A stretch of DNA of 55,613 nt, taken from contig PFXI01000064.1 in the NCBI GenBank assembly GCA_002791575.1, forward strand, positions 1 through 55,613, in the 5' to 3' direction. Position numbers and translations under genes: made by a program. The notes under the pieces are model-generated. The model did not search any database. It saw only the letters and a program-made list of their open reading frames with translations, and had not been told where the DNA came from. Below are positions 1-55,613 of the stretch, in pieces (position 1 is the stretch's first letter; each line of letters begins with the position of its first letter). This DNA comes from Zetaproteobacteria bacterium CG_4_9_14_3_um_filter_54_145. GTDB lineage: Bacteria > Pseudomonadota > Zetaproteobacteria > Mariprofundales > Mariprofundaceae.

Positions 1-1316
1 CGATCTACTTTCACTTGGGTGCTTTGGACCTGTATCCGGCACCCAATCAGGCAGGTTCGACTTGTGCTGCCCACACAACTTCGTGAAGCGCCAAAAAACT
101 CGAATGCCCCTGTCTTTGTCACATAGGCCAGCGGGATCGGCACCTGCCTGACCAGCCGCCTGAAACGCGTCTCCCGCTCTTTCACCTCCTCTGTCAGTGC
201 TTTCGACTGCTCCAGCAATATGCTCATCTGCAGGTTCTTTTCCTTGAATACGGTAGCTGCAAGTGTCAAATCACCGATTTCATCATCGGCATGGTAGGCA
301 GGAATGGCCGTATCATACGAACCCCGTGACAGAGCATTGAAAGCCGTGGTCAACCCCACGACAGGGCGTATCAGATTACGGCTGATCAGAAAGGAGAGTA
401 GCACAACAAACAGCAACGACAGTGCGATTGCTGCAACAACTGACTCAATAGCCGAGCGCAACATCGCATATGTGTCCTGCTCAATAGCCTGCATATCCAG
501 CCTGACACGCTCGGACATCTTTCTGGCGTTATACAACACCTCGTAGGCCTCAGCACTCATCACCACATTGACCAGAAACAGGTAACCACGCGTGCGCTGT
601 ACCGCCTCCAGAAAAATCCGCTCGAATTCATCAATATTATCATTGGCATCCAGCGCTTTGGCCCTGCCAGCCTGCTGACTGAGATGCGCATTCATAGCCT
701 GCATGCGCATTCTGACCTCGGAGAAACCACGCTTTACGCGCTTGATATAGCTCGGGTCGAGCGAATCAAAATAGAGCATGGCATCCCTTTCGATCTCCAG
801 CAGCGTATTGATGATACGCTCATCCTCAAGCAGCAGCGTGTCGCCATCGGAAGCCTGCTCCTGCTGCATGTGGTGGCGCAGGAACGCTTCGGCTTTGGCT
901 GCCGCATTACTGAAATCACGATGGATCAACAGATACTGCAACTCTCTTTGCTGCTGCAACTGCTTAAAAGCCTGCATATAGGTTTTCAGGTGCTCGCTGA
1001 TCAGCGCGGCATGAACCACCAGCCCCTGATCATCATCCAGCGCCTGCATCATCGAACGGTAGAGGAGATGCACCTGCTCTGCAGCACTGGGATGCCCTTC
1101 ATAGGTATAAATCAGCGCCTGCCGCTGAATCTCGGATACATCGCGTGACAGGGTAAGATTCACCTGCGCCTTGTTGGAGGCGTAGATAAAACTCCTGAAA
1201 TTCGTCAGCACACTGTCAAAGGCAAAATAGGCCAGCACTGCAATCACTGTAGCTACCAGGCCTACCGCCAGATAGCCGACAATCACTTTATGTCTGAGTT
1301 TCAACGACAGCGGCAT
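1..1316 (-). CDS. Membrane sensor protein with HAMP and PAS domains, 3' end missing
   Basis: The reading frame starts at ATG 1316, 7 bases after the stop of the upstream binding-protein gene, and leaves the window at its left edge. It shows a transmembrane helix at about residues 11-33, a roughly 255-residue periplasmic helical region, a second helix near 292-312, a HAMP-like linker and the start of a PAS domain (RLVRQVPIPLAYV). After GAFEFF, at about position 93 next to a run of six A on the plus strand, the PAS pattern is lost in this frame. One other frame continues as RFTKLCG, which looks more PAS-like. A one-base homopolymer error, a true frameshift or a junction with other DNA would all fit. 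The output domain (kinase, cyclase or methyl-accepting) lies outside the window. Tight linkage suggests that it reads out the periplasmic binding protein encoded just upstream. Confidence 0.75.
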   Translation of the reverse strand, partial: MPLSLKLRHKVIVGYLAVGLVATVIAVLAYFAFDSVLTNFRSFIYASNKAQVNLTLSRDVSEIQRQALIYTYEGHPSAAEQVHLLYRSMMQALDDDQGLVVHAALISEHLKTYMQAFKQLQQQRELQYLLIHRDFSNAAAKAEAFLRHHMQQEQASDGDTLLLEDERIINTLLEIERDAMLYFDSLDPSYIKRVKRGFSEVRMRMQAMNAHLSQQAGRAKALDANDNIDEFERIFLEAVQRTRGYLFLVNVVMSAEAYEVLYNARKMSERVRLDMQAIEQDTYAMLRSAIESVVAAIALSLLFVVLLSFLISRNLIRPVVGLTTAFNALSRGSYDTAIPAYHADDEIGDLTLAATVFKEKNLQMSILLEQSKALTEEVKERETRFRRLVRQVPIPLAYVTKTGAFEFFGASRSCVGSTSRTCLIGCRIQVQSTQVKVD

Positions 1317-1323
1317 CTGCGTC

Positions 1324-2619
1324 TCAGGCCATCATGAATTCGTTCCATTTCAGGAGCGAATATTCATAGCTGTCCATCACCGTATTCCACACGGCGATAT
1401 TTTCGAAACGCTTGATATAGGAGCCGCCGGAACGAACCTCACCCGGTTGCACCGAGATACGGCCGTCGGTACCACGCAGCGGCTCACTTGCCGCTTTGCC
1501 GTCATACCAGTAATCCCACTCCGAGGCCGACATCAGATGACGGGAGCGCTCTGGATTGGCAATATAATAACCTTGGCGCGCAATAAAGGCACCGGGCCAG
1601 CCGGATAACCACCAGTTCATAAAGGCATAGGCGGCCTCCTGTCGCTCACCTGTTGACTGGCTGGAAAGGCACATTACCCCCTGCCAGGCGCGATACCCCT
1701 CTTTGGGGGCGGCATAAATACAGGGTGTGCCCATACCGTTGAGCGCACTGACAGCCGGTGAGAACATACTTTCAATCATCACCTCGCCGGAGCGCATCAG
1801 CGCCACAGACTGTGGCACCGAAGTCCACACCCCCCTGAAGTGGCCGCGCTTCTTGTAGGAGACCAGAATCTTGAACAGCTCATCCAGCTCCGCCCGTGTC
1901 ATATTGCCCATATCGGCAAAGTCCATCAATCCGCGCGCCTTCACCGCCAGTGCAGCATCGAACAAACCGATAGTCGGTTCGTTCACCAGCGCCACCTTGC
2001 CGGCATAGCGCTCATCAAGCAGCCAGCCCCAGCTCTCGGTTTGATAGGGAATGCCCCTGGGAATGACCGCCGAGTTATAACCGAAGGAGTCGACATTATG
2101 TACATAGGGCAGGAAACTGATCTGTCCGGTCGGATTCGAACCCAGTGAACCGTCAGACTGGGCATAGAGTAACTTATACGGGGCGTCGCCCAAACCGATT
2201 CTGGCAGCAGGCGAAATACGGCCCTTTTTGGTCAGGTCATTGATCTCACTCCAGTACTTTAGCTTGCTGATTTCGATCGGCTGAATGGTGCCGGCCTGCC
2301 AGAGCACATTAAGACTGTTGGACCACTGCTCATAGAGATCGAACGCGCTCGGGTCGGTGGATGCCTTGAGCAGCACCTCGGCACTGCCACCGGGATAGAA
2401 CTCAATATTGATGCCGAGATCCCGTTCGGCTTTTTGACGTATGGCTTCCTGCAGCGTCACATGTGTGCCGACCACACGTATGGTCGGCCGACTGTTGCGC
2501 GCACTGATGATAGCCGGAAACGCCAGCGTAGCAGCGGCGCCTGCCGCCATTTGGCCGCATGTTTTAAGGAACTGGCGCCTCTCCGCAGCTATATCAGAAT
2601 CGTGTGCATCCATGCTCAC
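1324..2619 (-). CDS. Tat-exported extracellular solute-binding protein, PotD-like
   Basis: A 431-residue periplasmic binding protein of the family 1 (PotD/spermidine-putrescine-like) type. The N-terminus carries a twin-arginine motif (ERRQFLK, about residues 13-19) followed by an Ala-rich hydrophobic stretch ending near SARN, so export of a folded protein by Tat is likely. The mature part begins with the usual beta strand (TIRVVGTHVTL) and has PotD-like features such as a conserved YNSAVIP segment and an alternating lobe pattern. No ABC permease or ATPase lies nearby. The next gene downstream is a membrane sensor only 7 bases away, so a role as a ligand-sensing co-receptor is more likely than transport. 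The ligand cannot be read from the sequence. Confidence 0.8.
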   Translation of the reverse strand: MSMDAHDSDIAAERRQFLKTCGQMAAGAAATLAFPAIISARNSRPTIRVVGTHVTLQEAIRQKAERDLGINIEFYPGGSAEVLLKASTDPSAFDLYEQWSNSLNVLWQAGTIQPIEISKLKYWSEINDLTKKGRISPAARIGLGDAPYKLLYAQSDGSLGSNPTGQISFLPYVHNVDSFGYNSAVIPRGIPYQTESWGWLLDERYAGKVALVNEPTIGLFDAALAVKARGLMDFADMGNMTRAELDELFKILVSYKKRGHFRGVWTSVPQSVALMRSGEVMIESMFSPAVSALNGMGTPCIYAAPKEGYRAWQGVMCLSSQSTGERQEAAYAFMNWWLSGWPGAFIARQGYYIANPERSRHLMSASEWDYWYDGKAASEPLRGTDGRISVQPGEVRSGGSYIKRFENIAVWNTVMDSYEYSLLKWNEFMMA

Positions 2620-2703
2620 ACTCCCTTGTCAGGAACCTGTTACAATAAAGCAGCAAAGAAGGTGCCAACTATATCGCTACAGGTGGAAACCTGCGCCTGC
2701 CTC

Positions 2704-4632
2704 TTACCGGCCGCCGGCCTGCAGTGGCGGCATGGGGCAACCCAGCGCATCGCACACGGTACGCAGCATCTCCCTTTCATGTGCATCTACCCGGCCATCA
2801 GCCACAATGGCCTCGGAGCAGGCAGTGATAACCTTCTGCTGAATCAGCGGTGCGGCATTCTGCAGGTGGTTGAGTGCCGTATCGAGGCGGGCCATGCTGC
2901 AGGCATCGCTACGCGGCATGACCGGTAGCTCATGCTGCTCACCAAACTGTCCCATGGCATGGCGATATACCTGCGCCGGCTGCACATGTTTACCCAGACG
3001 TACCAGCATCGCCACCACCACAGCCAGATCTACCAGCACAGCCTCGTTTGACAACTGCCTGTTCGCCACCGGCTTCACGGCCTGAAAGGCAGGCGCCAGA
3101 TGCTTCAACAGCATCCGGTGCAGCATATACTCGAACATACTGACCTGCTGATTGGCCCTGATCAGTAACTCCACATTGTCTTTGAATCGGGGATACTGGG
3201 CAGCGGATAACTCTTTTAGTGCCGGCAGCAGCAACTCCAGCAGCGGAATGCGCAGCTGATCCGCCAGTCCGGCAATCAGAGGCTGAATATCCAGCAACTC
3301 GCGAAAGACAGCGGCATCAGCCTTTTCACGCAATCTATCCAGCTGATGCGTGCGCATCCCGGCATCCGCATCGAGCAGCAGAGCATAAACAATCGCGCGC
3401 GCCGTATACGGATCACGGGCAAACCGGCGCAATCGCTCCGGCAGCAGTGCCAGCGCCCCCTGCGCGCTAGCAGCATCCATCCGGCCGACCGACGCCACCG
3501 CATCTGCAGATTGATATCTTCGCTCAACCGGTTGCGATCGGACTGATGATCCTGCCAGCGCGGTTACGGCCTCTTCGCGGTTGCCGGCACTACGCCATGC
3601 AACGTCAAGCGGCGCAAATTGCCCGTTGAAGCGGGGATCCAGCCTGCGAATGCGTTCGATCAGTGGCGGGTGTGTCGCCCACCAGTCGCTCTGCCCACCT
3701 TTGATGGCATTGCCGAAGAAGAAATGGCTGGTCTGTTGCACGGCGGGATGTGTTACTCGCGAGCCATCCTTGTAACCGCCGATCAATTTCAGCGCATTGG
3801 CGATACCGGTCGGATTACGGGTAAACTGAACAGCAGCGGCATCCGCCAGAAACTCACGCTGACGCGACACGGCCCGCTTGATCAGATCGGCGAAGACTGC
3901 ACCCGTCGTGCCGACCAGAAACAGCAGAAACCCGATAGCCAGCAGAGCCGGATGCGTACCACGCTCGCGACTGGAGTAGCTCAGCGTATGTCGCGATGAA
4001 AGCATTAGAATGCCGGCATCTGAAATCAGTGTAATGCCGAATAGCATACCCAGCAGCCGCATTTTAAGGCGTGTATCGCCATTGAGGATATGGCTGAACT
4101 CATGTGCAATCACGCCCTGCAGTTCATCCCTGTTCAGCAGATCCACCGCCCCGCGTGTTACGGCAATCACCGCGTCTGCGGGCGAAAAACCGGCAGCAAA
4201 GGCATTGATTCCCGCCTGCTCCAGCATATAGACCGGCGGCACGGGCAGGCCTGCGGCTACCGCCATCTCTTCAACGACATTCAGCAGTCTGCGCAGTAGA
4301 GGATCACTATTTGCCGATGCAATGCGCGAGCCACCCAGCATCTGTGCAACAACCCGCCCCCCGCCCTGCCTGAGCTGATACAGGCGATAGAAGCTACCGC
4401 CACCAACCAGCAGCAGTGTCAGGCCGACCACCCAGGCAAACAGCACCGGGTTCCATAGCGACTGAACAGAGAAAAACCATTGTTGCCCCTGAAAAAACTG
4501 GGCCAGAAACAGGCCGGCCGTGACTGCCAGATAAACAGCCATAATAATAATCAGAACAGCAATAGAGAAGAGTATAACCAGCCGCTTTGTTTGCCGCCTT
4601 GCCTGCTCTTGTTGTCCGAAGAAATCCACCAT
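2704..4632 (-). CDS. M48-family membrane zinc metalloprotease with long C-terminal extension
   Basis: A 642-residue protein with two N-terminal membrane segments (about residues 18-45 and 62-80), then a HtpX/Ste24-type protease domain. The zinc motif HEFSH lies near residues 176-180 and the third ligand is in REFLADAAAVQF near residue 263. The C-terminal half is a long helical region ending in a segment (EAIVADGRVDAHEREMLR) that resembles the TerB-like fold, with acidic residues that could bind metal. Family members cleave membrane or misfolded proteins. The lemA gene lies directly upstream on the same strand, 111 bases away, a pairing seen in many bacteria. The length is about twice that of HtpX because of the extension. 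Confidence 0.85.
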   Translation of the reverse strand: MVDFFGQQEQARRQTKRLVILFSIAVLIIIMAVYLAVTAGLFLAQFFQGQQWFFSVQSLWNPVLFAWVVGLTLLLVGGGSFYRLYQLRQGGGRVVAQMLGGSRIASANSDPLLRRLLNVVEEMAVAAGLPVPPVYMLEQAGINAFAAGFSPADAVIAVTRGAVDLLNRDELQGVIAHEFSHILNGDTRLKMRLLGMLFGITLISDAGILMLSSRHTLSYSSRERGTHPALLAIGFLLFLVGTTGAVFADLIKRAVSRQREFLADAAAVQFTRNPTGIANALKLIGGYKDGSRVTHPAVQQTSHFFFGNAIKGGQSDWWATHPPLIERIRRLDPRFNGQFAPLDVAWRSAGNREEAVTALAGSSVRSQPVERRYQSADAVASVGRMDAASAQGALALLPERLRRFARDPYTARAIVYALLLDADAGMRTHQLDRLREKADAAVFRELLDIQPLIAGLADQLRIPLLELLLPALKELSAAQYPRFKDNVELLIRANQQVSMFEYMLHRMLLKHLAPAFQAVKPVANRQLSNEAVLVDLAVVVAMLVRLGKHVQPAQVYRHAMGQFGEQHELPVMPRSDACSMARLDTALNHLQNAAPLIQQKVITACSEAIVADGRVDAHEREMLRTVCDALGCPMPPLQAGGR

Positions 4633-4743
4633 CCAGTACCAACCTATTGACCGCGAACAGCACTAACATGCGCCATCAGCTTGCTCATAACCGCTATAGC
4701 GACGCGACTGTGCGCGCCGTTCACTGTTCGTGATGAATGCTTT

Positions 4744-5337
4744 TTAGAAACTGACCTTCACTGTTTCACGTTCGGCCGCCACGGCCAGCTCCCAGAGTGC
4801 AGCCTCTTTAAAACCGAACATGGAAGCAAAAATAACATCGGGGAATGTCTCCCGCTGTGTGTTGTAGAACATCACCTCATCGTTATAGGCCTGACGAGAG
4901 AAAGAGACGCGGTTTTCGGTCGAGGTCAGCTCTTCTGATAGCTGGGCCATGGTTTTATCCGCTTTCAGGTCCGGATAATTTTCCATCACGGCATTGAGGT
5001 TGAGCAGCGCGCCACCCACCGCAGCTTCGGCTCCGGCCAGCGATTTCATGGCTGTTGCATCCCCCGGATGACTGCCCGCAGCTTTCATGGCTGCCAGCGC
5101 ATGATTACGCGCCTGAATAACGGCTTCTAGCGTGTCATGCTCATGTTTGAGATAAGCTCTGGCCGTCTCAACAAGGTTCGGAATCAGGTCATAACGCCTT
5201 TTCAACTGCACATCAATCTGGGAAAATGCGTTTTTGAAGCGGTTACGCAATCCCACCAGTCGATTATAAATCACAATGATATAGATCAGCAGCAACCCCA
5301 TCGCCGCCAGTATCGATAATAACACAGTAACCATCAT
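4744..5337 (-). CDS. lemA: LemA family protein
   Basis: A 197-residue LemA-type protein with a single N-terminal membrane helix (about residues 3-24). The family signature follows: the helix RFKNAFSQIDVQLKRRYDLI, then NLVETARAYLKHE, and later the ENRVSFSRQAYND segment. An excellent ribosome site (AAGGAGG, 3 bases before ATG) fixes the start. LemA proteins are helical membrane proteins of poorly defined function, exposed with the C-terminus outside the cytoplasm. Here the gene precedes an M48 protease on the same strand, so the two probably work together in membrane or envelope protein turnover. Confidence 0.9.
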   Translation of the reverse strand: MMVTVLLSILAAMGLLLIYIIVIYNRLVGLRNRFKNAFSQIDVQLKRRYDLIPNLVETARAYLKHEHDTLEAVIQARNHALAAMKAAGSHPGDATAMKSLAGAEAAVGGALLNLNAVMENYPDLKADKTMAQLSEELTSTENRVSFSRQAYNDEVMFYNTQRETFPDVIFASMFGFKEAALWELAVAAERETVKVSF

Positions 5338-5418
5338 CAGCCTCCTTCCATCCCATGAACCATTATAATTTTAAACCTTTTCCTCAAAACCACTATCGCC
5401 TGCCGGCAGCTCCGGCGC

Positions 5419-6657
5419 TTACTCCTGCACACGATAGAGTAAAGCTGCGCCAGCGGCAAAGAGCAATACAATCACCAGGATCGACATACGGGCGCTGCCG
5501 GTGAATATACTGGTTACGCCCATCATCAGCGGGCCGATTACCGCGGCAAACTTGCCCAGCATATTGAAAAAACCGAAAAACTCCGCCGACTGATGAGCCG
5601 GAATCATGCGCGCATACATCGAGCGGGAGAGAGCCTGCACACCGCCCATGACCAACCCGATAGCCGCCGCCAGCCAGTAGAAGTCGACAGTATTCTGCAT
5701 CGTTGAACTCCAGATACAGACCGCTGCATAAACCCCGATACAGATCAGCAGCACACCCTTACAGCTCCAGCGCTCACCCAACCAACCCAGCGCCAGTGCC
5801 GAAGGAAAAGCGATAAACTGTGTCATCAGCAGCGCCGTCATCAGTACGGCTGCATCAAAACCGAGCGCCAGTCCGTAGTCCACAGCCATGCGCGCAACGG
5901 TATTTACACCGTCGATATAAAGGAAATAGGCCAGCAGAAACAGCCATACCTGCCTGAGGCCGCGCAGGTGATGAAAGGTGCCGGAGAGTTGTGAGAATCC
6001 GTCACGCGCGGCCTGCCCCCAGTGTGTCGACTCCGCCCCGCCCTCTTCCCGTACATGACGGGCCAGCGGCAAGGTGAACAGCGCCCACCAGACTGCTACC
6101 GAAATGAAAGACCAGCGCACGGCCTCGGCCTTGTCTGCCAGCAGAAACCACTCGGGATGCAGTGTCATCAGCACATTACCGGCAAACAGCAGGCCACCAC
6201 CGAGATAACCCAGTGCATACCCCAGCGAAGAGACCCGGTCGAACTGACTGCGATTGCTGACATCCACAATCAGCGCATCATAAAATATATTGGCGCCGGA
6301 AAAGCCGATGGCGCCGAATGAAAAAATCGCCACGGCCCAGATCCACTGCCCCTGCCCGACGAGAAACAAGGCTGCGGTCATCAACACACCCAGCGAAGTG
6401 AAGCTCAGCAGCATACGCTTTTTCAGACCACCCTGATCGGCCATGGCACCAAGCACCGGTGCCAGCAGTGCAATGAGCAGGCCGGAGAGCGCATTGGCCA
6501 GCCCCAGCCAGAAGGTGCTTTCGTTAGCACTCAGGTCGGCAGCCCAGAACTGCTTGAAAAATACCGGAAAAAATCCGGCCATCACCGTCGTGGTATAGGC
6601 TGAGTTGGCCCAGTCGTAGATGGCCCATGACCACCCTGCTTTCGATATCGTTTTCAT
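5419..6657 (-). CDS. MFS transporter of the UMF1/Atg22-like family
   Basis: About 412 residues with roughly 11-12 membrane segments. The N-terminal motif SWAIYDWANSAYTTTV and the early FFPVFFKQFW are typical of the UMF1 (Atg22-like) branch of the major facilitator superfamily. I chose ATG 6657, which gives the usual short N-terminus (MKTISKAG). An upstream in-frame ATG at 6762 would add 35 residues with no family resemblance. The substrate is unknown; relatives move amino acids or other small metabolites. The gene is transcribed toward lemA and divergently from the serine hydrolase at 6817. Confidence 0.85.
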   Translation of the reverse strand: MKTISKAGWSWAIYDWANSAYTTTVMAGFFPVFFKQFWAADLSANESTFWLGLANALSGLLIALLAPVLGAMADQGGLKKRMLLSFTSLGVLMTAALFLVGQGQWIWAVAIFSFGAIGFSGANIFYDALIVDVSNRSQFDRVSSLGYALGYLGGGLLFAGNVLMTLHPEWFLLADKAEAVRWSFISVAVWWALFTLPLARHVREEGGAESTHWGQAARDGFSQLSGTFHHLRGLRQVWLFLLAYFLYIDGVNTVARMAVDYGLALGFDAAVLMTALLMTQFIAFPSALALGWLGERWSCKGVLLICIGVYAAVCIWSSTMQNTVDFYWLAAAIGLVMGGVQALSRSMYARMIPAHQSAEFFGFFNMLGKFAAVIGPLMMGVTSIFTGSARMSILVIVLLFAAGAALLYRVQE

Positions 6658-6746
6658 CCGGCATAAATGTAAGTCAAAGGCCTGATGCTGACCAGCGTCA
6701 CCGCATAAACCAAAGCGCGCCACGGCTGTATGCGCATGCATATGCT

Positions 6747-6776
6747 TTGACTTTTTATGCATGATTGTGCTATGTT
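6747..6776 (+). promoter_or_regulatory. Candidate sigma-70 promoter for the serine hydrolase gene
   Basis: TTGACT at 6747-6752, an 18-base spacer and TATGTT at 6771-6776 fit a housekeeping promoter. They end 40 bases before the ATG at 6817, which is preceded by a purine-rich GGGGAGAAG ribosome site. The call rests on pattern matching only. Confidence 0.5.
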
Positions 6777-6816
6777 GTAAGCAGATTGCAGCTCAAACCC
6801 TGCGGGGAGAAGCAAG

Positions 6817-7755
6817 ATGAGGCAGAAGTTTAAATTTCATATCATAGCAGCAGCACTATTTCTGTTGATGGTGCCGTATAAGTCTGTGGCTGCACCAACC
6901 AGCCACCATCCGATACGCGACAATGCCAGCAAACATCTGCAGAAAAAACTGGACCAGCGCGTCAAGGCGCTGCATCTGACCCGCGCCGTCCAGCAAAAAC
7001 GACTTGCCGTGGCGCTGGTCGATGTCACTGACCCGTCCAGCCCTCATGTTGCCCAGATCAACGGCGATGAGATGATGTACGCTGCCAGCCTGCCGAAAAT
7101 CGCCGTACTGCTAACCGCATTTGAACTGATCAAACAGGGGAAGTTGCCGCTGAACGACGAAACGCGCGCCACCATGACCCGTATGATCCGCAACTCATCC
7201 AACAGGGATGCCACAGCCATGATCCGTATGGTTGGCAAGGACAAGATCAATCAGGTAATGGCACTGCCCAAATACCAGCTATACGACCCGCAACACAATG
7301 GCGGCCTGTGGGTCGGCAAGGAGTATGCCGGCACAGCGCCCTACCATCGCGATCCGCTGCATCACCTTTCACACGGGGCCAGCGCCATACAGGTGGCGCG
7401 CTTCTACTACATGCTGCAAACAGGTGCACTGGTCTCACCGCAATACTCAGCAGAAATGAAGAGCATCTTGTCCAAACCGGCGATTAACCATAAGTTCGTC
7501 AAAGGACTCGGTGCCATGCAAAACCCGGATATCCGCATGTACCGGAAATCCGGTTCGTGGCGGGACTGGCATGCCGACAGTGCCCTGATCGAGCATGATG
7601 GACACAGCTATATTGCAGTTGCACTGGCACATGACCCGAAAGGTGGCGAATGGTTGAAAGACCTGATCCATGAAATGGATGATATCATCGAAGCAGAACT
7701 ACCCGCCACCCATGCGCTGGCTCAGGCGGAAGGTACTACTTCACCCAGGCTATGA
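6817..7755 (+). CDS. Secreted serine hydrolase of the class A beta-lactamase fold
   Basis: A 312-residue protein with a signal peptide (about residues 1-26, ending VAA). Three penicillin-binding/beta-lactamase motifs are visible: SLPK (SxxK nucleophile and base) near residue 91, SSNRDAT (SxN type) near 127-133, and KSG near 248-250. The omega-loop glutamate typical of active class A beta-lactamases is not clear, so a peptidoglycan-related or other serine hydrolase is as likely as antibiotic hydrolysis. The gene stands alone, divergent from the MFS gene and convergent with tatD. Confidence 0.8.
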   Translation: MRQKFKFHIIAAALFLLMVPYKSVAAPTSHHPIRDNASKHLQKKLDQRVKALHLTRAVQQKRLAVALVDVTDPSSPHVAQINGDEMMYAASLPKIAVLLTAFELIKQGKLPLNDETRATMTRMIRNSSNRDATAMIRMVGKDKINQVMALPKYQLYDPQHNGGLWVGKEYAGTAPYHRDPLHHLSHGASAIQVARFYYMLQTGALVSPQYSAEMKSILSKPAINHKFVKGLGAMQNPDIRMYRKSGSWRDWHADSALIEHDGHSYIAVALAHDPKGGEWLKDLIHEMDDIIEAELPATHALAQAEGTTSPRL

Positions 7756-7802
7756 CACCCTGGAACAGTTGCCCCACAAAGGCCAGATCTCGCCTGGACT
7801 GA

Positions 7803-8585
7803 CTACCCGATCCCGAAACGACGCATCGCATTCGCCGTTGTCTGCTCCGCCAGTCTCTCCAGCGACACACCGCGCACTTCGGCAAGGCATTCGGCCACAT
7901 GCCGGACAAAGCCCGGTTCATTACGTTTGCCGCGCATCGGCATCGGGGCCAGATATGGCGAATCGGTTTCGATCAATAGCAATTCATCCGGCACCTGCCT
8001 GGCCACATCACGCAACGCATCATTGCGCTTGAATGTTACATTGCCGGAAAAAGAGATAGACATCCCCATATCCAGTGCCTGCTTTGCCGCCGGCCAGGAG
8101 GATGAGAAGCAGTGCATAATACCGCCACAACCGGCAATATTTTCCTCTGCCAGCACCCTTAGCGTCACCTCATCAGCATCACGCATATGCACGATAACCG
8201 GCTTGTTCAGCCGGTGCGCCGCCCGGATATGGGTGCGAAAACGGCTCTGCTGCAGTGCCGGATCCACATGATGGCGAAACAGATCCATGCCTGTTTCACC
8301 AATAGCCACACAACGCGGATGGGCAGCCAGCCGGATCAGCTCCTCTTCAGAAGGCTCGCTATCCACTTCATGATTCGGATGTACACCGACCGAAAACCAG
8401 ACATTGTCGCGGGCAGCCACCAGCGCTTGCAGCCGTGGTGTCTGCTCCAGCTCAACCGACACCGCCAGCAAGCGCGTTACACCCTGCTGCTGCATACGCT
8501 CAAAAACGGCATCTCGATCATCGTCAAAATGATGAAAATCGACATGACAATGCGAATCAAACAGAGCTATATCCGGCATCTTCAC
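7803..8585 (-). CDS. tatD: TatD-family metal-dependent hydrolase
   Basis: A 260-residue TatD-type DNase/hydrolase on a TIM-barrel amidohydrolase fold. The metal-binding motifs are present in order: DSHCHVDF near the N-terminus, GETGMDLFRH near residue 100, HMRDADE, HCFSSS and the C-terminal ETDSPYLAP. The first possible start, GTG 8585, overlaps the TGA of the upstream HAD gene (GTGA). ATG 8579, two codons in, is the other option. The overlap implies translational coupling. Family members are exonucleases or aminoacyl-tRNA-type hydrolases; the exact substrate here is not visible. Confidence 0.9.
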   Translation of the reverse strand: MKMPDIALFDSHCHVDFHHFDDDRDAVFERMQQQGVTRLLAVSVELEQTPRLQALVAARDNVWFSVGVHPNHEVDSEPSEEELIRLAAHPRCVAIGETGMDLFRHHVDPALQQSRFRTHIRAAHRLNKPVIVHMRDADEVTLRVLAEENIAGCGGIMHCFSSSWPAAKQALDMGMSISFSGNVTFKRNDALRDVARQVPDELLLIETDSPYLAPMPMRGKRNEPGFVRHVAECLAEVRGVSLERLAEQTTANAMRRFGIG

Positions 8586-9337
8586 GTCTGCATCAGCGCC
8601 TGCAGATGCGCCAGCGTCACATACTCAAGATCCGCCAGCCCGTGCGGATTGGCCAGTACTTCGATTGCCCTGCCCGGCTCGCCAAACTCGGAGACCACCA
8701 GATCTGCCCCGTTAAAATCCTGAGCACGGGTATAATCATTCACCGTCACCACACAGCGCAGACCGGCCGCCTGTGCCGATTTCCAGCCATTCGCGGAATC
8801 TTCCAGCGCCAGTGTCTCGGCGGCATCCATACCCAACTGCTGCATGGCATAAGTATAGATATCCGGAGCCGGCTTCTTGGCCGGTACAATATCCCCTGCC
8901 GCCAGCACGGCGAAACGGTCGAACCATTCGCTGCCCAGAGAGTGTTCAATCAGGGCATCCAGTGCCGACGGGGTTGTTGTCGTGGCCACGCCCAGCTTGA
9001 TACCTGCCTCAAAAGCTGCTTCCAGCAAGCGCCTGACACCCGCGCGCAACGGAATCCGCCCTTCGGCAATCAGCGCCTGATAATGAGCAGTTTTGCGCGC
9101 ATGCAGGTCTGCAATCTGAGCAGCCGGCATATCGCCCATACCACCGCGCTCGATATCGAAGCGAATACGCTCCTTGCCGCCGGTGACCTTGAGCAGCTCG
9201 CCATAGGTAGGTACATCCCACTGGCGTGTATGTCCGGCTTCATCAAAAGCCATATTAAAAGCTATGCGATGCCCGTCACGCTCGGTATCGGCCAGCGTAC
9301 CGTCAACATCCCAAAGAATACATTTCAGCTTTGCCAC
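8582..9337 (-). CDS. HAD-superfamily phosphatase, CbbY/phosphoglycolate phosphatase-like
   Basis: About 251 residues. HAD motif I is DVDGTLADTERDGHR, with the double Asp and the cap-domain spacing of CbbY/Gph-like enzymes. A conserved lysine lies in AKKPAPDIY, and motif IV is LEDSANG. I chose GTG 9337 because AGGGGG lies 6 bases upstream and the catalytic motif then begins ten codons in. Longer frames reach back over clpS on the other strand and are unlikely. It probably dephosphorylates a sugar phosphate or phosphoglycolate. It overlaps tatD downstream by four bases and diverges from clpS, with 45 bases between the two starts. Confidence 0.85.
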   Translation of the reverse strand: MAKLKCILWDVDGTLADTERDGHRIAFNMAFDEAGHTRQWDVPTYGELLKVTGGKERIRFDIERGGMGDMPAAQIADLHARKTAHYQALIAEGRIPLRAGVRRLLEAAFEAGIKLGVATTTTPSALDALIEHSLGSEWFDRFAVLAAGDIVPAKKPAPDIYTYAMQQLGMDAAETLALEDSANGWKSAQAAGLRCVVTVNDYTRAQDFNGADLVVSEFGEPGRAIEVLANPHGLADLEYVTLAHLQALMQT

Positions 9338-9382
9338 TTTAAGCCCCCTGACAAGAATTTCCCATCCTGCTATCATCGCCAC

Positions 9383-9712
9383 ATGAGTGATATAAGAACC
9401 CCGGATATGGTGCGTAACCCTGAAACAGAAACGGCTGAACCACAACTGCAGCCGCCACCGATGTTTCGCATTCTGATGCTGAACGATGACTTTACCCCGA
9501 TGAATTTTGTGGTTGACGTATTGATCCGTTTCTTTCACAAATCGGAGGCTACGGCGAACCGGTTGATGATAGAGGTTCATCAGCAGGGCCGCGCACTGTG
9601 CGGTATCTATCCGCGTGATATTGCCGAGACCAAGCTGCAGCAGGTGGAAACCGCCAGCCGTACCAGCGGACACCCGTTACGCTGTATTATAGAGCGGGAT
9701 ACGGATGAATGA
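9383..9712 (+). CDS. clpS: ATP-dependent Clp protease adaptor ClpS
   Basis: A 109-residue ClpS with a flexible N-terminal tail and the N-degron pocket motif LNDDFTPMNFVVDVL at about residues 33-47, followed by the conserved AN.LM.EVHQQGRA helix region and a C-terminal strand. ClpS hands N-end-rule substrates to ClpAP. The start is ATG 9383. The open frame continues far upstream in antisense to the HAD gene, but that part is not ClpS. The gene is 87 bases upstream of clpA, the standard arrangement. Confidence 0.95.
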   Translation: MSDIRTPDMVRNPETETAEPQLQPPPMFRILMLNDDFTPMNFVVDVLIRFFHKSEATANRLMIEVHQQGRALCGIYPRDIAETKLQQVETASRTSGHPLRCIIERDTDE

Positions 9713-9799
9713 TTACATCGCATCCAGGGCCAGGGTCATGCTGACAACGGCTGATGAATTGGCACAGATATTGCGACGATATATTGTGAGGTGCTTGCC

Positions 9800-12058
9800 A
9801 TGGGAATACTGAGCGAAGAACTGGAAGAAACACTGAACGACACATTCCGCAATGCCCATATCCGCCGCAATGAATTCGTTACGGTAGAACATCTGCTGCT
9901 GGGCCTGCTGGATAACCCGAATGCGCTGGGTGTTCTGCTTGGCTGTCGCGCCGATATAGAAAAACTGCGTGGCGACCTGAGTCAGTTCATTCGTGAACAT
10001 GTGGCAACACTGCCGGAAGAGGCTGGCGAAACCACAGCCAGCATCGGCCTGCAACGCGTCATTCAGCGCGCGGTCATGCAGGTGCAGGCCTCCGGAAAGC
10101 GCGAAGTAACCGGCGCCAATGTGCTGGTCGCAATTTTTTCTGAAAAAGATTCGCATGCCGTCCACTTTCTCAACCGCATGGGCGTAACCCGGCTGGATAT
10201 TGTCAGCTTTATGGCGCACAACGCCATGCGCGATGAACCAATCCGTAGCGAACCGGATGCGCAACACCCGTCGATTGAAGGCGACGCCTCCGCAGCAGCC
10301 AAGTCTCCGCTGGGCCAGTTCTGCATTAATCTCTCCCAACGCGCCAGGGACGGGAAGATCGATCCGTTGATCGGCCGCAGTGAGGAGCTTGCACGCTGTG
10401 TGCAGATTCTGTCACGCCGACGCAAAAATAATCCCCTGCTCGTCGGTGATGCCGGTGTGGGCAAAACAGCAATTGCCGAAGGACTGGCCCTGCGCATCGA
10501 ACAGAATCAGGCACCCGAGGTCATCCGCAATGCCACAATCTACGCACTCGATATGGGTGCACTGCTGGCCGGCACCAAATACCGTGGCGACTTTGAAGAG
10601 CGGCTCAAGGCCGTGCTGCAAGCCTTGCTACAGCAGGATCAGGCTGTGCTGTTTATTGATGAGATTCATACCATTATCGGTGCCGGTGCCGCCAGCGGCG
10701 GCACCATGGATGCATCCAACCTGCTCAAGCCCGCACTGGCCAATGGCGAGTTGCGCTGTATTGGTGCCACCACCTATCAGGAGTTCCGCAACCTGTTTGA
10801 AAAAGATCGCGCCCTCTCCCGCCGCTTCCAGAAAGTGGATGTACCCGAACCGAGTGTGGAAGAGACCATCGAGATTCTCAAAGGACTGAAGTCCGGTCTG
10901 GAGACCCATCATGCAGTCAGCTACTCGCAGGCTGCTATCGAACATGCGGCCAGACTGGCCAAACGGCATTTGAGTGAACGCCGGCTGCCGGACTCCGCGA
11001 TCGATGTGCTCGATGAGGCGGGCGCCGCGATGCGCGTAAAACCGGAACAGAAACGACGTACGCGCATCAATGTGCATGATATCGAGACCATGATTGCAGC
11101 CATGGCGCGCATACCGCATCAACAGGTCAACGCCAGCGACCGCAAGCAGCTGGCACATCTGGATCGCGACCTGAAACTCTCCGTCTTCGGTCAGGACAAG
11201 GCTATCGACCAGCTGGCGGCAAGCATCAAGCTTTCACGCGCCGGCCTCTCCCACCCGGAACGGCCGATCGGCTCCTTCCTGTTTACCGGACCGACAGGTG
11301 TCGGCAAGACAGAAGCTGCCCGCCAACTGGCCCGTATCATGGGTGTGGAGCTGATCCGTTTCGACATGTCAGAATATATGGAGTCGCATACCGTTTCGCG
11401 CCTGATCGGTGCTCCTCCGGGCTATGTCGGTTTTGATCAGGGCGGGCTGCTGACCGAAGCCATCAACAAGCATCCGCACGCCGTACTGCTGCTGGATGAA
11501 ATTGAAAAAGCGCATCCGGATCTGTTTAACCTGCTGTTGCAGGTGATGGATCACGGTACGCTGACCGATAACAACGGGCGCATAGCCGATTTCCGTCATA
11601 TCGTACTGATTATGACCAGCAATGCCGGTGCATTCGAGATGCAGCAGAATGCCGTAGGCTTTAATCCGCAACCACGCAGGGGGGATGATGATACAGCCAT
11701 CAAGCGTATCTTTACGCCTGAGTTCCGTAACCGACTGGACTCGATCATCGGATTTGCTCCACTCTCGGAAGAGATCATTCTGCATGTTGTCGACAAAATG
11801 CTGATTGAACTGGAGGCCCAGCTGCTGGACAAGAAAGTGGAGCTTGATGTCTCACTGGAGGCCAAACAGTGGCTGGCCAGACGCGGCTATGATCCGCTGA
11901 TGGGCGCCAGACCGATGGCACGCCAGATTCAGGAGCATATCAAGAAGCCGCTGGCCGATGCCATTCTGTTCGGCGTGCTGCAAAAAGGCGGCGTGGCGCG
12001 CATTGAATGCGAGCAGGATCAGCTGGTACTGCATCATGACGAATCGATCCCTGCATGA
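9800..12058 (+). CDS. clpA: ATP-dependent Clp protease ATP-binding subunit ClpA
   Basis: About 752 residues, the normal ClpA length. It has an N-terminal Clp repeat domain (about 1-140), a first AAA+ module with Walker [10 protein letters not shown] near residue 216 and a Walker B FIDEIHT, and a second AAA+ module with GPTGVGKTE near 496 and [11 protein letters not shown]. The short linker, without a ClpB-style coiled coil, marks it as ClpA. ATG 9800 has GAGG eight bases upstream; GTG 9791 is an alternative. It unfolds substrates for ClpP, which is not encoded here. Its stop overlaps the trmO start (ATGA). Confidence 0.95.
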
Positions 12059-12624
12059 GTGATGCGATAAAAGCAAAACGTGCCGCCAAACCGATCAAAC
12101 AATATACAGACGCGATCAGCCATGAAGAGAGTGCTGGCATGCATGTGGATATGCAGGCAATCGGTGTTGTCAGGAGCGGTTATCGCGAGCGTTTTGCCAC
12201 ACCGCGACAGCCCACTCTGGATCAGGCGGAGACAGCGCAAATCCACCTGAATGCCGGCATGAATTTTGAGCAGGCGCTGACGGACCTGGATGGTTTCTCT
12301 CATATCTGGGTGATCTACTGGATGCATCTGAATAACGGCTGGAACCCGACAGTGATTCCACCCAGAGGACCGAAGCAACGGCGCGGCCTGTTTGCCACGC
12401 GCGGCCCGCACAGACCGAACAGCATCGGCCTCTCCGCCGTGCGCCTGACAGGAATCAAGGGACGTACCCTGACGATCGAGGGGCATGATATGCTCGATGG
12501 CACACCGGTGCTGGATATCAAACCCTACATCCCCTATGCCGATAACATCGAAGATGCCACCAGTGGCTGGCTGGCCGAGGTAGGACTGGTTCTGCCGAAC
12601 GGTGCGGCCGTCACTACCCCCTGA
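12055..12624 (+). CDS. trmO: tRNA (N6-threonylcarbamoyladenosine-37-N6)-methyltransferase TrmO-like
   Basis: A 189-residue protein of the TsaA/YaeB family, which methylates t6A37 in tRNA using S-adenosylmethionine. Signatures are QAIGVVRSGYRERF, DGFSHIWVIYWMH, the RRGLFATRGPHRPNSIGLS substrate/cofactor region and LDGTPVLDIKPYIPYAD. It is shorter than E. coli TrmO and lacks most of the C-terminal extension. The ATG at 12055 overlaps the clpA stop; the family N-terminus would also fit ATG 12139 or 12151, leaving a 28-32 residue leader unexplained. A hairpin follows at 12631. Confidence 0.9.
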   Translation: MSDAIKAKRAAKPIKQYTDAISHEESAGMHVDMQAIGVVRSGYRERFATPRQPTLDQAETAQIHLNAGMNFEQALTDLDGFSHIWVIYWMHLNNGWNPTVIPPRGPKQRRGLFATRGPHRPNSIGLSAVRLTGIKGRTLTIEGHDMLDGTPVLDIKPYIPYADNIEDATSGWLAEVGLVLPNGAAVTTP

Positions 12625-12630
12625 AAAAAT

Positions 12631-12668
12631 GGACCTTAGCCGGATGAAACTAATCAGGCTAAGGTTCC
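12631..12668 (+). terminator. Hairpin terminator after clpS-clpA-trmO
   Basis: CCTTAGCC (12634-12641) and GGCTAAGG (12657-12664) pair perfectly around a 15-base loop, just after the trmO stop at 12624. There is no strong T tract, so it may need Rho or act mainly as an RNA end stabiliser. Confidence 0.5.
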
Positions 12669-12700
12669 GATGAACATGACCACGACCGGAGAGAGCTGCT

Positions 12701-13681
12701 ATGACTGATAAAAAAACAGGTGACGAGGATTTCTCACTCAATCATCTGGACGACACAGCCGATTTCGACCCTTTTTACGATGATCAGAAACGACCTGAAG
12801 CAGGTATACCGGCTGCAGATGACCCGCTAGCCAACCATCCACGACTACCGGATAGAAATAAAAAATATGACCCTTATGTTGCGCCATGGGACGACGACAA
12901 TCAGCATCTTTCGGGCTTTCCGGATCGCATGGAGCCCACCGTCGCAACCCATAATGATATGACGCCGGATGCAGTGGATGCGATGGAAACAGAGACAGAC
13001 GAAGCTGCTGATATGGAGTCGCCAGCCTATGAAAGCATAACAGCTACCGACAGGCCCGAACCACCAGTGCAGCACACTGAGCCCGCAATCGGTGATACAG
13101 ACGGGCAGTCACCCGGTCAACGACTGCCCACTATTCTGGCGGTTGTTGCCATCCTGCTCTCCGCGCTGGCATTGCTGATGAGTCCGGGCGGCACAGATCA
13201 TGGCAGTGACACAACCGATAGCAGCACACGCATACAAAGTCTGGAACAGCGACTCTCGGCACAGGAGCAGTTGAGGATTCAGTCTGAGGCCCGACTGGGT
13301 GCGTTACAGGACCAGATTACATCCCTGGCAAGCTTCGTTGCAGCAATGCCGAGAAAGCAGGTGAGTGCGCCACGCGTGATTACCCCCGTAACAGCAGCAC
13401 CGGCACCGAAGCGCAGTGTCAAACCTGCAACAACACAAGCGCATCAGGGCGGCTGGGTAATCAACCTGGTGTCGCTGGACTCGCATGCTGCCGCCAAAAA
13501 GGAGCAGTCGCGCCTGCTCGGCCTCGGCATCAAGGCAGATATTTCACAAACCACCATCCGCGGCAGCCTCTGGTACAGGCTGCGCTCACACAGCTTTGCC
13601 AACAGGGATGACGCTGATGCCTATAAACGATCACTGGCTGTCAAATATGGCATCAAAGATGCTTGGACACAGAAGCTATAA
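12701..13681 (+). CDS. SPOR-domain membrane protein (first of a tandem pair)
   Basis: A 326-residue type II membrane protein. The N-terminal ~135 residues are acidic and low complexity. A single membrane helix follows (LPTILAVVAILLSALALLMS, about 141-160), then a short coiled coil (LEQRLSAQEQLRIQSEARL), a linker and a C-terminal SPOR domain (about 250-326; WVINLVSLDSHAAAKKEQ... WYRLR). SPOR domains bind denuded glycan strands at the division septum. ATG 12701 follows GGAGAG at good spacing. It shares architecture and the ending (DAW.QKL) with the next gene, so the pair arose by duplication. Confidence 0.8.
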   Translation: MTDKKTGDEDFSLNHLDDTADFDPFYDDQKRPEAGIPAADDPLANHPRLPDRNKKYDPYVAPWDDDNQHLSGFPDRMEPTVATHNDMTPDAVDAMETETDEAADMESPAYESITATDRPEPPVQHTEPAIGDTDGQSPGQRLPTILAVVAILLSALALLMSPGGTDHGSDTTDSSTRIQSLEQRLSAQEQLRIQSEARLGALQDQITSLASFVAAMPRKQVSAPRVITPVTAAPAPKRSVKPATTQAHQGGWVINLVSLDSHAAAKKEQSRLLGLGIKADISQTTIRGSLWYRLRSHSFANRDDADAYKRSLAVKYGIKDAWTQKL

Positions 13682-13759
13682 ACGGCCCTTCTCCCTGTAG
13701 ATACCGGTATTATTACCGGCAGTGCAGCATAAATGCCGGCTAGCAATAATGGAGGAGAT

Positions 13760-15256
13760 ATGACTGAATCAGCCGACGTCAAAAAAGCGACAGAATCGGG
13801 CGCTGCCGATTTATTATCAGATGATAACATTCTCGATTCGGATGAGTTGTTTGACCTTGATATGCCTCTGGATGAGCCGCAACCAGGCGATGATCTGAAT
13901 CAGGAAGATGCAGTTGATCAGACCATCACAGAGCAACCGGATGCGGATATTACGCAGGATCGGGCGGACTTTGCGGATCTGGATGGCGCATTTGAAGCTT
14001 CGATGGAAGACGTTCTCTCGGCCAGCATGGATGATGACGTGCCGGATGCATTGCCGGATAGAAGAAAATCAGATAAGCCCGTAAAAGCAACTGACCCGGA
14101 TGAGATGCCAGAGCTCGCCAAAGACGATGCTCTCCCGGACGCTCCGGCCGAAGAAACCGCAGCTCCGGCTACACCTGTTGCACAGAGTAGTACCACTGCC
14201 GATTCATTAACCACACCCGCTCAACAGCCGGATGATGAGGAAGATGCACTGTTTTCCCGCCTTGATGAAGCGGATACGGACGTGGATGAAGCTGAATTTG
14301 ATATTGACCTGCCAGAGGAGATATCTGCCCCGGCCGGCAAGACAAACATATCCGATATAGAAAGTGATCTGGCCTTCCTCACGGGCCATGCCTCAGGAGA
14401 TGCTGACAGCCCGTCCGACAAGCTGCCGGAAACCGCTGCCCTAGAGGAGCATACTGCTGAAGCAAAAACCGATCAGCCAACTGAAAATCCTGACCGCACC
14501 ACCACTCCGCCGAACAGCACCCCTGTAGCGGAGCCTCAGAAGGATGGAGCAAACAATATGAAGCTGCTGGCAAATAGTATGATCTATATTCTGGGCGCCG
14601 TACTGGCGCTGATAGTCGGCGGCGCTACATGGCTTGCCAGCAGCGCTACTGATCGCGTCGGTGAACTAGAGCGCACTACTGCTCCGCTGGCCCAGGAAAA
14701 CAGAGACAACGGCCAGGCCCGTCAGCAACGTCTGACCATGCTGGAAACACAGGCTCAAGCCTATGAGCAACGTATCGCGGAACTGGAGCAGCAGGTACAT
14801 ACGATGACTGCGGTGTTATCCAGCACGGCCAGCAAGAATTGGCAGGAGACCATGGCCGAACCGGCTGCGGAGGAAGAGACACCTGCCGTTACCGAGCCTG
14901 CCAGCACGGTTGTCGATGCTGTCACCACACCGGTCGTTACAATTACACCGCCTGCCAAACCTGAACCTCAACCTGAAGCTCAACCTAAACCCGAGCCAAA
15001 AGCCACCACTCCGGCCATAGCCAAGGGCAGCTGGGTGGTGAACATGACATCCTACGAAACGCAAAAAGAGGCAGAGCGGGAAATTGTTAATTTCAAAGCT
15101 CGCGGCATCAAGGCCGAGTACGTACGTGTCCAGATCAAGGGCAAGCTCTGGTTCCGCCTGCGCACAACCGGCTTTCACAGCGAACATGAAGCACTGGCCT
15201 ATGAAAAATATCTTCAGGATATGCAGGATATCGATGCATGGCGGCAGAAATTATAA
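13760..15256 (+). CDS. SPOR-domain membrane protein (second of a tandem pair)
   Basis: A 498-residue protein built like its upstream neighbour but with a much longer acidic N-terminal region (about 1-265, rich in Asp, Glu, Pro and Ala). It then has one membrane helix (about 270-292), a coiled coil (LEQQVHTMTAVL region), a Pro/Glu repeat with alternating PKPEPQPE-type units, and a C-terminal SPOR domain (about 420-498; SWVVNMTSYETQKEAE... WFRLR). ATG 13760 has a near-perfect GGAGGAG site; the ATG at 13733 is less well placed. A short hairpin (CCGGTA/TACCGG, 13704-13719) lies between the two genes. The likely role is septal peptidoglycan binding or division; the long acidic region is unexplained. 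Confidence 0.8.
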   Translation: MTESADVKKATESGAADLLSDDNILDSDELFDLDMPLDEPQPGDDLNQEDAVDQTITEQPDADITQDRADFADLDGAFEASMEDVLSASMDDDVPDALPDRRKSDKPVKATDPDEMPELAKDDALPDAPAEETAAPATPVAQSSTTADSLTTPAQQPDDEEDALFSRLDEADTDVDEAEFDIDLPEEISAPAGKTNISDIESDLAFLTGHASGDADSPSDKLPETAALEEHTAEAKTDQPTENPDRTTTPPNSTPVAEPQKDGANNMKLLANSMIYILGAVLALIVGGATWLASSATDRVGELERTTAPLAQENRDNGQARQQRLTMLETQAQAYEQRIAELEQQVHTMTAVLSSTASKNWQETMAEPAAEEETPAVTEPASTVVDAVTTPVVTITPPAKPEPQPEAQPKPEPKATTPAIAKGSWVVNMTSYETQKEAEREIVNFKARGIKAEYVRVQIKGKLWFRLRTTGFHSEHEALAYEKYLQDMQDIDAWRQKL

Positions 15257-15297
15257 GAGACAACGAAATGAAACGGATATCATCCAGAGGAGTCGGC

Positions 15298-16206
15298 ATG
15301 ACCCCCAATAACCAACAGTGGGCCGAGCAGGTCGTCAGCTGGGAATACAGTGCTGCCGCAACACCGGACCTGAACGAAGTACCGATTCAGCCGTTTCCGG
15401 CCTCACTGCACGAGCATGGGGATACACGTGTGATTGCACTTGATATCTCGGCCGTGCTGGAAACACCCTACCTTGCGACTGCGCCCGGCCTGCTGGCCAA
15501 CTATGTACGTATCTGCACAGGCGAGCAGATCACAACCCGTGTGCAGGCAACATCGGAAGTGTTTTTCGTCATGCGCGGTTCAGGCCGCAGTGAAACGGCA
15601 AGCGGCACCATCACCTGGCAGCAAGGCGATGCGTTTACACTGCCGGCCAATCAGGGCATCACCCACTTTGCCGATGAGGATAGCGCCCTCTACTGGACGC
15701 ATGATGGCCCGCTACTGACCTATCTGGGTGTTGCACCGACCGCTCCACGCTTTCAGCCGGCATTTTACAGCAAGGCCTACATGGATGGCGAAATTGCCCG
15801 CATCCGGGATATCTCGCTGCAGCAGAAACGCAACCGCGTCGGCATCATCCTCGGCAATAGCGACTGCGCCAAAACCAAAACCATCACCCACACCATGTGG
15901 TCGCTGTATAACCTGCTGCCTGCCGGTGCCCTGCAGAGGGCCCACCGCCATCAATCTGTAGCACTTGATCTGGCTGTGTTCTCCGGCCCGGACACATATA
16001 CCCTGATCGGTAAAAAGGTAGATGATAACGGGGATATCATCGATCCGGTGAAAGCGCTGTGGGCGACCAATACCGTATTCGTTACCCCGCCAGGCTGGTG
16101 GCACTCGCATCACAATGAATCGGATCAGGATGCTTATGTCTTCCCTGTTCAGGATGCCGGCCTGCACACCTATCTGCGCACGCTCGATATCCAGTTCGTC
16201 CGTTAA
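15298..16206 (+). CDS. Double-cupin protein, gentisate dioxygenase-like fold
   Basis: About 302 residues with two cupin barrels. The first includes SEVFFVMRGSGRSE and WQQGDAFTLPAN (about residues 85-120). The second has GALQRAHRHQSVALDLAV and FVTPPGWWHSHHNE (about 205-280). The two His pairs in the second barrel (HRH and HSHH) look able to hold a metal, while the first barrel lacks a clear His-x-His and may be structural. This resembles bicupin ring-cleaving dioxygenases of the gentisate/hydroxynaphthoate group, but the substrate is not evident. ATG 15298 follows AGAGGAG; ATG 15268 is possible. It begins 41 bases after the second SPOR gene. Confidence 0.75.
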   Translation: MTPNNQQWAEQVVSWEYSAAATPDLNEVPIQPFPASLHEHGDTRVIALDISAVLETPYLATAPGLLANYVRICTGEQITTRVQATSEVFFVMRGSGRSETASGTITWQQGDAFTLPANQGITHFADEDSALYWTHDGPLLTYLGVAPTAPRFQPAFYSKAYMDGEIARIRDISLQQKRNRVGIILGNSDCAKTKTITHTMWSLYNLLPAGALQRAHRHQSVALDLAVFSGPDTYTLIGKKVDDNGDIIDPVKALWATNTVFVTPPGWWHSHHNESDQDAYVFPVQDAGLHTYLRTLDIQFVR

Positions 16207-16218
16207 ACCCAGACTCTG

Positions 16219-16716
16219 TTGACACCCCTGCTTGCCCGCCTGCCATGGCTGGTTATCTGCATTTTTCTGGGCCTGCCCGTTCAGGCGACAGAGACTACAA
16301 AACAGATCGTCGGCGCAGTTGAACAGATCACTATTGTGGAAGCGGGTATCGACTTCGAGGCCCGTATTGATACGGGTGCGGCCAGCTGCTCGATTGATGC
16401 CAGCGATATTCGCATCATCAAATCCACATCTGCAGGTGCTGTGCAGCGCATAAGTTTTATGGTCAGCAACCGCTCCGGTGAGCAGCGGCATCTCAGCGCC
16501 GATGTCGACTCAGTGACTCGCATCAGAAACGCCGAGGGCGCCAGCATACGCTACAAAGTGCCGCTGACCGTGCACTGGCATGGGCAGGAAAAAACTGTGC
16601 TGTTCACCCTGAAATCACGCAAGAACATGACCTATCACATCCTGCTCGGCCGCAACTGGTTGCACGACGATTATATCGTTGATGTAGATCGCAAACCGTC
16701 GAAGTCAGTTAGGTAA
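16219..16716 (+). CDS. Secreted retropepsin-like protein, ATP-dependent zinc protease (PF05618) family
   Basis: A 165-residue protein with an N-terminal signal segment (LLARLPWLVICIFLGLPVQA). The aspartyl-protease-like motif ARIDTGAASCSIDA follows, then the paired LLGRNWL strand near the C-terminus. These define the PF05618 family, often found beside RimK-type ligases or amino-acid modifying genes; here no such ligase is present. There is no usable ATG near the start, so I place it at TTG 16219, 12 bases after the bicupin stop. Whether it cleaves anything is unknown. Confidence 0.7.
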   Translation: MTPLLARLPWLVICIFLGLPVQATETTKQIVGAVEQITIVEAGIDFEARIDTGAASCSIDASDIRIIKSTSAGAVQRISFMVSNRSGEQRHLSADVDSVTRIRNAEGASIRYKVPLTVHWHGQEKTVLFTLKSRKNMTYHILLGRNWLHDDYIVDVDRKPSKSVR

Positions 16717-16761
16717 ACATTACTCAGAAAACGCCGAAAACCCATCGCTGTAATCGGTCAT

Positions 16762-16826
16762 AACTGACCAAGAGAGTTACCTCAAAGAACCGCCTGTGCG
16801 CTGAGGTATATCTCTATTGGTCAGTT
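16762..16826. terminator. Large imperfect hairpin between convergent genes
   Basis: Arms AACTGACCAA...ACCTCA (from 16762) and TGAGGTA...TTGGTCAGTT (to 16826) pair along about 23 positions with two one-base bulges and a 17-base loop. It sits between the stop of the plus-strand protease-like gene (16716) and the stop of the minus-strand small gene (16834). A bidirectional terminator is the simplest reading; the length and near-perfect ends would also fit a small miniature-element remnant. Confidence 0.6.
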
Positions 16827-16833
16827 GTTAGAT

Positions 16834-17079
16834 TTATACGTTGGTAAAATGAGCCTTGTGGTGTGCCTGATGTTGCTCGGGATTTTCCAACAGATCTTTG
16901 GTCATCAAATCCAGATGACCGACTGGCACAATTGAACCCTTATCTTGATGAGCGTACTTCACCTTGAAATAGTGCCCTCCGCAAAAAATAACGGACGTTC
17001 TGTCTTTGTAATCCGCACCATGTACCTGCCCGATCGCGTCAAGAAAATGATCAATAACTACATCCGTATGTGTACTCAT
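16834..17079 (-). CDS. Small unrecognised protein, 81 residues
   Basis: I do not recognise this protein. It is soluble, His-rich (about nine His, several in the last 15 residues) and contains one Cys (VIFCGGHYFKVKY). A canonical AGGAGG ribosome site five bases before ATG 17079 and a well-formed promoter upstream support it as a real gene. The ending (HQAHHKAHF) could bind metal. It lies alone in an AT-richer patch between ordinary housekeeping genes, which suggests later acquisition. No function is proposed. Confidence 0.65.
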   Translation of the reverse strand: MSTHTDVVIDHFLDAIGQVHGADYKDRTSVIFCGGHYFKVKYAHQDKGSIVPVGHLDLMTKDLLENPEQHQAHHKAHFTNV

Positions 17080-17093
17080 GTTGACCTCCTAGT

Positions 17094-17156
17094 ATACCAC
17101 GCTGGTATTAACTACATAATGAAACAGACAAAGACCGAGTGTCAAGGTCGGTCTTT
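17094..17156 (-). promoter_or_regulatory. Promoter with two inverted-repeat operators for the small gene
   Basis: On the minus strand TTGACA (17145-17140) and CATTAT (17121-17116) are 18 bases apart. The -35 box lies inside the loop of a perfect 9-bp inverted repeat (AAAGACCGA/TCGGTCTTT, 17130-17156). A second palindrome, ATACCA-CGC-TGGTAT (17094-17108), covers the expected transcription start. Two operators placed like this suggest tight repression. Confidence 0.6.
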
Positions 17157-17357
17157 ACATCTTATCTCCTTACAAACCCATAGTTATTAATGTGGATAAG
17201 GAGACGATAGACAACAGGGGGAGAGCCCTTTTCTTAAGAGCCATAGTGAATAAGGGCGTGATTTCATTCCTTATACAGAATAAAAGAGGGCACTACCCCT
17301 TAGACTTTATTAGACCGAAATACTGCGTCAGACACATTACTAGCTATAAAAGAAAGC
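17157..17357. other. AT-rich intergenic stretch without a convincing gene
   Basis: The region between the promoter above and purT is visibly richer in A and T than its surroundings. It holds a separated inverted repeat (TCTCCTTA at 17165-17172 and TAAGGAGA at 17197-17204). A 60-codon plus-strand frame with a GTG start has no ribosome site and overlaps purT, so I do not call it. Confidence 0.5.
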
Positions 17358-18545
17358 CTACAACGACACCTTAATGCTGGCGGTAGCGGCAACAGCTTTT
17401 GCGCGCGCCTCTTCAACCGTGGCGCCGCGCGCAAGGGTTACAGCCATACGGCGCTTGCCGTGTACTGCCGGTTTGCCGAACAGTCGGATTTGCGTATCAG
17501 GCATAGCCAGTGCCTGCTCGAGACTACCGAATGCAACCTGGGTGGAGTCGCCCTCAACCACCAGCGGGCAGGAGGCTGCCGGGCCAAGCTGTACAATATT
17601 GGCAATCGGCAGGCCGAGGATGGCGCGCGCATGCAGCGCGAACTCGGAGAGATCCTGTGAAATAAGCGTTACCAGCCCCGTATCATGCGGGCGCGGTGAT
17701 ACCTCGCTGAAGATCGCCTTATCGCCCTTGATAAACAGTTCAACACCGAAAAGGCCGGAGCCGCCCAGCGCATCAGTGACCGATTGCGCAATATGGCGGG
17801 CAGAAGCCAGCGCCGCCTCACTCATCGCCTGCGGCTGCCACGATTCGCGGTAATCGCCATCAACCTGCAAATGGCCGATCGGAGCGCAAAATGATGTACC
17901 GTCACGATGACGGATGGTGAGCAGCGTGATCTCATAATCAAAGTCGATAAAGCCCTCGACAATCACCTTACCCTTGCCGGCTCTGCCACCCTCCTGAGCA
18001 TAGGCCCAGGCAGACTGGATATCGGCCTCGTTGCGGATCACCGACTGCCCCTTGCCTGATGAGCTCATGATCGGCTTGACCACGCATGGCATGCCGATGG
18101 TTGCAACGGCCGCTTTGAATGCCTCGAGATCGGCGGCAAAGCGATAGGGTGAGGTAGCAAGTTCCAGTGTTTCGGCCGCCAGACGGCGAATGCCTTCGCG
18201 GTTCATCGTCAGCTGGGTTGCCCGCGCTGTCGGGATTACCTTAAAACCCTCCGCTTCCAATTCTGCCAGCGTATCGGTGGCAATGGCTTCCACCTCCGGT
18301 ACAATCAGGTGCGGTTTTTCCGACTCAATCAGGCTACGCAGGGCATCAGCATCGAGCATATTGACCACATGCGAGCGGTGAGCCACCTGCATTGCCGGTG
18401 CATGCGCATAGCTGTCTACGGCAATCACTTCGATGCCGAGGCGCTGCAGCTCGATGGCCACCTCTTTACCCAGCTCGCCTGAGCCGAGCAGCATCACGCG
18501 TGTTGCCCGCGCTGATAGCGGTGTACCGATCTGAACCTCTGCCAT
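17358..18545 (-). CDS. purT: Formate-dependent phosphoribosylglycinamide formyltransferase PurT
   Basis: A 395-residue ATP-grasp enzyme of the usual PurT length. It makes formyl-GAR from GAR, formate and ATP, a folate-independent purine synthesis step. Visible features are the N-terminal nucleotide-fold motif [16 protein letters not shown], the ATP-grasp loop [14 protein letters not shown] near residues 150-165, [14 protein letters not shown], and the metal-binding end [16 protein letters not shown]. It stands alone; the downstream stop borders the AT-rich patch. Confidence 0.95.
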
Positions 18546-18629
18546 TGCCCTGCCCCTTCTGTGCTATTAAAATGATGATGATGAACTGTATCTGCTAAGT
18601 GTGAGGAATCCACATGCGGTCAAGCAGGG

Positions 18630-19073
18630 TTATTGCACGATCTGCTCCACCCGTTTGCGGTTGACGCCAAAGTCGGATCTGCCGACGCGGGAGGCGGAGC
18701 GGATATGAATCAGCCCCTGCGCGCTATCCAGACGCAACTCTACATCATCGACATAGCGGAACAGCGGTGATCTGAATGTGGCATGCAGGTAATGGCCGTC
18801 ATCCTGCTCGATGATGCCGCCCAGATCGATCATGCGCTTTTTCAACTTCGCCCATGCCCCGTCAGCGGCCTGCACCGGCGCGATAGCGTGCTCGCCGCTG
18901 CCCTGACTATGTGCCTCACTACATACACAGTTGGGTGAATCGGGACACGGCAGCAGCACGCCCTGCTTCAGCCCCAGCCTCTCCGGTGTTTTTTGCGACT
19001 GGATCGCCATGAATGTATAGGCGACAAGGCCCAGCAGCAGTAACAGTGCCGGGATAATCAGTAACCATTTCAT
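18630..19073 (-). CDS. DUF1499 membrane-anchored protein
   Basis: 147 residues with one N-terminal membrane helix (about 3-24) followed by the family hallmark CPDSPNCVCSEA. A beta-rich segment follows (GHYLHATFRSPLFRYVDDVELRLD) and an ending typical of DUF1499 (SASRVGRSDFGVNRKRVEQI). The biochemical role of the family is not known. It is in the same orientation as the AsmA-like gene upstream, 20 bases after it, so the two are probably co-transcribed. Confidence 0.8.
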   Translation of the reverse strand: MKWLLIIPALLLLLGLVAYTFMAIQSQKTPERLGLKQGVLLPCPDSPNCVCSEAHSQGSGEHAIAPVQAADGAWAKLKKRMIDLGGIIEQDDGHYLHATFRSPLFRYVDDVELRLDSAQGLIHIRSASRVGRSDFGVNRKRVEQIVQ

Positions 19074-19093
19074 ACCGGTTGCCTGTTATCCGA

Positions 19094-19870
19094 TCAGTTA
19101 CCCAGCAAACCTTTGACGGCTCCGCCCAGCTGCCCGGCACTGCTGCCGGCTGCACCACCGAGTTTATCCATACCGCTCTTTTTCAGCATATCGGCGGACT
19201 TGCCCAGATACTGCTGCACTCCGGCACCGGCCACTGCACCCTGCACATTCTTAAGCATCGCACCGGAGAGAATCTGCGCCACTTCCATACCTGTAGCTCC
19301 GCCGCTCTTCTTGCCGATATCCGTCAATACAATACGCGGCAGCGTCACGCTCTTCTCTTCACCACCAAGGGCTGCAATGCGCAGGCTGGCCTTGCCGCCT
19401 TCGACGACGAGACGGCGAATGATAACCTTCGTCTCTTCACCGGATGCCGGCTTATCGCTCGCTGCAGCAGCAGATGAAGCGCCCAGGTTGCGTTTTAGCG
19501 CATCCACATTCGAAGCGCCCGCTTTATCAATCTCGTAAAACACCTCGGGTGAGCTGATGATCAGCTCATCAATGACAACCGGATTTTTAGTCACCGTTGC
19601 GGTATCTATTTTTGTACTGATCGCACCCAGTCGAAAGATATGCTTATCGGTAAAACCTTTGGGATTGGCTACATTCAGGCCCCCGATCATTGCGGAGCCC
19701 TCTTCCAGCTTCAGCTTCACATCGGCAACGGTGATCTCTGTTTTGGTGGCTTCGGATCCATAGGTTTCAATCGCGGCTTTCACGATACCGTCCAGCGACG
19801 ACCAGACAAAGAAGAGGCCGCCAGCAACAACAAGCAGCAGCGCAACCACAGCAATCAACAGCTTTTTCAT
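19094..19870 (-). CDS. AsmA-like envelope protein
   Basis: About 258 residues. The N-terminal membrane anchor (KKLLIAVVALLLVVAGGLFF) is followed by a beta-helical region reminiscent of AsmA/DUF748 proteins (ITVADVKLKLEEGSAMIGGL, VIDELIISSPEV). It has an Ala/Ser-rich linker and a Gly-rich C-terminus. ATG 19870 follows GGGAGG with good spacing, so I prefer it to the upstream ATG 19924. AsmA-type proteins are linked to outer-membrane lipid transport and assembly; at this size it is a short relative and its role is only suggested. Confidence 0.65.
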   Translation of the reverse strand: MKKLLIAVVALLLVVAGGLFFVWSSLDGIVKAAIETYGSEATKTEITVADVKLKLEEGSAMIGGLNVANPKGFTDKHIFRLGAISTKIDTATVTKNPVVIDELIISSPEVFYEIDKAGASNVDALKRNLGASSAAAASDKPASGEETKVIIRRLVVEGGKASLRIAALGGEEKSVTLPRIVLTDIGKKSGGATGMEVAQILSGAMLKNVQGAVAGAGVQQYLGKSADMLKKSGMDKLGGAAGSSAGQLGGAVKGLLGN

Positions 19871-20055
19871 TTCAATCCTCCCGGTAACAATCTTAACCTG
19901 TATCCTACTGTAGCCGGCCTGCAAACAGAGTCAAACCCATAAGCGCGAATAGTGCAGCACTATGACCACTATTAAGGCATACTCTCCGCTGATCTGGCAC
20001 AGAACTTGATAGGAAAGCAGACGATTCACCGCAATATGAGAACCCGGGAGCATGA

Positions 20056-20880
20056 ATGGAATATATCCAATGCCCGCACTGCCTGCATAAATACGGCGTT
20101 AATGAACGCATGCGTGCGGCTGTCGGCAAAAAGATTCACTGCAAACTATGCAAGCAGCTTTTCAGAATCGTTGTTCTCGGTGTGCCGGATAAGCCGTCTC
20201 TCAATACGAATACAATAGAGACTTCTGATGAAAAATCGACAAACAGAAAATCACTATTGCCTGCGCCAAAGCCAAAGAGTCCTGAATTAACAACCACTAC
20301 GGATCAGCGCTCATTCACCGCCGCAGGTGATGAAGATGAAAAGCCCGCCCCGATCAAACTGAAGAAGCGTCTGAATATACAGTTTATCGTATTGCTCCTG
20401 TTGCTCTTCACCCTCTCCTGCGCAGTGATTGGCCTGTTCATCTATATCCAGTTTCCGCAGTGGCTGACCCCGAAAGCCGAGCAGGCCAACTCGATGGGCC
20501 CTCTTACAGTGATCAAACCCATCAAACTGTTTCCTGCCGGCCCCCCGCAGCCGGATAGTACTGCCAAACAGACTGCCCCGGATCCTGTTGATGAGATGGC
20601 GGGACACGACAAAACAATGTTGGAGGGGCCGGATAAGCCGTCACAGGTATGCCGGGACTCCGCCGCCGACTTCTGGATTCGCATTCATATCATGAGTACC
20701 TCCAAGATAGATAGCCGCACCTACATGCAGCTGATGAATCAGGGACTCGGTCAACCGGCAGAAATACGCAACCTGTGCCGTGATCGTTTTCTGACCGGCC
20801 GGCTGACAGAAGCAGCAAAAAAAGATCAGTTACCGGACTGGATCAGCGCAGAAGTGAATGCCCGCACCAAGGCACGCTGA
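20056..20880 (+). CDS. Membrane protein with N-terminal MJ0042-type zinc ribbon
   Basis: A 274-residue protein. The first 35 residues form a zinc ribbon (Cys6, Cys9, Cys29, Cys32; CPHC...CKLC) of the MJ0042 type. After a polar linker there is one membrane helix (about 108-131), and then a C-terminal domain with two or three Cys of unknown fold ([16 protein letters not shown]). The same plan, a cytoplasmic zinc ribbon, a helix and an outside domain, recurs in delta- and gamma-proteobacterial proteins of unknown function. The start at ATG 20056 has GGGAG five bases upstream. Confidence 0.7.
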
Positions 20881-20894
20881 TACATTAACTCAAC

Positions 20895-20917
20895 TCGCGC
20901 CGGGAGAACCGGCGCGA
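20895..20917. terminator. GC-rich hairpin between convergent genes
   Basis: A perfect 9-bp stem (TCGCGCCGG/CCGGCGCGA) with a five-base loop lies between the zinc-ribbon gene stop (20880) and the sucD stop (20923). It probably terminates transcription from both sides. Confidence 0.65.
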
Positions 20918-20922
20918 TCTGC

Positions 20923-21792
20923 TTACTTTAGCAGCGCCTGCATGCGTCGGCCCAGCAATGTCGGGTTATGTTCGACAGCGACACCGGCTGCATCCAGAGC
21001 GGCAAACTTGGCTTCAGCCGTGCCCTTACCGCCGGATATGATGGCACCGGCATGGCCCATACGCTTACCTTCCGGTGCGGTGGCTCCGGCAATAAAGGCA
21101 ACCACAGGTTTGGTGAGATGATCGCGAATGAATGCTGCGGCATGCTCTTCATCGGCCCCGCCGATCTCACCGATCATCACCACCCCTTCGGTCTGCGCGT
21201 CTGCCTCAAACAGCCGCAAGGCATCAATGAAATCCATGCCATGAATCGGATCGCCGCCCATACCGATACAGGTGGACTGACCCAGTCCGGTCTGACTTAG
21301 CTGCTCGACGGCCTCATAGGTCAGGGTACCGGAGCGAGAGATCACACCGACCCTGCCGGGCAGATGGATATGGCCGGGCATGATGCCGATTTTGGCTTCT
21401 CCGGGGGTGATAATACCCGGACAGTTCGGCCCGATCAGGATGCAGTCAAATGCTGCAAGCTGACGCTTCACGGCCAGCATATCCTGCACCGGAATCCCTT
21501 CGGTAATACAGGTGATCAACCGGATGCCGGCAGTAGCCGCCTCGATAATCGCGGCAGCGGCAAAACGCGGCGGCACAAAGATCACAGTCGCCTCAGCACC
21601 CTCCTGCGCCACGGCATCAGCCACCGAATCAAATACCGGTCGATCCAGATGGGTCTGTCCGCCCTTGCCCGGCGTTACACCGCCGACAAAGGTGGTGCCA
21701 TAGTCAATCATCTGTGCGGAGTGAAAGCTGCCCTGCTTGCCGGTAAAACCCTGGCAGATCACACGCGTCTTTTTATTCAGTAACACGCTCAT
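20923..21792 (-). CDS. sucD: Succinate-CoA ligase alpha subunit SucD
   Basis: 289 residues, standard length. It binds CoA and carries the phosphohistidine. Signatures are the N-terminal [38 protein letters not shown] and the phosphorylated His in [14 protein letters not shown] near residue 246. With SucC it interconverts succinyl-CoA and succinate with nucleotide phosphorylation in the TCA cycle. It is the last gene of mdh-sucC-sucD on the minus strand, 75 bases after sucC. Confidence 0.97.
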
Positions 21793-21867
21793 CTCGTGCC
21801 TCCGTGCACTCGCCCCTGCGGGCGGCCGGAGGGCCGTGCAGTTTTTCTGTCCTGAAAAAGTGTCATT

Positions 21868-23034
21868 CTAGCTCTCCCCTACAGCGGCAACAGCAAACTC
21901 CGCCGCCTGATCCAGATCCGCGGCCCAGCGTACATCCAGTCCGGCATCCCGTATAATCTGTTTACCCAACTCTTCATTGGTACCGACCAGCCGCATGATC
22001 ACCGGCACCCGCATCGGATGGGTCTTGATCGCCTCAATCAGCCCCAGTGAAATCAGGTCACAACGCACGATGCCGCCAAAGATATTCACCAGCACTGCTT
22101 TCACATGCTTATCGGAGAAGAGCAGCTTGAATGCCTCACACACGGCATTTACTGTCACACCGCCACCGACATCGAGGAAGTTGGCCGGTTTGTCACCCTT
22201 GAGCTGAATGATATCCATCGTGCCCATGGCAAGTCCTGCACCATTGACCATACAGCCGATTCGTCCGTCGAGCGCAATATAATTCAATCCGAATTGTGCG
22301 GCTTCCGTTTCGCGCGGATCTTCCTCACCGGTATCGCGCAACGCAGCCAGCTCGGGCTGGCGATAGAGAGCATTATCATCAATTGCCATTTTAGCATCTA
22401 ACGCAAGCAGCTCACCGCTACCCGTCTGGATCAGTGGATTCAACTCCAACAGGCTGGCATCAGTCTGGCAGAAGGCGCGATACAGACCGTCTGCAAGCCC
22501 TGGAAAAGCCTCTGCGGCCCTACCGGTCAAGCCCAGCTTGGCGATCATTGCAGCGCAATCATCGGCATCCGGGCCAGCTTCATGCCGCACCACACGCGTG
22601 AGGATCTGCTCAGGGGTATTTGCCGCTACCTGCTCGATATCCATGCCGCCGGCCGGACTGACAACAAATGCCACCGCTTCAGCCTCGCGATCCACCAGCA
22701 TGCTGAGGTAATATTCATGTGCGATATCGAGCCCCTGCTCGACATAGACTTTTTTCACCAGCTTGCCAGCAGCTCCGGTCTGATGGGTGATCAGCGTCAT
22801 ACCCAGCATTTCTGCTGCTGCCTGCTTCACTTCCGCCTGCGAGTGGCAGAGGCGAACGCCGCCTGCCTTGCCGCGACCGCCGGCATGAACCTGTGCTTTC
22901 ACTACCCAGATCGTGCCACTAAGCGCAGTCGTTGCCGCAACCGCCTCTTCGACAGTAGAAGCCAGCACACCTGCGGGCACCGATACGCCGAAATCCTTTA
23001 ATACCGCCTTGGCCTGATACTCATGTATATTCAA
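21868..23034 (-). CDS. sucC: Succinate-CoA ligase beta subunit SucC
   Basis: 388 residues, usual length, with the family start MNIHEYQAKAVLKDFGV, the ATP-grasp segment VVKAQVHAGGRGKAGGV, and the C-terminal Rossmann-like part with VNIFGGIVRCD and MRLVGTNEELGKQI. It supplies the nucleotide-binding subunit. It follows mdh by 42 bases and precedes sucD, a TCA-cycle operon found in several proteobacterial groups. Confidence 0.97.
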   Translation of the reverse strand: MNIHEYQAKAVLKDFGVSVPAGVLASTVEEAVAATTALSGTIWVVKAQVHAGGRGKAGGVRLCHSQAEVKQAAAEMLGMTLITHQTGAAGKLVKKVYVEQGLDIAHEYYLSMLVDREAEAVAFVVSPAGGMDIEQVAANTPEQILTRVVRHEAGPDADDCAAMIAKLGLTGRAAEAFPGLADGLYRAFCQTDASLLELNPLIQTGSGELLALDAKMAIDDNALYRQPELAALRDTGEEDPRETEAAQFGLNYIALDGRIGCMVNGAGLAMGTMDIIQLKGDKPANFLDVGGGVTVNAVCEAFKLLFSDKHVKAVLVNIFGGIVRCDLISLGLIEAIKTHPMRVPVIMRLVGTNEELGKQIIRDAGLDVRWAADLDQAAEFAVAAVGES

Positions 23035-23076
23035 GACTGCTCCTTTACCATATCTCTCTGCCTTGCATGATAACGA

Positions 23077-24388
<1,312 letters not shown>

Positions 24389-25645
24389 TTAGAAGTAGCT
24401 GCGCACTTCACAGCTGATGGCTGTGCCATAGAGACCGAATTCGCTGTTGATACGGGTCGCAACTGGCCTGCTGCCGCTGGCGATTGTGCCACTGATGGCC
24501 AGCTCCGCTTCATTGCTCAGTGAATAGAGCGCATACAGCGCGATCAATACCGAATGATCCACCCAGTTATAGAGTAGTGTTGCATCCCCGTTGAGCAGCG
24601 GTGTGAATTCATAGCTGGCGCCGAGTGCACTGTATTGTCGTGCCATGTACAAGCCCTGTGACTGAACCGGCAGCACATAGGCAGCTGTACTGGCACCGCC
24701 GCCACCATGGTAGAACTGCTCGGCACGCAGGCTCAGGCTGTTCTCCCAGCGGTGTTCCAGCCCCAGTGCAAACTCGATCTGGCGTTTGAGCCCCGCCTGT
24801 TGCGGCAAGCGCACATGCCCCTCGCCCCTGATGCCCAGCCATGTGAACAGCTCGCCCTGAAAATCACCACCGATCACACCATCTTTTTTAACCGATCCTG
24901 CCAGCAGTGCAGCTTCGAAATCGCCGAAGACCGTTGATGCACGGGCAAGATAGGCATTTCTGCCCGCATCTATACCCTTGCTCCAGCCGTTATCGCTACG
25001 CGCATCAAGGCGGTAGCCCAGCACCGAAATCAGCGACAACTGCGAGAGACCGCCCAGCTGAATATCCGCCCGCACAGCATCCACACCCGGCTTGTAGGCA
25101 CGGAAAAACGTCTGGGCTGCAAACGGCGCAAAGAAATCGTTGGGGGTAAAATAGAAGGTTGCCGCCAGATTCAACGGCTGACGACCGATTTTCAGATTCA
25201 GCCTGCCGGAGGCGTATTGCACATTGAGCCGGTCGAGCAGCAGATGCGAGCGCTTGTTGTCAAAACTCCAGTCGAGCAGATCACTGCGCTCAACATCCCG
25301 TAGTTGTGCGAGATTGCTGCCGCCGGTCTGCAACGGCAGCGGCATATAGCTCTGCTGCGCATGCATCTCGACAGTAAGATGAGTGCCGAAACTAGCATCC
25401 AGCATCAGTCGCGCGGAACCTGCCACGCCTGCAACCGAGCGCTTGTTGTAAAAGATTTGGTTATCGGGATTTTTCAGAGCCAGCCCGGAGCCGCGCAGCA
25501 ATCCCCGCATCTCAATACTGTTATCGTTATCCTGCCAGGCGTAGAAGGCGTCGGCCGGTTGCGCAAAAACCATCAGCAGCACTCCGGCCAGTAAAAGCCT
25601 GACGGCGTCAGCCGCTGACTTCATCCGACTCGATTTTGCCGTCAT
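24389..25645 (-). CDS. Outer-membrane beta-barrel protein of an ABC/LolA-like operon
   Basis: 418 residues with a signal peptide (LLLAGVLLMVFAQPADA) and an alternating strand pattern over the whole mature length, ending in aromatic Phe (EVRSYF) as BAM substrates do. Segments such as RLNLKIGRQPLNLAATFYFTP recall alginate-export-type and phosphate-selective porins. It overlaps the ATPase gene by 38 bases and is the last gene of a five-gene operon. The context suggests an outer-membrane partner for the FtsX-type permeases; the cargo is unknown. Confidence 0.75.
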   Translation of the reverse strand: MTAKSSRMKSAADAVRLLLAGVLLMVFAQPADAFYAWQDNDNSIEMRGLLRGSGLALKNPDNQIFYNKRSVAGVAGSARLMLDASFGTHLTVEMHAQQSYMPLPLQTGGSNLAQLRDVERSDLLDWSFDNKRSHLLLDRLNVQYASGRLNLKIGRQPLNLAATFYFTPNDFFAPFAAQTFFRAYKPGVDAVRADIQLGGLSQLSLISVLGYRLDARSDNGWSKGIDAGRNAYLARASTVFGDFEAALLAGSVKKDGVIGGDFQGELFTWLGIRGEGHVRLPQQAGLKRQIEFALGLEHRWENSLSLRAEQFYHGGGGASTAAYVLPVQSQGLYMARQYSALGASYEFTPLLNGDATLLYNWVDHSVLIALYALYSLSNEAELAISGTIASGSRPVATRINSEFGLYGTAISCEVRSYF

Positions 25646-26333
25646 GCAGGCGAATCGTGCGCTTTGCCCGATCCATCACGTGCTGATCATGGGTGGAGAA
25701 GAGAAAGGTGATGCCCTGATCGCGATTCAACTGCTGCATCAGATCAAGCAGCAGTTCGGCCGTATGCGAATCGACATTCGCCGTCGGCTCATCGGCCAGC
25801 ACAATGGCGGGATTCGTCACGATGGCGCGGGCAATCGCCACGCGCTGCTGCTGGCCACCGCTCATCTCATCCGGCCGTCGATGCTCCAGCCCCTCCAACC
25901 CCACTGCCGCAAGCGTTGCCATCACCCGCTCCCGACATGCCGCTTCACTTACACCCTGCAGATTCAGCACAAACTCGGCATTTTCATAAGCGGTCATCAC
26001 CGGGATCAGGTTGTAGGCCTGAAAGACAAAACCGATGCGGTTCTTGCGCACCTGTGAAAGCGCACTGCTATCCAGCGTAGAGAGGTCGACACCATCCACC
26101 CATATCCTACCGGAATTCGGTACATCCAGCCCTCCGATCAGGTTCAGAATACTCGTCTTACCGGAGCCGGACGGCCCGCAGAGCACGGCAAAATCACCAT
26201 GTTTGATTGCCAGCGACACGTTATTCACCGCATGTACATCCACCTTGCCCTGCCGGTAGGTCTTCACAACCTGTTGCATGCGGACTATCGGTTGCATATC
26301 ACTCTCTGCGTGTTCGATCATCTCTCGCCTCAT
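25608..26333 (-). CDS. ABC transporter ATP-binding protein, LolD/MacB type
   Basis: 241 residues with all nucleotide-binding motifs: Walker A GPSGSGKTS near residue 54, Q-loop in FVFQAYNLIP, signature MSGGQQQRVAIAR, Walker B AIVLADEPTAN, and switch His in FSTHDQH. The sequence is of the LolD/MacB/FtsE group that pairs with FtsX-fold permeases and works mechanically from the inner membrane. Its ATG overlaps the stop of the permease gene (ATGA). Confidence 0.92.
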   Translation of the reverse strand: MRREMIEHAESDMQPIVRMQQVVKTYRQGKVDVHAVNNVSLAIKHGDFAVLCGPSGSGKTSILNLIGGLDVPNSGRIWVDGVDLSTLDSSALSQVRKNRIGFVFQAYNLIPVMTAYENAEFVLNLQGVSEAACRERVMATLAAVGLEGLEHRRPDEMSGGQQQRVAIARAIVTNPAIVLADEPTANVDSHTAELLLDLMQQLNRDQGITFLFSTHDQHVMDRAKRTIRLHDGKIESDEVSG

Positions 26334-27568
26334 ATAGTTTTCAGACTTTCAACCGGCGGTATGCGGCCTGCCCGCCATGCCGGGTACAATCCGGCCAGTA
26401 GTGACAGCATAAACACCCCGCCCAGAATCGCCATCACACTCTCCTTGAACAGACGCGCCTTGAATACCGGGTCAACAAGTACGCCACCATAACTGAAATC
26501 AGTGCCGAAGGCTGATGAGAAATCGATGCCTGTATGATAGAGAAAGTAATACCACGGCGCCGTGATGATGATGCCGAGCAGCAAGCCGACAACAGCCAGC
26601 CAGAATGACTCCACCATGATCAGGCGGAACAGCGTTCCAGGCGCCATGCCGATGGCCATCATCACACCGAATTCGCGTGTCCGCTCCAGCACACTCATCA
26701 GCATGGTATTGAGGATGCCCACGGCAATCAGCAGGCCGACCAGAAACTGGCTGATATAGTTGCCGGCTTTGTCAAAGGCGATGACGCCGGCCAGATCCGG
26801 CTGCGACTGCTTCCAGGTCACTACAGCAACGCCGGCCGCCTCGGGCAGGGCCGCAATGGCATCACGCATGCCTTCGGCATGCCGCTGATCCCTGATAATG
26901 ACGGCGATCACGGTGGCCTCATCGCGGGCATAGTTCAGCGTTTTCTGCACGCTGCCGATCGGCAGCAGCACCATGATGCCATCGACCATATCAATACCGG
27001 TGGTGAAAATGCCGGAAACGCGGGCAATATTGCTAACGATCTCACCGCTGACATCGGTCGTGGTATAAACGATTTTTTTACCGATCGTCACCTGCAGCCG
27101 CTGTGCCAGCTTGCTGCCGATGACAATACCCAGGCCGTCGCCATCATTGAACATCGCCCCTTCGACCAGCGAGCGCAGCAGCAGGTTGTTACCCGGCGTC
27201 TCGAAAGCGGGATCGACGGCAATAAAACCGCCGCCCACGCTCTGGCGCGCGCTGGCAAACATCGCCTGACCGGTGATGCGGAGCGTGGCATCGGAAACGC
27301 CATCTATCCCGGCAATGCGCGCGCGCAGCCTGCCTGCTGCTGTCAGCCGTTTATCCAGTGTCGGCTTGAGCTGGTAGCCAATCGGCTCCACCGTCACATG
27401 ACCCATGCCCATGCTGGCACCGGTATCGATCATGTTTGTGTAGGTGTAGTCACCGGAACCGGTGAAGGTCACCGACAGCATGACGCCGAAGCCGATAGAG
27501 AACGCCGTGATCAGCGTCCGCCGCTTTCTGCGCCAGATATTCCGCCAGGCCAGCTTATGCAGGTTCAT
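26330..27568 (-). CDS. ABC transporter permease, FtsX/MacB/LolE type
   Basis: 412 residues. One helix near the N-terminus (LITAFSIGFGVMLSVTFTG) is followed by a large periplasmic domain (about 45-270) and three C-terminal helices, the FtsX plan. The conserved segment NTMLMSVLERTREFGVMMAIGM precedes the last helices. It forms a heterodimer with the related permease encoded upstream. Four-base overlaps on both sides imply coupled translation and balanced amounts. Confidence 0.9.
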   Translation of the reverse strand: MNLHKLAWRNIWRRKRRTLITAFSIGFGVMLSVTFTGSGDYTYTNMIDTGASMGMGHVTVEPIGYQLKPTLDKRLTAAGRLRARIAGIDGVSDATLRITGQAMFASARQSVGGGFIAVDPAFETPGNNLLLRSLVEGAMFNDGDGLGIVIGSKLAQRLQVTIGKKIVYTTTDVSGEIVSNIARVSGIFTTGIDMVDGIMVLLPIGSVQKTLNYARDEATVIAVIIRDQRHAEGMRDAIAALPEAAGVAVVTWKQSQPDLAGVIAFDKAGNYISQFLVGLLIAVGILNTMLMSVLERTREFGVMMAIGMAPGTLFRLIMVESFWLAVVGLLLGIIITAPWYYFLYHTGIDFSSAFGTDFSYGGVLVDPVFKARLFKESVMAILGGVFMLSLLAGLYPAWRAGRIPPVESLKTI

Positions 27569-28785
27569 CGGTAGTAGATCGCCTTGACCGGACTCAGCAG
27601 TGCTGCTCTGGCGGCCGGATAGATCACCGCAATGGCGGCCACGACAAATAGAAACAGGACCGGGTAGACCAGTGCACTGGTGGTGATGGCCCCATACCAG
27701 ACAGGATCAAATGCAATACCGCCATAGCTGATGGAGCCCGCCAGCGCAGACATATCGATGCCGTGCTGCTGATAATAAGCGGAAATCCACCAGCCGCCGG
27801 CCAGGCCGACAGCCGCTGCCAGCAGCGTCAATATAAAGGTTTCGGCAAACACCAGAGCGACCAGCTGCATGGGCGATACACCGAGCGCCTTCATGATGCC
27901 GAACTCGTGGATACGCTCAAACACATTCATCAGCATCGCGTTCAGCACTACCGTCGCCACGGCAATATAGAAGATCACCAGCATGATCATGATCTGTACA
28001 TCAGCGGTTTCGATCATGCGTGCGATCACCGGCATCAGCTGCTTCCAGTTTTTCACTTCAAGATCCGGCGCCAGCCGCGCCACCTGAGCCGTTTCTGTGA
28101 CAAGATCCGTGCGCCTGTCAGCACGCATGACCACGATCTCATGCGCGCCGTCCGGCATGGCCATCAGCTCCCTGAGTGTCTGCATCGGCATAAACACACC
28201 CATCCTGTCGATACCATCGGATACCGATTTAAGAATGCCGCGCACACGCAATAACTCGTTGGCCATGTATCCGTCGGCACTCTGACCGACAAATACCAAC
28301 TCATCGCCTAGCTTCACTCCCAGCGTACCGGCCAGTTTTTTACCCAGCACCACGCCAAGGGGATCAGCATCATCGAGCCAGCGACCGTTGCTGACATGCT
28401 TGTAGAGCTCGGTGACCTGCATCTCATGGCTCAGATCGACGCCGCGCAGGTGTACACCGCTGGAGGCCATATTTGCTGCCAGCAGCCCGTATGCGTAGAT
28501 ACGGCTGGCGGCATGGTAGCCCTCCTGCTGCAGCCTATCGACAAGCGCATCGGCATGCTCAATACGGGTGTAGAGATCGGGATCATCACGGTAGCCGTAG
28601 GCATGAATCTGGATATCGCCCATATTCATCGATACCACACTGCGTTCACTGCCCTGTATCATCCCCTCCATCAGCGATGAGAAAAAAATCATGATGCAGC
28701 AGGCAAATGCCATAGCCAGCATCGTCACCAGCGAACGCGACCAGTTTCTGCGTACATTTCTTGATGCCAGCGTCAGGATTCTCAT
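27565..28785 (-). CDS. ABC transporter permease, FtsX/MacB/LolC type
   Basis: 406 residues with the same plan as its downstream neighbour: an N-terminal helix (LVTMLAMAFACCIMIFFSSL), a periplasmic domain with a conserved EMQVTELYKHVSNGRWL-like region, and three helices with NVFERIHEFGIMKALGVS. The two permeases are paralogues, as LolC and LolE are. Together with the ATPase they form a LolCDE- or MacB-like machine that does not pump through a channel but moves lipoproteins or other amphiphiles. Confidence 0.9.
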   Translation of the reverse strand: MRILTLASRNVRRNWSRSLVTMLAMAFACCIMIFFSSLMEGMIQGSERSVVSMNMGDIQIHAYGYRDDPDLYTRIEHADALVDRLQQEGYHAASRIYAYGLLAANMASSGVHLRGVDLSHEMQVTELYKHVSNGRWLDDADPLGVVLGKKLAGTLGVKLGDELVFVGQSADGYMANELLRVRGILKSVSDGIDRMGVFMPMQTLRELMAMPDGAHEIVVMRADRRTDLVTETAQVARLAPDLEVKNWKQLMPVIARMIETADVQIMIMLVIFYIAVATVVLNAMLMNVFERIHEFGIMKALGVSPMQLVALVFAETFILTLLAAAVGLAGGWWISAYYQQHGIDMSALAGSISYGGIAFDPVWYGAITTSALVYPVLFLFVVAAIAVIYPAARAALLSPVKAIYYR

Positions 28786-29534
28786 CGCCGCTTCAGACTT
28801 GATTTGGAGAACATCGCATCACTGACCGGGATGTTCAGCTCCAGTTGCTCATAGATAAATTCTGTATACTCATCCGGCTTATCGGTCGGCTCGACGCGCA
28901 GCGCTGCAGGGCGCATGAGGCCACCGAGCATTTTCATATCGCTAAAGGTAAAGGTGCGGGCCAGATGCATGTCCTCATCATAATAACGCTCCACCAGCGG
29001 CGTGTAGCCATCGGCCAGAATCGTCAGCAACAACTTGCCCCATACAACCGGAGCCTCCGGCTTCGGCACCAGTGTGAATTCGATAATATTGCGACCATCG
29101 CGAGCGCCTTCAAAGGTGATGGCGGCTTTGTAGTCATCTTCCAGCCGCGCCTCCTTGACGAGGTCGTCATTGGTCAGGTGACTGCCCATCCACGAGCCCA
29201 TCATCATGCCGCTGGTCAGACGAATGGTGCGATCGGTCTTGGGCAGATAGGTATAAATATGGCTGCCGAATTTCAGCGTCATCGTGCCCCTTTCCCGCAG
29301 CGGCTCCAGCACACGGAACAGTGTCTTCTCCTTACCCTTGGACCACCCCTCCAGTCGCATCGTGCGGGTATAGTGTTCGGTTTTCACCCGCATGCTTACA
29401 ACCGCAAAGGATGACTCACCGCGCCAGAGGTCGTCCACCTTGTTCAGAATGAAACTGGTTCGATCCTGCCCTGCCACTGCCTGAGCAGGCAGGCAGAGGC
29501 AGAGCTGCACTATTGCCAGCAGAGAGAAGATCAT
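28782..29534 (-). CDS. Outer-membrane lipoprotein-sorting protein, LolA-like
   Basis: About 250 residues. The signal peptide (IFSLLAIVQLCLCLPAQAVA) is followed by a LolA-like beta half-barrel (RMRLEGWSKGKEKTLFRVLEP, FGSHIYTYLPKTDRTIRL) and a C-terminal strand region ending SKSSLKRR. I prefer ATG 29534 because GGAGG lies seven bases upstream; ATG 29540 is two codons earlier. It is the first gene of the operon, with permeases, ATPase and barrel following. It may carry a hydrophobic substrate across the periplasm. Confidence 0.8.
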   Translation of the reverse strand: MIFSLLAIVQLCLCLPAQAVAGQDRTSFILNKVDDLWRGESSFAVVSMRVKTEHYTRTMRLEGWSKGKEKTLFRVLEPLRERGTMTLKFGSHIYTYLPKTDRTIRLTSGMMMGSWMGSHLTNDDLVKEARLEDDYKAAITFEGARDGRNIIEFTLVPKPEAPVVWGKLLLTILADGYTPLVERYYDEDMHLARTFTFSDMKMLGGLMRPAALRVEPTDKPDEYTEFIYEQLELNIPVSDAMFSKSSLKRR

Positions 29535-29749
29535 TTTCATGCCTCCAGTATAGTGGAGAGGCCGAATGCGAGGAAGTGCTCTCTCTGCCGCGCGGCTCTG
29601 CAATGCATCACAAGCGGTTGTGCGGCATTGATTCCGAGCTATCTTTTTCACCAAAAAGGTGATTCACTATGCTTATTACTTGCACCAACGCGGCGCGTAC
29701 GTAGCCTTTTGACATTATGCATGCCCGCGTGCGGGATATCGGAGGAAAT

Positions 29750-30109
29750 ATGGACGTAGAGATGGTGCTGAAGCATATTCAGCAAAATCAGGCAATACAT
29801 GGAGAAAACCTCTCCGGCCTCGACTTTTCCGGCCAGAATCTGAGCGGCGCGGATCTCTCCGGCTGCGATCTCTCCGGTTGTAACTTCCGCAATGCCAACC
29901 TGCGCTCCAGCGATCTGTCCGACTGCAATATGCAAAAAAGCGATTTTCGCGGTGCCGACATGAGTCTGGCAAGCCTGTACAACTCGGATCTGAGCGGCGC
30001 CAGGCTGCGCCGCGCCAACCTGACACAGGCCAACCGTACCCTGGCGAAAATCACCAAGTGGGCGATGAAAGGCGCTTATATCGCCGGCCCGACCGCGTAC
30101 ACCGAATGA
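29750..30109 (+). CDS. Pentapeptide-repeat protein
   Basis: 119 residues. After about 18 leader residues the sequence runs as A(D/N)LXX-type five-residue units (LSGADLSGCDLSGCNF, RNANLRSSDL, SDFRGADM, SDLSGARLRRANL), which form a right-handed quadrilateral beta helix. ATG 29750 has GGAGGAA five bases before. Some family members mimic DNA and inhibit gyrase; most have no known role and nothing here decides. Its stop overlaps the start of the next gene (ATGA), so the two are translated together. Confidence 0.85.
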   Translation: MDVEMVLKHIQQNQAIHGENLSGLDFSGQNLSGADLSGCDLSGCNFRNANLRSSDLSDCNMQKSDFRGADMSLASLYNSDLSGARLRRANLTQANRTLAKITKWAMKGAYIAGPTAYTE

Positions 30110-30519
30110 GCAAGGTCCAGTCACTGCCGGGTGTATTCCCGCTACATGAAGACAAGGACTTTCTGGCTGAAAGCGAGTGGGTCATCTTCAAACTGCTCTG
30201 CCGCCCGGTAAGCTCTTTTGCCGACAGTGATGCGGCCGAGCTGTCCGCAAACACAGGCAATCAGGTCAGCCCGGAGCGCTGCGATGAATTAATCCGCATT
30301 GTGCGCATCCATCAGCTGGAGGGACTTGGCTCCTGGATCGCACGCATTCTGGCTCAGGCCGGCTTAAGCGAGCGCGATATGCTCGAGTTACCCGCCGATG
30401 CCATCACCGAGCGGGTCAATAACAGACTGGGATACCGGCTATGTAATGATGCCACCAGCCGGGCTATAGCCACGCTGCAACTGCAGTGGCAAGAAGCCCG
30501 CACTGTACAGCAGCCCTGA
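30106..30519 (+). CDS. Unrecognised 137-residue protein
   Basis: I do not recognise it. It is predicted soluble, mainly helical and acidic, with a LEGLGSWIARILAQAGLSERD segment in the middle and no signal peptide. ATG 30106 overlaps the stop of the pentapeptide gene, which argues for a real, coupled gene; the open frame upstream of this ATG is antisense-like filler. It ends 31 bases before the epimerase gene. Confidence 0.6.
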   Translation: MSKVQSLPGVFPLHEDKDFLAESEWVIFKLLCRPVSSFADSDAAELSANTGNQVSPERCDELIRIVRIHQLEGLGSWIARILAQAGLSERDMLELPADAITERVNNRLGYRLCNDATSRAIATLQLQWQEARTVQQP

Positions 30520-30550
30520 CCGGCCAACCAAAGCAGACTGGATAGATACT

Positions 30551-31513
30551 ATGCGTGATAGAATCCTTGTAACAGGCGGCGCCGGCTATATCGGCTCGAA
30601 TATTGCCGCTGCACTCTGTAAACGGCCGGGTACCGACGTGCTGGTTGTTGATGACTTCTCCTCCGGTGACTGGCGCAATCTGGTGCATGTCGACTGTGAG
30701 GTGCGTGCGTGCGACTGTGATGATCCGGCACTGCTGGATGAGATCGCCGATGGCGCATTTACCGCTATTTACCATGAAGCAGCCATCACAGACACCACCG
30801 TTATGGATCAGCGGCTGATGATCGAGGTCAACACCAATGCCTTTGCCCTGTTGCTCGAGGCCAGCAGCCTCTCCGGCACACGCGTGACCTATGCCTCATC
30901 CGCAGGCACCTACGGCAACTCCCCTGCCCCGAACAGGGTCGGTAGCGGTGAAGAACCGGAAAACATCTATGGCTTTTCCAAGCTGGCCATGGATCGCATC
31001 GCCTGCCGCTGGTATGACCGTCATCCGGCGCCGCTGATCGGACTGCGCTATTTTAACGTCTTTGGATCGGGCGAAGCGCACAAGAATGAAAAAGAGGGCA
31101 ACAAGACAGCCTCGATGATTTTGCAGCTCTACGAGCAGATGAAGAGCGGCCGCAATCCCCGTCTGTTTAAATACGGTGAGCAGATGCGCGACTTCGTCTA
31201 TATCCGCGATGTCGTCAGCGCCAACCTGGCAGCCCTTGATGCCCCGCGCTCGGGCGTGTGCAATGTAGGCTCCGGCAAGGCGCGCACATTCAATGATATT
31301 GTCAGCATCACCGCAAAGACCCTTGGCATCGATGCCAATATTGAATACATGGATAACCCGCACCCGTTTTACCAGAACCATACCGAGGCCGATGTGAGCG
31401 ACAGCAAGAGTCTGCTTGGCTGGCAACCGGAGTGGTCACTGGAGCGCGGCATGACAGAATATATCAACCTGCTGGAAAAGGGGCATCGTGGCCCACTACT
31501 GGAGACCCTCTGA
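30551..31513 (+). CDS. hldD: ADP-glyceromanno-heptose 6-epimerase-like SDR enzyme (HldD-like)
   Basis: 320 residues, extended short-chain dehydrogenase fold. The NAD(P)-binding motif is TGGAGYIGSN (about 8-17); the catalytic SSAGTYG serine region and YGFSK (Tyr/Lys pair) follow; the substrate part YFNVFGSGEAHKNEKEGNKT matches HldD better than UDP-glucose epimerases. HldD makes ADP-L-glycero-D-manno-heptose for the LPS core. No other heptose genes are in the window, so a related nucleotide-sugar epimerase remains possible. The stop touches the bamE start (TGATG). Confidence 0.85.
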   Translation: MRDRILVTGGAGYIGSNIAAALCKRPGTDVLVVDDFSSGDWRNLVHVDCEVRACDCDDPALLDEIADGAFTAIYHEAAITDTTVMDQRLMIEVNTNAFALLLEASSLSGTRVTYASSAGTYGNSPAPNRVGSGEEPENIYGFSKLAMDRIACRWYDRHPAPLIGLRYFNVFGSGEAHKNEKEGNKTASMILQLYEQMKSGRNPRLFKYGEQMRDFVYIRDVVSANLAALDAPRSGVCNVGSGKARTFNDIVSITAKTLGIDANIEYMDNPHPFYQNHTEADVSDSKSLLGWQPEWSLERGMTEYINLLEKGHRGPLLETL

Positions 31514-31836
31514 TGCGCCATCTGACCATCATTTTCACTGCCCTGTTGCTGGCTGGCTGTACTGCCGAGCCCATCCATCAGGGCAACAGACTGGATTTCA
31601 ACACGGTCATCCAGCTCAAGCAGGGCGATACCAAGTTCCATATTGAACAGGCACTGGGCTCACCCGTACTGAACGATATATTGCATCCGAACCGCTCTGT
31701 TTACTATGAAGAGTTTGAAGATGAGAAGAGCGGCGACATGCTTAAACGTCGCGTTGAGGTCACCTACGATGATGCCAGACGGGCCATCAGCATAGAACGG
31801 TTTGGCCTGGAAGCGGCAACACCGGAAGATAAATAG
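31513..31836 (+). CDS. bamE: Outer-membrane assembly lipoprotein BamE (SmpA/OmlA)
   Basis: 107 residues with a lipoprotein signal (IIFTALLLAGC, Cys near residue 16) and a single BamE domain (QLKQGDTKFHIEQALGSPVL...). The usual GMTKxQV turn is present in altered form as GDTKFHI. BamE is a small helper of the BAM beta-barrel insertase. ATG 31513 overlaps the hldD stop, so translation is coupled. Confidence 0.8.
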   Translation: MRHLTIIFTALLLAGCTAEPIHQGNRLDFNTVIQLKQGDTKFHIEQALGSPVLNDILHPNRSVYYEEFEDEKSGDMLKRRVEVTYDDARRAISIERFGLEAATPEDK

Positions 31837-31947
31837 CCGGCCAGTCCGCCACAATGATCGGTTTTCATAGCGATGAGCATCATCATATATTAGCTTCGCG
31901 CCAACAGACTTGCAGCTTCGGGCCCGCACACACAGCCGGACCGGGAG

Positions 31948-31976
31948 TTGACAGAAAACGGGCAGGCACGTAAATT
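31948..31976 (+). promoter_or_regulatory. Candidate sigma-70 promoter of the Roadblock gene group
   Basis: TTGACA (31948-31953), a 17-base spacer and TAAATT (31971-31976) lie 36 bases upstream of the first Roadblock gene. A perfect -35 box at ideal spacing makes this the best promoter seen before the group. Confidence 0.6.
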
Positions 31977-32012
31977 TTGCACGTTTTACTATATTTTACA
32001 AGGAGATAGAAT

Positions 32013-32396
32013 ATTTCACTTCATGATAACCTTGAGCAATTAAGGGTGGAAATGGATCTTATTTTCATTCTGGTCGTCAACGACGAAGGCCTGACCATGG
32101 CCGAAGCCGGTGACTCTCCCGGAGATGACTTTGCGCCCTATTCTTCGTCCATCATGGAAAATGCCAGCAAAATGGCAGCAATCGGCCAGCTGGGAAAGCC
32201 CGTGTGCAGCGCACTGGTGCTTGAGCGTGGACGCATGCTGATTATGCATGAAGCCAAGCTGGATGGTGAATCAATCTATCTGTCTATTTTGTGTCGCAGG
32301 GTACCGGCCGGTGTTCAGAGCCTGATCCGGAAAATTGTCGACTGTGTTGCCAAAGCCTTGCTCGGCGATGGTTACGAGGAGCACTTGATTGGATAA
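32013..32396 (+). CDS. Roadblock/LC7-like protein A, probably starting at ATT
   Basis: About 127 residues of the Roadblock/LC7 fold (beta-alpha-beta-beta-beta-alpha; ILVVNDEGLTMAEAGD, then the LIMHEAK strand). The first ATG/GTG (32052/32046) would remove the first helix, yet DNLEQLR just upstream aligns without gaps to DKLESLR of the paralogue at 46650. The only start that restores the helix is ATT 32013, which has AAGGAG seven bases upstream, ideal spacing. AUU starts are known but rare (infC). Roadblock proteins regulate small GTPases; a MglA-like GTPase gene lies 5.7 kb downstream. It overlaps the next gene by eight bases. Confidence 0.8.
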   Translation: MSLHDNLEQLRVEMDLIFILVVNDEGLTMAEAGDSPGDDFAPYSSSIMENASKMAAIGQLGKPVCSALVLERGRMLIMHEAKLDGESIYLSILCRRVPAGVQSLIRKIVDCVAKALLGDGYEEHLIG

Positions 32397-32874
32397 ATAC
32401 AAAAAAGCCTGCCGGGATGAGCTTGAACAGCTGGTTGCCAGGGAAACACATCTGAATGCCGCTCTTCTATGCAGCGTGGACGGCCTGCCTGTGGCCTATG
32501 CCGCCAGTGTAGAAGTTGAAGCGGATGCCATCGCAGCCATGTGCTCATCCATGCTCTCACTCGGTGATGCACTCGCCATCCAGGGCGGCGATGACGACTG
32601 TATTCAGGTGGTTACACAATCACGCGGCCATACCGTAGCCCTGATCCATGCCGGCAACGACATGCTGCTGGCGCTGATGGGCAGCAGCGAACTGAAACTG
32701 GGCATGCTGCTCGGCCACGCAAGAAAAGAGGTCGAAATCATTATCGACCTGATGGATAAATCAAAACAGGAAAAGAAACAGAGCGAAGAGAACAAACCCG
32801 CCGCACAAAAGAAGCCGGCCATGCTGGAAGAACTGGTTAAACGCGTGATGCAGGAAGCACAAAACAGGAAATAG
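32389..32874 (+). CDS. Roadblock/LC7 protein B with charged C-terminal tail
   Basis: 161 residues. A Roadblock/LC7 domain (about 8-120; HLNAALLCSVDGLPVAYAAS, then IQVVTQSRGHTVALIHA) is followed by a Lys/Glu-rich tail (DKSKQEKKQSEENK) and a terminal helix. The start is TTG 32389 with GAGGAG seven bases before, overlapping the end of protein A, so the two are coupled. Roadblock dimers act as GTPase-activating or scaffold proteins, for example MglB in Myxococcus. The tail could add a partner-binding site. Confidence 0.8.
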   Translation: MDKYKKACRDELEQLVARETHLNAALLCSVDGLPVAYAASVEVEADAIAAMCSSMLSLGDALAIQGGDDDCIQVVTQSRGHTVALIHAGNDMLLALMGSSELKLGMLLGHARKEVEIIIDLMDKSKQEKKQSEENKPAAQKKPAMLEELVKRVMQEAQNRK

Positions 32875-32901
32875 CCGGCATGGAGCCACGGAGATGAAAG
32901 C

Positions 32902-33300
32902 ATGAACGAAACACTGGAAAAGCTGGTGAAAGAAGTGGAAGGCGGCCTCGCGGCAGCCGTAGTTGATCTCACCAGCGGGCTGATTGTCGGCGCCTATCAT
33001 AATGTGCCCTACTTCACCCAGTCCTATGTTGATGCAGTCGGCGCTGCCGCAGTTGATATCTTTCGCGGCAAAACAATTACCGCGGTTGAAACCATGATGG
33101 CTGCCCAGCGTGGTGATGAGCTGAAGTATCATATCAAGGAGATCCAGATGACCACCGATGGCACATACCATTTCATGGCGGTCATACCGGAAAAACCCGA
33201 CTACCTGCTGGTATTCATCACCCGCATCACCACCAACCTCGGCGCCGGCTGGATGGCCACAAGGGACGCACTGAAAGCTGCCACCCCGCTCTGCCCGTAA
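32902..33300 (+). CDS. Roadblock/LC7-like protein C
   Basis: 132 residues, one Roadblock-like domain (LEKLVKEVEGGLAAAVVDLTSGLIVGAYH, with long second strand pair near YHFMAVIPEKPDYLLVFI). ATG 32902 follows GGAGATGAAAGC. It closes the first three-gene run of the group; a small hairpin (33318-33336) separates it from the convergent kinase-phosphatase gene. Three different Roadblock proteins in one operon suggest heteromeric complexes. Confidence 0.78.
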   Translation: MNETLEKLVKEVEGGLAAAVVDLTSGLIVGAYHNVPYFTQSYVDAVGAAAVDIFRGKTITAVETMMAAQRGDELKYHIKEIQMTTDGTYHFMAVIPEKPDYLLVFITRITTNLGAGWMATRDALKAATPLCP

Positions 33301-33317
33301 ACCAACACAGCACCACC

Positions 33318-33336
33318 CGGCAGAGTGAACCTGCCG
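33318..33336. terminator. Small hairpin between convergent genes
   Basis: CGGCAG/CTGCCG (6 bp, 7-base loop) lies exactly between the stop of Roadblock protein C (33300) and the stop of the minus-strand phosphoesterase (33337). It is weak, without a T tract. Confidence 0.4.
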
Positions 33337-34869
33337 CTAACGCCCCTCGCGCGTGCGGGCAATCAGATCCTGCGAGAAACCGAAGCGCTGCATATCCGCA
33401 ATCAGCGGCTCGATATCGTACTCCACCGTCAGCATCTCCACACTCAGGTCGTGCGGATAAAAAATCGCCGCGCGTGCAGCAATCTTACCCCCCCTGCTTT
33501 GTCCCACGGAACCCGGACAGACAAGTGCTGCATCCAGTCCCTTCAAATCCATCCGCTCAGCGCAGACAAATGGCATATCCCGTCCGCATGAACGGGCAAA
33601 AACACCCTGAATGTGCGAGTGACCGTGCAAACAAAGCTTCACACCCGCCTCTACCAGAAAATCGAGATTCCGCTCTGAGGTCATCTCGTAGACATAGGCG
33701 TTAAAAAAACTTTTATCAACAGGTGCGCCATGTACAGCCATCCATGCGTGGTTACGATAACGCACAGGCAACTCCCCCAGCCAGCTACACTCCTCTTCCC
33801 CCAGCACGCCTATTGTCCAGTCTGCAACACGTCTGGCCATAATGCCCATGGCCACCCTGACATCCCCATGGTGTGCCACATAATGGTCATGATTGCCGCG
33901 CAGGCAGTACATATCGCGCTCCCTGACCAGGTCAATGCACGCCTTTGGGTTCGGTCCGTAACCAACAACGTCGCCAAGCATCAGATATTGCCTGATGCCG
34001 CGCGCATCCAGCGCCTTTAGCACGGCTTCAAAGGCAGGCAAGTTGGCGTGCACATCGGCAAGTACGGCAATCGGTTCTGCCGCCACGGGCCATTCATCGG
34101 CCTGATCAATGCCAACGGCAGCATGCCTTGCACACAAGGCCTGTAGAAAACGCTGCTTCAGTACTTCGTGACGACCGACAATTTGGTCTTTAAGACTTTC
34201 ACACACCATATCGCCGGCATCGGATGAGTGGGTGCGCAACAGCGGTTTGAGCGACTCACCAAGCTGCTGCCAGTCATCCTCATCCAGGCAGAGTGATTCG
34301 GATGTGCGCAACCAGTTACCCAGCATGGCGGAAAACGAGGTAAAGTGATCCCAGGGATAGATATCATCGTCCAGATAACAGAACCCGCCATCAGTCTCTG
34401 CACACAACGCAAAATTGGAGAGCCCGTCATCCAGCTTCAGATTATACCTGCCGGCAAAACCCAGATAACAATCGAGCACCCGCAGCAGCAGGTGGCTACG
34501 CTCCTCTTTTGTACTGCCTGCGAAATCAAACCGATGCAGCGCCAACAGTTGCGGTGTCAGATTTGCCGTCCGGTACACCCCGTCAACAGAGAGCACCACC
34601 CAGGTGCGTTGCGGGTGATAGATGGCAAAATCGATCTCTTTTTTCAGCTGCAGCCGACACCACTGTTCGGCTACTTCCATTGATGGAAATTGACGTCCCT
34701 GGTTGATTTTCAACACCAGCTGGCCATCACTGTGAATGCGTGTTTGCGGCTTGCCGGTAAATGCCCCGTGATGCGTCAGCCGCACGGGCTCCAGGTTTGC
34801 CAGCTGCAGAATCTCTGCGGCGTCAGCAAGCTGGCTTCCACCCAGAGTGCCAATGATCAAAACTTCCAT
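33337..34869 (-). CDS. Fusion of an atypical kinase-like domain and a metallophosphoesterase
   Basis: 510 residues from ATG 34869. The C-terminal half (about 265-510) is a calcineurin-type phosphoesterase with every metal motif intact: ADVHAN (272-274), LGDVVGYG (299-300), RGNHDH (325-328), AVHGAP (380) and LHGHSH (415-419). The N-terminal half is not annotated by eye as any common family, but it has kinase-like marks at the right spacing: Lys54 in LVLKI, Asp147 and Asn152 in KLDDGLSNF (five residues apart, as in HRDLKPEN), and acidic YLDDD at 165-169. I infer a kinase-phosphatase (or pseudokinase-phosphatase) fusion. It lies on the opposite strand inside the Roadblock/GTPase group and diverges from Roadblock protein D. 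Confidence 0.75.
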   Translation of the reverse strand: MEVLIIGTLGGSQLADAAEILQLANLEPVRLTHHGAFTGKPQTRIHSDGQLVLKINQGRQFPSMEVAEQWCRLQLKKEIDFAIYHPQRTWVVLSVDGVYRTANLTPQLLALHRFDFAGSTKEERSHLLLRVLDCYLGFAGRYNLKLDDGLSNFALCAETDGGFCYLDDDIYPWDHFTSFSAMLGNWLRTSESLCLDEDDWQQLGESLKPLLRTHSSDAGDMVCESLKDQIVGRHEVLKQRFLQALCARHAAVGIDQADEWPVAAEPIAVLADVHANLPAFEAVLKALDARGIRQYLMLGDVVGYGPNPKACIDLVRERDMYCLRGNHDHYVAHHGDVRVAMGIMARRVADWTIGVLGEEECSWLGELPVRYRNHAWMAVHGAPVDKSFFNAYVYEMTSERNLDFLVEAGVKLCLHGHSHIQGVFARSCGRDMPFVCAERMDLKGLDAALVCPGSVGQSRGGKIAARAAIFYPHDLSVEMLTVEYDIEPLIADMQRFGFSQDLIARTREGR

Positions 34870-35034
34870 ATATCTGTTTCCCCTGTCAGCATAAGCAGAC
34901 GCATAACTACGTGATGACAGCGGCAAGGTCAAACCTGCATGCATGACCGCACCCGCCATTGTAACAGTTTCTTTTTTGTGGAAACCGTGCTCAATTATGG
35001 TTATATTACCGGCTGCCAGGGGGGACTTTCAGGC

Positions 35035-35427
35035 TTGCAACAGAACACTTCAATCAAACTGGATATACGCCTGCACGGCATATTGGAAGAGACTCGCCAG
35101 CAACATGATCTGCGCTCGCTACTGCTGGCCGATCACCACGGCTTGCCCGTCTGCCATGCCGGAGAAATTTCCCATACCGGCATCGCAGCTATTGCACCGG
35201 AACTGATCCGTGTAGGCAATCATGCCGCCCGCCTTGGCGAATACGACAGCATCACCTGCATCGCCCTGATTCTCGAAGACAGTCACCTGATGGTCATCAG
35301 GGATGTGGAGATCAACGGCACCCCCTATGTGCTGGTCATGGATACGGCAGCTGTTCCGCAGGGCATCAAGCGCGTATTAAACAGACTCAGGGATCGCATA
35401 GCCGAAGCAATGGATGCATACGCTTAG
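35035..35427 (+). CDS. Roadblock/LC7 protein D
   Basis: About 130 residues with one Roadblock domain (LHGILEETRQQHDLRSLLLAD, GLPVCHAGE, MVIRDVEINGTPYVLVMDTAAV). The frame is open further upstream, but only TTG 35035 gives a family-like N-terminus; AGGGGGGA lies nine bases before it. The start is therefore less sure than the gene. It heads a second run of the group, 29 bases before the ODP gene, and its control region is shared with the divergent kinase-phosphatase gene. Confidence 0.78.
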   Translation: MQQNTSIKLDIRLHGILEETRQQHDLRSLLLADHHGLPVCHAGEISHTGIAAIAPELIRVGNHAARLGEYDSITCIALILEDSHLMVIRDVEINGTPYVLVMDTAAVPQGIKRVLNRLRDRIAEAMDAYA

Positions 35428-35456
35428 ATTCATAAACAGGCGAGGAGAGGCACACT

Positions 35457-36206
35457 ATGGCAGACGTAATATATGAACAGGACGGGCACCGGAATATCTT
35501 CTTTGAAGATTTCACCGAAGGCGAGATGGTTTCGGCCAACCAGCACCTGATCATCCACAATGGCAAAGGCATGCTGCTCGATCCGGGTGGACACAAGGTC
35601 TATTCAAAAATATTTGCCGCCATGCCGGAATTCCTGTCGCCATCCGCACTCGAATACCTGTTTCTCTCCCATCAGGATCCCGACATCGTGGCATCCATCA
35701 ACGGCTGGCTGATGGTCACCGATGCGGATGCCTATATGTCGGCGATATGGCGACGTTTTGTTGCCCATTTCGGTGTTGACGGCAGTGTCATGGACAGGAT
35801 GAAAACCATCCCTGATGAAGGTATGCGCATTGATCTCAACGGCTGCGAACTGCTTATCATTCCGGCTCACTTTCTCCATTCAGCCGGCAATTTCCATGTC
35901 TATGATCCACTGTCGAAGATCCTCTATTCCGGCGATCTGGGTGCAGCCCTCGTCGACTACCGCTTTGTCGAGGATTTTGATACCCACACCGGCCACATGG
36001 CGGGCTTTCATAACCGTTACATGGCCAGCAGCACAGCCTGCAAGCTCTGGGCAAAAATGGTGCGTGATCTGGATATCGAAATCATCGCCCCGCAACACGG
36101 TGCCATATTTCGCGGCAAACAGATGTGCAACAGCTTTATTGACTGGGTGGAAAAGCTCGAGCCCGGTGCTGAAGCAATGCAGCACGTTTACAAACTACCA
36201 GCTTAA
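35457..36206 (+). CDS. ODP-type di-iron oxygen-binding beta-lactamase-fold protein
   Basis: 249 residues, metallo-beta-lactamase fold without the flavodoxin domain of flavodiiron oxidases. Likely iron ligands are His72, Asp74 and Asp76 (SHQDPDIVAS), one or two His in AHFLHSAGN (138, 141), Asp160 (YSGDLGA) and His214 (PQHGAIF). The usual second His of the HxExDH motif is Ile77. This matches the ODP group, known from Treponema as an O2 sensor that works with chemotaxis proteins. Here it sits between two Roadblock genes, so I infer that it reports oxygen to the GTPase system. ATG 35457 follows GAGGAG. Confidence 0.85.
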   Translation: MADVIYEQDGHRNIFFEDFTEGEMVSANQHLIIHNGKGMLLDPGGHKVYSKIFAAMPEFLSPSALEYLFLSHQDPDIVASINGWLMVTDADAYMSAIWRRFVAHFGVDGSVMDRMKTIPDEGMRIDLNGCELLIIPAHFLHSAGNFHVYDPLSKILYSGDLGAALVDYRFVEDFDTHTGHMAGFHNRYMASSTACKLWAKMVRDLDIEIIAPQHGAIFRGKQMCNSFIDWVEKLEPGAEAMQHVYKLPA

Positions 36207-36231
36207 ACACTAAATCACACAGGAGGCAGAT

Positions 36232-36597
36232 ATGGCAACAAAACAGGAAAGAATTAATACCGTGCTGAATGATCTGAAAATGGCGACATCGGACATTCAG
36301 GGCGTTGGCGTCATCAGCCCGGATGGCATGATGATCGCAGACCAGCTGGGCGGCAATCAGGGGGATGCAACCGCAGCCATGGGTGCTGCACTCGGCAGCC
36401 TGGCCAAACGCGTCACCACCACACTCAAGGTTGGCGATTTTCAGGAAGTGAATATTCGCGGCACGAATGCCGGCATTCTGCTGTTTGATATCGAGGGACG
36501 CGCAGCCCTGATTCTCACCGTTGCCAAGGCAGCAAACCTGGGTCTGGTCCTGCTGGAAGCAAGACAGGCGCAGGCTCAGCTAGCGCAAATCATTTAA
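36232..36597 (+). CDS. Roadblock/LC7 protein E, MglB-like
   Basis: 121 residues, the most canonical Roadblock/LC7 of the set: INTVLNDLKMATSDIQGVGVISPDGMMIADQL, then a helix rich in Ala, then EVNIRGTNAGILLFDIEGRAALILTV. ATG 36232 has AGGAGG seven bases upstream. MglB-type proteins are GTPase-activating dimers for MglA; a MglA-like GTPase is 1.5 kb downstream. A long hairpin follows directly. Confidence 0.88.
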   Translation: MATKQERINTVLNDLKMATSDIQGVGVISPDGMMIADQLGGNQGDATAAMGAALGSLAKRVTTTLKVGDFQEVNIRGTNAGILLFDIEGRAALILTVAKAANLGLVLLEARQAQAQLAQII

Positions 36598-36606
36598 TCA
36601 CGTCAC

Positions 36607-36644
36607 GCTTCATACCCCTTGATCTGACTCAAGGGGTATGAAGC
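36607..36644 (+). terminator. 14-bp perfect hairpin after Roadblock E
   Basis: GCTTCATACCCCTT (36607-36620) and AAGGGGTATGAAGC (36631-36644) pair perfectly around a 10-base loop, nine bases after the Roadblock E stop. There is no T tract, so it may stabilise the 3' end of the upstream message or attenuate read-through into the protoglobin gene. Confidence 0.65.
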
Positions 36645-36745
36645 TGAATAGAGCAAAGCACGCGGGATGCGTCTGATCGCAGCGAGATGCTGCCCCCATC
36701 AAATAACCAGACGCCAAAATAGAGACTGAAAGGAAGATCCCGTAC

Positions 36746-37267
36746 ATGTCACACACCACAAAAGAAAATTTCATCAAAGCCAAGCTGTTCACCCGCTTTG
36801 ACGAGCTCTATGCGCCTGTTTTGCCCCGCATCAAGGCAACAGTAATGCAACAGCAGCAGATCATCACCGACACATTCTATGCCGAGCTGTCAAAAGATGA
36901 GGCCGCCGCCAAAATTGTTGCCGGCCGCGTAGATCAACTCAAAGCCACGCACAAGGCATGGATGGAAGAGTTATTCAACGGCGACTATGGCGATGACTAT
37001 TTTGACCGGCGCTACAAGATTGGTGAAATCCACGTCAAAGCAAAAATTGAACCCTATTATGTGGAGGTCGTCACCTCATACCTGCGCCGGGCATTTGCTG
37101 ATGCACTGATTGAAGAGGGGGCCGAGGCGATCCAGGCGTCACTGGCCATACTTGATCTGGATGCCATGATCATTATCGGCGCCTACCATGAGGATCGCAT
37201 GCGACGCATGTCCGAGGTCACCGGCATGAATCAAAAGCTACTTGAAACGCTGATGAGCTTTGGCTAA
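36746..37267 (+). CDS. Protoglobin / single-domain globin sensor
   Basis: 173 residues, one globin domain of the sensor-globin (protoglobin) class. Diagnostic segments are HKAWMEELFNGDYGDDYFDRRYKIG and the proximal heme ligand His96 in GEIHVKAKIEPYYV, with the distal Phe44-Tyr45 pair in TDTFYAEL. No output domain is attached. In this setting it probably reports O2, NO or CO to a partner protein. A hairpin and a 100-base gap separate it from the Roadblock E gene, so it may have its own promoter. Confidence 0.9.
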   Translation: MSHTTKENFIKAKLFTRFDELYAPVLPRIKATVMQQQQIITDTFYAELSKDEAAAKIVAGRVDQLKATHKAWMEELFNGDYGDDYFDRRYKIGEIHVKAKIEPYYVEVVTSYLRRAFADALIEEGAEAIQASLAILDLDAMIIIGAYHEDRMRRMSEVTGMNQKLLETLMSFG

Positions 37268-37291
37268 AAGGTCATTGCTTCAGCCTCCTGG

Positions 37292-37343
37292 CTGTTGCTA
37301 CAGCAACAGGGCGCCTGCCGGCACGCCACCATATCAATATGGT
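37292..37343. promoter_or_regulatory. Two palindromes downstream of the protoglobin gene
   Basis: CTGTTGCT-AC-AGCAACAG (37292-37309) and ACCATAT-CA-ATATGGT (37328-37343) are perfect palindromes in the 209-base gap between the protoglobin and the unknown gene. The first may act as a terminator hairpin. The second has the form of a repressor operator for the next gene. Confidence 0.45.
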
Positions 37344-37476
37344 CCCACCTGGCACCTGAAATCAACTACAGATTCCTCCGGTTTCGCTCAAAGTGGCCGG
37401 ACAAGCGCCCTGATGTTGCGAGTCCGGCATTAGTCTGTATATTTCCCTTCATTAAAAGGGTGAAAGAGGGCAAACT

Positions 37477-38106
37477 ATGAATTCTCTTGTTTATCTCCGC
37501 CGTATGATCATCAACCAGAAAGCTGCACGGTTGGATTATACGAAGGGCTCAGTAACCAAAAGCATCTACTATGAGCGTGCCGGCTTTGAAGGCTCTCACC
37601 GGGATGTGACTGAAAAACTGCGTGAAGTATTCGAGGCGGACTCTGTCAATGTTGTTACCAGCACCGATCTTGAGTTTCTTTCCAGTAAACGTGTATTTGC
37701 GCCGCAGGCGATCTCATCGGCGCTCGCAGGTTACACCTTCAATGCGGAGATGCGGGCTGCCCTGCTTAGCTTTACCATGCGGCTGCCCCCGCTGATTGTC
37801 CGGCTCTATCCCATGCAGCGCTATGCTTTTCAGGATAATTCGGCCTATATGAAAATGCACATGCAGTATCAGCACAACGGTTCCTTACGCATGCAGAATT
37901 ATGTGTCACAGGCGGAAAATACGCGCGATGAAATCATTCGCCTCAGGGTAATGATGGCCACCTATATCCTTGGCCTGATCGCACCGATCAATGCCGGCTC
38001 CAGAAATGAACTGAAGAGCCATCAGGAAACACAGCGCATGCGGCAACCGCAGAAAAAGAAAACATCCATTCTAAGTCGCATTATCAGCAGAATCAGGGGC
38101 CTGTGA
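37477..38106 (+). CDS. Unrecognised 209-residue protein paired with a GTPase
   Basis: I do not recognise it. It is mixed alpha/beta, without membrane helices. A middle part rich in Met, Tyr and Arg (RLPPLIVRLYPMQRYAF, MKMHMQYQHNG) is followed by a basic C-terminus (RQPQKKKTSILSRIISRIR) that could be an amphipathic membrane-binding helix. GAAAGAGGG precedes ATG 37477. The stop overlaps the GTG two codons before the GTPase ATG, so the two are translated together. A role as GTPase partner or effector is inferred from position only. Confidence 0.65.
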   Translation: MNSLVYLRRMIINQKAARLDYTKGSVTKSIYYERAGFEGSHRDVTEKLREVFEADSVNVVTSTDLEFLSSKRVFAPQAISSALAGYTFNAEMRAALLSFTMRLPPLIVRLYPMQRYAFQDNSAYMKMHMQYQHNGSLRMQNYVSQAENTRDEIIRLRVMMATYILGLIAPINAGSRNELKSHQETQRMRQPQKKKTSILSRIISRIRGL

Positions 38107-38108
38107 TC

Positions 38109-38696
38109 ATGACAGAAGAGAAACAGATAGTTAAACTGGTTATTACCGGGCCGGTGAATGCCGGTAAAACCACGATGGTTCAAAACCTCAGTGATACACA
38201 GATTGCCGCCACGGATGTAGCTGCGACCGATTCGGTTTCCCAGCTCAAGGCCATGACCACGGTCGGTCTGGATTTCGGTATACTCAAGATTGATGATACA
38301 CTGGAGATGCACCTGTTCGGGACTCCGGGACAGGCACGTTTCAACTTTATGTGGAAAATCCTCTCCAAGGGAGCCATCGGCGCCATCTTCCTTGTCGACA
38401 GCACCTGTGATGAATCGCTGCTGGAGATGAAAAAGATGTTCGAGTACTTCTCCGAGCATGTTGACTTGCCCGTTGTTGTCGGTGCAACCAAGCAGGATCT
38501 GCCCGGGGCAAAAACGCCGGATGAAATTGCCGCCCTGCTGGATCTCGGCGACACTATGGTGATACCTGTCGATGCACGTGTAAAAGAGGGCAGTAAAATG
38601 TTAGCCCTGACACTGCTTGGTAATGCTCTGGTTGAGGCACAGGCTGATGAGGAAGATTTTGACGATGATGATTACGATTATGATGAACTGTTCTGA
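38109..38696 (+). CDS. MglA-like small Ras-type GTPase with acidic tail
   Basis: 195 residues. G1 is GPVNAGKTT (14-22), G2 Thr lies around 50-51 (MTTVGLDFG), G3 is LFGTPGQARF (Gly replaces the usual Asp of DxxG, as in bacterial GTPases of the COG2229/MglA group), G4 is TKQD (127-130), and G5 lies near VIPVDAR. The last 18 residues are almost all acidic or Tyr (EEDFDDDDYDYDELF). Roadblock proteins are the known regulators of this GTPase class. It may set polarity or switch motility. GTG 38103 is an alternative start. Confidence 0.92.
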   Translation: MTEEKQIVKLVITGPVNAGKTTMVQNLSDTQIAATDVAATDSVSQLKAMTTVGLDFGILKIDDTLEMHLFGTPGQARFNFMWKILSKGAIGAIFLVDSTCDESLLEMKKMFEYFSEHVDLPVVVGATKQDLPGAKTPDEIAALLDLGDTMVIPVDARVKEGSKMLALTLLGNALVEAQADEEDFDDDDYDYDELF

Positions 38697-38728
38697 GTAT
38701 GGAACAAATCCTTTGACTGATAGCCGAT

Positions 38729-40096
38729 TTGCGTAAACGATCAGAATCATTGCATATCAAGCCTCATTGTCATTACAGGCATAATCTCTACCGCCTTGCT
38801 GCCACCTCCCTGCTGCTGCTATCCGCCTGTTCACATATCCCCGGACAGTCGGTGGCGGATCGATCAACTGTGGCCGATGACAGATTGCAATTTCAGCATA
38901 TGCAGAACGACAGCGGTGCAGTAATACCAGCGGATAGTCTGCAACCTCTATCTACGGAACTGCGATCAACCACTGCGCTAAGCGATCCCCTGCTTGCCGG
39001 ATTGAAGCGCGCAGATATCGACCGGGCCAAATTACTGGCTAAACGAAATTACCTGCGTAGCTGGGACGCCATTAGCGAGAGATCACTTTACGTCCGCCAG
39101 CGCATGCTCGACACCCTGATCCGGCTGGATGCACCGCTCTCTCTGCAGGTTATTCCGGCGGTCGAATCAACCTATGATCCATACGCTATATCGCATTCAG
39201 GTGCGCTTGGACTATGGCAGCTGATGCCACGCACCGCGAATGGGCTCGGCGTCCATTCCGACAAAAAAACAAACGGCAGCCGATCCATTGAGGCATCAAC
39301 AGAAGCCGCTGTCAGCTATCTGCTGCAGCTGCATCAGCGTTTTGACAGCTGGCCGCTGGCTTTTGCCGCCTACAATCTTGGTCCCAATGCAGTAGGAAAA
39401 CGCCTGCGCAAACAGCCCTGGAGCAACGGCGACGGGCTCGAAACGATGCCCATTCCGGCGTCAACACGTCTGTATGTTCAGCATATTATTGGTCTGATTG
39501 CGCTGACCCAGGAGCATACATTTATCTTCCCTGAACCGGTGAAAACCCGCACACTGGAATTAAGTACTCCGGTAGATATTCACCGTCTGGCCAAACTGAG
39601 CAACATGAGTGAAAATGATATTTTTCGCTACAATCCATGCCTGAATCAGGCGCAATATCTGAGAAAATCGGTCACCATCCATGTGGCTGAATCGCACTAT
39701 CAGCTGGTTGCCGACAACATGGGCCATGCCGGGCCACAGTATGTATTGAGAACGATCAGGCCGGGTGACACACTGTGGAACATCGCCCGCGATCAGCATA
39801 TCACTGTGGCCACGCTCAAAGAGCTGAATCCGGGCATCGGTAAATTGCTTCATATCGGTCTGCGCCTGAAGGTACCGGTCGGCAATCTGGCCAAGGCTGC
39901 CACCCATGCGAACCCGCTGCTTCCTACCAGTCAACGCCTGCGCTACACCGTTCGCCCGGGCGATTCACTGTGGCGCATCGCCCGGCGATTCGGCACCACC
40001 TCTAAAGCTATTTCGCGCTACAATGGCTTACCACACAATAGCACCATCAGAGCAGGAGACACCCTATGGGTCAGGGCAAGCAGCAGCCCAAGTTGA
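38729..40096 (+). CDS. mltD: Membrane-bound lytic murein transglycosylase D with two LysM domains
   Basis: About 455 residues. The lipoprotein signal (LAATSLLLLSACS) is followed by a lytic transglycosylase SLT domain, with catalytic Glu in IPAVESTYDPYAISHSG and conserved GLWQLMPRTA and AAYNLGPNAV. Two C-terminal LysM domains bind peptidoglycan (YVLRTIRPGDTLWNIAR and YTVRPGDSLWRIARRFG). I take TTG 38729 as the start because no ATG precedes the signal; TTG 38750 is also possible. The 3' end overlaps the next gene by 31 bases. Confidence 0.88.
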   Translation: MRKRSESLHIKPHCHYRHNLYRLAATSLLLLSACSHIPGQSVADRSTVADDRLQFQHMQNDSGAVIPADSLQPLSTELRSTTALSDPLLAGLKRADIDRAKLLAKRNYLRSWDAISERSLYVRQRMLDTLIRLDAPLSLQVIPAVESTYDPYAISHSGALGLWQLMPRTANGLGVHSDKKTNGSRSIEASTEAAVSYLLQLHQRFDSWPLAFAAYNLGPNAVGKRLRKQPWSNGDGLETMPIPASTRLYVQHIIGLIALTQEHTFIFPEPVKTRTLELSTPVDIHRLAKLSNMSENDIFRYNPCLNQAQYLRKSVTIHVAESHYQLVADNMGHAGPQYVLRTIRPGDTLWNIARDQHITVATLKELNPGIGKLLHIGLRLKVPVGNLAKAATHANPLLPTSQRLRYTVRPGDSLWRIARRFGTTSKAISRYNGLPHNSTIRAGDTLWVRASSSPS

Positions 40097-41745
40097 TTTC
40101 ACAAACGATTTTCCTGTGCATGATTGCCCTGCTTGTTTCCGCCTGCAGTGCGCCCGAAACCGATAGCAATACGACCCCAAGCCTGTTGGCTGCCGATATA
40201 CCGGCAACAGGTGACAGACTGGTCGACGCCAGCATTGGCGATGCCACTAATCTGATCCCGATGATCGCCGGCGATGCATCCAGCCACGCCATTGCCGGTC
40301 AGCTTTATCTCTCGCTGTTGAAATATGACAAGGATCTGAATCTAACCGGTCAACTGGCCAGGGCATGGGAAATATCCGCCGACAATAAAACCATCACCTT
40401 TCACCTGCGCCCCGACCTGAAATGGAGTGACGGCAAACCGTTCACCTCTGCCGACTGTGGCTTCACGCTGAAACTGATTCAGGATGAACATACCCAGAGC
40501 GCCTACAAGTCCGACTATGCGCTGGTTAACGGCTTTGACATGCCGGACAGACTCACCTTTGTCGTACACTATAATGAGCCGTTCTCACCGGCCCTGTCCT
40601 CGTGGTCTTCACTGGCCATCCTGCCGGAACACGTGTTTGCCGGAGAGGATATCATGCACAGCGATCTGTCACGCCACCCGCAGGCCACCATCGGCCCTTA
40701 CCAGCTGGCTGACTGGCAATCGCAGCAGTCTATTCTGATGCGGGCCAACCCGGACTATTTTGACGGACCGGTGTGGATCAGCGAGCGCCTGACCCGGATT
40801 ATTCCCGACAGAGCCACCCAGTTTCTCGAACTCTCAGCCGGCAGAATCGATTCCGTCGGGCTGACACCGATCCAGTACCAGCGCCTGTTTATGCAACGGG
40901 AATCACTGAAAAAAAACTACAACCGCTACAAGTACCTCGATTTTGTTTACACCTATCTCGGCTTTAACCTCAAGCGCAAACCGTTTGACGATCAGCGCGT
41001 GCGCGAAGCCATCGCCTATGCCGTCGACCGCCAGGAGATTCTCGATGGCGTACAGCTGGGTCTCGGCGAAACAATCGCCAGCCCCTACAAACCGGGCACC
41101 TACTGGGTAAATAACAAGCTCAAACCGCGTCCGCATGATGAGAACAAGGCCCGCCAACTGCTGGCAGAAGCCGGCTGGCAGGACTCCAATGGCGATGGCC
41201 TCCTCGACAAGGATGGTAAATCGCTGAGCTTCACCATCCTGACCAATAACGGCAACAAGCAGCGCGCCGATGCCGCCACCATCATGCAGCAACGGCTAAA
41301 GAAGGTGGGCATAGCCGTCAATATTCGACTGGTTGAGTGGTCGGCATTCATCGAAAACTTTATCAACAAGCGTCAGTTCGATGCCGTCATACTCGGCTGG
41401 TCATTATCGCCCGATCCCGATCAGTACACGATCTGGCACTCATCACAGACAGGCGCCCGTCAGTTCAACTTCCTCTCCTATCATAACGACAAGGTGGATG
41501 CGGCACTGGATGCGGCACGCCGCACTTTTGATCGGGCAGAGCGCAAGCAATATTACGATCTCATGCAGGAGGAGATCTGGCGCGATGTGCCGATGGTTTT
41601 TCTCTTCGCCCCCTACTCACTGCCGGTGATGAGTAAACGCATCCACGGCATCAAACCCGCGCCTGCCGGCATCGGCTACAACAGCGAACAGTGGTATGTA
41701 CCCAAAGAGCTGCAGAAGTATCACGTCACGTCTATTTCCCCCTGA
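40066..41745 (+). CDS. Extracellular peptide-binding lipoprotein, OppA/DppA family
   Basis: 559 residues, family 5 solute-binding protein. The lipoprotein signal (IALLVSACS) is followed by typical segments (DGKPFTSADCGFTLKLI, RVREAIAYAVDRQEIL, AGWQDSNGDGLLDKDGKSLSF). ATG 40066 has AGGAG seven bases upstream and lies inside the mltD end. There are no permease or ATPase genes here, so it is an orphan binding protein that may use a shared transporter or act in envelope or peptidoglycan-peptide recycling with MltD. It converges with znuB and overlaps it by 25 bases. Confidence 0.9.
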   Translation: MGQGKQQPKLISQTIFLCMIALLVSACSAPETDSNTTPSLLAADIPATGDRLVDASIGDATNLIPMIAGDASSHAIAGQLYLSLLKYDKDLNLTGQLARAWEISADNKTITFHLRPDLKWSDGKPFTSADCGFTLKLIQDEHTQSAYKSDYALVNGFDMPDRLTFVVHYNEPFSPALSSWSSLAILPEHVFAGEDIMHSDLSRHPQATIGPYQLADWQSQQSILMRANPDYFDGPVWISERLTRIIPDRATQFLELSAGRIDSVGLTPIQYQRLFMQRESLKKNYNRYKYLDFVYTYLGFNLKRKPFDDQRVREAIAYAVDRQEILDGVQLGLGETIASPYKPGTYWVNNKLKPRPHDENKARQLLAEAGWQDSNGDGLLDKDGKSLSFTILTNNGNKQRADAATIMQQRLKKVGIAVNIRLVEWSAFIENFINKRQFDAVILGWSLSPDPDQYTIWHSSQTGARQFNFLSYHNDKVDAALDAARRTFDRAERKQYYDLMQEEIWRDVPMVFLFAPYSLPVMSKRIHGIKPAPAGIGYNSEQWYVPKELQKYHVTSISP

Positions 41746-42494
41746 GTGGATCTCCGGGCAGACATGCTCAGCACCAGCACGGCAACAGCCGCCATGCTCC
41801 AGACCACAACGGCACCGGTTGGAAAATCATACAGAAATGAAATGGCTAGACCGGACACATAAGCTGCAAAACCGGTCATATAGGCTGCAAGCAGCTGAAA
41901 GTGCGGCGTGATGTTGCGCACGGCAAGTGCGGGAATAATCAGCGTGGCAAAAACCAGATAGACACCTACCATCTGCACGGATGCCGTCACTGCCATGGCA
42001 AACAGCAGATAAAATCCGCTACTACCCAGTTTTTGCCTGTAGCCGAACCAGACCAGCAGAATCAGGGCATAGAGTGCGGCCGTATAGAGCAACTGATCGC
42101 TGCCTACCCATAGAATCTGGCCGACCAGCAGATCCTTTAGCTGCTCACCGCCGTGTGGGTTACCGCTGAGCAGCAGAATACTGCCGCTGGATGCCAGTAC
42201 AAAGGCAATGCCTATCAGCGCTTCCAGCACATCCGGCCACCTCTTTTCGCACATATTGAACAGCAGTGCCGCAGTAAGAGCCGAGATACAGGCAGCAAGC
42301 TGGCCGCCCCAACCGCCGGCGTCGAGCCCTGCAAACTGGGCCGCAATCACCCCCATACCGGCAATCTGGGCAATGGCGATATCGATAAAAATAATACCGC
42401 GCGCCAGTACCACCCGCCCCAGCGGCACATGCGTGGATAAAACCAGCATGCCCGCTAAAAGCGCAGGCCAGAGTATACTCAAATACGTTTCCAT
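41721..42494 (-). CDS. znuB: Zinc/manganese ABC transporter permease, ZnuB-like
   Basis: 257 residues with about eight membrane helices and the ABC-3 family signatures FIDIAIAQIAGMGVI and VRNITPHFQLLAAYMTG. Its start overlaps the znuA stop by one base (TGATG). The ATPase partner ZnuC is not encoded in this locus. Confidence 0.88.
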   Translation of the reverse strand: METYLSILWPALLAGMLVLSTHVPLGRVVLARGIIFIDIAIAQIAGMGVIAAQFAGLDAGGWGGQLAACISALTAALLFNMCEKRWPDVLEALIGIAFVLASSGSILLLSGNPHGGEQLKDLLVGQILWVGSDQLLYTAALYALILLVWFGYRQKLGSSGFYLLFAMAVTASVQMVGVYLVFATLIIPALAVRNITPHFQLLAAYMTGFAAYVSGLAISFLYDFPTGAVVVWSMAAVAVLVLSMSARRSTQGEIDVT

Positions 42495-43408
42495 CAGTGA
42501 CCGGATGCTTTGAGCAATCGCTCGATGGTATCGTCATAAAGAGCGAACAGATCTTCTGACTGATCATTACCTCCGACGGTAAACGGCAGCTCTACCAGCG
42601 GTATATGCAACCGTTTTGCCAGCCATGCGGAAGCCTGTGCGCTCTGATAGGTGGCATAGATCACCATCACCGCCGCATCCGCCTGTTGATGCTCTACCAG
42701 TATGGACAGATATGACGGGCTCGGCTCAATGCCCGGTAACGGCTCAATGGTCGCGACCTGCTGCATGGACAACCAGTTCAACATATAGCTCCAGCCCTTG
42801 TGATAACCTATCAGCTTTAGCCCGTGCAGCGGTGCAGCCATTTTCTGCCAGCGATCCAGCGCTTCGTGCCAGCGCCGGCTGAAATCCTGATAGCGGCGTT
42901 GATAACCCGCCGCATGCTCCGGGTCCAGCTGCTGAAAGCGGCTGTTCAGTGCCTCGGCCACCAACAGCATATTGCGCGCATCACTCTGAATATGCGGATT
43001 ACCGCCGGGATGAACATCTCCTTGCGAGCGATCAACCAGAGCCGGTGCATCCAGCAACCTCACATATGAGGCCGCCTCAAAATAACCGGGATGTCCAGGC
43101 TGCACATCCGCATTGGCACTCTGACGCAGTAGCACCGGCAACCAGCCGATCTCCAGCTGCGCGCCTGTGGCAATCACCAGTGCACTACCGCGTACCCGGG
43201 CAATCAGGCTGGGGCGTGCCTGAATATGGTGAGGATCCTGCAGTGCGGAAGTGGCTGTATAGACATCCACCTGATCACCACCCAACTCTTCAGCCAGCGC
43301 TCCCCACTCGGGCTCACAGGCAAAAACACGTAGCGCCGCATGCGCAGGCAGCACCGCACCGGTCAACATCACGGTCAATAAAAACAGCTTTATGAACAGT
43401 TTCATCAT
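42494..43408 (-). CDS. znuA: Zinc ABC transporter substrate-binding protein, ZnuA-like
   Basis: 304 residues with a signal peptide (LFLLTVMLTGAVLPAHAA), and the fold of cluster A-I metal-binding proteins. Ligand candidates are His in DPHHIQARPS, GGNPHIQSD and YHKGWSYM; the conserved EPLPGIEPSPSYL turn is present. The acidic His-rich loop of many ZnuA proteins is absent. It captures zinc in the periplasm and delivers it to ZnuB. It follows a histidine-containing outer-membrane barrel gene by 25 bases. Confidence 0.9.
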   Translation of the reverse strand: MMKLFIKLFLLTVMLTGAVLPAHAALRVFACEPEWGALAEELGGDQVDVYTATSALQDPHHIQARPSLIARVRGSALVIATGAQLEIGWLPVLLRQSANADVQPGHPGYFEAASYVRLLDAPALVDRSQGDVHPGGNPHIQSDARNMLLVAEALNSRFQQLDPEHAAGYQRRYQDFSRRWHEALDRWQKMAAPLHGLKLIGYHKGWSYMLNWLSMQQVATIEPLPGIEPSPSYLSILVEHQQADAAVMVIYATYQSAQASAWLAKRLHIPLVELPFTVGGNDQSEDLFALYDDTIERLLKASGH

Positions 43409-43433
43409 CTCTCCTTTTCGATCTATTTTTTAT

Positions 43434-44765
43434 TTAATACTGATGGGCGCCGTGGGCGCCGATCAGCATGATGTACTGTAAACCCAGCTGGTAATCGGTA
43501 AGCGCCTGACTTTTATCCCGGCTGACCTGCAAACGGAAGCGGCTGAATTCACTATGTGTATAACCCAGCACAATACTGGTGCGATTCGGACGCAGCGCGG
43601 CACTGTCCAGTACGCCACCCGGCACCAGAGCCGCTCCTCTGTTGGCGGCAAATACCAGCGAGTGCCGCAGGCCGATATTCCAACCGTGCACGGGCTGAAA
43701 TACCGCCTCGGCATAACCGCCCCATTGGCGCGACTGGTAAGACAAGGTATTGAATGCTCCGCCCTGCCTCTGGCCGAACAGCTCCATCTGAAATTTGAAA
43801 TGCTGATCCACCGGATTGCCATTGGGTGCCCACTTCCACACCAGATCCGCGATGGCAAGTCTACTGCTGCCATCGAATGTACCGGTCACAGCCCCGGTAT
43901 TATCAAAGCTGCTACGACCCAGCGAGGTAGTATTTAGCCACGAGAAGCCAGCCAGCCAGCTATGACTGAAACCGACATCCCCCCCGGCATGGGCAAACAG
44001 ATCCCATGAGCCGGTACCGCGCCGGGCGGCACCACCGCCTGGAAAGCGATCACCACGCAGCAGTTCAGCACCAAACTCCATGAATGTATCTGTAGGCGCC
44101 AACCAGCGCGCCTGTAGACCATCACCGGCAAAAATCGTATTCAGAAACACCCTGTTCGCCAGCGAGCGATCAATAAAATCATCATGATGCGGATGAAAGT
44201 GATTGATATAACCAATGTCCGAGAAAAATCTACCGCCCTTCAACGTCACTCCGCCGGGCAGAGACAGCGTCTGAACATAGGCTTCCTCAACATTGATACC
44301 ACCGGCCGCAGGCAGCGAAAGGGTTGTGCTGGCGTAAAAGCTGTTATCAACATTGGCCGCCAGATTCAGTTCCGATTCGTTCAGTGACAATCCGCGATCG
44401 GCCAGGGCCGCGCCATCTCCAAGCGCAAAACCGGGCACCGCGAACAGTGCAGGGTCACGACTGGACGCATAATAACCGCCGTTCAAAATAAAACTGATCT
44501 GCGGATTGAACACATTGGCATCCGCACGGCTATTGCTCTCTGGTTGTGCTGGTTGCGCTACCGATTCGGCTACAACGGTTTCCGCCTGCCTGTTGCTTTC
44601 TGCTGCTGCCTGGGTCGCAACAGCAGCCTCCAGCCGTTCAATCTGTTGTTGCATCTGCTGCAACTGTATTTTCAATTGTTTCAGTTCATCCAGGGGCTCT
44701 GCCTGCGCTATCGGCGTGGCAAGCATCAGGCATGGCAAAAGCCATGCAGTAAGTCTGTTTTGCAT
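43434..44765 (-). CDS. Outer-membrane barrel protein, probable zinc uptake
   Basis: 443 residues with a signal peptide (AWLLPCLMLATPIAQA), a short coiled coil (LKIQLQQMQQQIERLEAAV) and a beta-barrel of roughly sixteen strands. The coiled-coil-plus-barrel plan occurs in trimeric porins. A striking His cluster (INHFHPHHDDFID, around residues 187-199) probably lines an entry loop and could hold zinc; the C-terminus is HGAHQY. It belongs to the group often named zinc-regulated outer-membrane receptor and sits directly upstream of znuA and znuB. GGAGATATT precedes the ATG at 44765. Confidence 0.8.
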   Translation of the reverse strand: MQNRLTAWLLPCLMLATPIAQAEPLDELKQLKIQLQQMQQQIERLEAAVATQAAAESNRQAETVVAESVAQPAQPESNSRADANVFNPQISFILNGGYYASSRDPALFAVPGFALGDGAALADRGLSLNESELNLAANVDNSFYASTTLSLPAAGGINVEEAYVQTLSLPGGVTLKGGRFFSDIGYINHFHPHHDDFIDRSLANRVFLNTIFAGDGLQARWLAPTDTFMEFGAELLRGDRFPGGGAARRGTGSWDLFAHAGGDVGFSHSWLAGFSWLNTTSLGRSSFDNTGAVTGTFDGSSRLAIADLVWKWAPNGNPVDQHFKFQMELFGQRQGGAFNTLSYQSRQWGGYAEAVFQPVHGWNIGLRHSLVFAANRGAALVPGGVLDSAALRPNRTSIVLGYTHSEFSRFRLQVSRDKSQALTDYQLGLQYIMLIGAHGAHQY

Positions 44766-44879
44766 TGAATATCTCCGGTTTTTTCAAGCTTGATCCGGGA
44801 GACTGTCCGCATCAGGTGAAGCGAAAGGCGAACCACACACCTCTGGCTATAAACAGAGGTATGCCGTCGAAAGAGGCTC

Positions 44880-44916
44880 ATCAATATATCGATATTGATC
44901 CATGAACGTATGTTCA
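44880..44916. promoter_or_regulatory. Two palindromic operator candidates before the zinc barrel gene
   Basis: ATCAATAT-ATCG-ATATTGAT (44880-44899) and TGAAC-GTAT-GTTCA (44903-44916) are perfect palindromes four bases apart. The second matches the core of ArsR/SmtB-family operators, which respond to zinc and related metals. They sit about 115-150 bases upstream of the zinc-barrel start. No regulator gene lies in the window. Confidence 0.55.
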
Positions 44917-45002
44917 AGGCCACCCTGTCGCTTCATAAGCTCACCATCAGTCGAACAGACATCTGGATACGTTGGGTTGTTATGATGGAAGAGTTGAAAA
45001 AC

Positions 45003-45302
45003 TCAGGAGTAAGGCGGTGCGCGGATCGATGCAATCCGGGCTGCGGCGGATGTGCAATCCCGCTCGCTCTGCAGCGGCTGACGATCAGAGATAATGGCAG
45101 GAGAGAGCAGTGATGACATCGCCACAGTCAGTGGCCCGTTTCCTACAGCTGTTTCCAGCGAGCAGACGTTACATGCACCTGTCTGTGTCAGGCCATCCTG
45201 ATGCTGATGCAGATCAACAACCGCCCACATGCTGCCTGCCACTGCCAGGATGGCCATGATAAAGCGCAGGCGCTGCATGGCAGCCATGTTGAACGTGAAC
45301 AT
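45003..45302 (-). CDS. Small metal-binding protein, probable zinc-uptake chaperone
   Basis: About 99 residues with one N-terminal hydrophobic segment (RLRFIMAILAVAGSMWAVV), then HQHQ and Cys-x-x-Cys (CNVCSLET), and a Ser/Leu-rich tail. The plan resembles the small proteins named ABC-type zinc-uptake chaperone found with znu genes. ATG 45302 follows GGAGG at nine bases. It lies 48 bases after the porin gene and upstream of the barrel gene. Confidence 0.65.
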   Translation of the reverse strand: MFTFNMAAMQRLRFIMAILAVAGSMWAVVDLHQHQDGLTQTGACNVCSLETAVGNGPLTVAMSSLLSPAIISDRQPLQSERDCTSAAARIASIRAPPYS

Positions 45303-45350
45303 GGCGCGCATCCTCCGGCCGGTCACCCGAATTGCAAGATTAAAATCATC

Positions 45351-46493
45351 TTATAACTGCAGTGTGAACCGTAACAGACCGACTCTGGCGCTACGCACCA
45401 TGGCATCTCCACCGGGATTATCTATCCATTGCAACGAAGGTTGCAGGGAGAGCCATGGGGTAAGCACCAGACTATAGGTTAGCTCAAGCGTGGTTTCTGC
45501 ATCCAGATGCGTGTCGGCGCGGGCTACTGCCAGCCCCAGCACATCCTCATCGCGACCCGGAATAGGCGCCTGCAGATGCAGGCCGCCACCGGCATAACGA
45601 ATATTACTATTACGGTCGGCAGGCACCCAACCATACTGGAGAAACAGTCCCAGTTTACCGCTACCATCGAATTCGAACAGTGGCTGATCGATGGTGCCGT
45701 AGACGCCGTAATCGCCTGAAAAACTGCGCCCGGCATACAGTCGATCGGCGCTATGCCGCCAACAACCGAGTTTATAAGCGGCGCCGCCTGTCATCACATA
45801 TCCAGCTTCGGCAATCATCATCCGTCCTTCTGCACGTCTGATCGCACGTGTTGCAGTATCGCCATCGTAGACAGCCGCCTGCATATAAACCTGCTCAGAT
45901 GGCTGCACGCGCAGACGTAATCCCAGCCCGGGCCGGGGGAAAATCGAGGCCGTTACATTGCCCGATATATCCGGTCCGATACCAAAAGATGAGTTTAGAA
46001 ACAGATTGCCGTATTCAGTAATATAAAATTCGGCATTCAAATCATGCAAGCCTGCAAGCAAAGAGAGGCGACCACCCAGCCACTGCTGCTCATACCATGC
46101 TTGATAGACGATAAACTGATCAGCAGCCTCAATATTACTAACCGTATGCAAATCACCGATCAGAGAAGCACTTGGCAGAGCGCCGTGATTGCGCAAGCCA
46201 TAAACCAGCCATCGCCCCCCGTGCCAAAGGCCGAGCTTGTCACTATCTGCCGTCAGCTGCAGATCCAGATTATCATGATAGACGGAGCCGGAACGATTGA
46301 ATACACCGCCCGAGAAATTACGCACCATCTCACCGGTGTAGGTCAGCTCGATATTGATCCCCTGGTCTTGCAGCGAATCACGCAGCCCGCCCCAGGAGCC
46401 GCTCACAGCGTCACGCTCAAGCCAGTTGACGGCGAAAGCGTCCAGCGGCAGCACGATCATATACAAGAGTAATAACACTATCCCTGAGCGCAT
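45351..46493 (-). CDS. Carbohydrate-selective porin, OprB family
   Basis: About 380 residues: a signal peptide (VLLLLYMIVLPLDAFA), the OprB entry motif (SGSWGGLRDSLQDQGINIELTYTG-like, around residues 35-50), then a repeated strand pattern ending in GLLRFTLQL. ATG 46493 follows GGGGAGGG. OprB porins let sugars through, but relatives near znu genes may serve metals. It heads the run that leads into the chaperone, barrel, znuA and znuB, and diverges from Roadblock protein F. Confidence 0.8.
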   Translation of the reverse strand: MRSGIVLLLLYMIVLPLDAFAVNWLERDAVSGSWGGLRDSLQDQGINIELTYTGEMVRNFSGGVFNRSGSVYHDNLDLQLTADSDKLGLWHGGRWLVYGLRNHGALPSASLIGDLHTVSNIEAADQFIVYQAWYEQQWLGGRLSLLAGLHDLNAEFYITEYGNLFLNSSFGIGPDISGNVTASIFPRPGLGLRLRVQPSEQVYMQAAVYDGDTATRAIRRAEGRMMIAEAGYVMTGGAAYKLGCWRHSADRLYAGRSFSGDYGVYGTIDQPLFEFDGSGKLGLFLQYGWVPADRNSNIRYAGGGLHLQAPIPGRDEDVLGLAVARADTHLDAETTLELTYSLVLTPWLSLQPSLQWIDNPGGDAMVRSARVGLLRFTLQL

Positions 46494-46649
46494 CAGCCCT
46501 CCCCTGTGGAAGCTGCATGTTTGCCGGTTCATACAGACATGTACAATGTTTATGCCATTTTTTCAGCCACCACGGTTGAATTCTTGAATTATATGATACC
46601 TGCTGCGAGAGTAGGTTTTCTATTTATTGCAGTGGCGTTGGAGGGTGTG

Positions 46650-47003
46650 ATGTTAAAGGATAAACTCGAAAGTCTGAGAAAGCAGCATGGCATGGAGTGC
46701 ATCATCATTATCAATGGTGAGGGTATGCTGATCTCTCAGGTGGGTGACGCACCCGAAGGCGATGAGTTCGCCCTCTATTCGCCTATGGTGATGGAAACAA
46801 CGCGTCGTATGGCCCAGTGCGGCGGTTTTGGCGAACCCATATGTAACGGTGTAATCCTGCACCATGGACGTATCCTGATTACCCATGAGACAGCCCTTGG
46901 CGAAAATGTAATTTATACAGCGCTGTTATGCCGCAACAAGGTTCCGGGCGGCCTGCTCGCGCTACTGAATACCATCACCTCATACCTGGAAGAAGAGCTG
47001 TAA
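46650..47003 (+). CDS. Roadblock/LC7-like protein F, paralogue of A
   Basis: 117 residues with the same pattern as protein A at 32013: DKLESLRKQHGMECIIIINGEGM, GDAPEGDEFALYSPMVMETTRRMAQCG, ILITHETALGENVIYTALLCR. ATG 46650 follows GGAGGGTGTG. It lies 8 kb from the GTPase gene, between the porin and alanine dehydrogenase genes, so it is a detached member of the same family. The long frame upstream of this ATG is not part of the protein. Confidence 0.82.
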   Translation: MLKDKLESLRKQHGMECIIIINGEGMLISQVGDAPEGDEFALYSPMVMETTRRMAQCGGFGEPICNGVILHHGRILITHETALGENVIYTALLCRNKVPGGLLALLNTITSYLEEEL

Positions 47004-47032
47004 CGAGCGCCATGTAGCAGGAAAGGCCCGCA

Positions 47033-48130
47033 TCAAATCAGTCCGGTCAAGGCCTTCGCCACACCTGCGTGCATAATCAGACCTGCCTGCGTGTTCACAC
47101 CTCGAGCGAGTGGCATATCCGATGCACAGGCTGACTGGATACCGGTAGCCAGCTTTCTCACATAAGGGAGTGTGGCGTCGGTCAATGCATGTGTACTGGT
47201 GCGAGGTACAGCACCCGGTAGATTCGGCAGACAGCAGTGCAGCACCCCCTCCTCCACATAGACCGGTTCATCATAACCGGTCACACGACTGGTTTCGGCA
47301 ATACCGCCCTGATCTATTGATACATCGACAAAAACACTGCCTGCACTCATCCGGCCCAGGTCATGACGACTGAGTAATCTCGGTGCATGCTCTCCGGGTA
47401 CAAGGGCTGCTCCGATAAGCATGTCACATGCCGGCAGGGCTCTGTGAAGGCGCTCCTCTGTGAACAACTGCAGATCGATGCGCGGATCCAGCTCGCTCTT
47501 GAGGATGTTTAAATAGTCCGCATTTTTTTCCAGCACCGTCACTGCCGCCCCCAATCCGACCAGCGCATCGGCCGCATTCAACCCCACATTGCCGGCCCCC
47601 AATATCACTGCCCGGGCAGGACGTGCACCCTGTATGCAGCCGGCAAGAACGCCCTTGCCAGGATACGTTGTACCATTCTCTTTTTGCAGAAAACGGGCCG
47701 CCAATTGTACCGCCACTCGTCCAGCGACCCGGCTCATAGGCGCAAGCAGCGGCAGACTGCCATCGTTCATCTGCACCGTTTCATAGGCGATAGCGCACAC
47801 CTTATTTCGCAACAGCTCCTGCGCCAGCTCCACATCAGCAGCCAGATGCAGGTAGGTAAACAGTGTCAGATCAGCACGCAGAAACGGGTATTCACTTTGC
47901 TGTGGCTCCTTGACCTTGACCACCAGATCAGCCGCCCACGCATCAGCAGGATCAGCGCAGAGCTCAGCACCTGCTGTATCATAGGCCGCATCTGTAAAGC
48001 CGCTATCCACACCGGCCCCGCTCTGTACCAGCACCTGATGACCTTCACCGACAAGCAGGGCGACGCCATCAGGCGTCAATGCCACGCGATGTTCATGATT
48101 TTTAATCTCTTTGGGAATGCCGATTTTCAC
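47033..48130 (-). CDS. ald: Alanine dehydrogenase
   Basis: 365 residues, standard length. N-terminal signature MKIGIPKEIKNHEHRVALTP, catalytic Lys in VVKVKEPQ, His in TYLHLAADVE, the NAD motif VILGAGNVGLNAAD and the C-terminal NTQAGLIMHAGVAKAL all match. It makes pyruvate and ammonia from alanine. It converges with Roadblock protein F. Confidence 0.96.
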   Translation of the reverse strand: MKIGIPKEIKNHEHRVALTPDGVALLVGEGHQVLVQSGAGVDSGFTDAAYDTAGAELCADPADAWAADLVVKVKEPQQSEYPFLRADLTLFTYLHLAADVELAQELLRNKVCAIAYETVQMNDGSLPLLAPMSRVAGRVAVQLAARFLQKENGTTYPGKGVLAGCIQGARPARAVILGAGNVGLNAADALVGLGAAVTVLEKNADYLNILKSELDPRIDLQLFTEERLHRALPACDMLIGAALVPGEHAPRLLSRHDLGRMSAGSVFVDVSIDQGGIAETSRVTGYDEPVYVEEGVLHCCLPNLPGAVPRTSTHALTDATLPYVRKLATGIQSACASDMPLARGVNTQAGLIMHAGVAKALTGLI

Positions 48131-48173
48131 TGGTACAACTCCTTGTATGTGCAGATATCGCTAAAGCAACTGA

Positions 48174-48815
48174 CTAATCTGTGTGCAGACCAACATGGGC
48201 CAGCTCACAAATAGCATGCCGGATCATGTGGGTATCATCATCAAGCCCCTGCCTGCCCGCACATGCATCGGGCAGCAGTATCGGTTTACCAATGACAACC
48301 TCTGCCCTTGAGCGCCGGTAAAAGGAGCGCCACAGGTGCACATGATCAAAGGGCAACACACCGGAAACCCTGAGCGGCACGACAGGCGCCCCGCTCTCCC
48401 GCGCGATTAACGCAGCACCGGGTAAAATACGATGCATGGGAATGGGCGGATTTGCAGCACCTTCCGGAAACAGGCAGAGCGCGTGTCCGGCCCGCACCGC
48501 TGCGATAGCTTCACGCACAGCATGCCGGTTGGCCCCGCCCGGATTAACCGGAATGGCTCCCGCCAGATCAAAACCTCTGCGCGCATACCACATTTTATGA
48601 TAATACTCGCGCGACATTAAAAATCTGAGCGGGCGATTGACCGCGGCCTGAATCAGCAGTGGATCAAGTCCGCACAGATGATTGCTAACCAGAATCACCG
48701 GCCCTTCAGGCAGAGCTTCACCGCTTACAGATAGCCTGTGCCAGTTGCGGCAGAAAAAACGGTTCATGCCGCGCAGCAAGTGACCCGTACCACGCTTGTT
48801 TGTCTGGAAACTCAT
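48174..48815 (-). CDS. PlsC-type 1-acylglycerol-phosphate acyltransferase-like protein
   Basis: 213 residues. The HxxxxD catalytic motif is NHLCGLD (around residue 51) and the second motif is LFPEGAANP, in place of the usual FPEGTR, followed by the VPLRVSG region. The family transfers acyl groups to lysophospholipids or related lipids. The altered second motif may mark a different acceptor. It is on the same strand as ald, 43 bases upstream of it. Confidence 0.85.
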   Translation of the reverse strand: MSFQTNKRGTGHLLRGMNRFFCRNWHRLSVSGEALPEGPVILVSNHLCGLDPLLIQAAVNRPLRFLMSREYYHKMWYARRGFDLAGAIPVNPGGANRHAVREAIAAVRAGHALCLFPEGAANPPIPMHRILPGAALIARESGAPVVPLRVSGVLPFDHVHLWRSFYRRSRAEVVIGKPILLPDACAGRQGLDDDTHMIRHAICELAHVGLHTD

Positions 48816-49148
48816 GCTTGCATGATCGCATGCATACAGGATTTTTCAACTTGCATGATCACGCATATCGCTACGGGTCAAAAGATTGCAGTTGTTGCGC
48901 TTGCATGCAGTGGCTCCCGTTGCTCCGGGCCTCGCGCACATGGTCTGCAATCGTTGCCGGACCGGGACTTCATTGACCTGCAAAGAGAGAACGTGTTCAG
49001 CCGGATTTCCGGTTATTAACAACCGGCAATCCGGACCGGTCAGGCGGAAGAGTGTATCCGCAATCATGTATTCTCTATTGACCGCATGCATGCATATCCA
49101 CTGCGATGAGGCAGAAAAGCACTATCTCGCGGTGGCATAGCCTTACAA
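48816..49148. other. Intergenic region with a direct repeat
   Basis: About 330 bases between the PlsC-like gene start and the promoter of the secreted protein at 49219. CTTGCATGATC occurs twice (48817-48827 and 48850-48860), 33 bases apart, or about three helical turns. Short frames on both strands have no ribosome site and no recognisable product. Confidence 0.5.
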
Positions 49149-49177
49149 TTGCATTTCCGGTTTGCCTAAATTATAAT
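49149..49177 (+). promoter_or_regulatory. Candidate promoter of the secreted Gly-rich protein
   Basis: TTGCAT (49149-49154), a 17-base spacer and a perfect TATAAT (49172-49177), ending 41 bases before ATG 49219. The ribosome site GAGAGGA lies seven bases before the ATG. Confidence 0.55.
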
Positions 49178-49218
49178 GATACCAGTTTGCTTGCCTACTG
49201 CCCTTGAGAGGATAAATC

Positions 49219-49614
49219 ATGAAGAACAACATTGTTAAAAACCTTATCATTGTGTGTCTCAGCTTCTGCTTCTGCTCTGCATCAGTATATGCGGAACAGG
49301 TTTGTGTCGATGCTGCCAGCGAATTGGCAGCCGGAAAAACAGAATCCGAAGTGATGGATAAACTGCTGGAGCCGGCTTGCGGCATGGATCTCCAGAACGC
49401 CATTGATACCATCACCGCAGCAGGAGGAGATCTGATTCAAACGCTGGCTGCAGCACTTATTATTGACCCCGATTTCGAATACAGCCCACCAACAGATCCG
49501 ACCGAGAATCTGGAACCAACGGCCGCGGGTGGCAACAGCGGCGGCTTCACACCCGGATCACTGGCATCCGGGCCATCAGGTGGCGGTGGCGGTGGCGTGG
49601 TGGTTAGTCCCTGA
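49219..49614 (+). CDS. Secreted small protein with Gly-rich C-terminus, unknown function
   Basis: 131 residues: a signal peptide (NLIIVCLSFCFCSASVYA), a short helical core with two Cys (VCVDAASE, PACGMDLQNA) and a Pro/Gly/Ser-rich C-terminal half (GGNSGGFTPGS, PSGGGGGGVV). I do not recognise the family. It lies 103 bases upstream of the O-antigen ligase-like gene in the exopolysaccharide region, so a role in polysaccharide attachment or matrix is possible. Confidence 0.65.
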   Translation: MKNNIVKNLIIVCLSFCFCSASVYAEQVCVDAASELAAGKTESEVMDKLLEPACGMDLQNAIDTITAAGGDLIQTLAAALIIDPDFEYSPPTDPTENLEPTAAGGNSGGFTPGSLASGPSGGGGGGVVVSP

Positions 49615-49717
49615 GCCCAGCTAACGCTTGCGTACAGCGTACAAATCGGGGTGCTGTGACGGGTAGTTTTTAACGTCATGAATCCGACACCCATCAGCCT
49701 GACACAGGATCAACAAC

Positions 49718-51133
49718 ATGATCGACACATACGCTGAACAGATCAAACATATCCTGTTCCTCCTGTTTCTGGCCCTGCTGTTCTGGCTGCCAATACCGAT
49801 GGGAAGTAAATTACCATGGGCTATTTCTGTCATGGAAATATGGATTTATCTGTTAGCAACAAGCGCGGCAATGCTCGCTGCACTTAAACCCGACATGCTG
49901 CCGCTCGCCTTCACCGCATCACGCGCCGCACTACTCCTGTTTCTGGCCGCGGTGCTGTGGATTGGCATACAATGTATTCCGCTACCCGCAGCCTGGGTTG
50001 CGGGCCTCTCTGCCCAAACCGTCCAACTGCAGCAACAAGCCGGCGTGGTGAATTCATTTTACCCGCTCTCACTCGATGCCAACACCAGCTTTCTACTGTT
50101 CCAGCAAGCACTGGCTATGTTTCTGCTTTTTTGCCTGACGCTTGTTCTCATCGATTCGCAAACAAGGCTCAGGCAGACCGCCTACGTACTTCTCATCAGC
50201 GGCCTGATTCAGGCCCTGACAGGAGCATTCGCTGTTTTTACGATGCAGGAGTCCATGGCACTCAATGAATATACATATTCGATTATGGACATGATGGTTG
50301 TATATACCGACAGGGTAAAAGGCACATTTACAAATCCTGATCACCTTGCCGGCTACCTGGAGATGACCTTGGCCATTGGCATCGGGTTGATGCTCTCCAT
50401 GCTCAACAGTCTCTCGCTTACAGGCTGGCGCCAGAGGCTCAGGCACTATACACAAACAGCTCTGGGACCGAAGGCACGTATCAGAATCATGCTGATTATT
50501 CTATGTATCACGCTGGTCATGACACATTCACGCATGGGTAATAGCGCATTCTTCTTCAGTCTGCTGCTCTCCGGAACCACTTTTCTACTGCTTACGCGCC
50601 ATGCTCCGAAACCTGTGACTATTTTCCTGACCAGTATGATTATTCTTGATATTCTCATTATCGGCAGCTGGTTTGGTTTCAACAAGGTTGCAAGCAGAAT
50701 CGAGCAGACAACGATGGCCACGGAGTCGAGAGACGAATTTGTGCGGGATTCGTTTCCCATGCTGCACGATTTCAGCGTCACCGGCATTGGGGCCGGCAAT
50801 TATTTCAGTACTTTCCCCGCCTATAAGCAGGCTGATCTGCATCACTATATTAACCATGCGCCTGATTATATGGAGTTCGCGATCGAGCTTGGCCTGATCG
50901 GTATCATTCCCATTCTACTGCTGATACTACTTAGTTATGCCACTCTTATCAGAAACCTGAGGCTTCGTCGCGCCGGATTATTAGTTGGCATGAGCTTCGC
51001 CAGCCTGATGGGTATCTCATCTATCCTCATCCACTCCGCCGTTGATTTCAACCTCCATATCCCGAGCAACGCTGCCCTGTTTACGGTGCTTTTAGCCTTT
51101 CCATTTCTGTGCAGGCATATCAGAACTCACTGA
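49718..51133 (+). CDS. O-antigen ligase / Wzy-type polymerase-like membrane protein
   Basis: 471 residues with about twelve membrane helices and a large periplasmic loop between the last groups. The family mark is the conserved MTHSRMGNSAFF segment and the later VTGIGAGNYFSTFPAY ... HAPDYMEFAIELG region (PF04932). Such proteins polymerise or ligate polysaccharide units outside the inner membrane. It converges with the minus-strand exopolysaccharide operon and overlaps the last gene by seven bases. Confidence 0.85.
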   Translation: MIDTYAEQIKHILFLLFLALLFWLPIPMGSKLPWAISVMEIWIYLLATSAAMLAALKPDMLPLAFTASRAALLLFLAAVLWIGIQCIPLPAAWVAGLSAQTVQLQQQAGVVNSFYPLSLDANTSFLLFQQALAMFLLFCLTLVLIDSQTRLRQTAYVLLISGLIQALTGAFAVFTMQESMALNEYTYSIMDMMVVYTDRVKGTFTNPDHLAGYLEMTLAIGIGLMLSMLNSLSLTGWRQRLRHYTQTALGPKARIRIMLIILCITLVMTHSRMGNSAFFFSLLLSGTTFLLLTRHAPKPVTIFLTSMIILDILIIGSWFGFNKVASRIEQTTMATESRDEFVRDSFPMLHDFSVTGIGAGNYFSTFPAYKQADLHHYINHAPDYMEFAIELGLIGIIPILLLILLSYATLIRNLRLRRAGLLVGMSFASLMGISSILIHSAVDFNLHIPSNAALFTVLLAFPFLCRHIRTH

Positions 51134-51858
51134 CAAAATTCACGGCCAGCCGCATCTCCATCAATCACCTTGCAGGCCATGTTCAGCAGTCGTCTGTCAT
51201 GTCTTAGCGGTTGTAAATGATCACTTCTGTTGCGCAACGCACTCACCATATATGACTTGAAACGCAACTGCTCCTGCAGCGAGAAACGGTGAAAATGCAC
51301 TATCCCCAGCTCGATCAGCTGAGGCATGGTATTCTCCTCCCAACGGCCAAGTCTGAAGGCCATCCAATATGCATGGATAAATTCAGCATCCACCAGTTTT
51401 AACGCAGCATCGGCTACAGCAAGATTCAACCACGGGTAGACCCACGCCGGCCGAAGCAGAATCGCTCTCTTAAAAGCTCTCTTTGCTTTCAATATATTCA
51501 ATACCTGTGTCTGCGGCGCCTTCTCGAGGCTCAGCCCCCTGTAGAGATAGAGGCGTCCAAGGGTGTTGATAAATGTCGCATTGGCAGGCTGGTAGTTGAT
51601 CGCTGTAAGCAGATGTATTTTATTGCGCTGCCACCTATCCGGCGTTGGCGTTTGATGCCCGGATAGCCAGCCTTGCAGCGATACATAAGCCCTGTGATGC
51701 AACTCAAATGCCTGAGCACTGCGCCAGGCCAGCTGTATCAACAAAGCCAGTAGCACGCAAAACAGAAACAGCGCGGTGAAACGCAGCACAGGGCGCGCCC
51801 ATCGCTGGCCCGGTTGATCATGACATGCAGCATCCGTTTGAACCGTTTTGTTACACAT
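51127..51858 (-). CDS. Membrane-anchored helical repeat protein of the exopolysaccharide locus
   Basis: About 243 residues. One membrane helix (FTALFLFCVLLALLIQLAW, about 26-44) is followed by a helix-rich periplasmic region with TPR-like pairs (INYQPANATFINTLGRLYLYRG, RAFKRAILLRPAWVYPWLNLAVADAAL). I take ATG 51858 because it overlaps the end of the upstream CpsB remnant (ATGTGTAA). Similar helical-repeat proteins accompany Wzy-type polymerases. Function is inferred from position. Confidence 0.65.
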   Translation of the reverse strand: MCNKTVQTDAACHDQPGQRWARPVLRFTALFLFCVLLALLIQLAWRSAQAFELHHRAYVSLQGWLSGHQTPTPDRWQRNKIHLLTAINYQPANATFINTLGRLYLYRGLSLEKAPQTQVLNILKAKRAFKRAILLRPAWVYPWLNLAVADAALKLVDAEFIHAYWMAFRLGRWEENTMPQLIELGIVHFHRFSLQEQLRFKSYMVSALRNRSDHLQPLRHDRRLLNMACKVIDGDAAGREFCQ

Positions 51859-52249
51859 CAAACATACCGGAGACCAGCGACCATGGTTTATCAATGATCA
51901 GAGCTGCTGCCTCGTCTGTACCGGTAACCAGTGCCGCAGCATCCCGGCCCGGCTTTAACTCGGGCGGACGGGCTGATCCATTGTCTGCATCCGAAGTAGT
52001 GACTGCTACCCAATGCCTGCTCAACATCTCCTGAGCCGCTGCATAAGCATCCTCGCCGAAACGGCCACAGACTGAACCTGACGTCAGCTGCACCGCACAA
52101 CCCGGGCTCACGAAGCATTTTGCCCTGTCAGGGGTTCGCATTAACGCGTTGTTATACGCCGAATGTGCCAGCTGCAGCGATTGTTGCACGCCGGCCGCGC
52201 CATCATCTAATCCCTGCAACAGATGCGAATGCATGTCGACCAGCATCAT
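51851..52249 (-). pseudogene. CpsB/Wzb-type PHP tyrosine phosphatase with a large internal deletion
   Basis: 132 residues where the family has about 250. The N-terminus (LVDMHSHLLQGLDDGAAGVQQSL) is a good PHP/CpsB start with the first metal motif HSH. The C-terminal part (VQLTSGSVCGRFGEDAYAAAQ, VTTSDADNGSARPPEL) also matches. About 120 residues between them, including the ATPHH-type metal ligands, are gone, joined in frame near YNNALMRTPDRAKC. It cannot form a complete active site. CpsB dephosphorylates the Wzc-type kinase encoded just upstream. It may still be translated, as its stop region overlaps the next gene. Confidence 0.75.
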
Positions 52250-52331
52250 CGACTCATACTATCGGCAACAGGATATAACAGACCTGTATCGCTCATGTAC
52301 ACCACCAAATCGGCAACAGTTGTATGACCGT

Positions 52332-54314
52332 TCAGCTTGAGTAACCGTATTTATCATAGTAGCCGTGGTAGTATTCAGAGTGTTTGATGTTAACTTTATT
52401 GAGTACAATACCTGCCAGCGGTGCATGATGATGACTTAATCGCTTGAGCCCGTGTTTGACCACCGCTTCAGGCGTCTTGTCAGCCTCGACTACATAGACC
52501 ACCGTTTTAGCAAATCTGGCCAAAACCAGTGCATCACTCACCGCATCGACCGGTGGTGAATCAATCACAATCCGGTCATAGTACTTCTCCAGAGTCCCAA
52601 GCACCTTGGCAAATCGTTCCGAAAACAGAATTTCCAGCGGGTTAGGTGGAATCATGCCTCCGGTCAGAATATTCAGTCCGGTCTCTTCATCCGTAATAAT
52701 GCATGTTTTAAAGTCAGCACTACCCGCTACCAGTTCCGACAGTCCGGGTACACCGGCTTGAATACCGCAGATCCCATTGAGTGACGGACGCCGCAGATCC
52801 GCCCCGACCAACAGTACGTTCTCCATCTGCGCCAGCGCAACGGCGAGGCTGGAGGATACGGTCGTCTTTCCCTCACCCGGCACTGATGAAGTCACCAGTA
52901 TTACCTTGTGCGGGTTATCAAGGCCCGATAATACAATACCGGTCCTTATCGTGCGCACAGCTTCTGCAAAAGAGGCGTTATCCGGATTCAGCATCGGAAA
53001 ACCCTTACCTGCACCCGTTTTCAACGCAGGCAACAGAGGCAGGATGCCGAGGGTTACCTGACCCAGTTTATCTTCAACATCGGATGTGCTCTTGATGGTT
53101 TTATTCAGCGATTCATTGAGCAGCACCAGCATAATGGCCAGCATGAAGCTGCCGACAGCCGACATGGTGATAAAATCTTTTACATTCGGGGCAAACGGAG
53201 CCAGAGGACGTAGCGCCGGATCAAGTATGCGTGCCTGAGCTTTGTTCAGACCAAGGCTCTGGTCGGTCTCCTTGACGCGTTTAAGAAATACGTCGTACAG
53301 CGCCTTGTCACTGTCAACCTGGCTACGCAACTCCCGTAACTCGACCTCTTTTCGATTAATGGCCCGGATTTCCGACTTGCCTTCCTTCAGCTTATTTCCC
53401 GCAATATTCAGATCTGCAAGAGCCGCGATATAAAGGGGGTGTTTGGGCCCATAACGCTTGCTGATTTTTGCAAACTCACCACGTGCCCGCTCCAGTTCCA
53501 CGCTAGCTGCACTGACTTTGCCTTCGGCAAACTGACTTACGCCGCCACCGATATCGAGCAGTTTCTGCTGTTCAAGAAAGCCCTGTAACTTCTTCTCGGC
53601 AGCCTGGAGATTGTTTCGCAGCACATTCATACGCTCGAATAACCACTGGGAACCGCTGCGCGTCATCTCCATACTGGAATCCATCTGGTTTTCAATAAAT
53701 GCGCTGGCGAAAGTATTGGCTATCTTTGCCGCCATCTCCGGATCAGCCGACACATAGGAGATATTGACAATTTTGGTTTGACCGGCAGGCGTCACGGACA
53801 GATTCCCCAACAGCGCATATGCCGCTTGCGCCCTTCTCTCCTCCGCTGTCAGCGAGATATGCTGCCCGCGCTGACGCAGGACTGGGAAAGCATCCCTGAA
53901 CCAGTCGATGATGGATGAGTCGCTTGCCTGTGCAACAATATCCTGCACACCCGCATCGACCTTGTCAGGATCATAGAGGTTTAATTTTTTAGCTACTATC
54001 TCGGCAAGACCACGCGAAGTAATAATCTGGTACTGCGTCTGCAAATAGGCCTGATCCTGTGCTGCCAGACCAAGGATCTGCTCTACTGTCGGCAGTTTGG
54101 GCATCTGTGACTCCAGAACCAGCTGGCATGTCGCCCGATAAAGCGGTGTTTTGGCATAGACAATCAGGGCTCCCAGAATTGTGCCCAGCAGGGTAAGCGT
54201 AATAATACCCCACTTGTATTTCCTCAGCAGCTTGAGGTATTTGGCAATATCGATCTGCCCTTCATCCGTTCCTGCCTGACTGTCATTAAAGTGCTGAAAA
54301 GAGTTGCTCTCCAT
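52332..54314 (-). CDS. Polysaccharide co-polymerase with tyrosine autokinase domain, Wzc-type
   Basis: 660 residues. Wzz-type N-terminal membrane and coiled-coil regions (helix near 34-52, second helix near 388-408) are fused to a C-terminal BY-kinase: Walker A SSVPGEGKTT near residue 478, Walker A' VGADLRRPSL, Walker B RIVIDSPPVDAV near 583. A C-terminal tyrosine cluster (EYYHGYYDKYGYSS) receives phosphates. The Walker A' Asp is preceded by GA instead of the usual DA, which is minor. It controls exopolysaccharide chain length and export with the Wza-type protein directly upstream (two bases between genes). Confidence 0.92.
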   Translation of the reverse strand: MESNSFQHFNDSQAGTDEGQIDIAKYLKLLRKYKWGIITLTLLGTILGALIVYAKTPLYRATCQLVLESQMPKLPTVEQILGLAAQDQAYLQTQYQIITSRGLAEIVAKKLNLYDPDKVDAGVQDIVAQASDSSIIDWFRDAFPVLRQRGQHISLTAEERRAQAAYALLGNLSVTPAGQTKIVNISYVSADPEMAAKIANTFASAFIENQMDSSMEMTRSGSQWLFERMNVLRNNLQAAEKKLQGFLEQQKLLDIGGGVSQFAEGKVSAASVELERARGEFAKISKRYGPKHPLYIAALADLNIAGNKLKEGKSEIRAINRKEVELRELRSQVDSDKALYDVFLKRVKETDQSLGLNKAQARILDPALRPLAPFAPNVKDFITMSAVGSFMLAIMLVLLNESLNKTIKSTSDVEDKLGQVTLGILPLLPALKTGAGKGFPMLNPDNASFAEAVRTIRTGIVLSGLDNPHKVILVTSSVPGEGKTTVSSSLAVALAQMENVLLVGADLRRPSLNGICGIQAGVPGLSELVAGSADFKTCIITDEETGLNILTGGMIPPNPLEILFSERFAKVLGTLEKYYDRIVIDSPPVDAVSDALVLARFAKTVVYVVEADKTPEAVVKHGLKRLSHHHAPLAGIVLNKVNIKHSEYYHGYYDKYGYSS

Positions 54315-54316
54315 GG

Positions 54317-55075
54317 TCAGAAAAAGCTCTGGTTTACTGTGATGACGTCGCGGGGCTTAATCGGATCATCCAGCCTGACAGACATTTCCCGACTCTTGCC
54401 ATTTTCCACCCTCACCACCTCGATATCATCCTTGTCGGCCCGCTCGGCAAATCCGCCGGCAAGCGTCACAGCCATACGAAAGGTCAGCCCTGTATGATAG
54501 GGATATTTGCCTCGGGATTTCACTTCTCCGGTAATAAAGAAATAACTGGTTTCAACGGTAATGGAATCGCCCGGATAGATCGGGTCATCCATTGCAAGCT
54601 TTCGCTGTACCCTGTTCGGGTCTCCGGCACGAATGACAAAAATCCTGTCATCATCAGCCAGCTCGGACAACCCGGATGCCAGCGTAATGGCCTTGCGCAG
54701 TGTCAGGTTCTCCTGATATGAAATGGCACCCGGCTTGTTCACTTCTCCATTGATAAAGAACGGACGACGCTCATCTATCACCACCTCCACATGCGGATCA
54801 ACCAGATAGTCGCCGGCAAGTCCATTGCGGATCATTGATTCCACCTCTGAAGTCGTTTTGCCGACCACCCGTATACGCCCCAGAAACGGATAGCGGATCA
54901 TACCGGTCGAATCAAGCGTCACCTTCATGGCAAGGCTCTCTTCACCGAGAACGTTGATAGAAATCCTGTCACCAACATCCAGCAGGTATTGACCGGAGTG
55001 GGAGCTACCCGCCACCACAGGTGTAACCATCAGATAGACAAGCATAAATGCAGTTAACAAAAAGCAATGGCGCAT
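54317..55075 (-). CDS. Polysaccharide export outer-membrane protein, Wza-type
   Basis: About 252 residues: a signal peptide (LLTAFMLVYLMVTPVVAG) without a clear lipobox, a polysaccharide export domain (YLLDVGDRISINVLGEES, DSTGMIRYPFLGRIRVVG) and two SLBB units (FFINGEVNKPGAISYQENLT, FFITGEVKSRGKYPYHTGLT). I prefer ATG 55075, which has GAGGG about six bases upstream. It forms the exit channel for the polymer. The missing lipidation site distinguishes it from E. coli Wza. Confidence 0.9.
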   Translation of the reverse strand: MRHCFLLTAFMLVYLMVTPVVAGSSHSGQYLLDVGDRISINVLGEESLAMKVTLDSTGMIRYPFLGRIRVVGKTTSEVESMIRNGLAGDYLVDPHVEVVIDERRPFFINGEVNKPGAISYQENLTLRKAITLASGLSELADDDRIFVIRAGDPNRVQRKLAMDDPIYPGDSITVETSYFFITGEVKSRGKYPYHTGLTFRMAVTLAGGFAERADKDDIEVVRVENGKSREMSVRLDDPIKPRDVITVNQSFF

Positions 55076-55217
55076 ATGGACCCTCATTCTGTTTTCATTC
55101 AAATCGTCTGCTACACACAACCTGTGCTGATTCAGGAAGATGGGCAAAATCCATAACAGTCACAGTCACGCTCTTAACCCGGCACCTGATGATATGCATG
55201 AGCCTGCCCGCAACCGT

Positions 55218-55550
55218 TCACATCGAGCCGGCAAAATCAAAACCGAAATGATTGGCATGGAAGCTGGCGTTGGCGACATTGGAACGCCTGTAGCTATAGC
55301 CATAATTCAAACCCAGTCGCAGTTGCTCATACATCTGATAGCTGATCCCCATGCCGGTTTCATAGACCTGATCACGGCGGTTGGTACCCAGACCTGTATA
55401 TCTATCCAGGCTGTATGCGACATTGACACTATGCGAAAATCTGGATGACCACTCGTGCAGCCAACTGAGTCCACCGCCTGCTTTTTTGATAAAACTGCCG
55501 GTACCATCGGTTTCCGACGGCTCATTGCGTATTCCGGTCGAACGTGACAC
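55218..55550 (-). pseudogene. Outer-membrane barrel gene of the exopolysaccharide locus, cut by an insertion sequence
   Basis: The remaining C-terminal ~100 residues show alternating strands (SHSVNVAYSLDRYTGLG, LRLGLNYGYSYRRSNV) and end in FGFDFAGSM. They match EPS-locus barrel proteins of the kind that sit with Wza. The frame has no natural start: upstream of about 55525 the DNA turns into 23-bp repeats of an insertion-sequence end, so the N-terminal part has been lost or displaced beyond the window. Confidence 0.65.
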
Positions 55551-55613
55551 CTGATTCCGCTGGAACGCGGCACCCCATTCCGATTGAAGTCGGCACCTGA
55601 TTCCGGTGAAGTC
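55526..55613. mobile_element. Terminal repeats of an IS21-type insertion sequence, cut by the window edge
   Basis: From TGCGTATTCCGG at 55526 the sequence runs in 23-bp units beginning ATTCCG (55531, 55554, 55577, 55600), with variants such as ATTCCGATTGAAGTCGGCAC. Several short direct repeats at the end of the element, where the transposase binds, are a mark of IS21-family elements. No transposase gene is inside the window, so the family is assigned from the repeats alone. Confidence 0.7.

Follow-up and report, generated by a model that had tools for sequence, protein, structure and literature searches.

A predicted kinase-fold domain fused to a metallophosphoesterase is encoded near Roadblock and MglA-type GTPase genes

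The protein described here joins an N-terminal domain of predicted kinase fold to an intact calcineurin-like metallophosphoesterase, and in most of the homologous loci its gene is accompanied by genes for Roadblock proteins or an MglA-type GTPase. The reading we favor, at about even odds, is that the fusion regulates a Group 3 MglA-type GTPase system through its two domains, one a minimal kinase-fold enzyme that is active and the other a phosphoesterase. Such a protein would add a candidate enzyme component to a bacterial Ras-like GTPase system and, if both halves share a target, would place both arms of a modification cycle in one gene, beside the likely target.

The fusion gene and its phosphoesterase half

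In the window (the whole stretch of 55,613 nucleotides that was analyzed) the fusion gene lies at 33337-34869, where the initial annotation had located it, and reads on the minus strand from an ATG at 34869 to a stop ending at 33337 (Table 1). Several stops were present on the plus strand of this interval, and promoter and terminator scans gave signals no better than those of shuffled sequence. All motifs to which attention had been drawn were recovered in the translation, including K54 in LVLKI, D147 and N152 in KLDDGLSNF and the YLDDD segment at residues 165-169 of the N-terminal half, as well as D272xH274, GD300, GNH325-327, H380 and GHSH416-419 of the phosphoesterase. The only Pfam match in the chain was Metallophos (residues 266-420, E 1.9e-14). 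The metal ligands D272, H274, D300, N326, H327, H380, H417 and H419 were invariant in a full-length alignment of 69 rows, and the five metal motifs are intact as claimed. With its Pfam match and full ligand set, the C-terminal half is a calcineurin-like metallophosphoesterase. The closest PDB sequence, 3rqz, matched residues 267-508. With 31-33% identity to 3rqz, a target-normalised TM of 0.84 and all metal ligands, the domain resembles the 3rqz/SapH type of calcineurin-like metallophosphoesterase, from which it differs in being joined to a kinase-fold domain. The nearest characterised phosphoesterase structures include the asymmetric Ap4A hydrolase SapH and not a protein phosphatase.

Table 1. 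Coordinates of the fusion gene, its predicted domains and neighboring genes in the window.
Feature	Position	Strand	Length or basis
Kinase-fold–metallophosphoesterase fusion gene	33337..34869	-	510 aa
Predicted kinase-fold domain, residues 1-248	34126..34869	-	AlphaFold2, Foldseek, conservation
Calcineurin-like metallophosphoesterase, residues 267-510	33340..34071	-	Pfam; closest solved structure 3rqz
R132, divergent Roadblock protein	32902..33300	+	no Pfam match; hhalign to Roadblock 87-90%
Roadblock/LC7 (MglB-like) protein	32389..32874	+	Pfam Robl_LC7 3e-11
Small island protein	32046..32396	+	no Pfam match; beside Roadblock genes in relatives too
Roadblock-like protein, divergent from fusion gene	34939..35427	+	weak LAMTOR5 match
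Roadblock/LC7 protein	36232..36597	+	Pfam Robl_LC7 1.3e-9
MglA-family small GTPase	38103..38696	+	GTPGQ (G3) and DAR (G5) motifs

Fold and conservation of the N-terminal domain

The N-terminal region of about 250 residues had no match in Pfam, NCBIfam, PHROGs, PADLOC or the PDB sequences and, because PADLOC and PHROGs gave nothing, the fusion is not among the known proteins of defence systems or phages. Pfam kinase families were not matched by any of the 69 fusion members. By hhalign, comparisons of the N-domain with APH, Pkinase, Kdo and ABC1 profiles remained at background (probability up to 0.4%); as a positive control, the alignments of these four families built here detected one another at 43-96%. 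D147 and N152 fell on the Kdo DLNAHN loop in the background-level alignment to Kdo kinases, an agreement to which we give little weight. Two candidate identities from Pfam/NCBIfam, FBPase_2 and DUF3781, were rejected as weak matches not common to all members, and bL25m, the single match of N-domain profile searches of PDB, was judged to be due to chance.

AlphaFold2 prediction from the 69-row alignment reached a pLDDT of 93.4 for the whole chain and 95.8 for the N-domain, which was modelled alone because Foldseek searches with the whole protein returned phosphoesterase matches only. The N-domain model begins with a strand-helix pair (residues 2-24) and the GxFxGKPxT loop (residues 35-43), followed by strands 43-47 and 51-61 (K54), helix 64-81 (E78), strands 89-95 and 98-106, helix 121-142 and a loop carrying D147 and N152, and then by strands 153-155 and 163-165, D167-D169 and helix 177-188. 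This predicted order of strands and helices is that of kinases minus the activation segment, for which the model has no space between D169 and helix 177-188. Kinase-fold proteins accounted for all 50 of the matches listed when the N-domain was searched against PDB with Foldseek, including MLKL, a CMGC kinase, ABC1-type proteins, AceK, KEOPS, VRK1, OspG and CurKC, with weak scores throughout (best E 6.8e-4, TM below 0.5 and mostly 0.3-0.47, large rmsd). In an independent viral library, named kinases were 35 of the 50 matches listed. HipA was absent among the structural matches listed.

Conservation was counted in 41 distinct homologues obtained by BLAST/HMM, repeated without the motif-scan sequences because the scan of genome contigs had used patterns around residues 145-153 and 167-174. 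K54 and D147 were present in 41/41, E78 in 40/41, and N152, D167 and D168 each in 40/40, so that all three residues on which the kinase reading had relied (Lys54, Asp147 and Asn152) are kept in homologues. The lone E78 exception, an N, is L014, the gene of contig L040, which is outside the 69-row alignment. Among the 69 full-length members the invariant N-domain residues were G39, T43, K54, E78, W90, D147, G149, L150, S151, N152, Y165, D167 and D168; here D147-N152 and D167-D169 were partly selected by the scan patterns, while K54 and E78 were not. All invariant charged residues of the domain sit at kinase catalytic positions, and the set of beta3 Lys, alphaC Glu, catalytic Asp, Asn five residues on and metal Asp is present with the one E-to-N exception. 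The spacing from K to D is 93 and from D to N 5, compared to 94 and 5 in protein kinase A. Conservation of the catalytic residues exceeds chance.

The proposal of a kinase-like N-terminal half, originally drawn from residue spacing, is thus supported by the element order, the kinase-fold Foldseek matches and the conserved residues, but tempered by modest E-values and TM-scores and by profile comparisons at background. The element order and the Foldseek matches, with TM below 0.5, suggest a fold of two kinase-like lobes, and the N-domain would then represent a kinase-fold family missed by current profile libraries.

Homologues and gene neighborhood

The scan of genome contigs yielded 93 loci, of which 80 were kept. 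The host taxa comprised Zetaproteobacteria, Methylococcales, Thiotrichales (Thiomargarita, Beggiatoa, Thioploca and Marithrix), Marinobacterium, Solimonas, Contendobacter, Nitrospira and one Phycisphaerales assembly, and included many iron-, sulfur- and methane-oxidising bacteria. The nearest relatives by fusion protein were M. ferrooxydans PV-1 and M. erugo, so that the window probably comes from a Mariprofundus-like zetaproteobacterium. Copies not cut by a contig end measured about 470-610 aa; the phosphoesterase family was matched in 69/69 aligned members and a phosphoesterase was found on every full-length copy inspected. BLAST/HMM searches of 61 relatives, 398 genomes of the phylum and 369 genomes of the class of G396 again returned long frames, the exceptions being contig-end fragments or weak partial matches. 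With the N-domain in 15 of the 369 genomes of this class, the family is patchy. Two copies were irregular: the reading frame of L094 is interrupted by masked bases, and a zetaproteobacterial N-domain copy (L136, G212:C36:1217-1945) contains an in-frame TAG, which may mean that the gene is broken or that the assembly is wrong at this point.

The fusion gene had been placed next to a GTPase switch; in the window the GTPase gene starts 3.2 kb away, and the genes adjoining the fusion gene on both sides encode Roadblock-like proteins. Around the 80 homologues the commonest neighbor was R132. Among the 48 loci with at least 4.5 kb of sequence on each side of the fusion gene, 40 had R132 and 43 had some Roadblock or GTPase gene at a distance of no more than 5 kb. 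None of 89 control loci, which were shorter (about 4 kb), was matched by the Roadblock, R132 or GTPase profiles. The co-occurrence is much stronger than could be seen in the initial annotation. Flanks of 1.5 kb already contained R132 in 49/66 loci and a Roadblock or GTPase gene in 61/66. No R132 was found near the fusion gene in seven Thiotrichales-type loci, and in five of these the surrounding 5 kb were also devoid of Roadblock and GTPase genes. In Gammaproteobacteria the genes usually follow one another as [356-aa protein]-GTPase-(Roadblock)-R132-fusion on a single strand. In Mariprofundus the fusion gene is inverted, with R132 on one side and a further Roadblock-like gene on the other. The identity of R132 within the genus was very high (76-92%), above that of the fusion protein itself.

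Among the 61 relatives, the fusion and R132 occurred together in 16 genomes, apart in 4 and neither was present in 41, and the GTPase was present in all 18 fusion-bearing genomes. On an rpoB tree the fusion requires about seven changes, and R132 changed with it in 5/5 independent pairs; the sign test gave p 0.06, as low a value as five pairs allow, with a contribution from linkage. Linkage alone can remove adjacent genes together, which counts against reading this co-loss as functional.

Proposed function, alternatives and known systems

The N-domain has every nucleotide and metal residue of a kinase site (K54, E78, D147, N152 and D167/D168) and is therefore likely to bind ATP-Mg and to transfer a phosphoryl or nucleotidyl group. 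Since the model has no activation segment, the substrate would probably be chosen through a surface different from the peptide groove that kinases commonly use. The C-terminal domain would be an active metallophosphoesterase and may reverse the reaction of the N-domain. Either R132 or the GTPase could be the substrate or partner, with R132 the likeliest because it is the most constant neighbor, and the modification state of a GTPase regulator would then be set both ways by one chain. The weak structural scores, the background-level profile comparisons, the Thiotrichales-type loci without R132 and the Ap4A hydrolase among the nearest characterised phosphoesterases count against this reading. 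We more tentatively propose that an undescribed kinase-fold family and its fused phosphoesterase write and erase a mark on the Roadblock protein or the GTPase, which would tie reversible modification to the MglA-type polarity switch of bacteria living in oxygen gradients.

The main rival to an active enzyme pair assigns the N-domain the role of a kinase-fold nucleotide sensor, with the phosphoesterase hydrolysing a messenger that is a nucleotide or a phosphodiester, Ap4A for example. The GTPase system would then respond to this messenger or to the sensor with ATP bound. The presence of SapH among the nearest solved phosphoesterases, the model without an activation segment and the divergence of the N-domain from known kinase profiles are consistent with this reading, which we regard as possible if rather doubtful; conservation of the whole catalytic set, including D147 as the base, argues against it, as a mere sensor would not need that. 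If the N-domain does act as an enzyme, it may instead be a kinase-fold nucleotidyltransferase performing SelO-like AMPylation, with the phosphoesterase taking AMP off. The metallophosphoesterase superfamily includes phosphodiesterases, in keeping with such a role. There is precedent for a kinase-fold AMPylase that has an eraser of its own (PMC3281104, PMC12663964), but a SelO-specific sequence or structural link was not found among the Foldseek matches listed, and we consider AMPylation improbable.

It also seems improbable to us that the N-domain has an unrelated fold with a superficial likeness to kinases, which would make the protein essentially a phosphoesterase with a partner-binding domain. 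Low TM-scores, weak E-values and profile scores at background would fit such a fold, whereas the matches listed from two structure libraries are kinases almost exclusively, and both the order of elements and the positions of the catalytic residues agree with kinases.

Compared to the protein-kinase-like superfamily (ABC1, AceK, Bud32/KEOPS, OspG, APH), the N-domain shares the predicted element order and the conserved Lys/Glu/Asp/Asn/Asp, but has no detectable profile similarity to Pkinase, APH, Kdo or ABC1, lacks the activation segment in the model, carries an extra N-terminal strand-helix and is always fused to a phosphoesterase. The isocitrate dehydrogenase kinase/phosphatase AceK, which was among the better structural matches, likewise ties a kinase fold to opposing activities in a single chain. 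One active site serves both reactions in AceK, whereas the phosphoesterase of the fusion is a separate calcineurin-like domain. In the actinobacterial conservons (CvnA-D), too, a kinase-related protein accompanies an MglA-type GTPase and a Roadblock protein, but it is a membrane histidine kinase unrelated to the N-domain of the fusion.

In Group 3 MglA systems of beta- and gamma-Proteobacteria, MglA is accompanied by one or two MglB proteins and by a conserved unknown protein (Wuichet and Sogaard-Andersen, PMC4316618). The GTPase in the window has the motifs described for Groups 2 and 3 in that study, GTPGQ in G3 and DAR in G5, with adjoining MglB/Roadblock genes; among the GTPases of relatives the G5 motif is DAR, DPR, DIR or DVR. 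The published conserved unknown protein has a receiver-like domain and a winged helix (PMC4316618). A protein of about 350 aa (~356 aa) without Pfam matches, whose C-terminal part has only weak HTH/winged-helix matches, was found at 26/80 loci (e.g. L095:7265-8332 and L082:7743-8858) and is probably this component; it was not seen near the fusion gene in the window. In contrast, a kinase-fold–phosphoesterase is not on the published component list, and the island in the window also contains additional Roadblock-like genes along with genes for an ODP protein and a protoglobin. A full-text search of open-licence papers found no earlier description of the fusion protein, and since it appears neither in PMC4316618 nor in the other papers found, we read it as an added component of a subset of Group 3 systems.

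Oxygen may be the input of the GTPase system, since many hosts live in oxygen gradients and oxygen-binding proteins recur near the fusion gene. Mariprofundus carries an ODP-family di-iron protein and a protoglobin nearby (35457-36206 and 36746-37267 in the window), and the island of Mariprofundus erugo (L029:5903-8247) has duplicate copies of its protoglobin and Roadblock genes. A tandem-globin protein of about 297 aa was found near the fusion gene at 10 loci; oxygen-binding proteins were recorded at L068:11783-12676, L097, L101, L076 and L050. Additional neighbors included an ABC1/UbiB-like kinase gene together with a gene matching DUF2621, each in 10-11 loci (L073, L044, L046, L045, L048, L103 and L071). 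At some loci (L069:8302-9876, L074, L056, L077 and L090) the small GTPase is replaced by a longer MglA-like GTPase of about 240-720 aa that seems to be joined to additional domains.
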